Positions 1 to 39,951 of a DNA stretch of 39,951 nucleotides are shown here, in pieces. Origin of the DNA: a virus. The notes under the pieces are model-generated. The model ran no database searches. It saw nothing but the letters and a program-made list of their open reading frames with translations, and was not told where the DNA came from. Each line of letters starts with the position of its first letter. Position 1 is the stretch's first letter. A program made the translations under genes and the position numbers. The DNA is taken from the IMG/VR virus record IMGVR_UViG_3300046010_003885, positions 1 to 39,951 of that record. One strand, 5' to 3'.

Positions 1-304
1 TTCCCATTCTATCTGCATACACTTTATTAGCAATCTTTTCAGGATTACGATGATAGGCTTTAGCTTCTGTTAAAGTAGGGAATCGTTTTGGCCATACTTT
101 ACAGAGTCCTTCTGCACTATAATTGAGGTTTTCTTTGAGGGTATTGAAGCTACCAGATTCATGACCAGTCTGAGCAAGAAATGCTGCTAGACGTTCTTTG
201 GTGGTAATCTGATATTTGGGAAGAATGATATTAAGTGCTTTGGTTGTATCATTTGGGTTTTTACAAGCTGGGAAGATTTGTTTGAACTTGTCTACTGTTA
301 TCAT
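1..304 (-). CDS. GH19-type endolysin (N-terminal part, cut by window edge)
   Basis: The first about 100 residues of a peptidoglycan-degrading lysozyme of the glycoside hydrolase 19 (chitinase-like) family used by many phages for host lysis. The reading frame starts at the ATG whose first base is 304, behind a good AGGAGA ribosome site, and runs off the left edge without a stop. Visible family features are FLAQTGHESG, which carries the catalytic Glu of the HxE type, followed by LKENLNYSAEGL and a KIANKVYADRMG segment typical of this fold. The protein has no signal peptide, so a holin would be needed for release. Related phage enzymes cut chitin-like or peptidoglycan bonds; peptidoglycan is the likely target here. 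Confident in the family; the C-terminus is unseen. Confidence 0.85.
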   Translation of the reverse strand, partial: MITVDKFKQIFPACKNPNDTTKALNIILPKYQITTKERLAAFLAQTGHESGSFNTLKENLNYSAEGLCKVWPKRFPTLTEAKAYHRNPEKIANKVYADRMG

Positions 305-312
305 GTTGTCTC

Positions 313-873
313 CTAATTCCATAAATTTCTAAAATATTTTCCAAAAAGTCTTAGTCCATTGTTTACTCGTTCTTGCATGAACTCGTATGCTTCTGAGTCG
401 TTGAACTGTATTAGTACCATATGCTCCCAATCATCATTTACAATGTGTTCAAATGCCCATATCATCTCATCGATGACATAATCCCACCGTTTAAAGTAGA
501 ACTCATCAGTATCATAAGGTTCTTTGACTCTAGGAGCATTCATAGATTTGATACTATCAGGTACGTCTGAATCATCAACATTAGGAGCACCATGAAGGTT
601 CACTTTGAATTTCTTTAGCATCTTGAGAATGATAGGGGCCAGAGTATGATCCATACTCCAGGTATCCCAATCATCTATGTGAATTACTTCAGTTGGTTTT
701 CTTAATGGATTATTTTCATATGCCCAATTGAGGAAATCATTTACCCAAGTATTTGCTAATTTTTCTCCTAGCTCCCAACATTCGTCTTCGGTCCAACCAA
801 CGTGCTGTAAAAGGTCTGCTAGTTGATAAGGACCAAACCACCAATTTTTAGGTTTCCCTAGATACACTTTCAT
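313..873 (-). CDS. Conserved phage hypothetical protein, Trp/Asp-rich
   Basis: A 186-residue soluble acidic protein of unknown function. It has no signal peptide or membrane segment. A central IDDWDTWSMDHTLAPIILKM block looks like a conserved core, and the C-terminal third is rich in Trp, Asp and Glu. I recall similar proteins in other large T4-like phages but cannot name a function. It abuts the metallophosphoesterase gene with no gap and lies just upstream of the endolysin gene, so it is probably in the same transcript. Confidence 0.75.
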   Translation of the reverse strand: MKVYLGKPKNWWFGPYQLADLLQHVGWTEDECWELGEKLANTWVNDFLNWAYENNPLRKPTEVIHIDDWDTWSMDHTLAPIILKMLKKFKVNLHGAPNVDDSDVPDSIKSMNAPRVKEPYDTDEFYFKRWDYVIDEMIWAFEHIVNDDWEHMVLIQFNDSEAYEFMQERVNNGLRLFGKYFRNLWN

Positions 874-1665
874 TTATACCTCAATTGTTTTAGGTTTGTA
901 ATTGATAGCAGTATCCTCGTACCCAAGATATCCTCTAGGATTACATACTAGTCTCGTATCACCAAGATAATGATCAAACGGGTCATGAGTGTGGCCAGAA
1001 ATCCATGCTTTGATTTGTGGATGTCCTAATATGAAATAATCAAGATCAGAATGGTATGCCATATTTCTTATATTATTATCATTAAATGAACACGATTGTC
1101 CTTGAGAAAATCTTTCGCTAAGATTTTTAAAACTAGGAGAATGATGAGTGACCATAACGACTTTATGGAATGCTGGTACTGTTTTGTTGAAGTATTCCAT
1201 AGTATTGTAATGCAATTCTACCGATTTACCTGCAGTAAACAATTTACCATCATAGTCAATGCATATATAGTCGTTCATCATCCTAGCAATAGTTTTCATT
1301 GCATAAGAATCATGATTAAAGTTCGTCCAAAGTGTGCCCCCAATAAAAGCAGTATCGCCGATAGCAATACTACTATTATCCAGGAGATGAATATTCTTGA
1401 GGATATGGAACTTTTCTTTAAAAATTGTGGTCGCATCCAGAATATCTCCATGATAGTGTTCATGATTACCCATAACATAGACAACATCATCATAGTTTTG
1501 AGATGCCATCTCAAAGAACTCTTTTATACTAGTATAAGACTCTTTTCCTAATTGCTCAAGTACACAAATATCACCGGCAAGAACGAGAACATCAGCACCA
1601 TTCTCGTTCACTGGTTCATAGAAACCAAATTCAAGATGGACATCACTCATGACGTCTATTTTCAC
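874..1665 (-). CDS. Calcineurin-like metallophosphoesterase
   Basis: A 263-residue cytoplasmic hydrolase of the binuclear metallophosphoesterase fold. All signature motifs are present in order: DVH at residues 8-10, GD at 31-32, GNHEH at 66-70, a THHSP motif about residue 175, and SGHTH about residue 223 followed by NPRGY. This set binds two metal ions and cleaves phosphomono- or diesters. The ending with a conserved NPRGY is typical of small bacterial and phage members. The true substrate (nucleotide, nucleic acid end or phosphoprotein) cannot be told from sequence. The stop abuts the downstream gene and the start overlaps the upstream gene by one base, so it is in a tight operon. Confidence 0.9.
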   Translation of the reverse strand: MKIDVMSDVHLEFGFYEPVNENGADVLVLAGDICVLEQLGKESYTSIKEFFEMASQNYDDVVYVMGNHEHYHGDILDATTIFKEKFHILKNIHLLDNSSIAIGDTAFIGGTLWTNFNHDSYAMKTIARMMNDYICIDYDGKLFTAGKSVELHYNTMEYFNKTVPAFHKVVMVTHHSPSFKNLSERFSQGQSCSFNDNNIRNMAYHSDLDYFILGHPQIKAWISGHTHDPFDHYLGDTRLVCNPRGYLGYEDTAINYKPKTIEV

Positions 1666-1892
1666 TATAATTCCTCTATTGTAGTAATGACTCGAAGATT
1701 ACCAGCACGGATAACTTCACAGTCATCAAAGTCAATCCACCGACCCGCAGTGTGTTCGACTAATTTAAAACCTGAATTGTCATCATCTTTAAGTACCCAA
1801 AATTCCTCATCAATCTTACCAGCATACCAATAGGTTCTCATGTTGGCTTTAATGATTTTAACTTTTATTGCTGTCATTACTACTTCACACAT
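1665..1892 (-). CDS. Small hypothetical protein
   Basis: A 75-residue protein of unknown function, predicted mostly beta (alternating hydrophobic strands such as AIKVKIIKA, KIDEEFWVL and LRVITTIEEL), with AGRWIDFDDCEVI in the middle. An AGGA site precedes the chosen ATG; an alternative start is the Met five codons in (MTAIKV). It overlaps the metallophosphoesterase start by one base, suggesting translational coupling. Confidence 0.65.
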   Translation of the reverse strand: MCEVVMTAIKVKIIKANMRTYWYAGKIDEEFWVLKDDDNSGFKLVEHTAGRWIDFDDCEVIRAGNLRVITTIEEL

Positions 1893-1901
1893 AATCTAAT
1901 C

Positions 1902-2135
1902 CTATTCAATAATTGCGGCTATTTCATCTTCATGAACAACATACAACTCACCAGATATCCATTTAGCTTTCTTCCAATTGAGGATAAGAATATTGCCTAA
2001 TTCTACTAGGGTAACATCATCACCAAGATTCATTGCTTTTGCTCTAATATTATCATCAGACTCTACACCTTGAATCAATCCAGTGTATTCTGGTTTCTGT
2101 TTTAACACTAATACGTTTTTGCCTAATACCTGCAT
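1902..2135 (-). CDS. Mini GroES-like co-chaperonin
   Basis: A 77-residue protein with the profile of the chaperonin-10 fold. It opens with a short strand (GKNVLVLKQKPEY), continues with TGLIQGV, then GDDVTLVELGNILILNWKKA, and ends with LYVVHEDEIAAIIE. The last part lines up with the GroES ending of the type I-M-S-E-S-D-I-L-A-I-V-E. GroES proteins cap the host GroEL chamber. T4 replaces GroES with gp31 to fold its capsid protein, and this could be an analogue. It is shorter than GroES (about 97 residues): the segment around the mobile loop, which contacts GroEL, is compressed to a few residues. This raises doubt about GroEL binding. AAGGAA lies 5 nt upstream of the ATG. Confidence 0.55.
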   Translation of the reverse strand: MQVLGKNVLVLKQKPEYTGLIQGVESDDNIRAKAMNLGDDVTLVELGNILILNWKKAKWISGELYVVHEDEIAAIIE

Positions 2136-2146
2136 TTTATTCCTTA

Positions 2147-2407
2147 TTATTTATAATCATTGAATGAACCAGTTAACAAATTCATTCGAAACTCCTCGAT
2201 CATCCAAAGAGCAGTTTTAGCATCGACACCATTCGATACAGTCAAAAGCAATCCTTCTTTGGTGTAAGCAAGAGTAAGAGCCAAATCTATTTCGTCTCTA
2301 ATCTCGTTCATTTGTTCGTAATACTCATCATCAAGTTGCTTTTGGAATTCAGCATCAGATGGTTTTTCTTTTTCCTTCTTACTTACTAGTTGGATCAAAT
2401 CGCTCAT
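2147..2407 (-). CDS. Small acidic hypothetical protein
   Basis: An 86-residue protein, highly charged in its first half (KEKEKPSDAEFQKQLDDEYY), then helical (MNEIRDEIDLALTLAYTKEG) with a short VSNGVDAKTALWMIEEFRMN tail. Function unknown. It follows the Cys-rich gene with an ATGA overlap, a sign of translational coupling. Confidence 0.65.
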   Translation of the reverse strand: MSDLIQLVSKKEKEKPSDAEFQKQLDDEYYEQMNEIRDEIDLALTLAYTKEGLLLTVSNGVDAKTALWMIEEFRMNLLTGSFNDYK

Positions 2408-2562
2408 TTCAGTTCCTTAGCATTTTGTTGTTTACAATGACCAATACATTTTGGTGCTGTCTTACCAAAAGCACAACACCAATCATTATACTTTATCAAT
2501 CTAGAATCTTTAGGGTGTCCTGCAACATGATGGAATTTACATCCTTTGCAATGCTTTGTCAT
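2404..2562 (-). CDS. Small Cys/His-rich protein, probable zinc binder
   Basis: A 52-residue protein read on the minus strand from the ATG at 2562 to a TGA that overlaps the next start (ATGA). It carries CKGCKFHH near the N-terminus, a CC pair in the middle (NDWCCAFG) and KCIGHC near the end: six cysteines and several histidines in about 40 residues. This suggests a small zinc finger, with no known function. Both ends overlap neighbouring genes by four bases, which supports it as a real gene in a coupled operon. Confidence 0.6.
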   Translation of the reverse strand: MTKHCKGCKFHHVAGHPKDSRLIKYNDWCCAFGKTAPKCIGHCKQQNAKELK

Positions 2563-2744
2563 AACATTGATTCCGCTTTCTTCTTGAGTTTAGCATCCCA
2601 TCTTACCAAGTACTCTTCAAGTTTATCAGCATCCCAAACTCCATCCTTGGAAGGTGGAATATAACCAGAATATTCTGCCATCTCAACCTGAATTTTTGAG
2701 CAACCAAGTCTCTCCATTATCTCTTTTATTGATACGGTTTTCAT
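2559..2744 (-). CDS. Small helix-turn-helix (MerR/excisionase-like) protein
   Basis: A 61-residue protein whose whole length fits a single winged helix-turn-helix: SIKEIMERLGCSKIQVEMAE (helix, turn, recognition helix), then GYIPPSKDGVWDADKLEEYL, where the IPP and the L-EEYL helix are typical of MerR-like and excisionase-type DNA binders. It may be a small phage transcription regulator. Its first 62 bases overlap the end of the upstream gene in another frame, an unusually long overlap for this region. Confidence 0.6.
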   Translation of the reverse strand: MKTVSIKEIMERLGCSKIQVEMAEYSGYIPPSKDGVWDADKLEEYLVRWDAKLKKKAESML

Positions 2745-3156
2745 TGTAATCCTTGAATAAATTAACTATGATTTCAGATGCCTGAATAGCATCTTCTTTA
2801 TCCAAATACAGCAGTCCATTTTTCAATAACCAATTGTCAAATGCATCTTCGGACCAAGTATAACCAGTATATCCATTAGGTCCCATATTTGGAAAGTAGT
2901 ATGGAGTTCCATGATAAGGTTTTTCAGTTTCAGGAAATCCAAATGGTCTGGTAAGTTCTTTTACTAAATTCATCTTACCATCATCCCATGCGTAACTGAC
3001 AATACCTTGCTCATTGTAATTAGCATAAGTTCTTTCTGCACAATCGAAAGTGGTGCCAATAAAGTTATAACCAGAACTAATGGTATAATCTGTTGCCACA
3101 ATAGCAACTTTAATACCATTGTCAGTGACGTAAGTTTTTCCAATCTCAATTTTCAT
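2683..3156 (-). CDS. Conserved phage hypothetical protein
   Basis: A 157-residue soluble protein. The N-terminal part is beta-rich (GKTYVTDNGIKVAIVATDY), and the middle is rich in Tyr, Pro and Gly (FPNMGPNGYTGYTWSEDAFD). Function unknown. Its last about 20 residues are read from DNA that also encodes the start of the helix-turn-helix gene. Either both genes are real with a long overlap, or the C-terminal tail grew by loss of an earlier stop. It follows the upstream gene with an ATGA-type overlap. Confidence 0.65.
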   Translation of the reverse strand: MKIEIGKTYVTDNGIKVAIVATDYTISSGYNFIGTTFDCAERTYANYNEQGIVSYAWDDGKMNLVKELTRPFGFPETEKPYHGTPYYFPNMGPNGYTGYTWSEDAFDNWLLKNGLLYLDKEDAIQASEIIVNLFKDYNENRINKRDNGETWLLKNSG

Positions 3157-3404
3157 AGTTTAGTATAGTTGTGTTTGCTGATTGAATTGTGACAATGAAC
3201 ACCATTAATCCAAGTAGGATCTTTAGATAATCCATCATTATGTTGTTTATTTTGAACATCAATCAAATGAGCAGTTGCATTAGCTTCTTTGATTTGAGTA
3301 AGCACTTGATTGAATTGCATAGTATCCACCATTGATTCTAGGTCTTGTCTGTACTTGATATTACTGTTGATAATGTAGTTAATTACCGTTGGATTTATTT
3401 TCAT
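3153..3404 (-). CDS. Small hypothetical protein
   Basis: An 83-residue protein with no recognisable domain, mainly helical (RQDLESMVDTMQFNQVLTQI) with a His- and Asn-rich C-terminus (GVHCHNSISKHNYTK). AAGGAA lies before the ATG. The start overlaps the end of the coiled-coil gene upstream by 26 bases. Confidence 0.55.
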   Translation of the reverse strand: MKINPTVINYIINSNIKYRQDLESMVDTMQFNQVLTQIKEANATAHLIDVQNKQHNDGLSKDPTWINGVHCHNSISKHNYTKL

Positions 3405-3582
3405 TCTTGAGTTCCTTTCCTAATTCATGTTCAACTAAACACTTATCTATTTCCATTCTAAATATTTCATACTTCAATCGTTTTACTTCATCTTCAAGTC
3501 GGAACAATTGATCGTATTTGACTTGTAAATTACAATACAATCTTGATTGTTCTTCTCTAAGTTTGTTAATTATATCAGACAT
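3379..3582 (-). CDS. Small coiled-coil protein
   Basis: A 67-residue, highly charged protein that is almost entirely one amphipathic helix: the heptad-like pattern runs from INKLREEQSRLYCNLQ through FRLEDEVKRLKYEIFRMEID. A small oligomer or adaptor is likely; function unknown. The ATG at 3582 is preferred over the GTG one codon earlier. Confidence 0.6.
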   Translation of the reverse strand: MSDIINKLREEQSRLYCNLQVKYDQLFRLEDEVKRLKYEIFRMEIDKCLVEHELGKELKNENKSNGN

Positions 3583-3775
3583 CACATTTTGCTCTTAACA
3601 TCATATTGACAAAGTACTTTCTAACACGAGTATAATCGACCATCATCTCGATTATTAGAATGATGAAGAATGCTGCAACAACAAAGAATCCTGAAGTAGC
3701 AATGTAATAGAAAAATGGTAGTATAGTAAGTACTAATAGACCATCGATGAATCTGATAAGACGCAAGCCACTCAT
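3575..3775 (-). CDS. Small two-segment membrane protein
   Basis: A 66-residue protein with two closely spaced hydrophobic segments, FIDGLLVLTILPFFYYIA and GFFVVAAFFIILIIEMMV, flanked by basic residues (positively charged C-terminal tail). It probably sits in the inner membrane as a hairpin. The ATG at 3775 is chosen because it overlaps the upstream stop as TAATG; a longer frame runs further upstream but lies inside the next gene. Small phage membrane proteins like this can be holins, antiholins or exclusion factors. No evidence selects one. Confidence 0.6.
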   Translation of the reverse strand: MSGLRLIRFIDGLLVLTILPFFYYIATSGFFVVAAFFIILIIEMMVDYTRVRKYFVNMMLRAKCDV

Positions 3776-3930
3776 TATTTTCTCTCCAATGCAGAAATTA
3801 CACCCCAAACACCAATAGCAATGCCAACAAATGCTATAGCAAGTTCTGTTGGCATATCAACAATGCCTTCTAAGTTTACTGCACTGAATATAATAAACAG
3901 TGCTAGTATGAATCTGATTTGACCTTTCAT
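3775..3930 (-). CDS. Small membrane protein
   Basis: A 51-residue protein with two hydrophobic stretches: FILALFIIFSAVNL, and LAIAFVGIAIGVWGVISALE after a short VDMPTE turn. It ends in ERK. A membrane hairpin is likely; function unknown. It is coupled to the next gene by TAATG. Confidence 0.55.
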   Translation of the reverse strand: MKGQIRFILALFIIFSAVNLEGIVDMPTELAIAFVGIAIGVWGVISALERK

Positions 3931-3937
3931 GTGATTC

Positions 3938-4111
3938 CTAATTGTAGTGACTAAAATCTTCTAATTCTGATACCAATCCATCAAAGTCTTCTTCGTGACC
4001 AAGGATATCAGAGAGTTCTTCAATGATATCTATGTCAACTCCAAAGTCTTCAGATAACGATTCCAAGTACTGATCGCGACTTTCAAAACCATATTCTGTG
4101 TATATGCTCAT
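3938..4111 (-). CDS. Small acidic protein
   Basis: A 57-residue, strongly acidic protein (about a third Asp plus Glu) with a helical pattern, for example LSEDFGVDIDIIEELSDIL. Function unknown. Very acidic small phage proteins are sometimes DNA mimics or inhibitors, but nothing specific is visible. It sits one base downstream of the small helix-turn-helix gene. Confidence 0.55.
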   Translation of the reverse strand: MSIYTEYGFESRDQYLESLSEDFGVDIDIIEELSDILGHEEDFDGLVSELEDFSHYN

Positions 4112-4112
4112 C

Positions 4113-4247
4113 TTAGTTCTCCAACGACAACATAAATGCGATAATGTCTTTCACTTCTTCAGTAGTGATTCCTGCATCAAGAGCAATGTCTCTAACAGAC
4201 ATACCAGCAAAATACATATTGACTACTTCTTCTTGAAACTCTTTCAT
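4113..4247 (-). CDS. Very small helix-turn-helix-like protein
   Basis: A 44-residue protein: VVNMYFAGMSVRDIALDAG followed by ITTEEVKDIIAFML. The spacing matches the helix-turn-helix of resolvases and sigma region 4 (a helix, then MSVRDIALDAGIT, then the recognition helix). It is the first gene after a conserved early-type promoter (4286-4313), with GAGGAATTATAAAATG as its start context, so it is probably expressed early and may regulate transcription. Confidence 0.6.
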   Translation of the reverse strand: MKEFQEEVVNMYFAGMSVRDIALDAGITTEEVKDIIAFMLSLEN

Positions 4248-4285
4248 TTTATAATTCCTCTTCAAATTTTTATTAACTTACGGCT

Positions 4286-4313
4286 ATTATCAATCATTTG
4301 ACCAAAAGGTCAA
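4286..4313 (-). promoter_or_regulatory. Early-type promoter, copy 1
   Basis: Reading the minus strand: -35 TTGACC (4313-4308), 16-nt spacer, -10 GATAAT (4291-4286), then the shared leader AGCCGTAAGTTAA and the ribosome site GAGGAA before the ATG at 4247. The -35 box is part of the perfect inverted repeat TTGACC-aaaa-GGTCAA (4298-4313). One of eight copies of this promoter in the window. Confidence 0.75.
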
Positions 4314-4324
4314 CATTTATATTC

Positions 4325-4423
4325 TTAAAAAGATGCCATGCCAAAAACAACCATTGCTACGAATGGTGATGCATATGCGATGGTGTATGATACCAACTTA
4401 ACAAATATTTCTAATTCTAACAT
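4325..4423 (-). CDS. Small membrane peptide
   Basis: A 32-residue peptide, MLELEIFVKLVSYTIAYASP followed by a hydrophobic end (FVAMVVFGMASF). It has a GAGGAA site and lies directly behind its own early-type promoter, which is the main reason to call it a gene. It is probably a single-pass inner-membrane peptide made early in infection. Confidence 0.5.
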   Translation of the reverse strand: MLELEIFVKLVSYTIAYASPFVAMVVFGMASF

Positions 4424-4459
4424 TATCCAGTTCCTCTTCAAAATTTCTATCTTACGGCT

Positions 4460-4487
4460 ATTATCCTTGATTATATGAAAAGGTCAA
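4460..4487 (-). promoter_or_regulatory. Early-type promoter, copy 2
   Basis: Minus strand: -35 TTGACC (4487-4482), 16-nt spacer, -10 GATAAT (4465-4460), leader AGCCGTAAG, then TTTGAAGAGGAAC before the ATG at 4423. The about 20 bases upstream of the -35 box are AT-rich and nearly identical to those upstream of copy 4 (about 9180-9206), like a conserved UP element. Confidence 0.75.
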
Positions 4488-4517
4488 CAGGCAAATGAAA
4501 ATAAATTTCCTCCAGAC

Positions 4518-4547
4518 AATAAAAAAGCCAGTACAAAGACTGGCTTT
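4518..4547 (-). terminator. Rho-independent terminator after the RNA ligase gene
   Basis: Minus strand: a perfect 9-bp stem AAAGCCAGT / ACTGGCTTT with a 6-nt loop (4524-4547), followed by a run of T (TTTATT). It lies 17 bases after the RNA ligase stop and just before early promoter copy 2, so it separates two operons. Confidence 0.8.
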
Positions 4548-4564
4548 ATCAATATGTCATCAAG

Positions 4565-5611
4565 TTACTTTTCGTTCAGTAGGAACTTCTGCGAGATTGC
4601 CTTGAATGAGAACTGACCATCAGTCCGTTTGAACACCAAACCTTCTCTAACCTTAGCATTAATCGATGGACCATCAGCCATCTCCAATAGGTCTTCGATG
4701 TTACCACTTTCTAATGGTCCTAATCCAAGTGCTGGAGCAGTATCACCAGTATAACCCAAATTTCGTAATTTTTGAATGGCTTCCATTCTATCTGCCCAAA
4801 CAAAATAGCATTGGTTGTCTATGTCAAAGATATCGAAGATAAAAAACTTATGAGAATCAAATCCTTCTTTATTACCTTGAATACCTGGACCCATCAATTC
4901 GCCTTGTACAGCAATATTCTCATTCAGTTCAATCAATGCTTTCAGTAATCCAGTCGACTTGGCAATCTCAACAAACGAATTGCCTTCTTGCTCAAGTTCC
5001 AAATCTAAGTTTCTTGAACAGACACCTACCAAACCAGCATTATGATAAACGGTACAAGATGAACCATCCAACTTCAAAGATACTTCAAAATGCACTTGAT
5101 CTTGATACGCTTGAGCAATGTCGTGTACTAGGTTCTGGCATCTTTCTTGGTCAGTCTTACGGATAAATGCAGGAAAATTACCTTTCATTTGACCACGAAG
5201 ATTTGCGGGAATAGGAGCTTCCCATTTCTGAACATTCAAAAAATCAGATACATCTATAGTTTCTGCTAAGTCTGGCAAATAACTATCATATTCAGTAGAA
5301 TCCAAGAGATTCATCGGTAATATCAATCCCTGAGAAACTTGACCTTTCAACTTGACAGTTCTTAATCGTTCACCCTTAACGCCATTATATTCTCTAGGCT
5401 CTTTACCTTTAGATAAGAATGGAGCAATCACATGTGGAATCCAAGAATCGATTTCGGCATATAGTACTAAATCGCCCACATTATATTTTCCTACTTGGTC
5501 AACAACCCACCAACCTTTAACTCGGTATGCACAAATCAAATCAGCACCAGGAATAGATTTGACTTCAACTACTGGATTGATAGTAACCATTTTTCTAAAT
5601 TCTACAGGCAT
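4565..5611 (-). CDS. RNA ligase (Rnl5 / DraRnl-like)
   Basis: A 348-residue ATP-dependent RNA ligase that seals RNA nicks through an enzyme-AMP intermediate. An N-terminal OB-like module (about residues 1-120, with KGWWVVDQVGKYNVGDLVLY) precedes the nucleotidyltransferase domain, the order seen in the Deinococcus RNA ligase family. Motif I is KLDGSS with catalytic Lys180, followed by VCSRNLD (motif Ia), AVQGELMGPG (motif III region), FFIFDIFDI (IIIa), EGLVFKR (IV) and FKAISQKFL (V). The chosen ATG at 5611 follows GAGGAGAAC; a TTG six codons earlier is within the leader. It probably repairs RNA cut by host defence nucleases. A strong terminator follows it. Confidence 0.85.
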   Translation of the reverse strand: MPVEFRKMVTINPVVEVKSIPGADLICAYRVKGWWVVDQVGKYNVGDLVLYAEIDSWIPHVIAPFLSKGKEPREYNGVKGERLRTVKLKGQVSQGLILPMNLLDSTEYDSYLPDLAETIDVSDFLNVQKWEAPIPANLRGQMKGNFPAFIRKTDQERCQNLVHDIAQAYQDQVHFEVSLKLDGSSCTVYHNAGLVGVCSRNLDLELEQEGNSFVEIAKSTGLLKALIELNENIAVQGELMGPGIQGNKEGFDSHKFFIFDIFDIDNQCYFVWADRMEAIQKLRNLGYTGDTAPALGLGPLESGNIEDLLEMADGPSINAKVREGLVFKRTDGQFSFKAISQKFLLNEK

Positions 5612-5622
5612 ATAAGTTCTCC

Positions 5623-5838
5623 TCAAATTTCAATTAATATATTAGCTCGATCCCAATCTACATATTCCCAATCAGGTTTTGTTATAACTTTGTATCTAGC
5701 AGAAGTGCCTAGTTTATAGCATCGTTCATTTAATGAGTTTACTATAGCTATAGCACTACTTAATGATCTAGCACTTTGGGTAGGAGTTTTTAATTTCTCA
5801 TTAATTATAAGATAATCGTCAGTCTTTTCAAAATACAT
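5623..5838 (-). CDS. Small hypothetical protein
   Basis: A 71-residue protein that starts MYFEKTDDYLIINEKLKTPT and contains a helix of Ser/Ala/Leu residues (SARSLSSAIAIVNSLNE), then WEYVDWDRANILIEI. Function unknown. The ATG at 5838, behind GAGGTTGTA, is preferred over a longer frame that lacks a ribosome site. Confidence 0.55.
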   Translation of the reverse strand: MYFEKTDDYLIINEKLKTPTQSARSLSSAIAIVNSLNERCYKLGTSARYKVITKPDWEYVDWDRANILIEI

Positions 5839-5845
5839 TACAACC

Positions 5846-6031
5846 TCAATGAAGGGTCTGGCCATTTCTCATGACACCACATACTCCGGCAATATATTGT
5901 TTGAGTGTTTCATGAGCAATCATATCGGCAAAATTTTCCAGTGGGATTTTTAAGTCGTTGTCTGACGATATAACTCCATCATCAGACACATTGAATCCAG
6001 CCTTTGCTGCATAATCGTGTAACCAATACAT
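5846..6031 (-). CDS. Small hypothetical protein
   Basis: A 61-residue protein, MYWLHDYAAKAGFNVSDDGV and so on, with a later helix ENFADMIAHETLKQYI. No recognisable domain. Its start overlaps the stop of the lipoprotein gene as TAATG, so the two are translationally coupled. Confidence 0.55.
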   Translation of the reverse strand: MYWLHDYAAKAGFNVSDDGVISSDNDLKIPLENFADMIAHETLKQYIAGVCGVMRNGQTLH

Positions 6032-6195
6032 TACCAATGTCTCATGTGATGATGGTGATGATTATATCCATGCCAATAATTATGATGGCTAGGATACACC
6101 ACAACAGGATTAGGATTATATCCGTGATAAGAAGTTGGATGCACTACACATCCAGTAGATACAAACAAGGCTAAAATACAGAATAGTTTCTTCAT
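6031..6195 (-). CDS. Small His-rich lipoprotein
   Basis: A 54-residue secreted lipoprotein. The signal peptide MKKLFCILALFVSTGC has a lipobox (V-S-T-G-C) with the lipid-modified Cys at residue 16. The mature part is only about 38 residues and is rich in Tyr, Asn, Pro and His, ending in a run of five His followed by MRHW. It should be anchored in the host outer or inner membrane and could bind metal. It resembles small outer-membrane spanins in architecture, but a canonical spanin pair is present elsewhere (25.8-26.4 kb), so another role, such as superinfection exclusion, is possible. Confidence 0.65.
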   Translation of the reverse strand: MKKLFCILALFVSTGCVVHPTSYHGYNPNPVVVYPSHHNYWHGYNHHHHHMRHW

Positions 6196-6201
6196 AATTC
6201 C

Positions 6202-6675
6202 TCAACGTGAATAGTAGTTAACAGTAAACTGATCAAATTCTCTGACATTGTACTTTTCGAATTCCATTGGAACGTTGAACGTAATATCACCTTTGACTTC
6301 CAACTTCATTCTTGATACAATAGCAATCCTACAGTAATCTACAAGAGCAAAATATACTTCTCCACCACCACAAATCATAAAACTTAATGTTGGATTGCGT
6401 TGAGTATAAGTCAAGAAATTATCAATAGTCATTGTAGTGAATCCTGCCAATTCGTAACTTGGATCTCTACTTAATACAATACAATCACGACCAGGCAATT
6501 TACCAGTAGTTTCGGCAGTAATCCTACCCATCACAATAACAGAACCCATTGTAGTGTCTCTGAAGTGTTTAAGTTCTTCTCGGCAATGCCACAACATACC
6601 AGTAGTACAAGAATCCCCAATAACACCAAATTTTGCTACAGCAGCAATCAGGTATAGATTATCAAATGGCTTCAT
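6202..6675 (-). CDS. Dihydrofolate reductase
   Basis: A 157-residue enzyme that reduces dihydrofolate to tetrahydrofolate with NADPH. The family marks are LIAAVAKFGVIG at the N-terminus, VIVMGRITAETTGKLPGRDC (NADPH-binding strand and loop) and FMICGGGEVYFAL (Gly-rich nucleotide site). It overlaps the thymidylate synthase gene by four bases. The pair forms the classic dTMP cycle, in which ThyA consumes methylene-tetrahydrofolate and DHFR regenerates it. Its size is normal for the family. Confidence 0.92.
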   Translation of the reverse strand: MKPFDNLYLIAAVAKFGVIGDSCTTGMLWHCREELKHFRDTTMGSVIVMGRITAETTGKLPGRDCIVLSRDPSYELAGFTTMTIDNFLTYTQRNPTLSFMICGGGEVYFALVDYCRIAIVSRMKLEVKGDITFNVPMEFEKYNVREFDQFTVNYYSR

Positions 6676-7661
6676 ACAGCAACCTCAGCCTTTATTGTAC
6701 CATGAGAACGATATCCCATCAACTCATAACTGTACTCATAAATCTCATCGATGGAATTATAATTATCTTTGAACACTAAGGAGGGAATTCCATACTCAGT
6801 CAGATTTCTCGATAATAATTCTTTAGCTTGAGCAACGTGATTATTATACAAATGAACATCACCAAACGAGATTACTAATTGATCAGGAAGCATATTAGTA
6901 ATATTGCCAATGATTTCTGTCAGTAAAGCATAGGATGCGATGTTGAACGGAGCGCCCAAGAATATATCACACGATCTTTGGTACAAATGACACGATAATG
7001 CATATTTAGGAACTCCTACATTATCCATAAGATGTTCATAATCTCGGTCGTAACCTAACCCATAATGAACTCCAAGATGTTTCTGTACATAAAGAATAGC
7101 ACGTTCACTAAATGGAATTTCTCTTACCCCAAATTGTACAAAAGCATGACAAGGAGCAAGAGCCATTTTTCCTTGCTGAACATTCTCTTGAGGAGACAAA
7201 GACTCATCAGGAAGATCGGCCACATTCCAAGCTGAAATAATGTGACGTCTGCTAAACGGTCTTTCTTTCAATCCCTTAATCAGATTATCGATTTGATCAA
7301 TTCCGTCCATCGACTCCTCAGGCATATTAGGAATTGGCACACCACCCCAATTCCTAAATTGCTTACCATAAATCGGCCCAAGAGAACCATCTTCAGTAGC
7401 CCACTCTTCCCATATAGTAGGCTTATCATTACCATTCAATTTCCGAAGCTCTTCATTGTTTGTATACCCATTCAAGAACCAAAGAAGCTCGTTAGATATT
7501 GCTTTGAATGAAGTAAACTTGCCAGTAAGCAATGGAAATCCATGTTGAAGATTAAATTTGATTTGCTCTCCAAATAATGACGAGGTACCTACTCCTGTCC
7601 TGTCATTAGCAGAATTACCTGTATCTAATATTTTCTGAAGAAGATCATAATATTGTTTCAT
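6672..7661 (-). CDS. thyA: Thymidylate synthase (ThyA type)
   Basis: A 329-residue enzyme that methylates dUMP to dTMP. Visible are NDRTGVGTSSLFG (N-terminal Arg for phosphate), ELLWFLNG, the long insert with LGPIYGKQFRNW, the catalytic Cys171 in LAPCHAF, CDIFLGAPFNIASYALL (folate and dUMP site) and DVHLYNNHVAQAKELL. The usual LLTTKK segment reads LLTGKF here. It is coupled by an ATGA overlap to the DHFR gene. The product feeds phage DNA synthesis together with dCMP deaminase (9258-9710). Confidence 0.95.
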   Translation of the reverse strand: MKQYYDLLQKILDTGNSANDRTGVGTSSLFGEQIKFNLQHGFPLLTGKFTSFKAISNELLWFLNGYTNNEELRKLNGNDKPTIWEEWATEDGSLGPIYGKQFRNWGGVPIPNMPEESMDGIDQIDNLIKGLKERPFSRRHIISAWNVADLPDESLSPQENVQQGKMALAPCHAFVQFGVREIPFSERAILYVQKHLGVHYGLGYDRDYEHLMDNVGVPKYALSCHLYQRSCDIFLGAPFNIASYALLTEIIGNITNMLPDQLVISFGDVHLYNNHVAQAKELLSRNLTEYGIPSLVFKDNYNSIDEIYEYSYELMGYRSHGTIKAEVAV

Positions 7662-7852
7662 CGTTTAACCTGTGCAAAATCTAAAAGTGTTTTTACTTGT
7701 TCTACTGGGATAATCAAATCACCATACTCATCTGTATTGCCTGATGCTATTGCTTTAACAATAGGTTCTAAATCTACGTACCGTACCCAATAACCATCAT
7801 CAATGGATTCTTCCATTAGATGGATACCAGTGTTTAGTTTGAATCTTCTCAC
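7658..7852 (-). CDS. Small hypothetical protein
   Basis: A 64-residue protein (MRRFKLNTGIHLMEESIDDG at the start, then a helix LEPIVKAIASG and a C-terminal VEQVKTLLDFAQVKR). No known domain. It overlaps both neighbours by four bases, upstream of thyA in the same operon. Confidence 0.55.
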   Translation of the reverse strand: MRRFKLNTGIHLMEESIDDGYWVRYVDLEPIVKAIASGNTDEYGDLIIPVEQVKTLLDFAQVKR

Positions 7853-8100
7853 ACCCCTTCTCCATAAAGTTTTTTAATTTCATCATACCGTGATAATGGC
7901 CATACAGCTTCGAACTCATCATTATCGAGCTTATCTATCTTGAACTTGAGTACTTCAGCGTAATATTTTCCTGCACGTTCATCCGGTACTTGTTCAGCAA
8001 CTTCAATTGCTAATTCTGCATTAGTAAAAACTCCAACCACGTAAGAATGTCTTTCACGGTCACCAAATCGATAAGCAGTTACAACATATACATTAGCCAT
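7849..8100 (-). CDS. Small conserved phage protein
   Basis: An 83-residue protein with an N-terminal beta hairpin (VYVVTAYRFGDRERHSYVVG) followed by a helix (TNAELAIEVAEQVPDERAGK) and another strand (YYAEVLKFKI). This strand-helix-strand pattern occurs in many small phage and bacterial proteins of unknown function. It is coupled to both neighbours by short overlaps. Confidence 0.6.
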   Translation of the reverse strand: MANVYVVTAYRFGDRERHSYVVGVFTNAELAIEVAEQVPDERAGKYYAEVLKFKIDKLDNDEFEAVWPLSRYDEIKKLYGEGV

Positions 8101-8285
8101 TAGTATTCTCCAAGTTTAAGTTCATTGCCATCAACATCGAACCAACAAGTATCACTGTAATAAGGATCTAATTCTCCCGCGATGAACAACGGTTCCCATC
8201 TTCCAGTATCATATGATAAAACTTTAACTTGTGCATCCTGAGGAAGAGTTTGTAGATACGTCATCAATTCAGCTACAGTAGTCAT
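8100..8285 (-). CDS. Small conserved phage protein
   Basis: A 61-residue acidic protein. TVAELMTYLQTLPQDAQVKV is a common phage motif, followed by DTGRWEPLF and DTCWFDVDGNELKLGEY. Function unknown. Its stop overlaps the next start and its start overlaps the previous stop, so it belongs to the 6.2-8.8 kb operon. Confidence 0.6.
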   Translation of the reverse strand: MTTVAELMTYLQTLPQDAQVKVLSYDTGRWEPLFIAGELDPYYSDTCWFDVDGNELKLGEY

Positions 8286-8524
8286 TATTTTTCTCCAAAG
8301 TGTTCAGATATAACATCTCTTGCTTGCCATACACCATGTTTAATTCCAGTATGGTATACATTGTCACAAGATAATTTTTCTTGTTCTTCCTCGATAACCC
8401 TCATACATTCTTGAATAATCAATTCAGCAAACTTTTCGACGTCCCGAGTCAAGTTAGAAGTATTCCATCCGTCATCATCAAGCAGTTTAACCTGGTAAGC
8501 AAGTTCTTTAATTTTGTCTTTCAT
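8285..8524 (-). CDS. Small conserved phage protein, helical
   Basis: A 79-residue protein beginning MKDKIKELAYQV, with FAELIIQECMRVIEEEQEKL and ending GVWQARDVISEHFGEK. This helical family with a conserved Cys and a C-terminal ISEHFG is frequent in T4-like phages and has no known role. The ATG at 8524 behind AGGAGAACTGAG is the start; a longer frame would run into the upstream gene. Confidence 0.65.
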   Translation of the reverse strand: MKDKIKELAYQVKLLDDDGWNTSNLTRDVEKFAELIIQECMRVIEEEQEKLSCDNVYHTGIKHGVWQARDVISEHFGEK

Positions 8525-8534
8525 CTCAGTTCTC

Positions 8535-8756
8535 CTAGCAATCGTTAGAACATTTACGGATTTCTTCAAGTGTATAGACTCCGCCATTGACGATAACCAT
8601 CAGGCCAATCTTGGTGTTGAATACTTTGAAATATGAATTCTTAGTGGTTTGATAAATGATTCCACTAGTAAGAACAGCACCGATGATCAATCCATAAACA
8701 GCAAATAGGATGTTGGTTTTGAAAGCAGGATTTGCTTTGGTGATTTTTGATAGCAT
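8535..8756 (-). CDS. Small membrane protein
   Basis: A 73-residue protein with one hydrophobic segment near the N-terminus (NILFAVYGLIIGAVLTSGII) after a short basic stretch, then a soluble tail with a beta pattern (KIGLMVIVNGGVYTLEEIRK) and two C-terminal Cys. Probably an inner-membrane protein. The ATG at 8756 is used, since the preceding TTG lies in the conserved promoter leader. It is the first gene behind early promoter copy 3. Confidence 0.55.
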   Translation of the reverse strand: MLSKITKANPAFKTNILFAVYGLIIGAVLTSGIIYQTTKNSYFKVFNTKIGLMVIVNGGVYTLEEIRKCSNDC

Positions 8757-8791
8757 GATATAATTCCTCGTCAAAATAATAATATAAGGCT

Positions 8792-8819
8792 ATTATCAAC
8801 GATAATAGCCAGAAGTCAA
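8792..8819 (-). promoter_or_regulatory. Early-type promoter, copy 3
   Basis: Minus strand: -35 TTGACT (8819-8814), 16-nt spacer, -10 GATAAT (8797-8792), leader AGCCTTATA, then GACGAGGAATTATATC before the ATG at 8756. The -10 box lies in a perfect 10-bp inverted repeat GGCTATTATC-aac-GATAATAGCC (8789-8811), which fits an operator or a hairpin. Confidence 0.7.
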
Positions 8820-8822
8820 CTT

Positions 8823-9101
8823 TTAAAACTTGATATTGGTCCAAAAGTGTTTTTTTATTTTCCACTTTTCAACAACTGGCTTACCCATATCATCAATACC
8901 AGTGCAAATGTAAGCTACAGTTTTCTTGATGTTAGCAAATCTAACAGAACCATCACAGATTGCAATCTCAAATTTGAATCCATTATCAATACCCCAAGTT
9001 CCTTGACCTTCAGCTTTACCTTCACTAACTCTGTATTCGAAATTAGCAAAACCATTACTGAATAATCCACCTTCTTTTACTGCATCGTTGAAATAAGCCA
9101 T
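8823..9101 (-). CDS. Small hypothetical protein
   Basis: A 92-residue soluble protein, MAYFNDAVKEGGLFSNGFAN at the start, with a beta-rich middle (GTWGIDNGFKFEIAICDGSV, FANIKKTVAYICTG). Function unknown. The ATG at 9101 follows GAGGAATTATAAA. The six residues before it come from a TTG in the shared promoter leader and are not part of the protein. It is expressed from early promoter copy 4. Confidence 0.6.
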   Translation of the reverse strand: MAYFNDAVKEGGLFSNGFANFEYRVSEGKAEGQGTWGIDNGFKFEIAICDGSVRFANIKKTVAYICTGIDDMGKPVVEKWKIKKHFWTNIKF

Positions 9102-9129
9102 TTTATAATTCCTCTTCAAGTTTAAATTT

Positions 9130-9184
9130 GTTAACCCGATTGGTTAACTTACGGCTATTATCCTTGATTATAAGAAAAGGTCAA
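9130..9184 (-). promoter_or_regulatory. Early-type promoter, copy 4, with leader hairpin
   Basis: Minus strand: -35 TTGACC (9184-9179), 16-nt spacer, -10 GATAAT (9162-9157), then a leader containing the perfect 7-bp inverted repeat GTTAACC-aatcg-GGTTAAC (9148-9130) before the GAGGAA site. The same hairpin sequence occurs in copy 7 (17294-17312). The stretch from 9185 to 9257, up to the dCMP deaminase stop, holds only an AT-rich upstream element and a weak 6-bp hairpin (9229-9244) without a T run. No gene is seen there. Confidence 0.75.
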
Positions 9185-9257
9185 CAGGCAAATGAAAATA
9201 AATTTCGACATAAATACTTTTGAGGGATAGCATAGGGATATGCTTGGACAAGGACGT

Positions 9258-9710
9258 TCACACTAATTTTACCACAATTCCAGCTTCATCAAACATTTCT
9301 TTAGATTTCAAATACGAATCGTACCAGTTTGGTCTATCCAATAACGATTTTCTGCATATAAACACTTCTTTGATTCCTACCTGTATAATGCCTTTAGCAC
9401 ACTCGTGACAGATTGGTAATCCATATACGTACAATGAAGCACCATCCAACGATATACCATTATACGTAGCATTATAAATCATGTTCTGTTCTGCATGAAC
9501 CACATACTGATATTTCGATTCACGGTTGTTCAATCTTTCTTCAGTGTCATCTATACCTCTTGGAAATCCATTATAGCCTGTAGATAGGATTTGTCGTTTG
9601 GATCCTACTGCTACTGCACCAATCTTCCTTGATGGGTCTTTCGACCAAGTAGATACTAACTCAGCCATCTCCATAAATCTTTCATTCCAACTAGGTTGTT
9701 TTATAAGCAT
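9258..9710 (-). CDS. dCMP deaminase
   Basis: A 150-residue zinc enzyme that converts dCMP to dUMP, feeding thymidylate synthase. The zinc and catalytic motif HAEQN (His zinc ligand, catalytic Glu) and LPICHECAKG (two Cys ligands) are both present, as is the N-terminal KIGAVAVGSKRQILSTGYNG strand pair. The ATG at 9710 follows AGGAG at 9 nt; a longer frame upstream overlaps the primase-like gene. With DHFR, ThyA and ribonucleotide reductase it completes a phage dTTP pathway. Confidence 0.93.
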   Translation of the reverse strand: MLIKQPSWNERFMEMAELVSTWSKDPSRKIGAVAVGSKRQILSTGYNGFPRGIDDTEERLNNRESKYQYVVHAEQNMIYNATYNGISLDGASLYVYGLPICHECAKGIIQVGIKEVFICRKSLLDRPNWYDSYLKSKEMFDEAGIVVKLV

Positions 9711-10668
9711 ACTCGATGGCTCCTGATGCTTCTCTGTGTAGTGGTCTTTTTGCATAGCAATTTGATGTGTTTCTGTCTAGTTGTCTAATAAGCTCTTCTA
9801 ATTGATGAGCAGTGAGTGGATACTTTCTTTTGATTGCATTACAAGCAATACTAGCCATAATCTTGTAAATCATCCGATATCTTCCTGTACCATCAGTACG
9901 AGCAATAGAAACGTATTCTGATATCAGTTTCTTATTAACAAATGGACAATCTTCATATGAGGTCCAAGTATAGTTCTTATCGGCCGCATCTAAAAGCATA
10001 TCCTGTCTCTGAGCAACAATCATCTTCTGTATATCAGGAGGCATTTGTTCCAATAGAGTCAAAGGTCCTCTAGGTTGCTCAAATTGGTGCTTAATCATTA
10101 ACTCAGTAGGATTAATGAATGAACCAACATTGGTGAATATAAAGTTATGAGCATCAGGATACGTTGCAGGAACGTAATACATTCTGGATAAGTCTTTAGT
10201 CTGTCCATCACCAAGATCATCAAATTCTTTATTCAAAGAGAACCAGAAGTGTTTGATTTTATCTTTGCTGACAGAATGAGTTAATGGAAATACTAATCTG
10301 AATTTTGGATAGTCTGGTTTTGAACTAGAAGTAGAATAGCAGACGTAGTAATACTCACCAAATTTGTTTTTCAATTCTTGCTCAAGATTGCCTTCAAATT
10401 GGTGGTTATCGATATCAAGAGCAGCCCAACCTGACCATTCAATTACAGCATCATTCGATCTTGTTGTATCTGGTTTGTATGTTGCTGGAGTAATTAAAGG
10501 AGAAGCCTTTACACCCTTAGGTGCTCGGAATTCTCCTTTCTTTAACTTATACCCAGGAATTCTAGCCATACTATACAACATCTTCTCAAAAGAATCCCAC
10601 GTGTCGTGCTGTAACTGCTTATGAGTCTTGTTATCATAAATCGAACTAAAAGCAGTTAGTGAGTACAT
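9691..10668 (-). CDS. Primase-polymerase-like (AEP-fold) protein
   Basis: A 325-residue protein that looks like an archaeo-eukaryotic-type primase or replication protein. The central part has WAALDIDNHQ (hxDxD metal motif) and later CYSTSSSKPDYPKFRLVFPL, the second and third motif region typical of primase-polymerase and RepA-like phage proteins. A helical C-terminal domain (MIYKIMASIACNAIKRKYPL, LEELIRQLDR) resembles the PriCT-type tail. It could prime phage DNA synthesis. The usual His of the sxH motif is not obvious, so activity is uncertain. The stop overlaps the dCMP deaminase start and the start overlaps the upstream gene by one base. Confidence 0.55.
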   Translation of the reverse strand: MYSLTAFSSIYDNKTHKQLQHDTWDSFEKMLYSMARIPGYKLKKGEFRAPKGVKASPLITPATYKPDTTRSNDAVIEWSGWAALDIDNHQFEGNLEQELKNKFGEYYYVCYSTSSSKPDYPKFRLVFPLTHSVSKDKIKHFWFSLNKEFDDLGDGQTKDLSRMYYVPATYPDAHNFIFTNVGSFINPTELMIKHQFEQPRGPLTLLEQMPPDIQKMIVAQRQDMLLDAADKNYTWTSYEDCPFVNKKLISEYVSIARTDGTGRYRMIYKIMASIACNAIKRKYPLTAHQLEELIRQLDRNTSNCYAKRPLHREASGAIEYAYKTT

Positions 10669-11093
10669 TATGAAGTATAATCCACAGTATTAATGAATAC
10701 TACTTTACTAAGCAAACCTACATTGTCTTCATGAGTAGGAGCAATCCACCCTTCTGGTTTGATTAAATTGGGAAGATCGAGTGGATTAGTAGATTCTGGT
10801 TCTAGTTGACGTTCTTTGGCCATATTAGACGCGATCACTCTATCCCAAGCCTCATACGTATCAACTCCAAGAGCATCCAATGAAGAAACACATTCGAAAC
10901 AAAGATTAATCAACGAACTTACTACTGCTTCAGCATTCTTAGCATCAGAGAACTTTTCAAACTCTCGTTCGATATTTCGTGATTTGAATCTCAAGAAGAA
11001 TGCTAGTTGATTAGGAGTAAGTTCATTCATTGTAGTATTCACATCAAACTTATCATGCATATCTTCAATATCCAAACACCAGTTTGCACTCAT
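10668..11093 (-). CDS. MazG-like nucleotide pyrophosphohydrolase
   Basis: A 141-residue all-alpha NTP pyrophosphohydrolase of the MazG/HisE-like phage family. The pattern is DIEDMHDKF at the start, a helix with FLRFKSRNIEREFEKF, NAEAVVSSLINLCFECVSSL, YEAWDRVIASNMAKE and the conserved ending LDLPNLIKPEGWIAPTHEDN. The metal-binding E/D residues lie on the helices. Such enzymes remove pyrophosphate from nucleotides and may lower ppGpp or clean the nucleotide pool. One difference from bacterial MazG is that only a single domain is present. It is the first gene behind a good sigma70-like promoter (11114-11141). Confidence 0.75.
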   Translation of the reverse strand: MSANWCLDIEDMHDKFDVNTTMNELTPNQLAFFLRFKSRNIEREFEKFSDAKNAEAVVSSLINLCFECVSSLDALGVDTYEAWDRVIASNMAKERQLEPESTNPLDLPNLIKPEGWIAPTHEDNVGLLSKVVFINTVDYTS

Positions 11094-11113
11094 TATATTC
11101 TCCCAAAAATAAT

Positions 11114-11141
11114 ATTATATCACAATTCTCTAAAATTTCAA
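11114..11141 (-). promoter_or_regulatory. Sigma70-like promoter for the MazG/primase/dCMP deaminase operon
   Basis: Minus strand: TTGAAA (11141-11136), 16-nt spacer, TATAAT (11119-11114), followed by ATTATTTTTGGGAGAATATA and the ATG at 11093. It is close to the Escherichia coli consensus but lacks the conserved leader of the other early promoters. The -35 box lies in the arm of the terminator hairpin just upstream. Confidence 0.65.
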
Positions 11142-11166
11142 CTTACCACACAAGATAAGTTGAAAT
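11135..11166 (-). terminator. Putative AT-rich terminator after the DUF6433-like gene
   Basis: Minus strand: a perfect 11-bp stem ATTTCAACTTA / TAAGTTGAAAT with a 10-nt loop, followed by TTTTAGAG. It is 26 bases past the stop of the upstream gene. The stem is AT-rich and the T run short, so termination may be partial. Confidence 0.55.
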
Positions 11167-11192
11167 CTTTACTAACCAAACATGAATCGATT

Positions 11193-11744
11193 CTAAGCGA
11201 CTAGCTTTTTTGGTCTGCCTCTTGTTTTCCCAGAGACTGGTTGGGTCAATTCTGACTTTGGGATTGGTGCTGGCATGACCTCCTTATTCTTCACAGAATT
11301 TCTATACTCAGTTTCATCAATTCCGTGTGGCCAAATAAAGAATCCAGCATCGACAACTTTGTCCAAGGTGATATTGGGAAATATACTTGGAATACTTTGG
11401 TCCTTTACTGCTATCACTAATTTTGCTTCAGCAGGATGTACTTCTTCTAATAATTGAATGAACAATTGCTCTCTTCTAAGTTTGTTTATATCGGCTCTCA
11501 GAAATCTATCAAATTTCTTAATCTCCATCCATAAGTTTGCTTTGACCATTCCTACAGGAGCAGCATCTTCTCTATAAGGAGGAGTTCCTTCAGGTAATAA
11601 CCACTTACCTTTAGGAATGAACCCATACCCAAACAACAACTTCAAAATCTCGTTAGACGAGTTATCTTTCAATAACTGAAGTGTATCTCCATCATTAAAG
11701 CGTTGAAGCATTTCTACTACAGTCTCACGTTTATTCAATTCCAT
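11193..11744 (-). CDS. DUF6433-like conserved phage protein
   Basis: A 183-residue soluble protein. KGKWLLPEGTPPY followed by RREQLFIQLLEEVHPAEAKL and VIAVKDQ is the signature of a protein family I know from marine T4-like phages as DUF6433; the function is unknown. The C-terminus ends in GRPKKLVA, an AT-hook-like motif, suggesting DNA contact. It lies in the replication cluster next to RNase H. Confidence 0.6.
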   Translation of the reverse strand: MELNKRETVVEMLQRFNDGDTLQLLKDNSSNEILKLLFGYGFIPKGKWLLPEGTPPYREDAAPVGMVKANLWMEIKKFDRFLRADINKLRREQLFIQLLEEVHPAEAKLVIAVKDQSIPSIFPNITLDKVVDAGFFIWPHGIDETEYRNSVKNKEVMPAPIPKSELTQPVSGKTRGRPKKLVA

Positions 11745-11752
11745 ATTCCTTC

Positions 11753-12661
11753 CTAAAAATTATCTATTTCATTCAAAAGCAATCTCATCTTATTCTTCAC
11801 CAAGTAACCAAAGATTGAATTCTTATTTCCTAATGGCTTATCGCCAAAAGCAGTAATAATATTATCATTGATTTCTTGAGGTATCTTATCGAATGAGATT
11901 AGCAACTCATTCCGTTGCCAATTACGTTTTTCTTCATCAGTATTACAAGCCTCAATTCCTAACTTGATAAATTGTTCTAGTCTATCCTTCTTCATTGCTT
12001 TCTGTCTAATACTATCAGCAAGACTATTATCTATACTAAGTATGTTTGGAATACCATCTCCAGAATCACCACAAGCAATATGCTCATTAATGAATTCAGG
12101 AACGCTCTTAGGTTTCTCTACATACTTTTTGAATAGAGGACTGTACTGTCTAATGTTTGCGTATCTATGTAGTTGCTTGAAATCTTTATCTGAACTAATG
12201 ATCAGAGTCTTCTTAGGAATTGGTTCGAGTCCTCCTTCAGTAAGATAATTGTCCTGAGTCCATTTACATAAGCAAGCAATAACATCATCAGCTTCTGTTC
12301 TATCAAGTACGATTACTTTATATGGGAAATGAGCTTTCAATTCATCCCTAGTCTCGTTTAATACATCAAACACAAACTTCCAGTCCAGGTTAGATGCATC
12401 CCGTTTCTTCTTTCTACCAGATTTATAATAAGCAAACTCAGCCTTTCTCCAATAATTGGTACCATCACAAGCAAGTACAATATCAGAACCATATTCTCCC
12501 TCAAACTTCTTTTTGTTGGCCAAGATACTAGAGATGACAGTATGCTTAATAATGTTACGATTCTGTTCCAGATCAGATGAAAACTCCTTTTCCATCATGA
12601 ATACTGAAGCTAATGATATTTGTGAATAGTCGATGATGATCAATTTAGATTCCTTATGCAA
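11753..12661 (-). CDS. rnh: T4-type RNase H (5'-3' exonuclease/flap nuclease)
   Basis: A 302-residue nuclease of the T4 RNase H (FEN-1/PIN-like) family that removes RNA primers and flaps from lagging-strand DNA. The acidic metal sites are visible in order: IIIDYSQIS near residue 11, VLACDG, the FAYYKSGRKK loop region, DRTEADDVIAC, LIISSDKDFKQLHRY and CGDSGDGIPN. The ending SIFGYLVKNKMRLLLNEIDNF resembles the T4 C-terminus closely. Length matches T4 RNase H (305). It sits between the upstream 365-residue gene (8-base overlap) and the DUF6433-like gene and works with the DNA ligase (15204-16487). Confidence 0.9.
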   Translation of the reverse strand: MHKESKLIIIDYSQISLASVFMMEKEFSSDLEQNRNIIKHTVISSILANKKKFEGEYGSDIVLACDGTNYWRKAEFAYYKSGRKKKRDASNLDWKFVFDVLNETRDELKAHFPYKVIVLDRTEADDVIACLCKWTQDNYLTEGGLEPIPKKTLIISSDKDFKQLHRYANIRQYSPLFKKYVEKPKSVPEFINEHIACGDSGDGIPNILSIDNSLADSIRQKAMKKDRLEQFIKLGIEACNTDEEKRNWQRNELLISFDKIPQEINDNIITAFGDKPLGNKNSIFGYLVKNKMRLLLNEIDNF

Positions 12662-13751
12662 ATACTTTTAAAATAATAACATTCTCATTAGTACGACCAG
12701 TAACAGAATGAGCTTTGGATTTCATATCTTGGAACAACTTCCCAAGTTCTCTCTTACCAAGTTTAGCATACTCTACCAACAGTTCTGGTTTTCTAATTGC
12801 TTTGGAGCAAGATGCCTCAATATCAAATCCTACTATAGAGGAACGACTGACTGAAATTTTGGATCCTTTTACAGCCTTATACATTTGTAACTTTCTTTTA
12901 ACAGTATCATACAACCATACTTCCTGACAATCAACAATCTTGACTGGTTTTTCTGATACCAACTTTAGCTCATCAAACTTGGCAAGAAACTTCAGTAATT
13001 TTACAGCTACAGCAGGAGACTTTGGTTTCTTAGTAACAGTAGGCTTCTTAACACTAACCACTTGTTGAGAACACGACATAACCAAATCTTTCAATAACTT
13101 CAAATATGATTTGATCTGAGTAGATTTCAAATGACCATATCCTTCATTCAATTGTTCACAAGTACCGTTGATAGTCTCTTGTAATTCATCAATCTGTGCT
13201 TTATACACACTAGGAACTAATTTAGCTGCTTGCCCAGTAATAGACTTAGCAGAAGTTTTGAATGAAAAGTTTTTAGGATATCCTTGCTTAATGAATATAT
13301 CAATCTCCTCATCAATATCAGCAATGAAGGTTGATAGCTCATCTTTATACTTGTCTTGATTAGAAGCCTTCTTAGGAGCAGACTTGGTTTTAGTAGATAC
13401 AACAGAATTCAAAAGCTCTTTGAATTTATTGTTCATGAAAGCAAGTTCGTTAGAATCCAAATACTGATCATTACTAATGAGTCTAGCAAGAGTACCGACT
13501 TGACGGAATGAGGATTCATCAACTTTATTTAATAGTACTTTCTGCTTGTGATCTGTGATGTAAGCCAAAGCCCAAATCTTCTTTTCGGTATTGGTAGCGT
13601 AAATGTTGTACCAGTTGAGAGCTTGAATAAGATCAAGTTTGTATGTTAGAAAACTGATAGTGGGTTCACCTACTCCTTTCACCTTAGCATTAAGTTTAGC
13701 AACTGTTTCTCTACGTTTAGTAGCTCTGTTAGTTTCTGATGCTGTAGCCAT
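12654..13751 (-). CDS. Conserved phage protein, Lys-rich, probable DNA-associated
   Basis: A 365-residue protein that I do not recognise. The N-terminus is basic (RATKRRETVAKLNAKVKG). A middle stretch is rich in Lys and Ala and may be flexible (TKTKSAPKKASNQDKYKDEL, KKPTVTKKPKSPAVAVKLLK), separating helical regions. The C-terminal domain reads KIVDCQEVWLYDTVKRKLQM and later FDIEASCSKAIRKPELLVEY, a mixed alpha/beta module. The composition suggests a nucleic acid-binding protein. It starts behind early promoter copy 5 with GAGGAT before the ATG. Confidence 0.6.
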   Translation of the reverse strand: MATASETNRATKRRETVAKLNAKVKGVGEPTISFLTYKLDLIQALNWYNIYATNTEKKIWALAYITDHKQKVLLNKVDESSFRQVGTLARLISNDQYLDSNELAFMNNKFKELLNSVVSTKTKSAPKKASNQDKYKDELSTFIADIDEEIDIFIKQGYPKNFSFKTSAKSITGQAAKLVPSVYKAQIDELQETINGTCEQLNEGYGHLKSTQIKSYLKLLKDLVMSCSQQVVSVKKPTVTKKPKSPAVAVKLLKFLAKFDELKLVSEKPVKIVDCQEVWLYDTVKRKLQMYKAVKGSKISVSRSSIVGFDIEASCSKAIRKPELLVEYAKLGKRELGKLFQDMKSKAHSVTGRTNENVIILKVFA

Positions 13752-13785
13752 AATATAAATCCTCGTTGATTAAAAATGATGTACC

Positions 13786-13814
13786 ATTGTCCCACGTCCA
13801 TGTGGGAATGTCAA
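13786..13814 (-). promoter_or_regulatory. Early-type promoter, copy 5
   Basis: Minus strand: -35 TTGACA (13814-13809), 17-nt spacer, -10 GACAAT (13791-13786). The spacer carries a dyad (TCCCACatggacGTGGGA-type) nearly shared with copy 6 at 16.5 kb. The leader here has lost the AGCCGTAAG element, but the GAGGATTTATATTATG start context is kept. Confidence 0.65.
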
Positions 13815-13822
13815 CAATTATT

Positions 13823-14215
13823 TTAATCGCATGATCCACAATCACTAGATGAAGATGAATCAGAACTACAAGCACAATCACAAGAACTTGCAGATGATGA
13901 GCTGCTAATAATATCATTAGTACTGTATGGGTTGGTTACGACAGTTGAAACTATATTAGCATTAGTAACTACGATAGAATGGTCGACTAGACTTTCAGTA
14001 ACTGGAAACGTAGTTATCGATTTTTTAAAATTCTCACTAAAAGCAATTTTAAGATTACGATTATCTATTTCGAGTCTTTTGAGTTGCATATCTAAATTTG
14101 ATATTTTATCTTCTAACTCATTATTCTTACGTTTTAGATTGTCGTACTTAACATGCAGATTAGCAAGATTATTTCCCAACTCTTGTATCTTTTTTTCGTT
14201 AGTAAACCAGACCAT
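13823..14215 (-). CDS. Coiled-coil protein with Ser/Cys-rich tail
   Basis: A 130-residue protein. Residues about 5-60 form a coiled coil (KIQELGNNLANLHVKYDNLK and onward, with a clear heptad pattern). A Thr/Val linker follows, and the last about 28 residues are almost only Ser, Cys, Asp and Ala (SSSSSASSCDCACSSDSSSS, then DCGSCD). There are six Cys in the tail, none elsewhere. The tail could bind metal or be a modification target. Function unknown; nothing similar in the window. Confidence 0.55.
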   Translation of the reverse strand: MVWFTNEKKIQELGNNLANLHVKYDNLKRKNNELEDKISNLDMQLKRLEIDNRNLKIAFSENFKKSITTFPVTESLVDHSIVVTNANIVSTVVTNPYSTNDIISSSSSASSCDCACSSDSSSSSDCGSCD

Positions 14216-14219
14216 TTTG

Positions 14220-14297
14220 TTATCCTTTAAATGTATAGAATGTTAACCAAATTCCAGTAGCAATAGTTGCACCAGTTACCATGTATAATAAGATCAT
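14220..14297 (-). CDS. Small membrane peptide
   Basis: A 25-residue peptide, MILLYMVTGATIATGIWLTF then YTFKG, forming one hydrophobic helix with a Lys near the end. GGAG lies 8 nt before the ATG, and its start overlaps the next gene's stop by four bases, which supports translation. Confidence 0.45.
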   Translation of the reverse strand: MILLYMVTGATIATGIWLTFYTFKG

Positions 14298-14548
14298 TGT
14301 GGTTCTCCATTAATAGAAATTACATTGGCAAAATTGAATGAACGCCATTGTTGAATCTCAGTATCGACTACAGCAATAGCATCAGTCGAAACTTCTCGTT
14401 TACCCTCTTTAGGTTCAGTAGATTCTCTTGCAGGAAATTTAGAAGGATCCAAAGTTCCTATCAATGTTCGTTCAGTACCGTCCTTCTTAGTGAATACGAT
14501 TGTAACGTCAGACACTTTAAGTTGGTTCAGTAAGTCTTCTCTAGTCAT
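14294..14548 (-). CDS. SH3-like small phage protein
   Basis: An 84-residue protein: MTREDLLNQLKVSDVTIVFT, then KKDGTERTLIGTLDPSKFP and the ending DTEIQQWRSFNFANVISING. The K-K-D-G-T-x-R core and W-R-S-F-N-xx-x-V ending match a small beta-barrel phage family found in many T4-like viruses, with no proven function. The ATG at 14548 follows TGGAGACTGATA. Confidence 0.65.
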   Translation of the reverse strand: MTREDLLNQLKVSDVTIVFTKKDGTERTLIGTLDPSKFPARESTEPKEGKREVSTDAIAVVDTEIQQWRSFNFANVISINGEPQ

Positions 14549-14696
14549 TATCAGTCTCCAGTTCATATTTCAATTTAGTCAAAGATTTCTGTTCACGTTT
14601 ATAATCAGTTTTCAGCTTGATTACTTTGTGTCTGTACTTTGGGTCAGCTAATTCTGCCTTAACCCAGTTATGCCGATATTCGACTATTTCTTCCAT
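14541..14696 (-). CDS. Small basic helical protein
   Basis: A 51-residue protein beginning MEEIVEYRHNWVKAELADPK and continuing with a Lys-rich helix (VIKLKTDYKREQKSLTKLKY). The start overlaps the end of the next upstream gene (14684) by 13 bases and the end overlaps the next gene. Function unknown. Confidence 0.5.
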   Translation of the reverse strand: MEEIVEYRHNWVKAELADPKYRHKVIKLKTDYKREQKSLTKLKYELETDND

Positions 14697-14845
14697 CGTG
14701 TCCACTTGTTACTTCTCCCATGAAAGTACATCTTTTTGTTTCTTCCTGTTAGCATCTTGTGTAATCTATTAGCATTAGCAATACGTTTAGGAATCCTACA
14801 AAATCTATTACCCAACATTCTTAACAGTATATCAATTTTCTTCAT
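14684..14845 (-). CDS. Small very basic protein
   Basis: A 53-residue protein with about 20 Arg plus Lys (for example CRIPKRIANANRLHKMLTGR and a final RWKK). A nucleic acid-binding or ribosome/polymerase-binding role is plausible. It overlaps the genes at both ends by 13-14 bases. Not a recognised family. Confidence 0.5.
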   Translation of the reverse strand: MKKIDILLRMLGNRFCRIPKRIANANRLHKMLTGRNKKMYFHGRSNKWTRWKK

Positions 14846-15194
14846 TCATAACCTTAATATAATGATCAGCCAACAACAGAATCAATTGTTTTACCGACTC
14901 CTCAGTCACTTCAAGATAAGGATCAAATTCTAACCCATATAATCTATCGCCATCGACGTAATTACCTATTGCATACTTAGAACCAGACTTACCTATTTTT
15001 CTAACAATAGTATCGACTCCTCCAGATCTTTTCACAACTTCAAACTTTCCAAATACATCACCTTCAGAAAACTCTCCATAATGTTTCTGGAGCATCATTA
15101 GAAAGATGGGAATATGTTTAAACTTAACAATAATACTATCAACACCTTCAGTAATAATGATTCGCTTCTTTGTTGAGTGTGTTTCAATATTCAT
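14832..15194 (-). CDS. Hypothetical protein
   Basis: A 120-residue soluble protein with beta-rich N-terminal half (KKRIIITEGVDSIIVKFKHI) and a helical end (EESVKQLILLLADHYIKVMN). A possible strand-loop KRSGGVDTIVRKIGKSGSKY is in the middle. Function unknown. It sits directly downstream of the DNA ligase gene. Confidence 0.6.
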   Translation of the reverse strand: MNIETHSTKKRIIITEGVDSIIVKFKHIPIFLMMLQKHYGEFSEGDVFGKFEVVKRSGGVDTIVRKIGKSGSKYAIGNYVDGDRLYGLEFDPYLEVTEESVKQLILLLADHYIKVMNEEN

Positions 15195-15203
15195 AATATT
15201 TTC

Positions 15204-16487
15204 CTATTTAATGTGGTCTAATGTATCAGCAGTATCACGGTCAATTCTTACTTCTAAGTATCTAGGAAGGAATAGTGACCAAGTATCAGTACCTTTCGAA
15301 CTAATTTTAGCATTGTATTTTACTTCAATAATTTTACCGAGGAAATCTCCATTGAGTCTATCATCATCATTCAGACCAGAACCAACATTGACTTTCAAAA
15401 GGCCATCTTCAGATTCACAAATAAGAGCACCAATCTGACCTTCATACTTAGTACCTTCATTACCTTGTTGAATTCCTACTACTCGGAGAGAAGTAGTTTC
15501 TTCACCTTTGAATTTAACTTGAGTCTGTGATCTTTTAGGTTCCCAAATAGTATCAGTATTTTTAAGAATGATACCTTCATATCCTTTAGAGTAGTAATTC
15601 TCATATACAGTTTTTGCTTCATCTAATGATTTGACCTCTACACTTGGAACTAGATTAATTTTACCACGAAGATTCAGACTAATGAGACGATTATATCTGT
15701 GAACGTAAATCATTTCTTCTTTACCCTTCACCCAATTATCGTAGGAAATAATATCCCATACAGTCATAGTAATCAATTCAGCTTCTTCAGGAGTAATCGT
15801 ACCTTTGTTAGCTTTATTCAGAATACCGTTACCGATTGCACGAGGAACCACCACACCCCATTTAGTAACCAACAATTCTCCATCAAATACTACATTCATA
15901 CCACGAGCAGCATCTAGGAATTCTTGCTCAAGATTTCCTAACAAATCAAATGTCTTACCATTACGAGAATAAAAAGTAACTGCACCATTGTAAACTACAA
16001 CATTACATCTCAACCCATCCATCTTGAGTTGAGCCATAGCAGGATACTTGATTTTAGCAAGTACTTTGTCGTTCATTGGAGAACACAACATAACGTCAAA
16101 GGTAGGAATCAAATCCTTCCACACTTTGTTAATAGTAGGAACACCAATACCACAATCAAGGTCCTTCTTAATAATCAACTCGATTACTTTAGCATCATCA
16201 ACAGAAACGTCAGAAAGGATATTAGATAAGACTTCGATTGCTTTATTACCAGTCACTTTACGATCAGCAAGATCATTCATACGTTCCAATGCTTCAACCA
16301 ACTCAATGTTGTTTCCATTGGTAGAATAAGCAGGAATCTTACGTTGGTAGTAATTGATATGAGAAGCAAAGGTTCTCACGAGAACAGATTTGAGTAAACT
16401 GTTATCTACATGACTTTTCAAGATAGACTCTTTGTCTAATCTTGATGATGTAGATTTAAGTTCATTAATGATAGGATAGATGCTCAT
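15204..16487 (-). CDS. ATP-dependent DNA ligase
   Basis: A 427-residue DNA ligase of the T4 gp30 type that joins Okazaki fragments. An N-terminal helical domain is followed by the adenylation domain with motif I QLKMDGLRC (catalytic Lys155), SRNGKTF (motif Ia), FDGELLVT (III), TVWDIISYDNW (IIIa), EGIILKN (IV) and QVKFKGEE (V), and by an OB-fold C-terminal part with IEVKYNAKIS. Slightly shorter than T4 gp30 (487). The ATG at 16487 is chosen; the residues MKRNYK that would precede it come from a TTG in the promoter leader. It is driven by early promoter copy 6 and works with RNase H. Confidence 0.93.
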   Translation of the reverse strand: MSIYPIINELKSTSSRLDKESILKSHVDNSLLKSVLVRTFASHINYYQRKIPAYSTNGNNIELVEALERMNDLADRKVTGNKAIEVLSNILSDVSVDDAKVIELIIKKDLDCGIGVPTINKVWKDLIPTFDVMLCSPMNDKVLAKIKYPAMAQLKMDGLRCNVVVYNGAVTFYSRNGKTFDLLGNLEQEFLDAARGMNVVFDGELLVTKWGVVVPRAIGNGILNKANKGTITPEEAELITMTVWDIISYDNWVKGKEEMIYVHRYNRLISLNLRGKINLVPSVEVKSLDEAKTVYENYYSKGYEGIILKNTDTIWEPKRSQTQVKFKGEETTSLRVVGIQQGNEGTKYEGQIGALICESEDGLLKVNVGSGLNDDDRLNGDFLGKIIEVKYNAKISSKGTDTWSLFLPRYLEVRIDRDTADTLDHIK

Positions 16488-16524
16488 TTTGTAATTCCTC
16501 TTCAAGTTTTATTAAGTTACGGCT

Positions 16525-16553
16525 ATTGTCCCACGTCCTTGTGGAAAGGTCAA
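16525..16553 (-). promoter_or_regulatory. Early-type promoter, copy 6
   Basis: Minus strand: -35 TTGACC (16553-16548), 17-nt spacer, -10 GACAAT (16530-16525), leader AGCCGTAACTTAA, then TTGAAGAGGAATTACAAA before the ligase ATG. The spacer has the same CCAC/GTGG dyad as copy 5. Confidence 0.75.
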
Positions 16554-16556
16554 CAA

Positions 16557-16910
16557 TTATGTATTAGAAATCCAATCTTGTTCTACTGTAAGGAAACTTG
16601 GAATCTCTGGAGTTCTTTTGTATTCCCACCACTCAGAACCATCATACTCTGCTCGTTCCATCCAGGATCCATCATCAAAATACACTTCACCATGCAGCTC
16701 TTGACTACCATACCCATCATCATAGTTAAAATCTAAATCTTTCATAAAGGACTCTAACTCATATTGTTCAAAACCTACTGGTAAGTAAGCGTGAGCACTA
16801 GACACCTCTGAAAATCTTTTGTATGATACCCAAGCACACTTTACAGATACTGAATATTTTTTAGTAATATCATCAAGAGCATCAACAAGTTCTTTCTTTG
16901 CATTTATCAT
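16557..16910 (-). CDS. Conserved phage hypothetical protein
   Basis: A 117-residue protein. The C-terminal half (EVYFDDGSWMERAEYDGSEW, then WEYKRTPEIPSFL) is a compact Trp/Tyr-rich beta pattern seen in other phage proteins; the N-terminal half is helical. It abuts the next gene upstream (16911) with no gap. Function unknown. Confidence 0.6.
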   Translation of the reverse strand: MINAKKELVDALDDITKKYSVSVKCAWVSYKRFSEVSSAHAYLPVGFEQYELESFMKDLDFNYDDGYGSQELHGEVYFDDGSWMERAEYDGSEWWEYKRTPEIPSFLTVEQDWISNT

Positions 16911-17264
16911 TTAAGCCACCAATACGAATTCAGGAGAGAAGTATTCACGTTCAGCAATAGGATCTTGGATGTCTTCTAAGTAATCGCCATTGAATTTAGT
17001 ACCAAACACCATTTCTTTGAAGTTATCTTTCAGGAATTGTGTAGCAAAATCAGAGAACGATAAGTCGTGGCTGTTGTATGCATAGTTGAACTCTACACAT
17101 CTTTCAACGCGATTTGCTTCAACTTCAATTTCTTCTACTGAAGTGATGTTAGCATTTTTCATTCTAGCAAAAGCAATCACTTTGAATGCTTGTTCTAGTT
17201 GTTTGTTAGAAGTTTGTTGGAAAGCTGGAGTAGCTGAAACAAATTTAGTAGTACCTTTTCTCAT
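16911..17264 (-). CDS. Hypothetical protein
   Basis: A 117-residue soluble protein, MRKGTTKFVSATPAFQQTSN at the start, with helical KQLEQAFKVIAFARMKNANI and an acidic EEIEVEANRVERCVEFNYAY. No domain recognised. It is the first gene behind early promoter copy 7. Confidence 0.6.
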   Translation of the reverse strand: MRKGTTKFVSATPAFQQTSNKQLEQAFKVIAFARMKNANITSVEEIEVEANRVERCVEFNYAYNSHDLSFSDFATQFLKDNFKEMVFGTKFNGDYLEDIQDPIAEREYFSPEFVLVA

Positions 17265-17293
17265 TTTATAATTCCTATATCAAGTTTAAATTT

Positions 17294-17348
17294 GTTAACC
17301 CGATTGGTTAACTTACGGCTATTATCCATCAATTGATGGAAAGGTCAA
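17294..17348 (-). promoter_or_regulatory. Early-type promoter, copy 7, with leader hairpin
   Basis: Minus strand: -35 TTGACC (17348-17343), 16-nt spacer, -10 GATAAT (17326-17321), leader AGCCGTAAG, then the 7-bp hairpin GTTAACC/GGTTAAC (17312-17294) also found in copy 4. The spacer carries a perfect palindrome CCATCAATTGATGG. Confidence 0.75.
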
Positions 17349-17356
17349 CACTTTAT

Positions 17357-17569
17357 TTAAATAATTTCACATCTTTTTATTAAAATATCCATCTGAGCTT
17401 TAGTCAGATTCATATCTTTCAACATATTGCTGAAAGCAGATTCGTAGTAACCAGTGACATAAGCATAGTTCACTGTTTTATCAACATTCCAACTAGCATT
17501 TCGAGATGATTCTTTTGCATTTTCAAATAATGCATCTAAACTTGCTTGGATTTGTTGTTCTTTGTTCAT
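17357..17569 (-). CDS. Small helical protein
   Basis: A 70-residue soluble protein, MNKEQQIQASLDALFENAKE at the start, with a Tyr-rich middle (VNYAYVTGYYESAFSNMLKD) and a C-terminal KAQMDILIKRCEII. No known family. The ATG at 17569 follows GAGGAATTATAAA; the same leader artefact as at 9.1 and 16.5 kb is excluded. It is driven by early promoter copy 8. Confidence 0.6.
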   Translation of the reverse strand: MNKEQQIQASLDALFENAKESSRNASWNVDKTVNYAYVTGYYESAFSNMLKDMNLTKAQMDILIKRCEII

Positions 17570-17605
17570 TTTATAATTCCTCTTCAATTTATTTAACTTA
17601 CGGCC

Positions 17606-17633
17606 ATTATCCTTGATTATAGGAAAAGGTCAA
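17606..17633 (-). promoter_or_regulatory. Early-type promoter, copy 8
   Basis: Minus strand: -35 TTGACC (17633-17628), 16-nt spacer, -10 GATAAT (17611-17606), leader GGCCGTAAGTTAA with one base change (GGCC for AGCC), then GAAGAGGAATTATAAAATG. Confidence 0.75.
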
Positions 17634-17682
17634 CACTTTTATTATATCATTTGAAGAAATTAATTATCAATGAAATATTGAT

Positions 17683-17709
17683 AATAAGAAAGCCAGCACG
17701 AGGCTGGCT
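17683..17709 (-). terminator. Rho-independent terminator after the acetyltransferase gene
   Basis: Minus strand: perfect 7-bp stem AGCCAGC / GCTGGCT with a 5-nt loop (17709-17691), followed by TTCTTATT. The stem begins within the stop codon of the acetyltransferase gene. It insulates promoter copy 8. Confidence 0.75.
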
Positions 17710-18208
17710 ATTTGAATACGAGGTATTGGATATCGTTTATCATAGTTAGGTGTGATATCGATAATCCTAGCTTCTCTGCGAGTCTGATAGAAGCAGTATT
17801 CTTTGCATCTACATGATAAGTGATAGGATTATATTGGTCCATGAAGAGTCTGCATGATTCATAAGCAATCCCTTGATTTCTGTATCGTCTCAGAATTATA
17901 ATTGAACCAATTTTGTAATATTGGAAATCCTCAACTTCAAAGTGGAATTTCTCTTCTTCTGTGAATGTATTTCGGGGGAATGATAATCCTACTGGATCGT
18001 CATTGTACTTGATCACCATCATTGGCATTTGAGCTTCGTCCAACAATCGCTCTAGTAATCTTTTTCTAAGTCTAAATTCCAGAACTCTGTCTGGTATATA
18101 GTGTATTCTATCAAACCAGTCTCTACCAGTAAATTCAGATTCAAAAAATTCTCTATAGATTGGTAGAAACTTCGAATCATAATCATAGGTAAATTCTATG
18201 GTAACCAT
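17708..18208 (-). CDS. GNAT-family acetyltransferase
   Basis: A 166-residue protein with the GNAT fold. The acetyl-CoA loop is in IGSIIILRRYRNQGIAYESC (the R-x-x-Q/R-G-x-A/G pattern is RRYRNQGIAYE). It is followed by VDAKNTASIRLAEKLGL, the typical N-x-x-S-x-x-x-x-x-k-x-G helix. The acceptor is unknown: it may be a small molecule, antibiotic-like compound or host protein. The stop codon is part of a terminator, so this is the end of an operon that begins upstream with nrdA/nrdB region genes. Confidence 0.8.
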   Translation of the reverse strand: MVTIEFTYDYDSKFLPIYREFFESEFTGRDWFDRIHYIPDRVLEFRLRKRLLERLLDEAQMPMMVIKYNDDPVGLSFPRNTFTEEEKFHFEVEDFQYYKIGSIIILRRYRNQGIAYESCRLFMDQYNPITYHVDAKNTASIRLAEKLGLSISHLTMINDIQYLVFK

Positions 18209-18211
18209 AGG

Positions 18212-18379
18212 CTACTCCTTGATTCTGTTAGCTTCCTTACTTCTCCGAATGGTCTCTTCACTAAAGAAATCTGGGTGGTAGTTTCCATCCTTATCCAGAA
18301 TCTTTGCCTTATAGAGCAACTCCATCCTCTGCTCCTTAGTTAGGAATTCGTATATCTTAATTCCATCAATATTTATCAT
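18212..18379 (-). CDS. Small conserved phage protein
   Basis: A 55-residue protein: MINIDGIKIYEFLTKEQRME, LLYKAKILDKDGNYHPDFFS, then EETIRRSKE. The LTKEQR-x-x-LLYKAKI and G-x-Y-x-P-x-FFS-x-ET pattern recurs in T4-like phages. No function is known. Its start overlaps the GIY-YIG gene's stop by four bases. Confidence 0.6.
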   Translation of the reverse strand: MINIDGIKIYEFLTKEQRMELLYKAKILDKDGNYHPDFFSEETIRRSKEANRIKE

Positions 18380-18807
18380 TTGAATAATGTCCGTACATGA
18401 TTTCTGTGTATTTTTCCACCAACAAAGGCATTGTACCATTTGTCTGGTTGAATTAGTACTTCATTAATAATCTGTTCTTTCATTTCAAGATAGGAGCATT
18501 CACCTTTGGTTTGGCAGAAGTGAATAATTTCACGAGTGAATTTATCTTCTCCTAGTGCTTTAACGTCGTTCTGGAGTTCTAAGGAAGATGACCAATAAGT
18601 TCTCCAATCGGAGTCAACTTTAGTTTTGATACGTTTCTTCTTTTTCTCACCAGACTTTAGAGTGACTGTCTTGATGGAAGTTTTAGCAAACTTTGCTAGC
18701 TTCTTTCCAATATACTGGCGACCATCTACCAGATTAGTGATTAGGTAAACAAATCCTTCACAATCTGGTAGCTCGGTCACTGGATTACCATTATAGGTCC
18801 AACTCAT
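18376..18807 (-). CDS. GIY-YIG nuclease superfamily protein
   Basis: A 143-residue protein with the GIY-YIG nuclease fold: FVYLITNLVDGRQYIGKKLA carries the double Tyr-Ile-Gly signature with catalytic Tyr and Arg candidates, then a basic loop (KTSIKTVTLKSGEKKKKRIK) and ELKEDVKAL-like helices ending in CSYLEMKEQIINEVL, where the Glu can bind the metal. It is shorter than the two GIY-YIG homing-type genes in the window and lacks DNA-binding repeats. It is a frequent orphan gene in T4-like phages and could be a homing or structure-selective endonuclease. In the same operon as its neighbours. Confidence 0.75.
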   Translation of the reverse strand: MSWTYNGNPVTELPDCEGFVYLITNLVDGRQYIGKKLAKFAKTSIKTVTLKSGEKKKKRIKTKVDSDWRTYWSSSLELQNDVKALGEDKFTREIIHFCQTKGECSYLEMKEQIINEVLIQPDKWYNAFVGGKIHRNHVRTLFK

Positions 18808-18953
18808 TCGTCCTCTAGGCCATCGTCATCATGCAAGATAGGACTACCGCATACCGGACAATAGATAACGTCATTCTTCTCGACGCCATCTGTTCTTATA
18901 GTTACCATTCCTTGTGTTTCACATGAATCACAATCAAACATTTGTTTTATCAT
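18804..18953 (-). CDS. Small zinc-ribbon protein
   Basis: A 49-residue protein with two Cys-x-x-Cys knuckles, FDCDSCETQG and YCPVCGSPI, which fit a zinc ribbon. The C-terminus is very acidic (DDDGLEDE). It could act as a nucleic acid-binding or protein-binding adaptor. Start at the ATG at 18953; a second Met four codons in is an alternative. It overlaps the GIY-YIG gene by four bases. Confidence 0.55.
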   Translation of the reverse strand: MIKQMFDCDSCETQGMVTIRTDGVEKNDVIYCPVCGSPILHDDDGLEDE

Positions 18954-18957
18954 CTTT

Positions 18958-19383
18958 CTACTTCCCTGTTATACTACACCAAGACTCTTTCTTTTCTCCA
19001 AAGTAAGGTCGAGCATAGCCTTGTTTAATTAATTCTTCAGATAGCAATTTGCCATCCAATATTACGTCACCTAATACTCGTCCACCAAATTTATCCCATT
19101 CTTTAATAGAGACTTGATGAACTTTAGAACTAGCAACCAATCGTTTTGTGAATTCTGTAGCTGAATTACCTTTACTAGCTTCAATAGTACAATGAGCTCT
19201 GAATCCTTTCTCAGGAGTATCAACACCTAATACCCGAAGCGATAATACAGGTTTCAGTGGTTTGGGTAAGAATTCTGCTTTGAATTCTACAGTATCCCCA
19301 TCAATGACTCTAGTGATGGGGAAGTTATAAACCTCGGCCGAAACCGAGGAGCTTAACAGTAATAATAAAAATAATTTCTTCAT
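18958..19383 (-). CDS. Secreted thermonuclease-like protein (SNase family)
   Basis: A 141-residue nuclease of the staphylococcal nuclease (thermonuclease) fold with a Sec signal peptide: MKKLFLLLLLSSSVSA, with a predicted cleavage after A16. The OB-fold core has RVIDGDTVEFKAE, LRVLGVDTPE (metal-binding Asp), EASKGNSATEF and DKFGGRVLGDVILDGKLLSE, then LIKQGYARPY. These are the catalytic Arg/Glu/Asp positions of the family. Export to the periplasm suggests DNA or RNA breakdown there, for salvage or to block competing phages. The ATG at 19383 is preferred over one four codons upstream because it gives the canonical MKK signal start. Confidence 0.82.
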   Translation of the reverse strand: MKKLFLLLLLSSSVSAEVYNFPITRVIDGDTVEFKAEFLPKPLKPVLSLRVLGVDTPEKGFRAHCTIEASKGNSATEFTKRLVASSKVHQVSIKEWDKFGGRVLGDVILDGKLLSEELIKQGYARPYFGEKKESWCSITGK

Positions 19384-19619
19384 AAAGTTTTCCAACCAGT
19401 TTCAGTTCGAACCTTAACAGGATCTTCCGTCTCGATCCAAACCTTAGCACCACAGGATAATGGATCATCTGGCTTATATATCACCTTCCCATTTACAAAA
19501 TCAACTTCATGGCCATACAAGTTCTCCTTGTATGTCTTACACGTGATAACAGGATTACGTTCTCCTGATTTAGCATTAGCTTTAATCACGTGTTGGTTAA
19601 TGTGAATGATTCGTTTCAT
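19380..19619 (-). CDS. Conserved small phage protein
   Basis: A 79-residue protein in a family common in phages and plasmids: MKRIIHINQHVIKANAKSGE, then PVITCKTYKENLYGHEVDFV, KVIYKPDDPLSCGAKVWIET. Function unknown. It follows nrdA-C by three bases and overlaps the thermonuclease-like gene by four bases. Confidence 0.7.
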   Translation of the reverse strand: MKRIIHINQHVIKANAKSGERNPVITCKTYKENLYGHEVDFVNGKVIYKPDDPLSCGAKVWIETEDPVKVRTETGWKTL

Positions 19620-19622
19620 AAA

Positions 19623-20618
19623 TCAACCATGGCACGAAATGCACTCGGATTTATTAGTTTGCACTCCACTTTCTGATCGAATATAGTACAGACTTTTAAT
19701 GTATGGGTCCAAAAATGCCATCTTATGAACTGAACTAATATACTCTTCAGTCTCTTCAGAACTAAAGAACAGATTGATACTTTGAGCTTGATCAATATAC
19801 TTCTGACGTACTGAAGCCAATCTAATGATCTGAGTTTGGTCAATTTCAAAAGCAGTCTTGAACACTAACTTCTCTTCGTCAGTAAGCCAATCAACGTGCT
19901 GTACTGAACCTTTATGATTGATAATGTCCTTCACTACTTCTTCAGAATAAACGTCCTTCTCTTTCATTAGTTTGAGTAAGGTAGGATTCACTCGATCAAT
20001 CTTTCCAGCTGCAGTATTCTGTACGAAGGCGTTTTTGTATATTGGTTCAATGCCTTGGCTAACGGAACCACATATCAGAGCAGAACTCAGGTTAGGAGCA
20101 ATAGCAATTCTGTGAGTATTTCTTACACCATATCCTTTACACCATTCTGGTTCTCCAAATGCTGAAGCCATCCATTGAGAAGCTCTTAACGATTCATCAT
20201 GAAGATGTTTGAAGATTTCTGTATTCTTCAGATTAGCTTCGAATGATTCAAATGCAATATTGTGTTCTTGGAGATATGTGTGGAATCCTAACAATCCTAA
20301 TCCTAGAGCTCGGCTTTTAGTAGCAAATCGTACTACCTTTTCCATCCCAGTAATTTTACTACCAATATTGATTAGGTCTTGATTCACACAATCAAGAAAT
20401 ACTGTTGCATCAAATACCGCAGTAGTATCTTTCCACTCATCATAGAGAGAAGCATTCATTGATGATAATACGCAACTAAAGGTATGGTCGTCATCAGAGA
20501 ACAATTGTATTTCTGAACAATTGTGTACCAATATGTCATTGGCAAAAAAATTATGATTATCTTCTACCGATATGTCATAAACGTCTTCTTCATAATCTAA
20601 ATATTCAATTGCTATCAT
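19623..20618 (-). CDS. nrdA: NrdA C-terminal half fused behind the C-terminal split intein (class Ia ribonucleotide reductase large subunit)
   Basis: A 331-residue polypeptide whose first 33 residues are a C-intein (VYDISVEDNHNFFANDILVHN) and whose next 298 residues are the second half of the class Ia ribonucleotide reductase alpha subunit. The extein starts with Cys, the +1 nucleophile, which is also the catalytic thiyl-radical Cys of NrdA (the SNLC-x-E-I site, C439 in Escherichia coli numbering). FSCVLSSMN carries the second redox Cys (ALCTLSA in E. coli), and NKSECISCHG at the very end is the C-terminal redox pair that reloads the active site. Joined to the N-half by protein trans-splicing it would give a complete enzyme (about 568 residues). 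The gene has its own ATG and an AAGAGGATAAC site, 9 bases downstream of the HNH stop. Confidence 0.9.
   Translation of the reverse strand: MIAIEYLDYEEDVYDISVEDNHNFFANDILVHNCSEIQLFSDDDHTFSCVLSSMNASLYDEWKDTTAVFDATVFLDCVNQDLINIGSKITGMEKVVRFATKSRALGLGLLGFHTYLQEHNIAFESFEANLKNTEIFKHLHDESLRASQWMASAFGEPEWCKGYGVRNTHRIAIAPNLSSALICGSVSQGIEPIYKNAFVQNTAAGKIDRVNPTLLKLMKEKDVYSEEVVKDIINHKGSVQHVDWLTDEEKLVFKTAFEIDQTQIIRLASVRQKYIDQAQSINLFFSSEETEEYISSVHKMAFLDPYIKSLYYIRSESGVQTNKSECISCHG
20520..20618 (-). other. C-terminal split-intein segment (Int-C)
   Basis: Codes for 33 residues ending in HN followed by the extein Cys. Block F (VYDISVEDNHNFFAND) and block G (ILVHN, then C) are complete: His in HNF, penultimate His and the terminal Asn that cyclises are all present. 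There is no endonuclease domain. Together with the N-segment at 21601-21927 it forms a split intein. Confidence 0.9.
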
Positions 20619-20627
20619 GTTATCCTC

Positions 20628-21542
20628 TTAAATATAATCTATAGGGTTTAAATCTTTACACCACTTTTGATGTATCTCACGCTTGTATCCAGTTCGTTCT
20701 TCTACTATCGGAAATAGATCCTTTCCATAATTGAATCTATACTTGGACAAAGATTTTGGAAATTGTAAACCAGTTTTCAACATATACACCTTTCTGAAAA
20801 ATGCCAGTGATGGAATATTCTGCAACTTGTTGCTGAGTAGTATAAATTCTTGTAAAAACTCTTCGTTTGTTATACCACTAAACCTGCTATTATTTTCGCC
20901 ATCCGTATTACTAGTAGCGCCACTCCAATCTTCAGTCAACCTTTCATCATTTATTGAACAATATATACGTTCACCTGTCACCTTATTATAATATGTATGA
21001 TTTCCTTTAGAATGATGAACCCATTCACCTGATAATATTTTTGGATGATTTTTATCAAAAGATCCCATTATATCTCCAGTAATTACACATTTAACTGGAA
21101 ATGTGTCTTTCCTTGATTCAGAAATCCTTCTTATACCATCTTCAGTTTGCCATCCATGATTGTGTCGAAAATCTGAACTATTTTGTTTCATCCAGGCATA
21201 AGATGATCTTACCTTATTAGATATTATGGTAGGAATGCTTCCGTACCTTGGGTTAGTTTTGATGCCGTTTATAATACATCTAACTGCAACAAAATCGCCC
21301 CTATCACCATAGGCTTTATATCTCAATCTATGAGCAAACAAATGTTCTTCAGGCAATAATACTACTAAATTAGTGTCTATATCAGTTCCACCAACCGATC
21401 TCGGAATTATATGATGAACCTCTGTATATAATGAATCGTATTGTAATCTAAAGTCATGTTGATTGCGTTCTAACATCCTTTTTCTAGGATCAGTATTCTG
21501 GCAATGTGAAACAAATTCGTCGTATAATTTTTTATAATTCAT
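20628..21542 (-). CDS. Free-standing HNH homing endonuclease inside the fractured nrdA
   Basis: A 304-residue protein with an HNH nuclease motif near the N-terminus: EVHHIIPRSVGGTD with His43 and His44, Asn58 in NLVVLLPEEHLFAHRL and His67/His71. This resembles phage free-standing HNH endonucleases of the MobE type, which spread by cutting uninvaded copies. The rest (about residues 90-304) has no clear domain but includes the CVITGDIMGSF type of DNA-recognition segment seen in these proteins. It lies exactly between the two nrdA/intein halves. It is controlled by a late promoter and a ribosome-site hairpin (see the regulatory entries). It probably cuts the intein-less nrdA gene. Confidence 0.82.
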   Translation of the reverse strand: MNYKKLYDEFVSHCQNTDPRKRMLERNQHDFRLQYDSLYTEVHHIIPRSVGGTDIDTNLVVLLPEEHLFAHRLRYKAYGDRGDFVAVRCIINGIKTNPRYGSIPTIISNKVRSSYAWMKQNSSDFRHNHGWQTEDGIRRISESRKDTFPVKCVITGDIMGSFDKNHPKILSGEWVHHSKGNHTYYNKVTGERIYCSINDERLTEDWSGATSNTDGENNSRFSGITNEEFLQEFILLSNKLQNIPSLAFFRKVYMLKTGLQFPKSLSKYRFNYGKDLFPIVEERTGYKREIHQKWCKDLNPIDYI

Positions 21543-21543
21543 A

Positions 21544-21585
21544 AAATCTCCTTTAATGATATAGTATTTATAATAAAGGAGATTT
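21544..21585 (-). promoter_or_regulatory. RNA hairpin that hides the HNH ribosome binding site
   Basis: Minus strand: AAATCTCCTTTA (21585-21574) pairs perfectly over 12 bp with TAAAGGAGATTT (21555-21544), loop 18 nt. The 3' arm contains the AAGGAG ribosome site of the HNH gene and ends one base before the ATG. In long transcripts from nrdA the hairpin should block translation; transcripts that start at the late promoter in the loop would lack the 5' arm. Confidence 0.8.
21565..21572 (-). promoter_or_regulatory. Late promoter (TATAAATA) for the HNH gene
   Basis: Perfect match to the T4 late promoter consensus TATAAATA, 22 bases upstream of the ATG and inside the loop of the hairpin 21544-21585. 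Confidence 0.75.
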
Positions 21586-21597
21586 CACTACACAGAA

Positions 21598-22737
21598 CTA
21601 TTTCAATAGCAGAATATCGTTTTCTTGAAGTTGGCTTGCTTCGACGTATCCTCTATTCTCAGTGAATACCTTATGACATGGAGTACATTTTATAAACTTG
21701 CCAGTCCGTTTATCTGTAATTTTCATGAGTTTTGCATTACGTCTCATCTGAGCGGACTTGGTAATTTTCTTCCACTCACCCACACCACTTTCTACATTAT
21801 ACGACCAAACCTTCCAATTTTCAACATCATCATTTTTACCTAGGTAATTATTCAAACCTTCCATAGATACTTCAATCTCACCACTCATATCACCTTTGAT
21901 ATTGATTCTAGTGTCGCCCGATAAACACAAGTTAGATGCCTTTACTGTAAGGCCCAAGTCTTTGTACATTTGAGGATTTTGGCGATTTACTTTATCGATG
22001 AACTCAAAGTATCCTTTACCAGTAATCATTTTAAGTTTCAATGCTTTCTGATATCGTTCAATTGCGTCAGGATCTCCTGCTTCTAATCTAGCAATGAACG
22101 CGTCAGTAACATTCCAACCAATATTAGCATCATCAGGTTGTTTGTTAATATAGTTAACTAATTCAAAGAAATCTGGGTGGTCAATTTCAATATAGCCAGC
22201 CCATGCTCCTCTACGTTGTGAACCTTGGCTAACGTCTCTCGACATTTGAACGTAATCTTTGAATACAGGAAGTACTCCAGAAGCACTACCTTTAATGCCC
22301 GAGATTTTAGAACCTCTAGGTCTAATACCTCCCAAGTAACTAGAAGTACCAAATCCATTCTTTGAAAGAATAGCAGCTTCTGTTTGTGAGTTATAGAATG
22401 AGAAAATAGAATCTCCTACTACTCCTCCTGAACAAGAAACAGGACAACCAAATCCAGTACCCATATTAGACAATACAGGAGTCGAAGCTGCTAACCAACC
22501 GTTCCATAATAGATTGAAGAATTTAGTTTCCCATTCAGCAGGATTACTTGTATACGAAGCAGCATGACTAGCCACTCTTGTATATACGGATTTCAAGTCT
22601 GGATGAGATGGAGTCAAGTAGCTACCTTTAAGCATCTGCCATGCAGCAGTAGTACACCAGTTAGGTAATAATCCTTGTTCTTGAAGGAGTTTACGTTCTT
22701 CACCTAATTCTTCATAAATTGATAATTCATTCACCAT
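21598..22737 (-). CDS. nrdA: NrdA N-terminal half fused to the N-terminal split intein (class Ia ribonucleotide reductase large subunit)
   Basis: A 379-residue polypeptide: about 270 residues of the ribonucleotide reductase large subunit followed by 109 residues of intein. The extein has MGTGFGCPVSCSGGVVGDSI (the first redox Cys, C225 in E. coli), GGIRPRGSKISGIKGSASGV (substrate-binding loop) and ends KASNL just before the intein Cys1. The N-terminus MVNELSIYEELGEERKLLQE lacks the ATP-cone domain of E. coli NrdA, so allosteric dATP inhibition by that domain is unlikely. The start is taken as the ATG at 22737 behind TTGAGGAAAT. The stop is intein-internal, 56 bases before the HNH start. Alone it is non-functional; it needs trans-splicing with the C-half. 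Confidence 0.92.
   Translation of the reverse strand: MVNELSIYEELGEERKLLQEQGLLPNWCTTAAWQMLKGSYLTPSHPDLKSVYTRVASHAASYTSNPAEWETKFFNLLWNGWLAASTPVLSNMGTGFGCPVSCSGGVVGDSIFSFYNSQTEAAILSKNGFGTSSYLGGIRPRGSKISGIKGSASGVLPVFKDYVQMSRDVSQGSQRRGAWAGYIEIDHPDFFELVNYINKQPDDANIGWNVTDAFIARLEAGDPDAIERYQKALKLKMITGKGYFEFIDKVNRQNPQMYKDLGLTVKASNLCLSGDTRINIKGDMSGEIEVSMEGLNNYLGKNDDVENWKVWSYNVESGVGEWKKITKSAQMRRNAKLMKITDKRTGKFIKCTPCHKVFTENRGYVEASQLQENDILLLK
21601..21927 (-). other. N-terminal split-intein segment (Int-N)
   Basis: Codes for 109 residues. Block A starts with Cys1 (CLSGDTRINIKG), the middle has WSYNVESGVGEWKKITKSA, and block B is present as FIKCTPCHKVFTENRGYVEA with the TxxH motif. It ends QENDILLLK and a stop codon. 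Size (109 plus 33) is normal for a mini-intein without an endonuclease domain. Confidence 0.9.
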
Positions 22738-22759
22738 GTAAAATTTCCTCAAGTTTTAA

Positions 22760-22788
22760 TTTATATAAATACGTTATATGTAAAGCAA
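22760..22788 (-). promoter_or_regulatory. Sigma70-like promoter for nrdA-N
   Basis: Minus strand: TTGCTT (22788-22783), 17-nt spacer, TATAAA (22765-22760), 23 bases before the nrdA-N ATG. The -10 region is inside the palindrome ATTTATATAAAT, which also serves the plus-strand late promoter. Confidence 0.45.
22764..22771 (+). promoter_or_regulatory. Late promoter (TATAAATA) for the GIY-YIG gene
   Basis: Perfect TATAAATA on the plus strand, followed by CGTTATATG, 85 bases before the ATG at 22856. It is the only plus-strand late promoter with a gene behind it in the window. Confidence 0.7.
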
Positions 22789-22794
22789 AAAGGT

Positions 22795-22849
22795 GTTAGT
22801 CACGGATTGCACTCCTACTAACTCTAAACATTCTATCAATAATCAGGAG
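22795..22849 (+). promoter_or_regulatory. Structured leader of the plus-strand GIY-YIG gene (possible pseudoknot)
   Basis: GTTAGT (22795-22800) can pair with ACTAAC (22817-22822), and CTCCT (22812-22816) in the loop can pair with the ribosome site AGGAG (22845-22849). The related gene at 26.9 kb has the same order of elements with a compensated base pair. Confidence 0.45.
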
Positions 22850-22855
22850 ACTATT

Positions 22856-23695
22856 ATGTCCAGCACAACTATATATACACCATTCACTTATTGTATCACA
22901 TTTCTCCCAACAGGGCAACGATACTATGGTGTTCGATATGCAAAAGGTTGTCATCCTTCTCAACTTTGGACGACCTACTTCACTTCATCAAAAATAATAT
23001 CCAATCTTATAGAAGAATATAGCAAAGATTCATTCACCTTTGAAGTTCGAAAAACATTTATCAATAAAGATTCTGCTCTATATTGGGAAACAAAATTCCT
23101 TACAAAAATAAATGCAGCAAACCATCCAGAATGGCTCAATGGTCATAATGGCGATCTAAAGTGGAATAATGTTGGTGGATATAAACTCACCGAAAAAACA
23201 GTATCCAATATGAGAAAACCAAAATCAGAATCTCATAAACTAAATATGAGAACACCAAAATCTAAAGAACGGAAACTTTCAGAAAGAACCAAATGTTTTG
23301 AGAAAACAGGATATTACTCTAATTTTGAAAATCCAGATATTATTCAAAAATGCAAAGATTCGTATTTTCAAAATACTGGATATACTCATAATTCAAAAAA
23401 TCCAGAAACTATTCAAAAGAGATCAGATAGTTATTTTGAAAAAACGGGATATGCTAACCCCTCAAAAAATCCAGAAGTGTTAGCACACCAATATGATTCG
23501 TATTTTCAAAATACTGGATATACTCACCCAAGCCTCAATCCAGAAGTTCAAGAAAGAAAAATCCAAACCTATAAAGACACATGCTCTAAAAGACCTCCTA
23601 TAAAATGCCCCTATTGCGATGTTTCTGGCAAAGGAGGCATAATGGGTAGATGGCACTTTGATAATTGTAAATTTAAACCCTTACCAACTGAATGA
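22856..23695 (+). CDS. GIY-YIG homing endonuclease with C-terminal DNA-binding repeats
   Basis: A 279-residue protein, the only plus-strand gene. The nuclease domain (residues about 8-95) has TYCITFLPTG, YYGVRYAKG and the metal-binding Glu78 in LYWETKFLTK. Four repeats of 23 residues follow (Phe at 148, 171, 194 and 217), each of the type F-x-x-TGY-x-x-x-S-x-NPE. It ends with a zinc-finger-like C251-x2-C254-x12-H267-x3-C271. Such repeats and zinc fingers recognise long target sites. The gene sits between nrdA and nrdB, driven by a late promoter, and its last 15 bases overlap the end of nrdB from the other strand. A GTG 21 codons upstream would extend the frame but lies in the structured leader. 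Confidence 0.8.
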   Translation: MSSTTIYTPFTYCITFLPTGQRYYGVRYAKGCHPSQLWTTYFTSSKIISNLIEEYSKDSFTFEVRKTFINKDSALYWETKFLTKINAANHPEWLNGHNGDLKWNNVGGYKLTEKTVSNMRKPKSESHKLNMRTPKSKERKLSERTKCFEKTGYYSNFENPDIIQKCKDSYFQNTGYTHNSKNPETIQKRSDSYFEKTGYANPSKNPEVLAHQYDSYFQNTGYTHPSLNPEVQERKIQTYKDTCSKRPPIKCPYCDVSGKGGIMGRWHFDNCKFKPLPTE

Positions 23696-24676
23696 TTTTT
23701 CTTTCCACGATCTCGTGTATGATGAACCTTGAGAACTGAAAAAATCGTGCAATACTCCCGTCGAATCTATGTCTTTATAGAACCAGGTTTTAATTGGGTT
23801 GTATGTAGGCTTAAAAATTGCTTTGTATCCTAAATTTTCCAAACAAATATCCAATCTTGATTCAACAAACGCTTTTAATTGTTTATCAGTAATCCCCTTA
23901 ATATTGCCCTTCTCGAATATCTTATCAATAATAATAGATTCGTGCTCGAGAATGACTCTTGCAGTTTCTTCTAGTTCTTCTTTGAGCTGTTCTCTTCCGC
24001 TGATGGTTAACTGATCATCTTCAAAGGCTTCTTTATCCAGAGTACGGTATAACCACGCGCCAGCTTGAGAATGAAGAGTTTCATCAATAGCTGAAAAGTT
24101 GATTCCAGCATTGACATTAATCAACTTATTTTTACCTACAGAGTTGAAATGTTTAAGAAAAGCAAATGAACTATACAGGATAGCACCTTCGATCATAGAA
24201 AACACACCGACCGATTTAAGTACATTGTATACGGTATCTTTCTTAGTGGTTCTTTTAGCAATCCAGTTCATTCTGTTAGCTAATACTTTATCTTCTTTGT
24301 ATGAGTTATAGAATTCTTCCGTATCCAATCCCAACACTTCATTAATCTTATTATAGAATGGAGCATGAACTCCCAACTCCATAAAAGAGAATGTAGAAGC
24401 CATACGTTGGATGTCTGGTCTCGGAAACACTTTACTTACATAGTTTTGCCAATAATCATTACCAACATTGAGTTCGTATAATGTGAATAATTTTAGGGTA
24501 GATATTACACCATGGTATTCTGCTTCAGTGCAATTGGTTTTGAGATCGTGTAGATCCTTTTCTACATCAATTTCATCAGGAAACCAAATGATAGATGCCT
24601 GTTGTTCAGCAAATTCTATAGCTGTAGGGTAATCAACAATGTATTCCGATTTAGGAGTTAGTAGTCTAATGCTCAT
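23681..24676 (-). CDS. nrdB: Ribonucleotide reductase small subunit (NrdB)
   Basis: A 331-residue di-iron protein that makes the tyrosyl radical for NrdA. Metal-binding residues are in FSFMELGVHAPFY (Glu and His, with the radical Tyr four residues after His), SMIEGAILYSSFAFL and AIDETLHSQAGAW. The C-terminal tail is the presumed NrdA-docking peptide (RSWKEKSFSW). In the first helix, Glu and His are separated by three residues, not two as in E. coli. It is complete and separate from nrdA by a 1-kb mobile gene; the normal nrdA-nrdB order is otherwise kept. AAGGTGAC lies just before the ATG. Confidence 0.93.
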   Translation of the reverse strand: MSIRLLTPKSEYIVDYPTAIEFAEQQASIIWFPDEIDVEKDLHDLKTNCTEAEYHGVISTLKLFTLYELNVGNDYWQNYVSKVFPRPDIQRMASTFSFMELGVHAPFYNKINEVLGLDTEEFYNSYKEDKVLANRMNWIAKRTTKKDTVYNVLKSVGVFSMIEGAILYSSFAFLKHFNSVGKNKLINVNAGINFSAIDETLHSQAGAWLYRTLDKEAFEDDQLTISGREQLKEELEETARVILEHESIIIDKIFEKGNIKGITDKQLKAFVESRLDICLENLGYKAIFKPTYNPIKTWFYKDIDSTGVLHDFFSSQGSSYTRSWKEKSFSW

Positions 24677-24707
24677 ACGTCACCTTTTGTTATTGTCATA
24701 AAATTCC

Positions 24708-24785
24708 TTATAATATAATTGTAAATAAAATTACCAATGTGATTACCAAAGGTATTACTAGATAGTCTAATATTGGATTATTCAT
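24708..24785 (-). CDS. Small membrane peptide
   Basis: A 25-residue hydrophobic peptide (MNNPILDYLVIPLVITLVIL then FTIIL) with a strong GGAGGCAA site. The start overlaps the stop of the primase zinc-ribbon gene (ATGA). Single membrane helix; function unknown. Confidence 0.5.
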   Translation of the reverse strand: MNNPILDYLVIPLVITLVILFTIIL

Positions 24786-25093
24786 TTGCCTCCAAATATT
24801 TCTAAATTGATAGTGTCATCTCCTGCCTTATAATTATCCAACTGATATTCCTGAAACATCACAGAATCCATATCCTGGATGAATTCTTGAATTGATTTTG
24901 AAATTCCACAATTGAAACACTTATAAAGCAATTTATAGTGCTTGTGGTATATATTCCCTCGTGCTTTCTTTGGATCTTTCAAAGAGTCTCCACAATAAAC
25001 ACAACTAAATCTCCAAGCATTCTCATTCACGACCTTGAAGTTTCTCAACTGAGAAGAAATTTTCAAAATGTACTTCTTATCAACACACATCAT
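24782..25093 (-). CDS. Stand-alone primase-type zinc-ribbon protein
   Basis: A 103-residue protein that matches only the N-terminal zinc-binding domain of phage DNA primases: WRFSCVYCGDSLKDPKKARG, a strand, then LLYKCFNCGISKSIQEFI and DSVMFQEYQL. Two Cys-x-x-Cys pairs bind zinc. A full phage primase would continue with a TOPRIM catalytic domain, but here the gene stops and a membrane peptide follows. It may be a leftover of a split primase or an independent DNA-recognition subunit. Start at the ATG at 25093 behind GGGGACA. Confidence 0.65.
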   Translation of the reverse strand: MMCVDKKYILKISSQLRNFKVVNENAWRFSCVYCGDSLKDPKKARGNIYHKHYKLLYKCFNCGISKSIQEFIQDMDSVMFQEYQLDNYKAGDDTINLEIFGGK

Positions 25094-25378
25094 AATATGT
25101 CCCCAAATGAACTATTATAAAGAAGTATACAGGAAGGCTTAGGATTGTTCAACATTATTATGAATAACGCGATTTAGTGTTTTACCCTCTTTAGAATCAA
25201 AGAGTTATACGTGATATTTTAGTGTTTTTGATGAATTCGAGCAATAATGCCGATTAATGGTAATAAACTAGTGTTTACTAGAAAGTACTTTATAATTCAG
25301 GAGTTACGTAAACTATAAAGTACTTTGATTTGAATGTTGTATAAAGTTGACTTTGGTGGTATTATAGTACTAATGGCT
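25094..25378. other. Intergenic region with several inverted repeats
   Basis: This 285-base stretch has no gene. It holds a perfect 13-bp inverted repeat AAAGTACTTTATA / TATAAAGTACTTT (25282-25326, 19-nt loop), a CTAGT/ACTAG hairpin (25268-25281), a CTCTTT/AAAGAG hairpin (25187-25204) and three copies of TAGTGTTT spaced by 45-49 bases (25175, 25220, 25269). A TATAAT box on the minus strand at about 25115-25120 could serve the zinc-ribbon gene. It may be an RNA leader, a replication start or a transcription boundary. Confidence 0.5.
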
Positions 25379-25816
25379 TTATTTGAATAGCTTTAGGACA
25401 TCAGAGTGATCAATAAGGTATCCAATTACTATACTACCTCCAACTACTAACCACTTCCAAGTTTCTAAGGCAGAAATTCTGTTAGAAATATCTTCTCTGT
25501 ACTCATCCGATTTATCTTCATGTTCTTTAAGTTTAGATTCAATACGGGATTCCATATCATCTAACTTATCCACAATCTCTTTAGTAGTTTCTTCCATTTT
25601 CTTGTATAGGTCCTTGACATCAGTTGTAGTTTCTTTATTATTATTCTCGAGATTGTTTAGTCTGTTGTCGTGTACTATTAATAATCTTGATACTTCTGAA
25701 GATGCTTTAGCAATTTCTGCAACTGTATTATCTATCTTGTAAACTACATTCTGCAGAACAGCTACTTCAGTTACAAGTTTATTAAGGTCATTACATGGTG
25801 AATTATGGTCACTCAT
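25379..25816 (-). CDS. Coiled-coil protein with C-terminal membrane segment
   Basis: A 145-residue protein with a long helical, charged region (LYKKMEETTKEIVDKLDDME then SRIESKLKEHEDKSDEYRED) and a single hydrophobic segment WKWLVVGGSIVIGYLI near the end. This is the layout of XhlA-like hemolysin/holin-associated phage proteins. It lies next to the spanin genes, overlapping the inner spanin by eight bases, so a role in lysis or its timing is plausible but unproven. Confidence 0.6.
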   Translation of the reverse strand: MSDHNSPCNDLNKLVTEVAVLQNVVYKIDNTVAEIAKASSEVSRLLIVHDNRLNNLENNNKETTTDVKDLYKKMEETTKEIVDKLDDMESRIESKLKEHEDKSDEYREDISNRISALETWKWLVVGGSIVIGYLIDHSDVLKLFK

Positions 25817-26390
25817 TGTTCAAATCCTTTTGTTTTCTAATCCAATCTTGGAGCGATTTAAGTTGTTCTACTACTTGATAGTATGTACCGTAGTTTCCAC
25901 TGACGGATTCAACAAGGGTAGAGAGTTTAACATCGGAGGGTCCTTCATGAGAAGTTCTGGAGGATTCGGGAACTTTGTTTTCTGCGGCAGCGTTGAGCAA
26001 CTCGATAGCACCAGTATTGATACTACACTTAGCATCAGATTCTTTGGTAATATATTCAGGAACTTTCTTAATAATAACATGAGTTTTGCCTTCTACTATT
26101 TTGACTTTTTCTATATATTCAGTAACAACCTTTGTTGTCACTTCAGCAGTTTTGGTTTCTAGTTGTGCAATCTGGATTTGCATATCTTTAACTTTTACTT
26201 GCCAGTTTGCTTCGTTTACCGAAACTCCTATAGCAAATGAATTCAGGCATAGTAACATGCCTAACCCAGAATACAGAGCCATCTTGTAATGAGCAGGAAT
26301 TGGTATCAATACACCTAGAACAAGTCCTAAGAATGAGATGCCACTAAGAAGGTAGGTTAACCACTCAGGAATTAGATTCAGTAGAAACAT
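25809..26390 (-). CDS. Inner-membrane spanin (Rz-like)
   Basis: A 193-residue protein with two N-terminal membrane segments (WLTYLLSGISFLGLVLGVLI and KMALYSGLGMLLCLNSFAIG) followed by a long periplasmic coiled coil (MQIQIAQLETKTAEVTTKVV and onward) and the typical spanin ending GAIELLNAAAENKVP, then NYGTYYQVVEQLKSLQDWIR. Together with the outer spanin nested in its reading frame it bridges inner and outer membranes in the last lysis step. Classic Rz has one membrane helix; here there are two. Confidence 0.8.
   Translation of the reverse strand: MFLLNLIPEWLTYLLSGISFLGLVLGVLIPIPAHYKMALYSGLGMLLCLNSFAIGVSVNEANWQVKVKDMQIQIAQLETKTAEVTTKVVTEYIEKVKIVEGKTHVIIKKVPEYITKESDAKCSINTGAIELLNAAAENKVPESSRTSHEGPSDVKLSTLVESVSGNYGTYYQVVEQLKSLQDWIRKQKDLNNE
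25871..26080 (-). CDS. Outer-membrane spanin lipoprotein nested in the inner-spanin gene (Rz1-like)
   Basis: A 69-residue lipoprotein in a different frame wholly inside the inner-spanin gene. The signal segment LSVVSILVLSSC ends in a lipobox (L-S-S-C); the mature part is rich in Pro and Leu (PNPPELLMKDPPMLNSLPLL), the hallmark of Rz1-type spanins. Nesting of Rz1 in Rz is well known in lambdoid phages. An alternative start is the Met 15 codons later. Confidence 0.78.
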   Translation of the reverse strand: MLLLRKFLNILPKNLMLSVVSILVLSSCSTLPQKTKFPNPPELLMKDPPMLNSLPLLNPSVETTVHTIK

Positions 26391-26874
26391 TGACTTTTCT
26401 CTTAATGACTTTCTTTTGGCCTAATTTGAATTCGGGATTAGCAACACCTGAAGTATTATTAGCAGGAAGTACTCCACCTTCTTCATCGAGGAATTTATTA
26501 ACGAGTATTTCTTCCTCGACCAATATGATATTCTTTTGGTCGATGGTTTCAAGTAATGTAGTAAATCTTGATTCTAAATTTGAATCGTCATTATGTTGGT
26601 ATGATTCTTTGATTAGAAAATAAGCAGCAATAAGGTTCTTGGTGTATTTGTCTCCACCAGGTAACTTATTGAGTAATCTTTTAAGATTGAATACTAGACG
26701 TTGAAGATACGTGTAAGCATCCTTTTCTTCTGGAGTAGTAAGTTGGTTTTGCTTTTTGAGGATTTTACCATCAGCATCTATAATACCCAGTTTGTATGCT
26801 TCAGATTTATCAAATGGAGTTACTAACATTGAAAGTATTCTCCACGCTATAAGATTATCGACTATACGTTTCAT
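26365..26874 (-). CDS. Conserved T4-like phage protein
   Basis: A 169-residue soluble protein: MKRIVDNLIAWRILSMLVTP, FDKSEAYKLGIIDADGKILK, DAYTYLQRLVFNLKRLLNKL and PGGDKYTKNLIAAYFLIKES. I know this pattern from T4-like phage genomes next to virion genes, without a proven role. The C-terminus is Lys-rich. Two overlapping late promoters lie 42 bases upstream, inside the end of the GIY-YIG gene, so it is expressed late. It overlaps the inner-spanin gene by 26 bases. Confidence 0.65.
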   Translation of the reverse strand: MKRIVDNLIAWRILSMLVTPFDKSEAYKLGIIDADGKILKKQNQLTTPEEKDAYTYLQRLVFNLKRLLNKLPGGDKYTKNLIAAYFLIKESYQHNDDSNLESRFTTLLETIDQKNIILVEEEILVNKFLDEEGGVLPANNTSGVANPEFKLGQKKVIKRKVNVSTESNS

Positions 26875-26875
26875 G

Positions 26876-27571
26876 CTATTCCTCTATACATTGATTGATA
26901 TGCAAATCGTAATAATATTTATATTTATATTTCTTATTACAAATTGGACAAAATAAATATGGTTTATTTTTCTTAGTTTCTTTTATTTTTTCAATAACCC
27001 AGTCTATTTGACTTGGGTTCGTCACACCATACTTTTCGTGTATAGTTTTTTTTCCATTAGAAATTCTTAATGACGTATGCTCTTCAGATTGCTTTCCGTA
27101 TACAAAACCAGACATTCCTTTATTCCAAGGGACTCTACCTTGAGCCGCTAATGATATATTTTTACGATGATTGTCTGATTTTACTTTACCGCTTAATGCA
27201 ATTGATATATTTTCATTCCACTCATCATCGTGAACACGACCTATATTTTTAAACTTAGTTCCACCATTATGCTTATTTATCCACATATCATTAGCGGCAG
27301 CATCAAATTTAGTCAGTATTTTAGTTTCCCACGCTAGTGTTTGCTCTACAGTAGTAAAGACTTTTCTTATTTGATAATCAAAAGAATCGATACCGTATTC
27401 ACTTATTAATTTGTGTATTTCTTTGGATGATGTGAAATACGTATTCCACAGTTGAGATGGATTTGCTATTTTATTTGTACTATTTGCATAACTGGATCCA
27501 TAATACAATTGTCCTGTTACTTTGAATTTTAAAATATATGTATACGGTATATAAATACTTTTGCTGATCAT
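26876..27571 (-). CDS. GIY-YIG homing endonuclease with NUMOD-like motifs
   Basis: A 231-residue protein. The nuclease domain has YTYILKFKVTGQLYYGSSYA and LAWETKILTK (catalytic Glu), close to the plus-strand GIY-YIG protein at 22.9 kb. Then come NUMOD3-like segments (SGKVKSDNHRKNISLAAQGR, PWNKGMSG), one repeat of the EKYGVTNPSQ type and a terminal zinc finger CPIC-x12-H-x3-C. It lies between two virion-linked genes. The ATG at 27571 is chosen from similarity to the other gene; an upstream in-frame ATG at 27646 would add 25 residues. Confidence 0.8.
   Translation of the reverse strand: MISKSIYIPYTYILKFKVTGQLYYGSSYANSTNKIANPSQLWNTYFTSSKEIHKLISEYGIDSFDYQIRKVFTTVEQTLAWETKILTKFDAAANDMWINKHNGGTKFKNIGRVHDDEWNENISIALSGKVKSDNHRKNISLAAQGRVPWNKGMSGFVYGKQSEEHTSLRISNGKKTIHEKYGVTNPSQIDWVIEKIKETKKNKPYLFCPICNKKYKYKYYYDLHINQCIEE
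26916..26929 (-). promoter_or_regulatory. Tandem late promoter for the 26365-26874 gene
   Basis: Minus strand TATAAATATAAATA gives two overlapping matches to TATAAATA, 42 bases before the ATG at 26874, within the last codons of the GIY-YIG gene. Confidence 0.6.
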
Positions 27572-27577
27572 TAGATT

Positions 27578-27637
27578 ACTCCTTGTATTTTTGTTAGTAT
27601 GGTTAGAGTTACTGGGATGTAGGAGTCCGCGAGTAAC
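27578..27637 (-). promoter_or_regulatory. Structured leader of the minus-strand GIY-YIG gene (possible pseudoknot)
   Basis: Minus strand: GTTACT (27637-27632) pairs with AGTAAC (27613-27608), and ACTCCT (27626-27621) in the loop can pair with the ribosome site AGGAGT (27583-27578). The element order and sequence mirror the leader at 22795-22849. Confidence 0.45.
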
Positions 27638-27678
27638 TTTTTTCATTTATTAAATTTCCTTGTTGGAGTTCTTCTTTA

Positions 27679-28026
27679 TTATAGTTTCCGAAGGACAGAT
27701 ATTATAGTTGGATCCAGACGACCTAAGTCTTGTTCTGGTATTCTGTTAAGATACAATAAGAATGGCAATAACATATCACCATAACTTTCATCTATTTTAA
27801 AAAGTAACATTTTGGTAGCATTATCACCAAATACATTGTAGAGAACAATTATATGATTCAGAATCAATTGTTCTCTCAGTGTATCTTGTTCCACGTACCG
27901 CTTGAATAATTTATTTATATAATCGAATCTACATAGGTCCGATTCGAATTCTCTAATGGAAAAGCACTGAGGGTTTTCATAGCAATTCATTGCAAATTGT
28001 ATAAAATTCTCAGTGCTTAATTTCAT
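27679..28026 (-). CDS. Conserved phage protein (DUF7207-like)
   Basis: A 115-residue helical protein: ENFIQFAMNCYENPQCFSIR, EFESDLCRFDYINKLFKRYV, LREQLILNHIIVLYNVFGDN, MLLFKIDE. This ordered set of helices is a family common in T4-like and other phages, usually near virion genes. Function unknown. Expressed with the downstream structural-type genes. Confidence 0.65.
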   Translation of the reverse strand: MKLSTENFIQFAMNCYENPQCFSIREFESDLCRFDYINKLFKRYVEQDTLREQLILNHIIVLYNVFGDNATKMLLFKIDESYGDMLLPFLLYLNRIPEQDLGRLDPTIISVLRKL

Positions 28027-28027
28027 C

Positions 28028-28621
28028 TTATGCTACAGTAAGTTTGACTGCAGGTGATGTTTCACTCACAGCATTAGTAGCTGAAACGATAACACGATAT
28101 TTGAATCCGTTTAAATTGGTAGGAGTCGATACGTTACTGATTGCTAATGTAGCTGTAGTAGCACCGGTGTAAACACCAGTATTAGTTATGTCAACATATA
28201 CATTGCCATTAGTAGTAGTTGATCTTTGCCACTGATAAGACAATGCACCACCGCCAGAACTGATTGCAGCAACAACTGCAAATGTAGTAGCAGCACCAGA
28301 AGCTACAGAACGTGCAACTGGTTTAGTTGTTAAAGTAATATCATAAGTTCCCGCAGTGTCGATACCAGCATCATTAGCACGGTCGCCAGCGGCAACTGCA
28401 GTAACAGACATTGGAATTAAGCATTCTGCTTTGTGACGGATTGCTCCAGCCGCATTTTTATACTGTTCATATAACCACCAGCCTGGACCAGTAATGCCTT
28501 TTGCTTTTGTATCTGCATCAGCGGCTTCAGTATTATCAATGAAGATTGCTTTTGCACGTTGTTCTTCGTTTAAATATTTTGGGACACTGGCATCAGTATC
28601 CGTTTTTCCCCATAAACTCAT
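28028..28621 (-). CDS. Virion-type protein with Ig-like C-terminal domain
   Basis: A 197-residue protein. The N-terminal part (MSLWGKTDTDASVPKYLNEE, then KGITGPGWWLYEQYKNAAGA, IRHKAECLIP) is known from decoration-type proteins of marine T4-like phages. The C-terminal part (YQWQRSTTTNGNVYVDITNT onward to SPAVKLTVA) is an Ig-like beta sandwich. Ig domains on phage particles are thought to bind surfaces or sugars. A late-promoter-like box lies 28 bases upstream. Confidence 0.7.
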   Translation of the reverse strand: MSLWGKTDTDASVPKYLNEEQRAKAIFIDNTEAADADTKAKGITGPGWWLYEQYKNAAGAIRHKAECLIPMSVTAVAAGDRANDAGIDTAGTYDITLTTKPVARSVASGAATTFAVVAAISSGGGALSYQWQRSTTTNGNVYVDITNTGVYTGATTATLAISNVSTPTNLNGFKYRVIVSATNAVSETSPAVKLTVA

Positions 28622-28648
28622 TGTTATCTCCTTATTAGTTTGTAAATA

Positions 28649-28656
28649 TATTTATT
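28649..28656 (-). promoter_or_regulatory. Probable late promoter
   Basis: Minus strand AATAAATA, 7 of 8 matches to TATAAATA, 28 bases before the ATG at 28621; overlaps the stop of the next upstream gene. Confidence 0.4.
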
Positions 28657-30040
28657 AGTAAATTTCTCGCCATTGGATACCACACCAAACATTTGCTGCC
28701 GCTCCTATAGATTGAGCACATACTACATAGATTTCACTATCTGTACAATCAAAATTTTGTGTTATAAAATTTCTTTTTGCTGCAGTCGGATTACTTTCAG
28801 ATCCAGTACCAGTACCTTTAGCACTACCACCAGGGCTTGAAGTACCAACAAATCCATTATCTACAACATCACCACCAGATATTGCTGTTCCTAATATAGT
28901 ATATTCAACTGCACTTTCTGACGAAACGCTTGTCCAAGTAGGACTACTTAAAGTTATTGATGATAGACCTGAGAGTTTTATTAGTTTCCAATATACTGGA
29001 TTCTGTTCAGCATAAACATTAACATTTCCCATTCTTAACATTACACGATTAGGATAACCTTTAAATGTTGATTTTAATCTTATTGCTACGATTGGATAAT
29101 TTGCGCCTAATGGAACATTCTGAGATGCAGTGCCTGAATCGATTGCCCAATCTATACCTGATTCTGCATATCCACCTTCAGAAACAACAGTTGAACAAAT
29201 TTGGTCAAAAGAACCACCAGTAGTTGTACCTGTATTTCTTATTTCACATCTAACTGGTAAATTTGGATTACTCATATAGACTACAGGTAAGTAATTACTG
29301 TTGTAAAATTCATGTGCAACAATCATATTACCGTTATGAACAAAACCGCATCTTACTCTACCAACACCTAGCCACTGAAAATCAATGAAAAATATTTGTG
29401 TCTTAGTAATATCGAGAGTCCACGATCCAGATACTCCGCTGTTAGTACCATCTGTAGAAGTGCCAACAATTGTCGTATTACAAGTATCAACATTCCATTG
29501 AGCTTGAGTAACTCTTCTAGCATCGCTAGGAGTTCCGGTAGTGTCTGTTCTTATAACAAAACTTAAAGTACCGTCGCCAGCTTGTTCAAAATAGATTCCA
29601 TTTCTGTCGTCAAAATAACCAGTCCGTTTAACTACATTAGCAATAGGACTATAGAAGTTAATTGTTGACTTTATTAGTTGACTTTTACCTGGCATGTAGT
29701 TGTGATACTGTTTTGTCTGGTGTATAGCATAACTTGAACTATTTGATGTTGTCGTTAACCTTGCAGATGCTTGATTTGCATTATGAGTAATCGTTCCACC
29801 ATTAGATACGATATTCAGAAAGTTTTGATCTATACCATAAGTATGTTTATAATCACCTAAAGTAAATGCTTCAGATATTCTTAATCTACCAAAAGCATCA
29901 GAACCTCCTGTAACAGCACTCATAGAAACAGGAAATCTATTGGTATCAGATACTACAGATCCATCATTATACACTTCAGTTGATATAGGATTTCCAACAT
30001 CATTTTTAATTTCTTGATTGTTTGTAAAAAGGTAACTCAC
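28655..30040 (-). CDS. Conserved virion structural protein
   Basis: A 461-residue beta-rich protein without membrane segments. DAFGRLRISEAFTLGDYKHT followed by YGIDQNFLN is a known block in structural proteins of T4-like marine phages; a long beta stretch with DFQWLGVGRVRCGFVHNGNM follows. The C-terminal part has Gly/Ser-rich loops. A tail-fibre-, neck- or baseplate-attached protein is likely. It overlaps the next upstream gene by four bases. Confidence 0.65.
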   Translation of the reverse strand: MSYLFTNNQEIKNDVGNPISTEVYNDGSVVSDTNRFPVSMSAVTGGSDAFGRLRISEAFTLGDYKHTYGIDQNFLNIVSNGGTITHNANQASARLTTTSNSSSYAIHQTKQYHNYMPGKSQLIKSTINFYSPIANVVKRTGYFDDRNGIYFEQAGDGTLSFVIRTDTTGTPSDARRVTQAQWNVDTCNTTIVGTSTDGTNSGVSGSWTLDITKTQIFFIDFQWLGVGRVRCGFVHNGNMIVAHEFYNSNYLPVVYMSNPNLPVRCEIRNTGTTTGGSFDQICSTVVSEGGYAESGIDWAIDSGTASQNVPLGANYPIVAIRLKSTFKGYPNRVMLRMGNVNVYAEQNPVYWKLIKLSGLSSITLSSPTWTSVSSESAVEYTILGTAISGGDVVDNGFVGTSSPGGSAKGTGTGSESNPTAAKRNFITQNFDCTDSEIYVVCAQSIGAAANVWCGIQWREIY

Positions 30041-30777
30041 ACTATTCTCCAGCCATTTCTATAAAGTAATTGAATTGCACCATTGTCTAATTGAATAATG
30101 AAACCAGTAGGATCATTATCAACAGTTCCTAAAACAGTTATTGGATTAACTGAAGCATTACCAGATTCATCTTTGATTATCAACATCCGACCAGAACTTG
30201 GATTGCTAGGTAAAGTAATAGTAGTTGGTCCGTTATATGTAACACCAACATAGTAATCATCAGATGAGACTGTATATGTAGAAGTCGTTACATTGTTGGT
30301 AGTATAAACTATATCATGTGGATTGACTTCAGCAAACTCAAATTTCTTTAAGGTTGCATTGTATCTCAGATATCTACCATCATAGATTGAACTTCTTACT
30401 ATATCATCAAGATAACGAAGATTCACTTCACCACTACCAGGACCAGCAAGAGAAATCTTACCCATCCATTGCTCTATAAACTTTAACTTATCTCTAATAT
30501 GTCTAACGTCATTATCAACAGGACTGACTTCTGGTTGTTGATAAGATTGTTCGTTGAATAATTTAGTTAGTTCCGGCGTTAAAACAGATTCTGGTGATTC
30601 CTCCATAATAGGTTCTGGTTCAATGTAAACTTCTTCAAGTGCTTGTACCTTGAATGGATTTGATTCCTTTACCCGTTCTGATATTTCAATCAATCTATTT
30701 TCTTTTTCAGATTGTTCTTGTATCTTTGCCAATTTAGCATCAGATATCAATTTTAGGAAATCACCAAATTCTGCCAT
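30037..30777 (-). CDS. Fibre/baseplate-like virion protein
   Basis: A 246-residue protein: helical charged N-terminus (LISDAKLAKIQEQSEKENRL), a Pro/Glu-rich linker, then GPGSGEVNLRYLDDIVRSSI and GRYLRYNATLKKFEFAEV, known from T4-like phage structural proteins. The C-terminal beta domain (TVSSDDYYVGVTYNGPTTIT, LIIKDESGN) is a frequent fibre-tip or head-decoration module. Coupled to its neighbour by ATGA. Confidence 0.65.
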   Translation of the reverse strand: MAEFGDFLKLISDAKLAKIQEQSEKENRLIEISERVKESNPFKVQALEEVYIEPEPIMEESPESVLTPELTKLFNEQSYQQPEVSPVDNDVRHIRDKLKFIEQWMGKISLAGPGSGEVNLRYLDDIVRSSIYDGRYLRYNATLKKFEFAEVNPHDIVYTTNNVTTSTYTVSSDDYYVGVTYNGPTTITLPSNPSSGRMLIIKDESGNASVNPITVLGTVDNDPTGFIIQLDNGAIQLLYRNGWRIV

Positions 30778-30781
30778 TTGA

Positions 30782-30964
30782 TTACCCTTTGTTTAAATGT
30801 TTGAAGTATCCAATACGCTTTTCTTGCTTATTGAACCATTCTTCGGAAGGTTTCCCCTCACCTTTATAATAGGCGAGAGGTTTACCAGATTTCTTAGAAA
30901 CAATTGCCCACTTGCCGTCTACTTGTTTCAATACTTCTTCAAGATATTCTTTGAAGGTAATCAT
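30782..30964 (-). CDS. Small protein with capsid-targeting-like N-terminus
   Basis: A 60-residue basic protein. It begins MITFKEYLEEVLKQ, which resembles the MK-x-F-K-E-Y-L-x-E tag of several genes at 34.5-37.8 kb and the T4 capsid-targeting peptide. The rest (KWAIVSKKSGKPLAYYKGEG, KPSEEWFNKQEKRIG) is a common small motif in phage proteins. An internal head protein is suggested. Confidence 0.6.
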   Translation of the reverse strand: MITFKEYLEEVLKQVDGKWAIVSKKSGKPLAYYKGEGKPSEEWFNKQEKRIGYFKHLNKG

Positions 30965-30965
30965 T

Positions 30966-31766
30966 TTAGTCTTCAGCTTCGTTATACTGAGTTGGTTTTA
31001 AGTGACCAGCAACTTTAGCAATATGAGCCGATTGAGTTCCTTGATCTACTAAGGCACCATTTACTTCATTCCATGATGTATGAGTTTTATTACCAGGTTT
31101 CAATTTTGCTAAGAAATTAACTGCACCTTTTTGTCCTAATACTTTACTCACAGCATCAGTTGCACGACTAACTGGAATATTAGTACCTTCATCAAGGTTT
31201 TCTTTAACATCGCCTTTGACTTCAGATACTTTATATTTAATACCGTAGTATGATTTTTCGCCAGGAGATAATCCTTTATTCAATCTTTTAGCGTGTTCTT
31301 TAGCATCTTCTTTAGTTTCATGAGTTTTAACATGAACAGGACCACCGCTACCAATAGAACCACCATGTCTATGGACTGCAAACGCTTCCATTATTTCGTA
31401 TTCATCGAGTTGCTCTAATGATTCTTTAAACTCTTTAAAGTTTTTCATTCCTTTCTTTTTACGAAGTAATGCAAAATCATGAGCATCTACTTTACCATTA
31501 TCATTAGCATCCAATTTCTTATGATTAGGATGAGCAAATTTTTCGTCCATTACATCTTCTTGAACTTTAATACCGCGTTTCTTGAGTTCCGCTGCAACTC
31601 TTTGTCTTTGGTCATAACTACGAGTACCTTTAGGTTCTTTTGCATGTAATGCGTGAAGACTTGTCAAGGTATCAGTCTTGACATTACTTAGATCATGAGT
31701 TGATTCATTCATAGCAATATAAGTTTCTTGGATCGATTGTAACGCTTCTAGTTGTTCTACTAACAT
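30966..31766 (-). CDS. Internal-type virion protein with an EF-hand-like loop
   Basis: A 266-residue hydrophilic protein. Residues 85-98 (LDANDNGKVDAHDF) match a calcium-binding EF-hand/dockerin loop with Asp, Asn, Asn, Gly, Asp and Asp at the right positions. Directly after comes KNFKEFKESLEQL, similar to the packaging tag seen in neighbours, but internal. The C-terminal half (WNEVNGALVDQGTQSAHIAK) has no known domain. It lies in the virion block beside the Dps-like gene. Function unknown. Confidence 0.55.
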   Translation of the reverse strand: MLVEQLEALQSIQETYIAMNESTHDLSNVKTDTLTSLHALHAKEPKGTRSYDQRQRVAAELKKRGIKVQEDVMDEKFAHPNHKKLDANDNGKVDAHDFALLRKKKGMKNFKEFKESLEQLDEYEIMEAFAVHRHGGSIGSGGPVHVKTHETKEDAKEHAKRLNKGLSPGEKSYYGIKYKVSEVKGDVKENLDEGTNIPVSRATDAVSKVLGQKGAVNFLAKLKPGNKTHTSWNEVNGALVDQGTQSAHIAKVAGHLKPTQYNEAED

Positions 31767-31776
31767 TTAGTTCTCC

Positions 31777-32214
31777 TTACTTTAAAATTGATTTCAACAT
31801 CCACTGATGCTTTTTGTGTGCTGTTAAACGGTCTGCCAAGAAATTAGCATAACCTTGTTCATTTACTTCCTGTGATGCTTCAAATGCAGATTCCAACGAT
31901 TCAATCATCAATACATTAGCTTCGTATAGATTAGTTAACATAGTATTGACATTATCTGGTTTAACCATATCTTCATTGATTGTTTTATATCTAGTCAATT
32001 CAGTCAAACTAATAGGAGCATATACATCAAAAGTTCTAATGAATTCGGCTAGTGTATCTACTGCACCATAAGTATCTGCGTAAAAATCACCAAAGAAATC
32101 ATGGAATTGTGGAAAATAGAATGATTCTACGTTCCAATGGTATGAAGCACTTTTGAAGTATAGTACAAAGTTGTTAGCAAATACTATTCTCGAGGTTGCG
32201 ATTAATTTATCCAT
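31777..32214 (-). CDS. Dps-like ferritin-family protein
   Basis: A 145-residue four-helix-bundle protein of the Dps/ferritin family, which store iron and coat DNA to protect it from oxidation. The ferroxidase region is visible: YHWNVES with His26, His38 in QFHDFFGDFY, Asp43, Asp53 in AVDTLAEF and Glu57. Spacing of His26, His38, Asp53 and Glu57 matches Dps; the third acidic position is shifted by one. The C-terminus has KKHQWMLKSILK in place of the usual DNA-binding tail. Placed between internal-protein genes, it may be packaged or protect the phage genome. Confidence 0.75.
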   Translation of the reverse strand: MDKLIATSRIVFANNFVLYFKSASYHWNVESFYFPQFHDFFGDFYADTYGAVDTLAEFIRTFDVYAPISLTELTRYKTINEDMVKPDNVNTMLTNLYEANVLMIESLESAFEASQEVNEQGYANFLADRLTAHKKHQWMLKSILK

Positions 32215-32216
32215 GT

Positions 32217-33905
32217 TTAGTCTCTGTTGATTGGATGAAGACGAGCATTTTCAATTTTTCTAATTTTAGGCACTAACTTCATTGCTGCTTTATCGATTAG
32301 TTTCTTTTTCTTAGCTACGATTCTTTCAATCCGTTCTTTTTCTTGGACGGTCAATTGACTCAAAGGTTTCTTTGCAAGTTTTGCTTTAAGTGCATTGATT
32401 GCGGCATTACGCGCTCGATGATTAATCTTCTGTGGACTAGAACGAGTATGTAAAGCAATCTTCATTTTGCGTATACGTTTGCCTTGCGATTGCTTGAATC
32501 TGATAGCAGCTTTGATGCGTTCCATTCTTGATAATACTTCAGTAAGATATGATTCGTTCATTCCATCAAGGTCTTTAACGTGAGTAACATGGTTTCCTTC
32601 ATCATCAACAACATGAAGTTCATCGTCATCATAGGTGCTTAAAATATCTTCATCAGACACTTTATCAACCATGTCATCCAATTCATCATCTGACATATCA
32701 TCTTCAGAATCTTCCTCATGTAATTTGTATTTGACTTTCATTCTACGTAAAGAATCGTTATCTCCATTTGGTTCTATAGTACTTCCTACTCTACCATGAC
32801 CTTTACTTTCATCATCTAAATCACTTTGAGTATTTTTCAAATCATCAGAATCTTTATCTTCTGGACCACCATTATCATCTTCATCGCCATCGTTTGGATG
32901 AACTTGGTCTGGATTAATAACTCTTTTTACTTTGGGCGAACTTACTAATTTAGATGAATCTTCCTTTACTAATGCTGGCATAAGTTTTTTGTCATACATG
33001 ATTCCTGCTTCAGTAGCAGTACTAAGCATATTTTTAAGAATCTTTAATGAATCTGATTTGAGTGGATTCTTTGAGAGAGTTTTGAGTGCCTTATTGATAA
33101 GTTCTTCTGGCGATGAAGAATCAGAATCAACACCAAGAGTACCAGCAACAATCTTGGCAATTTTTAGTTTGTCTGAACTTGAGTATGTCATTTCTTGTAT
33201 TTTTCCTGCTGAATAAGAATCTTGGCTTCCATAATCGGATACTGCTAATTCCATTTTGTGATATGAATTCATTAAGTAATCTTCGTGATGAAGATACACG
33301 CCCAATCTTTTAAGAATATCAACGGCTACTTGCTGAGCTCTTTGGAATGCATGAAAGTCGTCTATAGACAATGAACCTGATACGATACTTTTTTGAATAC
33401 CGAATGCCTGATCAGTTGCTTTGATAGCATTTAGGAGTGCTACGGGATCAATATTTGGTAATTGAGTTAGTTTGGTGTATTCGAAGATTGCTTCTTTACT
33501 TATATCAAAATTCTTGGTAGTGAATCCTTTATAAGTTACTTGATTAGTAGTAACATTGCCAAAATCTTCTTTCAATGATTGTTTGGTTTGGTTGTCTACT
33601 ACATTAACTTCCACAAGCCACTTGCGTTGAATATTGCCATCAGAATCTGTTACTGTGAGATAGTTGCTACCTCTACTGAGTATTTCTAGGTAAGTATTAT
33701 TGGATTCGACTATGTCACCAACATTGAAAATCTCACCACGAAAGTATTGTTCACGGATACTATCAAGCTCAGTGGTTTTATCAAATTCTATGTTTGGATC
33801 GGTATGCTTTGAGAATGGAGAGTTATCCAAAGACTCTATAAGATCAACTTTACTAAAATCAATTTTACTAGTCTTTGGATTGAATAGCGATTGGTATGTT
33901 TTCAT
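32217..33905 (-). CDS. Large internal-type virion protein with basic C-terminal domain
   Basis: A 562-residue protein. N-terminus MKTYQSLF resembles the T4 capsid-targeting peptide MKTYQEF. A long acidic, disordered-looking middle (PNDGDEDDNGGPEDKDSDDL onward) is followed by a very basic C-terminal domain (FKQSQGKRIRKMKIALHTRS, NAAINALKAKLAKKPLSQLT, KKKKLIDKAAMKLVPKIRKI) known from cyanophage T4-like genomes. A head-internal, DNA-binding protein or prohead core component is likely. A late promoter lies 31 bases upstream. Confidence 0.6.
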   Translation of the reverse strand: MKTYQSLFNPKTSKIDFSKVDLIESLDNSPFSKHTDPNIEFDKTTELDSIREQYFRGEIFNVGDIVESNNTYLEILSRGSNYLTVTDSDGNIQRKWLVEVNVVDNQTKQSLKEDFGNVTTNQVTYKGFTTKNFDISKEAIFEYTKLTQLPNIDPVALLNAIKATDQAFGIQKSIVSGSLSIDDFHAFQRAQQVAVDILKRLGVYLHHEDYLMNSYHKMELAVSDYGSQDSYSAGKIQEMTYSSSDKLKIAKIVAGTLGVDSDSSSPEELINKALKTLSKNPLKSDSLKILKNMLSTATEAGIMYDKKLMPALVKEDSSKLVSSPKVKRVINPDQVHPNDGDEDDNGGPEDKDSDDLKNTQSDLDDESKGHGRVGSTIEPNGDNDSLRRMKVKYKLHEEDSEDDMSDDELDDMVDKVSDEDILSTYDDDELHVVDDEGNHVTHVKDLDGMNESYLTEVLSRMERIKAAIRFKQSQGKRIRKMKIALHTRSSPQKINHRARNAAINALKAKLAKKPLSQLTVQEKERIERIVAKKKKLIDKAAMKLVPKIRKIENARLHPINRD

Positions 33906-33936
33906 TTGGATTCCATCTATTAATAGTACATTGTAC

Positions 33937-33944
33937 TATTTATG
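33937..33944 (-). promoter_or_regulatory. Probable late promoter
   Basis: Minus strand CATAAATA (7 of 8 to TATAAATA), 31 bases before the ATG at 33905, next to the small palindrome TAGTACAATGTACTA (33924-33938). Confidence 0.5.
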
Positions 33945-33949
33945 AATTT

Positions 33950-34552
33950 TTAGAACCCAGAATACTCCTTGAAGGACATGAGACTTTCTTTAATATTCAT
34001 ACCTTTACAGGCAAGATCCCATACTTGTTTAGCATCTGCATCGGATGCTTCTTTTGGAAGAGAATGACGGAATGATTCAAAATCTCCATCAGTAACATAT
34101 TTTCTCATTGCTGTTCCAGACATAGCAGCATCCTCTCCATCTTCATCGGGATCTCTACCACCTCTACTAAGTACACCTACTTTACTGAATTTGAAGTAAT
34201 CACGGCTATTAGCAAAATCAACAAATGATTTCTGGTAATCAGCAAATCTGTCTTCTCCACATACTAGATAAACTTCATCATACCCATGTTCATTAGCATA
34301 ATGAAGAATGTTGCCTGGTTGCTTAACTTTATTTTCAGCATCTACCTTAACCACACCTTTGGTCCATTTGGACATCATTTTAGCTTTATCGAGGTAAGGT
34401 AATGGATTCTTTTTGTTTTCTGAGTGAGACAAGAATATGGCAGGATCGCCATTATGTTTCTTTGCCAGTTGTTCTACTTTATCTACCAACAACATATGTC
34501 CACGATGGAATATATTGAATCGTCCAAACGCCGCTACTAATACTTTTTTCAT
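33950..34552 (-). CDS. NMNAT/cytidylyltransferase-like nucleotidyltransferase
   Basis: A 200-residue enzyme of the HxGH nucleotidyltransferase superfamily, which transfers an NMP to a small substrate (in relatives nicotinamide mononucleotide or phosphocholine). GRFNIFHRGHMLLV has the His16-x-x-His19 motif, and SGTAMRKYV is the ISSTxR-like second motif. The C-terminus carries SLMSFKEYSGF, which looks like the packaging tag placed at the end of the protein. It could restore NAD during infection. It is 2 bases from its neighbour. Confidence 0.75.
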   Translation of the reverse strand: MKKVLVAAFGRFNIFHRGHMLLVDKVEQLAKKHNGDPAIFLSHSENKKNPLPYLDKAKMMSKWTKGVVKVDAENKVKQPGNILHYANEHGYDEVYLVCGEDRFADYQKSFVDFANSRDYFKFSKVGVLSRGGRDPDEDGEDAAMSGTAMRKYVTDGDFESFRHSLPKEASDADAKQVWDLACKGMNIKESLMSFKEYSGF

Positions 34553-34553
34553 T

Positions 34554-34982
34554 TTAACAGTTCCATTTTTTGAGTGCTAATGCTTTTCGAGTAGGTTCAC
34601 CATTAGGTTTCTTCATAGGACCTTCAACTCCACTCATCCGAGCACAAAATGATTTTCTACGATTAGCAGCTTTACTACCTGGTTTTAACTTAGAAGGAGG
34701 AGTAGTAACAGCTGTTTTCAAATTCCCACCAGTTCTTCTATTATAGGCATCAACTCCTTTCTGAGTCATTCCTCCAGTAGAACTCTTATGACCTTTAGCA
34801 TCAATAGCATACTCTAAAAGTTCTTCATCGGAGAACTCCTCCAAATTTTCCCAAAATATTTCAGAATCGATACCATGCTTTAATGATAGTTCTTCAATAA
34901 CTTCTTCTATCAAATCAAATTGTTCTTCTAAACTTGTTTCGTGTAGATTATGTTCTACTATAAACTGATTATATGTTTTCAT
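34554..34982 (-). CDS. Conserved phage protein with packaging-like tag and Cys-containing C-terminus
   Basis: A 142-residue protein. It starts MKTYNQFIVEHN, very close to the T4 capsid-targeting peptide (MKTYQEFIAEA). An acidic helix region follows, then a conserved block GGMTQKGVDAYNRRTGGNLK and RRKSFCARMSGVEGPMKKPN that ends in RKALALKKWNC, known from many phages (a domain of unknown function). Probably a head-internal protein. It overlaps its neighbour by four bases. Confidence 0.65.
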   Translation of the reverse strand: MKTYNQFIVEHNLHETSLEEQFDLIEEVIEELSLKHGIDSEIFWENLEEFSDEELLEYAIDAKGHKSSTGGMTQKGVDAYNRRTGGNLKTAVTTPPSKLKPGSKAANRRKSFCARMSGVEGPMKKPNGEPTRKALALKKWNC

Positions 34983-35875
34983 TTTGATTTACTCTGTTTG
35001 AATTCGGGAGTAGTTGTTTTTAACCACTTGCCGTTAATGTTCATGATTAGTCCTTCTATATTAGGACCAAGCATATCCTTGCCTTTGATACCAGGATGAT
35101 TAATAATGAATTCAGCAAGTTCGTCTTTACACTTTTGGATTACTGCTTTGATTCCTTCTTTCTCTTCTTTGTCTGCAGCTTTTCTTGATAACAACACTTG
35201 TTTAGCTTTATCATCAATCGAATCTAATGGAGACAAGTAACCTGAAATATCAATGTCACTAGTAGAGAGATATGGATCCAAAATCATAACATCTTTCTTG
35301 GTCATTTTGTATAGGCTATCAAGAATAGCTTTTTCGTCTGGATGAGTTTCTCCAGTAGAAGCAATCAGTACTTTATGAGGGAACAATGTCATTAATGACC
35401 CTAGTTTGTTCTTATCATATTTCACAGTAACAAAAGTAATCCAATCATCTTCTTTATCAGCAAGAGGATTATAGAATACTTCTACAACAACTTTAGTATC
35501 ATTGGGAAGATTCTTAGTGATTGGAGAATTGTTAAAGAACTTTAGAATACTGTCATAATGGCCAGCACGGTCAATAGAAACCTGGTCAGCTGTACCTTTA
35601 GATGAAGTAAATTTAGTGAATGATCCTTCATCATAGATTGGCCCTGAACGACTAGATTCTACAAATGTTTTACCTGTAGAATCTTTACCTACTCTGAATC
35701 CTAATCCATCAACCTTCAATTGTACTGGAATATTTTTCAGTTTGCCACCAAAGTCTTTCTTGATTTTAGAAAAGAACTCTATGAAGTCAATATCCTTCAT
35801 CTTCTGGAGATGATCGATACCTTCTCTTTTAGTTTGTTGGACGTCTTCTTTTAAGTATTCTTTGAACGATTTCAT
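34979..35875 (-). CDS. Ligase-like (nucleotidyltransferase) protein with packaging-like tag
   Basis: A 298-residue protein of the ATP-dependent ligase/capping nucleotidyltransferase superfamily. VQLKVDGLGFRVG is motif I with Lys54; SSRSGPI is the motif Ia-like segment, VVVEVFYNPL fits motif III, NIEGLIMNING motif IV and WLKTTTPEFK motif V. An OB domain is not obvious. The N-terminus MKSFKEYLKE is the tag shared with neighbours. It might join DNA or RNA ends after entry. It overlaps the nucleotidyltransferase gene upstream by four bases. The third ligase-type protein in the window. Confidence 0.65.
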   Translation of the reverse strand: MKSFKEYLKEDVQQTKREGIDHLQKMKDIDFIEFFSKIKKDFGGKLKNIPVQLKVDGLGFRVGKDSTGKTFVESSRSGPIYDEGSFTKFTSSKGTADQVSIDRAGHYDSILKFFNNSPITKNLPNDTKVVVEVFYNPLADKEDDWITFVTVKYDKNKLGSLMTLFPHKVLIASTGETHPDEKAILDSLYKMTKKDVMILDPYLSTSDIDISGYLSPLDSIDDKAKQVLLSRKAADKEEKEGIKAVIQKCKDELAEFIINHPGIKGKDMLGPNIEGLIMNINGKWLKTTTPEFKQSKSK

Positions 35876-36966
35876 TTAAATGCCTTATAGTAGGCTGTAA
35901 TTTGAGGAGTATACTTATTAATATCAATTCCAATTTGCGAAGCAAATAATGCTACACCTGGGAATTTCTCATCAAGATCGCCTTTAGGATTGCCACGAAC
36001 AATTGCTTGGGCACCAGCACCAAAGAATCTATCAAAGAAATCTTCAAAAACCATTACTTGTTCTGTATGTGATTTGTGTCGCTTAACGATAGAAATTAAT
36101 CCAGTGAATGATTGCATTTCTTTCATCTCAGCTGGAGTTGGTTGTACACCAAGGAACATAGTAAATATATTTTCGAGTTCAGTAACGAATACAGAATCTT
36201 TAGATTCCAACTCGTCGTAAACAGGTTTGCCATTCATCATAACTTGTTTGCCATTTTCCATTACAGGCATATAGCGTATACGAAGACCTTTTTGGACACT
36301 GAATGCCAATTTAGATTTGTCAGTTTCTTTAGGAGTTCTTTTCTTGCCCGTTAGGATAACAATAGGCTCACGTTTATCACCATGCAAACTTTGCATTAAG
36401 TATTTGTGAGCTACTCCCTTGACACCTTTGATAACATCTTCCCAAGCAGAACTATGACTAAATTGTGCCCAGTCTGTTGGTTTACCATTTTGGAAATCTA
36501 CTAACTCTAAATCAATTTGAATATTGATGCCGTACTTACTGAGTTCCCATAATGATATGAATTGACCAGCAGATACTTTATAACCAATCAATTTAATAGG
36601 ACCAAATGTTTTCCCTTTGTTATCCGTAAGGAATTCTTTAATCATTGGTTCCATAGCAACATCGACTTGAGTATCAATATCACCTACAGAAGGTTTTTTA
36701 GAAGTAAACAAAGCAGAAGGAATGTCAGCAAGATTAAAGAAATGGAATGCTGAACCACTCAAGTACTTGTTAGATTTAAATAGCTCATCATTCCATATAG
36801 GAAGACCATATTTCATTTTGAATGCATTTGAAATTGTTTCGAGACCTTGACGGATAATAGGTACAATCTCGTCTCGTGAAATTGATTTTAGATCAATTCG
36901 TGTTGCTTCTTGATCGTCAATTACTACATTACCACCTTCTACAAGATATTCTTTGAATGTTTTCAT
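35872..36966 (-). CDS. Polymerase-beta-type nucleotidyltransferase with packaging-like tag
   Basis: A 364-residue protein. After the tag MKTFKEYLVE it has the nucleotidyltransferase signature: LSGSAFHFF (Gly71-Ser72), then VGDIDTQVD (Asp96 and Asp98) and the third acidic strand IQIDLELVDF. This is the Pol beta-like fold used by tRNA nucleotidyltransferases, kanamycin-type transferases and toxins. The C-terminal half is helical. Substrate unknown. It is coupled by ATGA overlaps to the ligase-like and nuclease-like genes. Confidence 0.6.
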   Translation of the reverse strand: MKTFKEYLVEGGNVVIDDQEATRIDLKSISRDEIVPIIRQGLETISNAFKMKYGLPIWNDELFKSNKYLSGSAFHFFNLADIPSALFTSKKPSVGDIDTQVDVAMEPMIKEFLTDNKGKTFGPIKLIGYKVSAGQFISLWELSKYGINIQIDLELVDFQNGKPTDWAQFSHSSAWEDVIKGVKGVAHKYLMQSLHGDKREPIVILTGKKRTPKETDKSKLAFSVQKGLRIRYMPVMENGKQVMMNGKPVYDELESKDSVFVTELENIFTMFLGVQPTPAEMKEMQSFTGLISIVKRHKSHTEQVMVFEDFFDRFFGAGAQAIVRGNPKGDLDEKFPGVALFASQIGIDINKYTPQITAYYKAFK

Positions 36967-37763
36967 GCTATGTCCTTGAACAACTGATTGATGCTACCGA
37001 TATCGTCTAATGTATATGGAGATTTTCCTTTGGTAATTAGCCTAGCTTGAAGTCTTAAACCAGCAGTTCTTGCATCAGTAGGAGGAGTAGTAGGGAAATT
37101 AACTTTTGAACCACTGTAAGCTAATCTCATCTCAATATGAATGTCGCCAGCCAAAGCAGGAACAGGAAGATTCAGCGGATTACTACCCAAATAGAACAAT
37201 CCAGCTCCACCAATTTGAATATAATATACACCTTTCTTATTATAGTGTCTGTTAATGAATCCGACGTTAGTAATTGATTTGGAATTGATCTTAGCAAGCA
37301 AACCTTTAGCTTTCAGTTCATCTCGACCTTTCTTAGAAATCTTCAACGGAATGCCATCAATTAACTTATGATATTCCACAGGTTCAATTTGATGAGCAGC
37401 ATTTATGTAATCGTCAATAGCTGCAATTTTATCTTGAGCAGTGTCCATTAACAGAGAAAGATCATCTGGATCCATTTCTTTTACTGGAGTAAATTTCTTA
37501 GTATGCATATCATAACGGAATGAACCACCTCCCATTTGATCTTTGGGAGAAGATTTAATCTCGATATTGAATGGTTTGTTGTGTAATGTAGCTTCTATAT
37601 CACCGGCACCTACATTAGAAAAGCCAGCAGCAGGTTTAGACCCCAAATGCAATGACGCAATTCCTTGCTGAATAGCATCTGTCATTAGATTATAGATTTT
37701 CAATTCATACTCTAATCCAGACGAGCCAACCGATTCCGTGAAATATTCTTTAAATGATTTCAT
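36963..37763 (-). CDS. PD-(D/E)XK nuclease-like protein with packaging-like tag
   Basis: A 266-residue protein. After the tag MKSFKEYFTE it has GLEYELKIYN (Glu20), GAGDIEATL (Asp55) and FNIEIKSS (Glu68-x-Lys70), the full PD-(D/E)XK metal-binding set of restriction-type nucleases. The middle is helical; the C-terminal part is beta-rich (YYIQIGGAGLFYLG). It is the first gene of the late block after the terminator at 37.84 kb, followed by the nucleotidyltransferase and ligase-like genes. Confidence 0.65.
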   Translation of the reverse strand: MKSFKEYFTESVGSSGLEYELKIYNLMTDAIQQGIASLHLGSKPAAGFSNVGAGDIEATLHNKPFNIEIKSSPKDQMGGGSFRYDMHTKKFTPVKEMDPDDLSLLMDTAQDKIAAIDDYINAAHQIEPVEYHKLIDGIPLKISKKGRDELKAKGLLAKINSKSITNVGFINRHYNKKGVYYIQIGGAGLFYLGSNPLNLPVPALAGDIHIEMRLAYSGSKVNFPTTPPTDARTAGLRLQARLITKGKSPYTLDDIGSINQLFKDIA

Positions 37764-37840
37764 GCATATTCCTAAAATTTGTTCATAATAGGTATTTAGT
37801 ATAATATTAAAATCCTTCTACTCATGATATAATTTCTCTC

Positions 37841-37874
37841 AAAGTAAAGGCGTAGATCAATTAAGACCTACGCC
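37841..37874 (-). terminator. Rho-independent terminator after the dCTP deaminase gene
   Basis: Minus strand: GGCGTAGGTC pairs with GATCTACGCC (10 bp, one G-U pair), 6-nt loop (37874-37849), followed by TTTACTTT. It lies 14 bases after the stop of the dCTP deaminase-like gene. The 37764-37840 part holds the start of the late block; a box TACTAAATA near 37795 is a weak late-promoter candidate. Confidence 0.75.
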
Positions 37875-37888
37875 ATTCATATTATAAA

Positions 37889-38413
37889 TTAGGCTTGGTA
37901 TTTTGTATCGTGTTCCTTGTGGTTTCCGTATGATCCATCATACAACGAAAGTGTTTCAGCATTCCACATGACGTATTGACCAATACGAGTACCTTGTTTG
38001 ATTCGGATTGTACCAGAACCAACATGCATACATGCAGCCATTACTCCACCTACTTTTTCACCAGTCGTAACATCTATACCATAACCACTATCGTATAATC
38101 CAGAAGTTAAGAATACGTCATTGCGATTCAATGTAGATCTAGTGATTACGAATCCAGCTTCCCTATCTGAAATAGTCACTATATTCTCCATTACTACTTC
38201 GTAACCACCAGGAGCAAGTTCAAACCAACCATCAGCATCAGGAAGAAGTTGAATTGAGCCTCTATGAACTTTGGTATCATTATCAATCTCAAATACTGTA
38301 TTGTTAATTTGAAATACTTTATCCAGTCGAAGATCGACAGCATTAGCTTGAACATCGCCCTCTTGTACTCCAGTCAAAGTAGAACGGCTAGTTGGGCTCA
38401 TAATATGTTTCAT
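37889..38413 (-). CDS. dCTP deaminase/dUTPase-family protein
   Basis: A 174-residue trimeric-type nucleotide hydrolase. VQANAVDLRLDKVFQI, ITRSTLNRNDVFLTSGLYDS, GYGIDVTTGE and IRIKQGTRIGQYVMW are the conserved motifs of the dUTPase/dCTP deaminase superfamily. It would supply dUMP or lower dUTP. It is slightly shorter than bacterial dCTP deaminase (about 190). Which reaction it performs cannot be decided from sequence. Overlaps the dNMP kinase gene by four bases. Confidence 0.8.
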   Translation of the reverse strand: MKHIMSPTSRSTLTGVQEGDVQANAVDLRLDKVFQINNTVFEIDNDTKVHRGSIQLLPDADGWFELAPGGYEVVMENIVTISDREAGFVITRSTLNRNDVFLTSGLYDSGYGIDVTTGEKVGGVMAACMHVGSGTIRIKQGTRIGQYVMWNAETLSLYDGSYGNHKEHDTKYQA

Positions 38414-38940
38414 AGGTGTTCCTCTAAAAAGTTAATAATTTTGTCTTTGTAATCTTGTAACGTACCATCATTATCAATGATAAAATCTACATCATCTAAT
38501 TCCGACTCTGTAATATGACCATCATAATCAAGTCCTGGTCTATTGATCTTTACTATACAGCCATTAAACTTCCTTACTAATTCTACTTCATTAGGAAATC
38601 TACAATCAGTAATTATCCAAGTAGTATTATGATTGGAATATATTGCATCTTCTACATACTCTGTAAACTGATCCTCATTATAGCTTCGCATAAGCATTCC
38701 AATCTCACGAACCACCCTACGACCATCTACTTGGAAATACTTACCACCCAAATCTCCTTTCAATTCCGATCGTTTGAATTGATCATAAGCTAACTCATCT
38801 TCCAATCCAAAGATGTTACAAATATGATATTTGATTGGATCTGCAAAAGCAATCTTACTGGTATCAGGATATCTTTCTTGAGCAATCTTGAAGAATTCGT
38901 CTTTACCAGAACCTTTTGCTCCATGTAATGCTATAATCAT
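38410..38940 (-). CDS. Deoxynucleoside monophosphate kinase (T4 gp1-like)
   Basis: A 176-residue kinase that phosphorylates dNMPs. The P-loop is MIIALHGAKGSGKDEF (residues 7-14), followed by KIAFADPIK, VVREIGMLMRSYNEDQFTEY and WIITDCRFPNEVELV (the Asp/Arg lid region), the pattern of T4 gene 1 protein and related phage kinases. It would supply dNDPs for phage DNA, possibly including modified nucleotides. The gene abuts the DpdA-like gene with two bases between. Confidence 0.85.
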   Translation of the reverse strand: MIIALHGAKGSGKDEFFKIAQERYPDTSKIAFADPIKYHICNIFGLEDELAYDQFKRSELKGDLGGKYFQVDGRRVVREIGMLMRSYNEDQFTEYVEDAIYSNHNTTWIITDCRFPNEVELVRKFNGCIVKINRPGLDYDGHITESELDDVDFIIDNDGTLQDYKDKIINFLEEHL

Positions 38941-38942
38941 AA

Positions 38943-39803
38943 TTAGGCACTCATTTTATCAATAGAATGCATATTATAGAGTATATCATTCATAATATCA
39001 ACATTAAACTCGTTAGTAATACTAAAATCTACTTCAGCTTCAAATTTACCATTACGTAATCCAGTAGGAGACCCATCATACCGAATACCATTAATTCCGT
39101 GCCAAATAGGACTAGAAGAATCCCACGAGAATATGTGCTTATGGAATTGACTCAAAAGTTCGATCTCATTTGGACCATCAGTCATCCCTAAACAATGAAA
39201 ACGATTACTAGCATTCTTCAACAATAATCCATTCTTATTCAATAAACTGAAAACCTTCCATCTAGCAAGGTATCTTTGAAGTCTGTATGATTCATCTTTA
39301 TGACCATCACCATAAGATTGTTCATCTAGGCCTAGAGCAATAGGACAAGCAAGAATCGATACACCAATGTAATCAATATCCTTATTACCAATAGCCCATT
39401 CGAATGATGCTAATAGGTCTTCGATTTTACCAAATTCAGATTGAGGACAGAAGAATGTTTTGAATCCTGCTTCTTTAATTTCAGGTATTAACTTAATAGC
39501 AGCATTAATAGTTTTGGTATAGTGTTCTTTAGGATAATCAGACATCACTATCGAATCACCCCCAACCAACTTAGCCATACTAATCAGTTTAGAAGAATCG
39601 TACATTGGTTGGCCACGCTTAAACATTTCAAAACCGCCATTATCCACATGATAAACGACGCTAGGATTTTCTTGTTTTAGCTTGATATAAAACTCTCTAT
39701 ATTCCTTATTCTCTTCAATCAAATGAGCCAACAGCAAATGAACAGGATATTTTTCTACGAATGGTAGATAAGATACAGGAGCAATATGTGCAAAGTTGAT
39801 CAT
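38943..39803 (-). CDS. DpdA-like (tRNA-guanine transglycosylase family) protein
   Basis: A 286-residue protein with the key mark of the TGT/DpdA fold: VVYHVDNGGFEMF (Asp54 in the D-x-G-G-F motif), then IVMSDYPKEHY (candidate nucleophile Asp89), FFCPQSEFGK and DYIGVSILACPIALG. TGTs exchange guanine for a 7-deazaguanine base; phage DpdA does this in DNA. It is shorter than bacterial TGT (about 375) and lacks the zinc-binding Cys motif, as DpdA-type proteins may. It is linked to a QueD-like gene at its upstream side and to a dNMP kinase downstream. Confidence 0.65.
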   Translation of the reverse strand: MINFAHIAPVSYLPFVEKYPVHLLLAHLIEENKEYREFYIKLKQENPSVVYHVDNGGFEMFKRGQPMYDSSKLISMAKLVGGDSIVMSDYPKEHYTKTINAAIKLIPEIKEAGFKTFFCPQSEFGKIEDLLASFEWAIGNKDIDYIGVSILACPIALGLDEQSYGDGHKDESYRLQRYLARWKVFSLLNKNGLLLKNASNRFHCLGMTDGPNEIELLSQFHKHIFSWDSSSPIWHGINGIRYDGSPTGLRNGKFEAEVDFSITNEFNVDIMNDILYNMHSIDKMSA

Positions 39804-39805
39804 TA

Positions 39806-39951
39806 TTAAATTCCTCTATACGTTTTAGTACAACCATTCTCATTATCTTCGCTGACATCAATAGTAAACTTTCTACCTGGATACTTCGAGTGGATTTCTG
39901 TAGCAAGATCATCAGCAATCATCTCACAACTTTTATAATCTAGTTCTACAC
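39806..39951 (-). CDS. QueD-like (6-carboxytetrahydropterin synthase) C-terminus, cut by window edge
   Basis: The last 48 codons of a gene that runs off the right edge. The peptide has KSCEMIADDLATEIHSKYPG followed by FTIDVSEDNENG: the helix (T/S-x-E-x-x-A) and the Glu-containing strand that end proteins of the 6-pyruvoyl-tetrahydropterin synthase/QueD family. QueD makes a precursor of preQ0, the 7-deazaguanine base that DpdA uses. Three bases separate its stop from the DpdA-like start. Only the tail is visible, so the family call is tentative. Confidence 0.45.
   Translation of the reverse strand, partial: VELDYKSCEMIADDLATEIHSKYPGRKFTIDVSEDNENGCTKTYRGI

Follow-up and report, generated by a model that had tools for sequence, protein, structure and literature searches.

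How a phage could obtain a working ribonucleotide reductase (RNR) large subunit from an nrdA gene that is broken in two, with another gene lying in the break, is the question raised by a locus in the 39,951-nt stretch of viral DNA analysed here (IMG/VR record IMGVR_UViG_3300046010_003885; hereafter the window). We propose that it is a mobile fractured-gene element, inserted in a phage gene for a class I RNR large subunit at the codon of the catalytic cysteine and combining trans-splicing, HNH homing and late expression, and we put the probability of this reading at about 0.86. On the minus strand, nrdA is present as two genes, the upstream one coding for NrdA-N and an N-intein and the downstream one for a C-intein and NrdA-C, and a free-standing HNH gene occupies the gap between them:

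21928..22737, minus strand: NrdA N-extein, 270 aa, ending K-A-S-N-L directly 5' of the catalytic-cysteine position
21601..21927, minus strand: N-intein, 109 aa, with Cys1 (CLSGDT, block A) and TPCH (CTPCH, block B), ending LLLK (assigned from PF14890, 8ubs and alignment)
21598-21600, minus strand: stop codon of the N-intein ORF, directly after LLLK
21574..21585, minus strand: 5' arm of a hairpin (perfect 12-bp inverted repeat) upstream of the HNH gene
21565..21572, minus strand: TATAAATA, a T4-late-type -10 element in the hairpin loop, putatively a promoter
21544..21555, minus strand: 3' arm of the hairpin, including the Shine-Dalgarno sequence AAAGGAG of the HNH gene
20628..21542, minus strand: free-standing HNH endonuclease gene (MobE-like, phrog_655), 304 aa
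20673..20930, minus strand: C-terminal domain of the HNH protein, also present in GIY-YIG endonucleases from this slot; a putative DNA-recognition tail
20520..20618, minus strand: C-intein, 33 aa, with its own ATG, block F (VYDISVEDNHNFF) and block G (DILVHN)
19626..20519, minus strand: NrdA C-extein, 298 aa, starting C-S-E-I (CSEIQ...), its +1 nucleophile being the catalytic Cys, and ending CISCHG

The upstream half lies in ORF 21598-22752 (-), with a likely ATG at 22737, and the C-intein and NrdA-C share one ORF (19623-20618, -). Without the intein pieces the halves sum to 568 aa (270 + 298), the length that an earlier, sequence-only reading had given for the joined protein, and the coordinates, intein sizes and motifs of that reading proved exact. 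RNR domains were found on both halves (Pfam), each intein piece matched Intein_splicing (PF14890; E = 8.8e-8 and 4e-8, 2-3 bits below the curated cut-off), and the N-intein matched the solved NrdJ-1 intein (8ubs, E = 4.2e-9). The catalytic residues that had been called complete (Cys1, TPCH and the terminal HN-Cys) are all present, and the gene in the break does have its own start and an HNH domain (PF01844, 21.4 bits, equal to the Pfam cut-off; phrog_655, E = 1.2e-26). A sequencing error, which would have undone this picture, was ruled out; the same locus occurs in three further IMG/VR records (L002-L004), aligned without gaps over 11.7, 17.2 and 15.3 kb and differing at 4, 19 and 4 positions respectively, so the break is not a product of assembly. 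A group I intron in the break was also rejected, as no intron or other RNA family matched in 19400-23000 (Rfam, E<=1).

The break lies directly before the residue equivalent to E. coli Cys439, the catalytic cysteine (the SNLC of NrdA from Yersinia phage vB_YenM_TG1 aligns at E. coli R1 position 439 in 5r1r), and NrdA halves that are not spliced should therefore be dead. Intein-free relatives, which the earlier reading had suggested looking for, were found: the exteins are joined directly at exactly the break residue in 38 of 49 relative loci, so the position of the break is not chance. Split inteins formed 41 clusters, window included, with an NrdA-type junction in 36; Cys1 and T-x-x-H were present in all 40 evaluable clusters, with HN-C in 38 and SN-C in 2, counts to be read knowing that the finding patterns themselves favour such motifs. 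Between the window and L005, a relative whose gap has no endonuclease gene, pN/pS was 0.20 for the intein halves and 0.27 and 0.19 for the exteins, with synonymous sites near saturation; by this measure constraint on the intein halves matches that on the exteins, and does so in a comparison with a relative lacking the endonuclease. From this constraint and from the intact catalytic residues, we infer that the split nrdA product is trans-spliced. Two precursors would be made, their N- and C-intein pieces would associate and splice in trans, and ...KASNL would be linked to CSEI..., giving a 568-aa NrdA whose Asn-Leu-Cys-x-Glu active site is whole again. For the N-half, AlphaFold gave a model too poor for use (mean pLDDT 45).

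Split inteins associate tightly, which would suit a different explanation, namely that the intein pieces are docking tails and the halves form an active non-covalent complex without splicing. Such genes in pieces are known from Aeromonas phage Aeh1, whose nrdA (nrdA-a / mobE / nrdA-b) is split by an HNH gene with a hairpin that hides its RBS; the split enzyme is reported to work unspliced (PMC3653736, where one figure legend speaks of an "intein" and the text of a mobE insertion). However, the Aeh1 break falls about 10-20 residues past the catalytic Cys, leaving NLCIEI whole in NrdA-a, and shows no intein motifs by eye, whereas the break in the window parts N-L from C-x-E and is flanked by intein pieces; we therefore ruled out a break of the Aeh1 type, and with splice residues in every evaluable cluster and halves that look constrained, a non-splicing complex appears very improbable. 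It is likewise very improbable that the insert is dead, sitting in an nrdA under loss with neither splicing nor RNR activity left. Decay of phage nrdA is known, as in Campylobacter phages (PMC3653736), and a host or second RNR could meet the need, but pN/pS is low in both exteins and both intein halves, the C-terminal CISC is intact, the adjoining nrdB has an open reading frame, and near-identical copies occur in the three other assemblies.

We reasoned that homing is testable at this site because near-identical relatives exist with and without the intein or the endonuclease. L010, with a split intein and HNH gene, is 95% identical in nucleotides to the empty L029, and L011, with a cis intein containing an HNH, is 98% identical to the empty L013, with identity falling to 0.87 over the last 60 nt ahead of the junction; this possible co-conversion dip is a single 60-nt bin, and bins as low as 0.87-0.88 occur well away from the junction when L010 is compared with L029. 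L161 and L162 are 96.8-99.4% identical where aligned, and L161 retains the split intein while most of its slot gene is deleted. The slot of the split-intein clusters holds an HNH gene, a GIY-YIG gene, another gene or none. As far as sequences can tell, close relatives show the arrangement coming, going and swapping its endonuclease. L205, from the contig of L010, has exteins 80-85% identical to those of the window but an N-intein of 38% and an HNH of 28%, and TG1 has only 23-29% in partial extein alignments but 42% in N-intein and HNH (the latter over residues 1-236). By these opposite patterns, the intein has a history that differs from that of the nrdA gene. The label 'T4-like' stood through relatives only: Gp23 and the T4 portal were both matched in 5 of 14 records, namely G006 (L008), G007 (L010), G008 (L041), G012 (L140) and TG1, whereas the window record, a fragment, had no match to Gp23 or the T4 portal. 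To call the enzyme essential was an overstatement, since T4 nrd genes are dispensable in the laboratory.

Upstream of the HNH gene, the hairpin covers the ribosome site and carries in its loop TATAAATA, an element of the T4-late -10 type. Its predicted free energy is -17.9 kcal/mol in the long transcript (z = -3.4) and -1.6 kcal/mol in a transcript without the 5' arm. Of 28 slot-ORF clusters, that of the window among them, 16 had an inverted repeat extending to the SD region and 11 had TATAAATA between the repeat arms; the corresponding counts for 182 control ORFs were 2 and 0, the controls being every other ATG frame of >=100 aa in these loci, regardless of strand, not all of which are genes. 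By these counts the hairpin and late-promoter design is enriched at this slot; 12 of the 28 slot-ORF clusters had no hairpin by the same test, and TATAAATA is not enriched across the whole window (7 observed, 6.2 expected). As sequence, this pairing of a late promoter with an RBS-sequestering hairpin is that of Aeh1 mobE and I-TevI. Following the I-TevI/mobE model, read-through transcripts from nrdA would conceal the HNH ribosome site in the hairpin, and the HNH protein would be made late because the internal T4-type late promoter would yield a shorter mRNA without the hairpin. Acting as a homing endonuclease and probably directed to its target by the C-terminal domain, the HNH protein would then cut intein-free nrdA close to the catalytic-cysteine codon, and both intein halves and the HNH gene would be copied into the cut allele during repair.

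The nuclease head of this protein is intact by sequence, with H43, H44, N58, H67 and H71 unchanged across an alignment of 9 sequences that includes the window's own, and it is 29% identical to residues 1-117 of Aeh1 MobE. A fold search with the model of the HNH protein (mean pLDDT 68) found nothing at E<=0.001; its top hits were HNH-bearing type I-F Cascade chains (E = 0.11). Among 146 pattern matches that the HNH alignment gave in 84,980 genomes of bacterial and archaeal species, 3 were relatives (L255-L257). GIY-YIG proteins from this slot share the C-terminal domain, as do HNH-type proteins lying within continuous inteins at this codon, and in this analysis the domain was found only in RNR genes. 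All 100 of 100 loci adjoined RNR, a figure that is inflated because most loci were fetched via nrdA or its intein, and three scans are fairer tests. In the tail scan, 35 of 35 confirmed loci (19 distinct groups) lay inside RNR genes; in the phages collection, the GIY-YIG tail of L165 matched 22 records, the 20 listed all being annotated NrdA, and the window HNH tail alone matched none; and among the 80 loci retained from 120 confirmed in the HNH scan, the 30 without RNR in the stretch examined were also without the tail. The L253/L254 tail match comes from a query built from L253 itself, which is a class II RNR on the basis of Pfam. The HNH proteins of TG1, L205 and L211 lack the shared tail, so the slot is usable with other tails and we dropped the idea that the tail marks every slot endonuclease.

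These data bear on whether the HNH gene is a mere passenger between the halves that may cut elsewhere and does not move the intein. Free-standing phage endonucleases cut hundreds or thousands of bp from their own gene (PMC2988022), and the slot is variously filled, but the tail was found in this analysis only in RNR genes and occurs also in HNH-type proteins within continuous inteins at this codon; both points speak against a passenger, which we consider unlikely. For the homing endonuclease that we favour, a broader proposal has, in our view, an even chance of being right: the tail would be a dedicated DNA-recognition module for the RNR catalytic-cysteine codon, common to phages and placed behind at least two nuclease heads (HNH and GIY-YIG), within continuous inteins as well as in free-standing genes that separate split-intein halves, and in class I and class II RNR, with the split intein as a docking slot that exchanges heads without change to the target, the host gene or, in many cases, the late-expression switch.

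The locus is a fresh example of a published kind, the fractured gene, as the sequence-only reading had held. By the definition used in citing papers, such a locus has a conserved enzyme gene in two ORFs at an intein site, an N-intein with Cys1 and block B, a C-intein with blocks F/G and the +1 nucleophile, and a free-standing endonuclease gene (here a predicted nuclease) between the halves, all of which are present. Vsr-like enzymes reportedly occupy about half of the fractured loci, according to the abstract of the 2009 report. In the fractured genes of Dassa et al., 2009 (NrdA-2, NrdJ-1, gp41-1), a split intein and a free-standing endonuclease gene likewise break a phage enzyme gene, with nrdA among the hosts, whereas the HNH in the slot, the late-promoter hairpin and the tail-domain sharing are described for the present locus; ocean metagenomes held 7 nrdA and 2 nrdJ with inteins, as cited in PMC3653736. 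The HNH had been put forward as the distinguishing novelty, which it is not: Pseudomonas phage MIJ3 has a separate HNH gene in the break of a putative split intein, although its broken gene is DNA polymerase B (polB; PMC6892783), and TG1 nrdA (NC_028820) is broken at the same codon by a split intein with an HNH gene and has the same hairpin design, although its NrdA is T4-type and its HNH tail differs. The TG1 annotation table lists a homing endonuclease and two RNR genes but no intein. Continuous inteins occupy the same insertion point in nrdA of LIMEstone1, pertopsoe and Curvibacter phage P26059A; these differ in having a single reading frame with an embedded endonuclease, an HNH-like segment (by eye) followed by the same tail domain in LIMEstone1 and pertopsoe and a LAGLIDADG-like motif (by eye) in P26059A, and LAGLIDADG inteins in phage nrdA have already been published (PMC10448857).

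What this analysis adds is the set of 41 clusters, the slot-enriched hairpin/TATAAATA design and the tail common to HNH and GIY-YIG slot proteins. An HNH-bearing nrdA case thus joins the fractured genes and is tied to a cultured phage, TG1, where splicing is directly examinable. Matched empty, continuous-intein, split and endonuclease-less alleles are available at a single codon, and therefore the order of split-intein formation and the role of the free-standing endonuclease are testable. The new natural split inteins are also of use in protein ligation.

The window is a phage record of 39,951 bases, and its nrdA belongs to the fractured genes that carry natural split inteins, a kind described in citing papers. 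The sequence-only reading had described an nrdA divided over two genes that carry intein halves, with an HNH gene between them, and our analysis agrees with it in sizes and coordinates:

21598-22737, minus strand: nrdA gene 1, 270 residues of NrdA, a 109-residue N-intein and a stop (ORF analysis)
20628-21542, minus strand: HNH endonuclease gene between the nrdA halves, 304 residues (ORF analysis and Pfam)
19623-20618, minus strand: nrdA gene 2, its own ATG, a 33-residue C-intein and the last 298 residues of NrdA (ORF analysis)

Pfam placed ribonucleotide reductase (RNR) domains on both nrdA halves and an intein splicing domain on both intein pieces, where the two matches fell 2-3 bits short of the curated cut-off (E 8.8e-8 and 4e-8); the middle gene matched HNH just at the cut-off. 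The N-intein matched the NrdJ-1 split intein (8ubs, E 4.2e-9), and the solved structures nearest to the window NrdA were 6dqx and 6dqw, both class Id RNRs. Sequencing error as the source of the arrangement is ruled out: three further copies of this virus, from other IMG/VR records, align without gaps (L002, 11,721 bases, 4 mismatches; L003, 17,152 bases, 19 mismatches; L004, 15,315 bases, 4 mismatches). An HNH gene in a putative split-intein break is already described (PMC6892783) for MIJ3 polB, which is like the window in this respect and differs in its host gene, polB rather than nrdA. Separately, Pfam showed no N-terminal ATP cone on NrdA in 19623-24676 (minus strand), unlike LIMEstone1 NrdA.

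When the SNLC motif of Yersinia phage vB_YenM_TG1 (NC_028820; TG1) was aligned to E. coli R1 (chain 5r1r), its cysteine fell on position 439. In that enzyme the thiyl radical sits on Cys439, with Asn437 and Glu441 as substrate-binding residues. The intein therefore separates N-L from C-x-E, and its +1 nucleophile is the catalytic cysteine of the enzyme. Trans-splicing is likely: the window halves have kept Cys1 and T-x-x-H as well as block F and HN|C. Between the window and L005, a related split-intein locus, pN/pS was 0.27 for the N-extein, 0.19 for the C-extein and 0.20 for the intein halves combined, of which the pattern rather than the exact ratio is trustworthy, because synonymous sites are near saturation.

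We surveyed 88 viral-contig loci (the best 80 of 181 confirmed N-intein-alignment matches and 8 picked from HNH scans), called nrdA by junction motif and extein matches, some of them weak. The intein was split in 74 and scored continuous in 3; the C-intein pattern was silent in 11, one of which (L179) proved continuous on inspection. At 85% N-intein identity the 74 split loci, window virus and TG1 included, formed 41 clusters. All 40 evaluable clusters had Cys1 and T-x-x-H; 38 had HN|C and the other 2 SN|C. Among the 41 junctions, 35 read NL|CxE and one more (L160) was offset by one residue. NP or NPC preceded the junction in four clusters, among them L189 and L196, for which Pfam finds a class II RNR domain; the remaining cluster (L185) is cut off on its N side. 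Because the search and the finding patterns favour intein-like motifs, these counts are no independent proof.

Intein-free nrdA relatives, which we looked for, are at hand: in 38 of the 49 loci found with NrdA-N, the exteins are joined directly at exactly the insertion residue. The window virus itself accounts for three, and in four (L005-L008, mutually 99.9% identical) the intein is split around a ~180-nt gap that holds no ATG-started ORF of at least 50 residues; the window HNH had no match anywhere in the records of L005 and L008. Single loci carry a split intein plus another HNH (L010), a continuous intein with (L011) or without (L012) an embedded HNH-like segment, or a sequence that stops inside the N-intein (L009). 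Occupied and empty nrdA can be very similar (L010 vs. L029, 95% identical; L011 vs. L013, 98%). In the latter pair, identity drops to 0.87 in the 60 nt beside the junction (one bin, one pair), as co-conversion would leave; in the former, low-identity bins occur away from the junction too. The intein and its host gene do not share one history: relative to the window, L205 (same contig as L010) has exteins 80-85% alike, an N-intein 38% and an HNH 28% alike, and TG1 has exteins at 23-29% (partial alignments) with N-intein and HNH both at 42%. The L005 lineage is different, with its intein (75%) and its exteins (77-83%) going together. A literature search covering few subscription journals found no paper by title on the TG1 nrdA intein.

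The gap between the intein-half genes (the slot) contained an ORF of at least 150 residues in at least one member of 28/41 clusters. Among 26 slot ORFs besides the window's, scanned against Pfam at E<=0.01, GIY-YIG was found in 11 (all above the curated cut-off), HNH or AHH in 5 (1 above), Phage_endo_I-like domains in 3 (1 above) and weak matches to other families in 2. The other five, including those of TG1, L140, L147 and L149, had no match at this threshold; the first three align with the HNH set. L161 and L162, of one cluster, align in stretches of 96.8-99.4% identity, but the greater part of the slot gene (GIY-YIG-like by eye) is missing from L161, which keeps the split intein; an assembly fault in L161 is possible.

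The most novel part of the finding is a shared C-terminal tail. Over residues ~205-290 the HNH protein is similar to the C-terminal region of GIY-YIG proteins encoded in this slot: a comparison of two profiles, built from 3 and 5 sequences, gave 99.2% probability and E 9.7e-20 across 72 columns. Four tails run alone gave no Pfam match above any cut-off. Scanning viral contigs with the tails of five GIY-YIG-slot proteins (four Pfam-confirmed), irrespective of context, gave 177 pattern matches; 35 held up on confirmation and fall into 19 distinct groups. A C-intein followed the tail ORF in 32/35, and an N-intein-like ORF end preceded it in 27. The scan also reached continuous inteins in NrdA (L250) and in class II-type RNR (L253, L254), and a tail profile built without continuous inteins finds L011, L250, L253, L258 and L259 (E 8e-10 to 1.9e-12). 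The L165 tail matched 22 records of the phages collection, the 20 matches listed all being annotated NrdA; the two examined, LIMEstone1 and pertopsoe, have continuous inteins at the codon where the window's split intein lies. TG1, L205 and L211 gave no match to the profile built without continuous inteins, so the tail is typical of the site yet not the sole solution. We infer that it recognises the target DNA. The 123-residue slot ORF of L149 (2992-3363, plus strand) is the tail alone, without a nuclease head, and may be either an endonuclease in decay or a DNA-binding protein in its own right. The RNR of L253, from an uncultured virus (130-4101, plus strand), has three intein splicing stretches in one 1324-residue frame, with a weak LAGLIDADG-like part and an HNH_3 part.

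Two elements lie upstream of the HNH gene:

21544-21555 and 21574-21585: perfect 12-bp inverted repeat, pairing the Shine-Dalgarno AAAGGAG of the HNH gene
21565-21572: TATAAATA, in the 18-nt hairpin loop

A long RNA with both arms folds at -17.9 kcal/mol (z -3.4, 1/200 shuffles as good), against -1.6 kcal/mol without the 5' arm. The same design recurs with mostly unrelated stems in TG1, L056, L140, L143 and L205, in the GIY-YIG slots L142, L151 and L169 (stems mutually similar) and, by inverted-repeat test, in L162 and L191. Repeats of at least 9 bp reaching the Shine-Dalgarno region occurred in 16/28 slot-ORF clusters vs. 2/182 other ORFs of the same loci (12/28 had none by this test), and TATAAATA stood between the arms in 11/28 vs. 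0/182. Since TATAAATA is not enriched across the window (7 seen vs. 6.2 expected), the putative late promoter rests on position and conservation. PMC2988022 describes this hairpin and late-promoter design for I-TevI, segB and Aeh1 mobE. The T4-like assignment of the sequence-only reading holds through relatives only: Gp23 and T4 portal matches came from 5 of 14 records searched (G006, G007, G008, G012 and TG1).

Further homing endonuclease genes lie nearby. A SegE/GIY-YIG-like gene occupies the nrdA-nrdB interval on the opposite strand (22793-23695, plus; PF19835, 4.3e-6; DUF7487, 2.8e-8), with TATAAATA upstream at 22764-22771 (plus). Two more are putative, at 18376-18807 and 26876-27646 (both minus), the basis for the pair being PF19835 SegE GIY-YIG (1.5e-31) and phrog_314 (1.7e-22). 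Counting the HNH and plus-strand genes, the subset of ORFs scanned gives at least four in 40 kb. TG1 likewise has a second homing endonuclease gene (L052, 6035-7594, plus strand), after nrdA-b and before nrdB.
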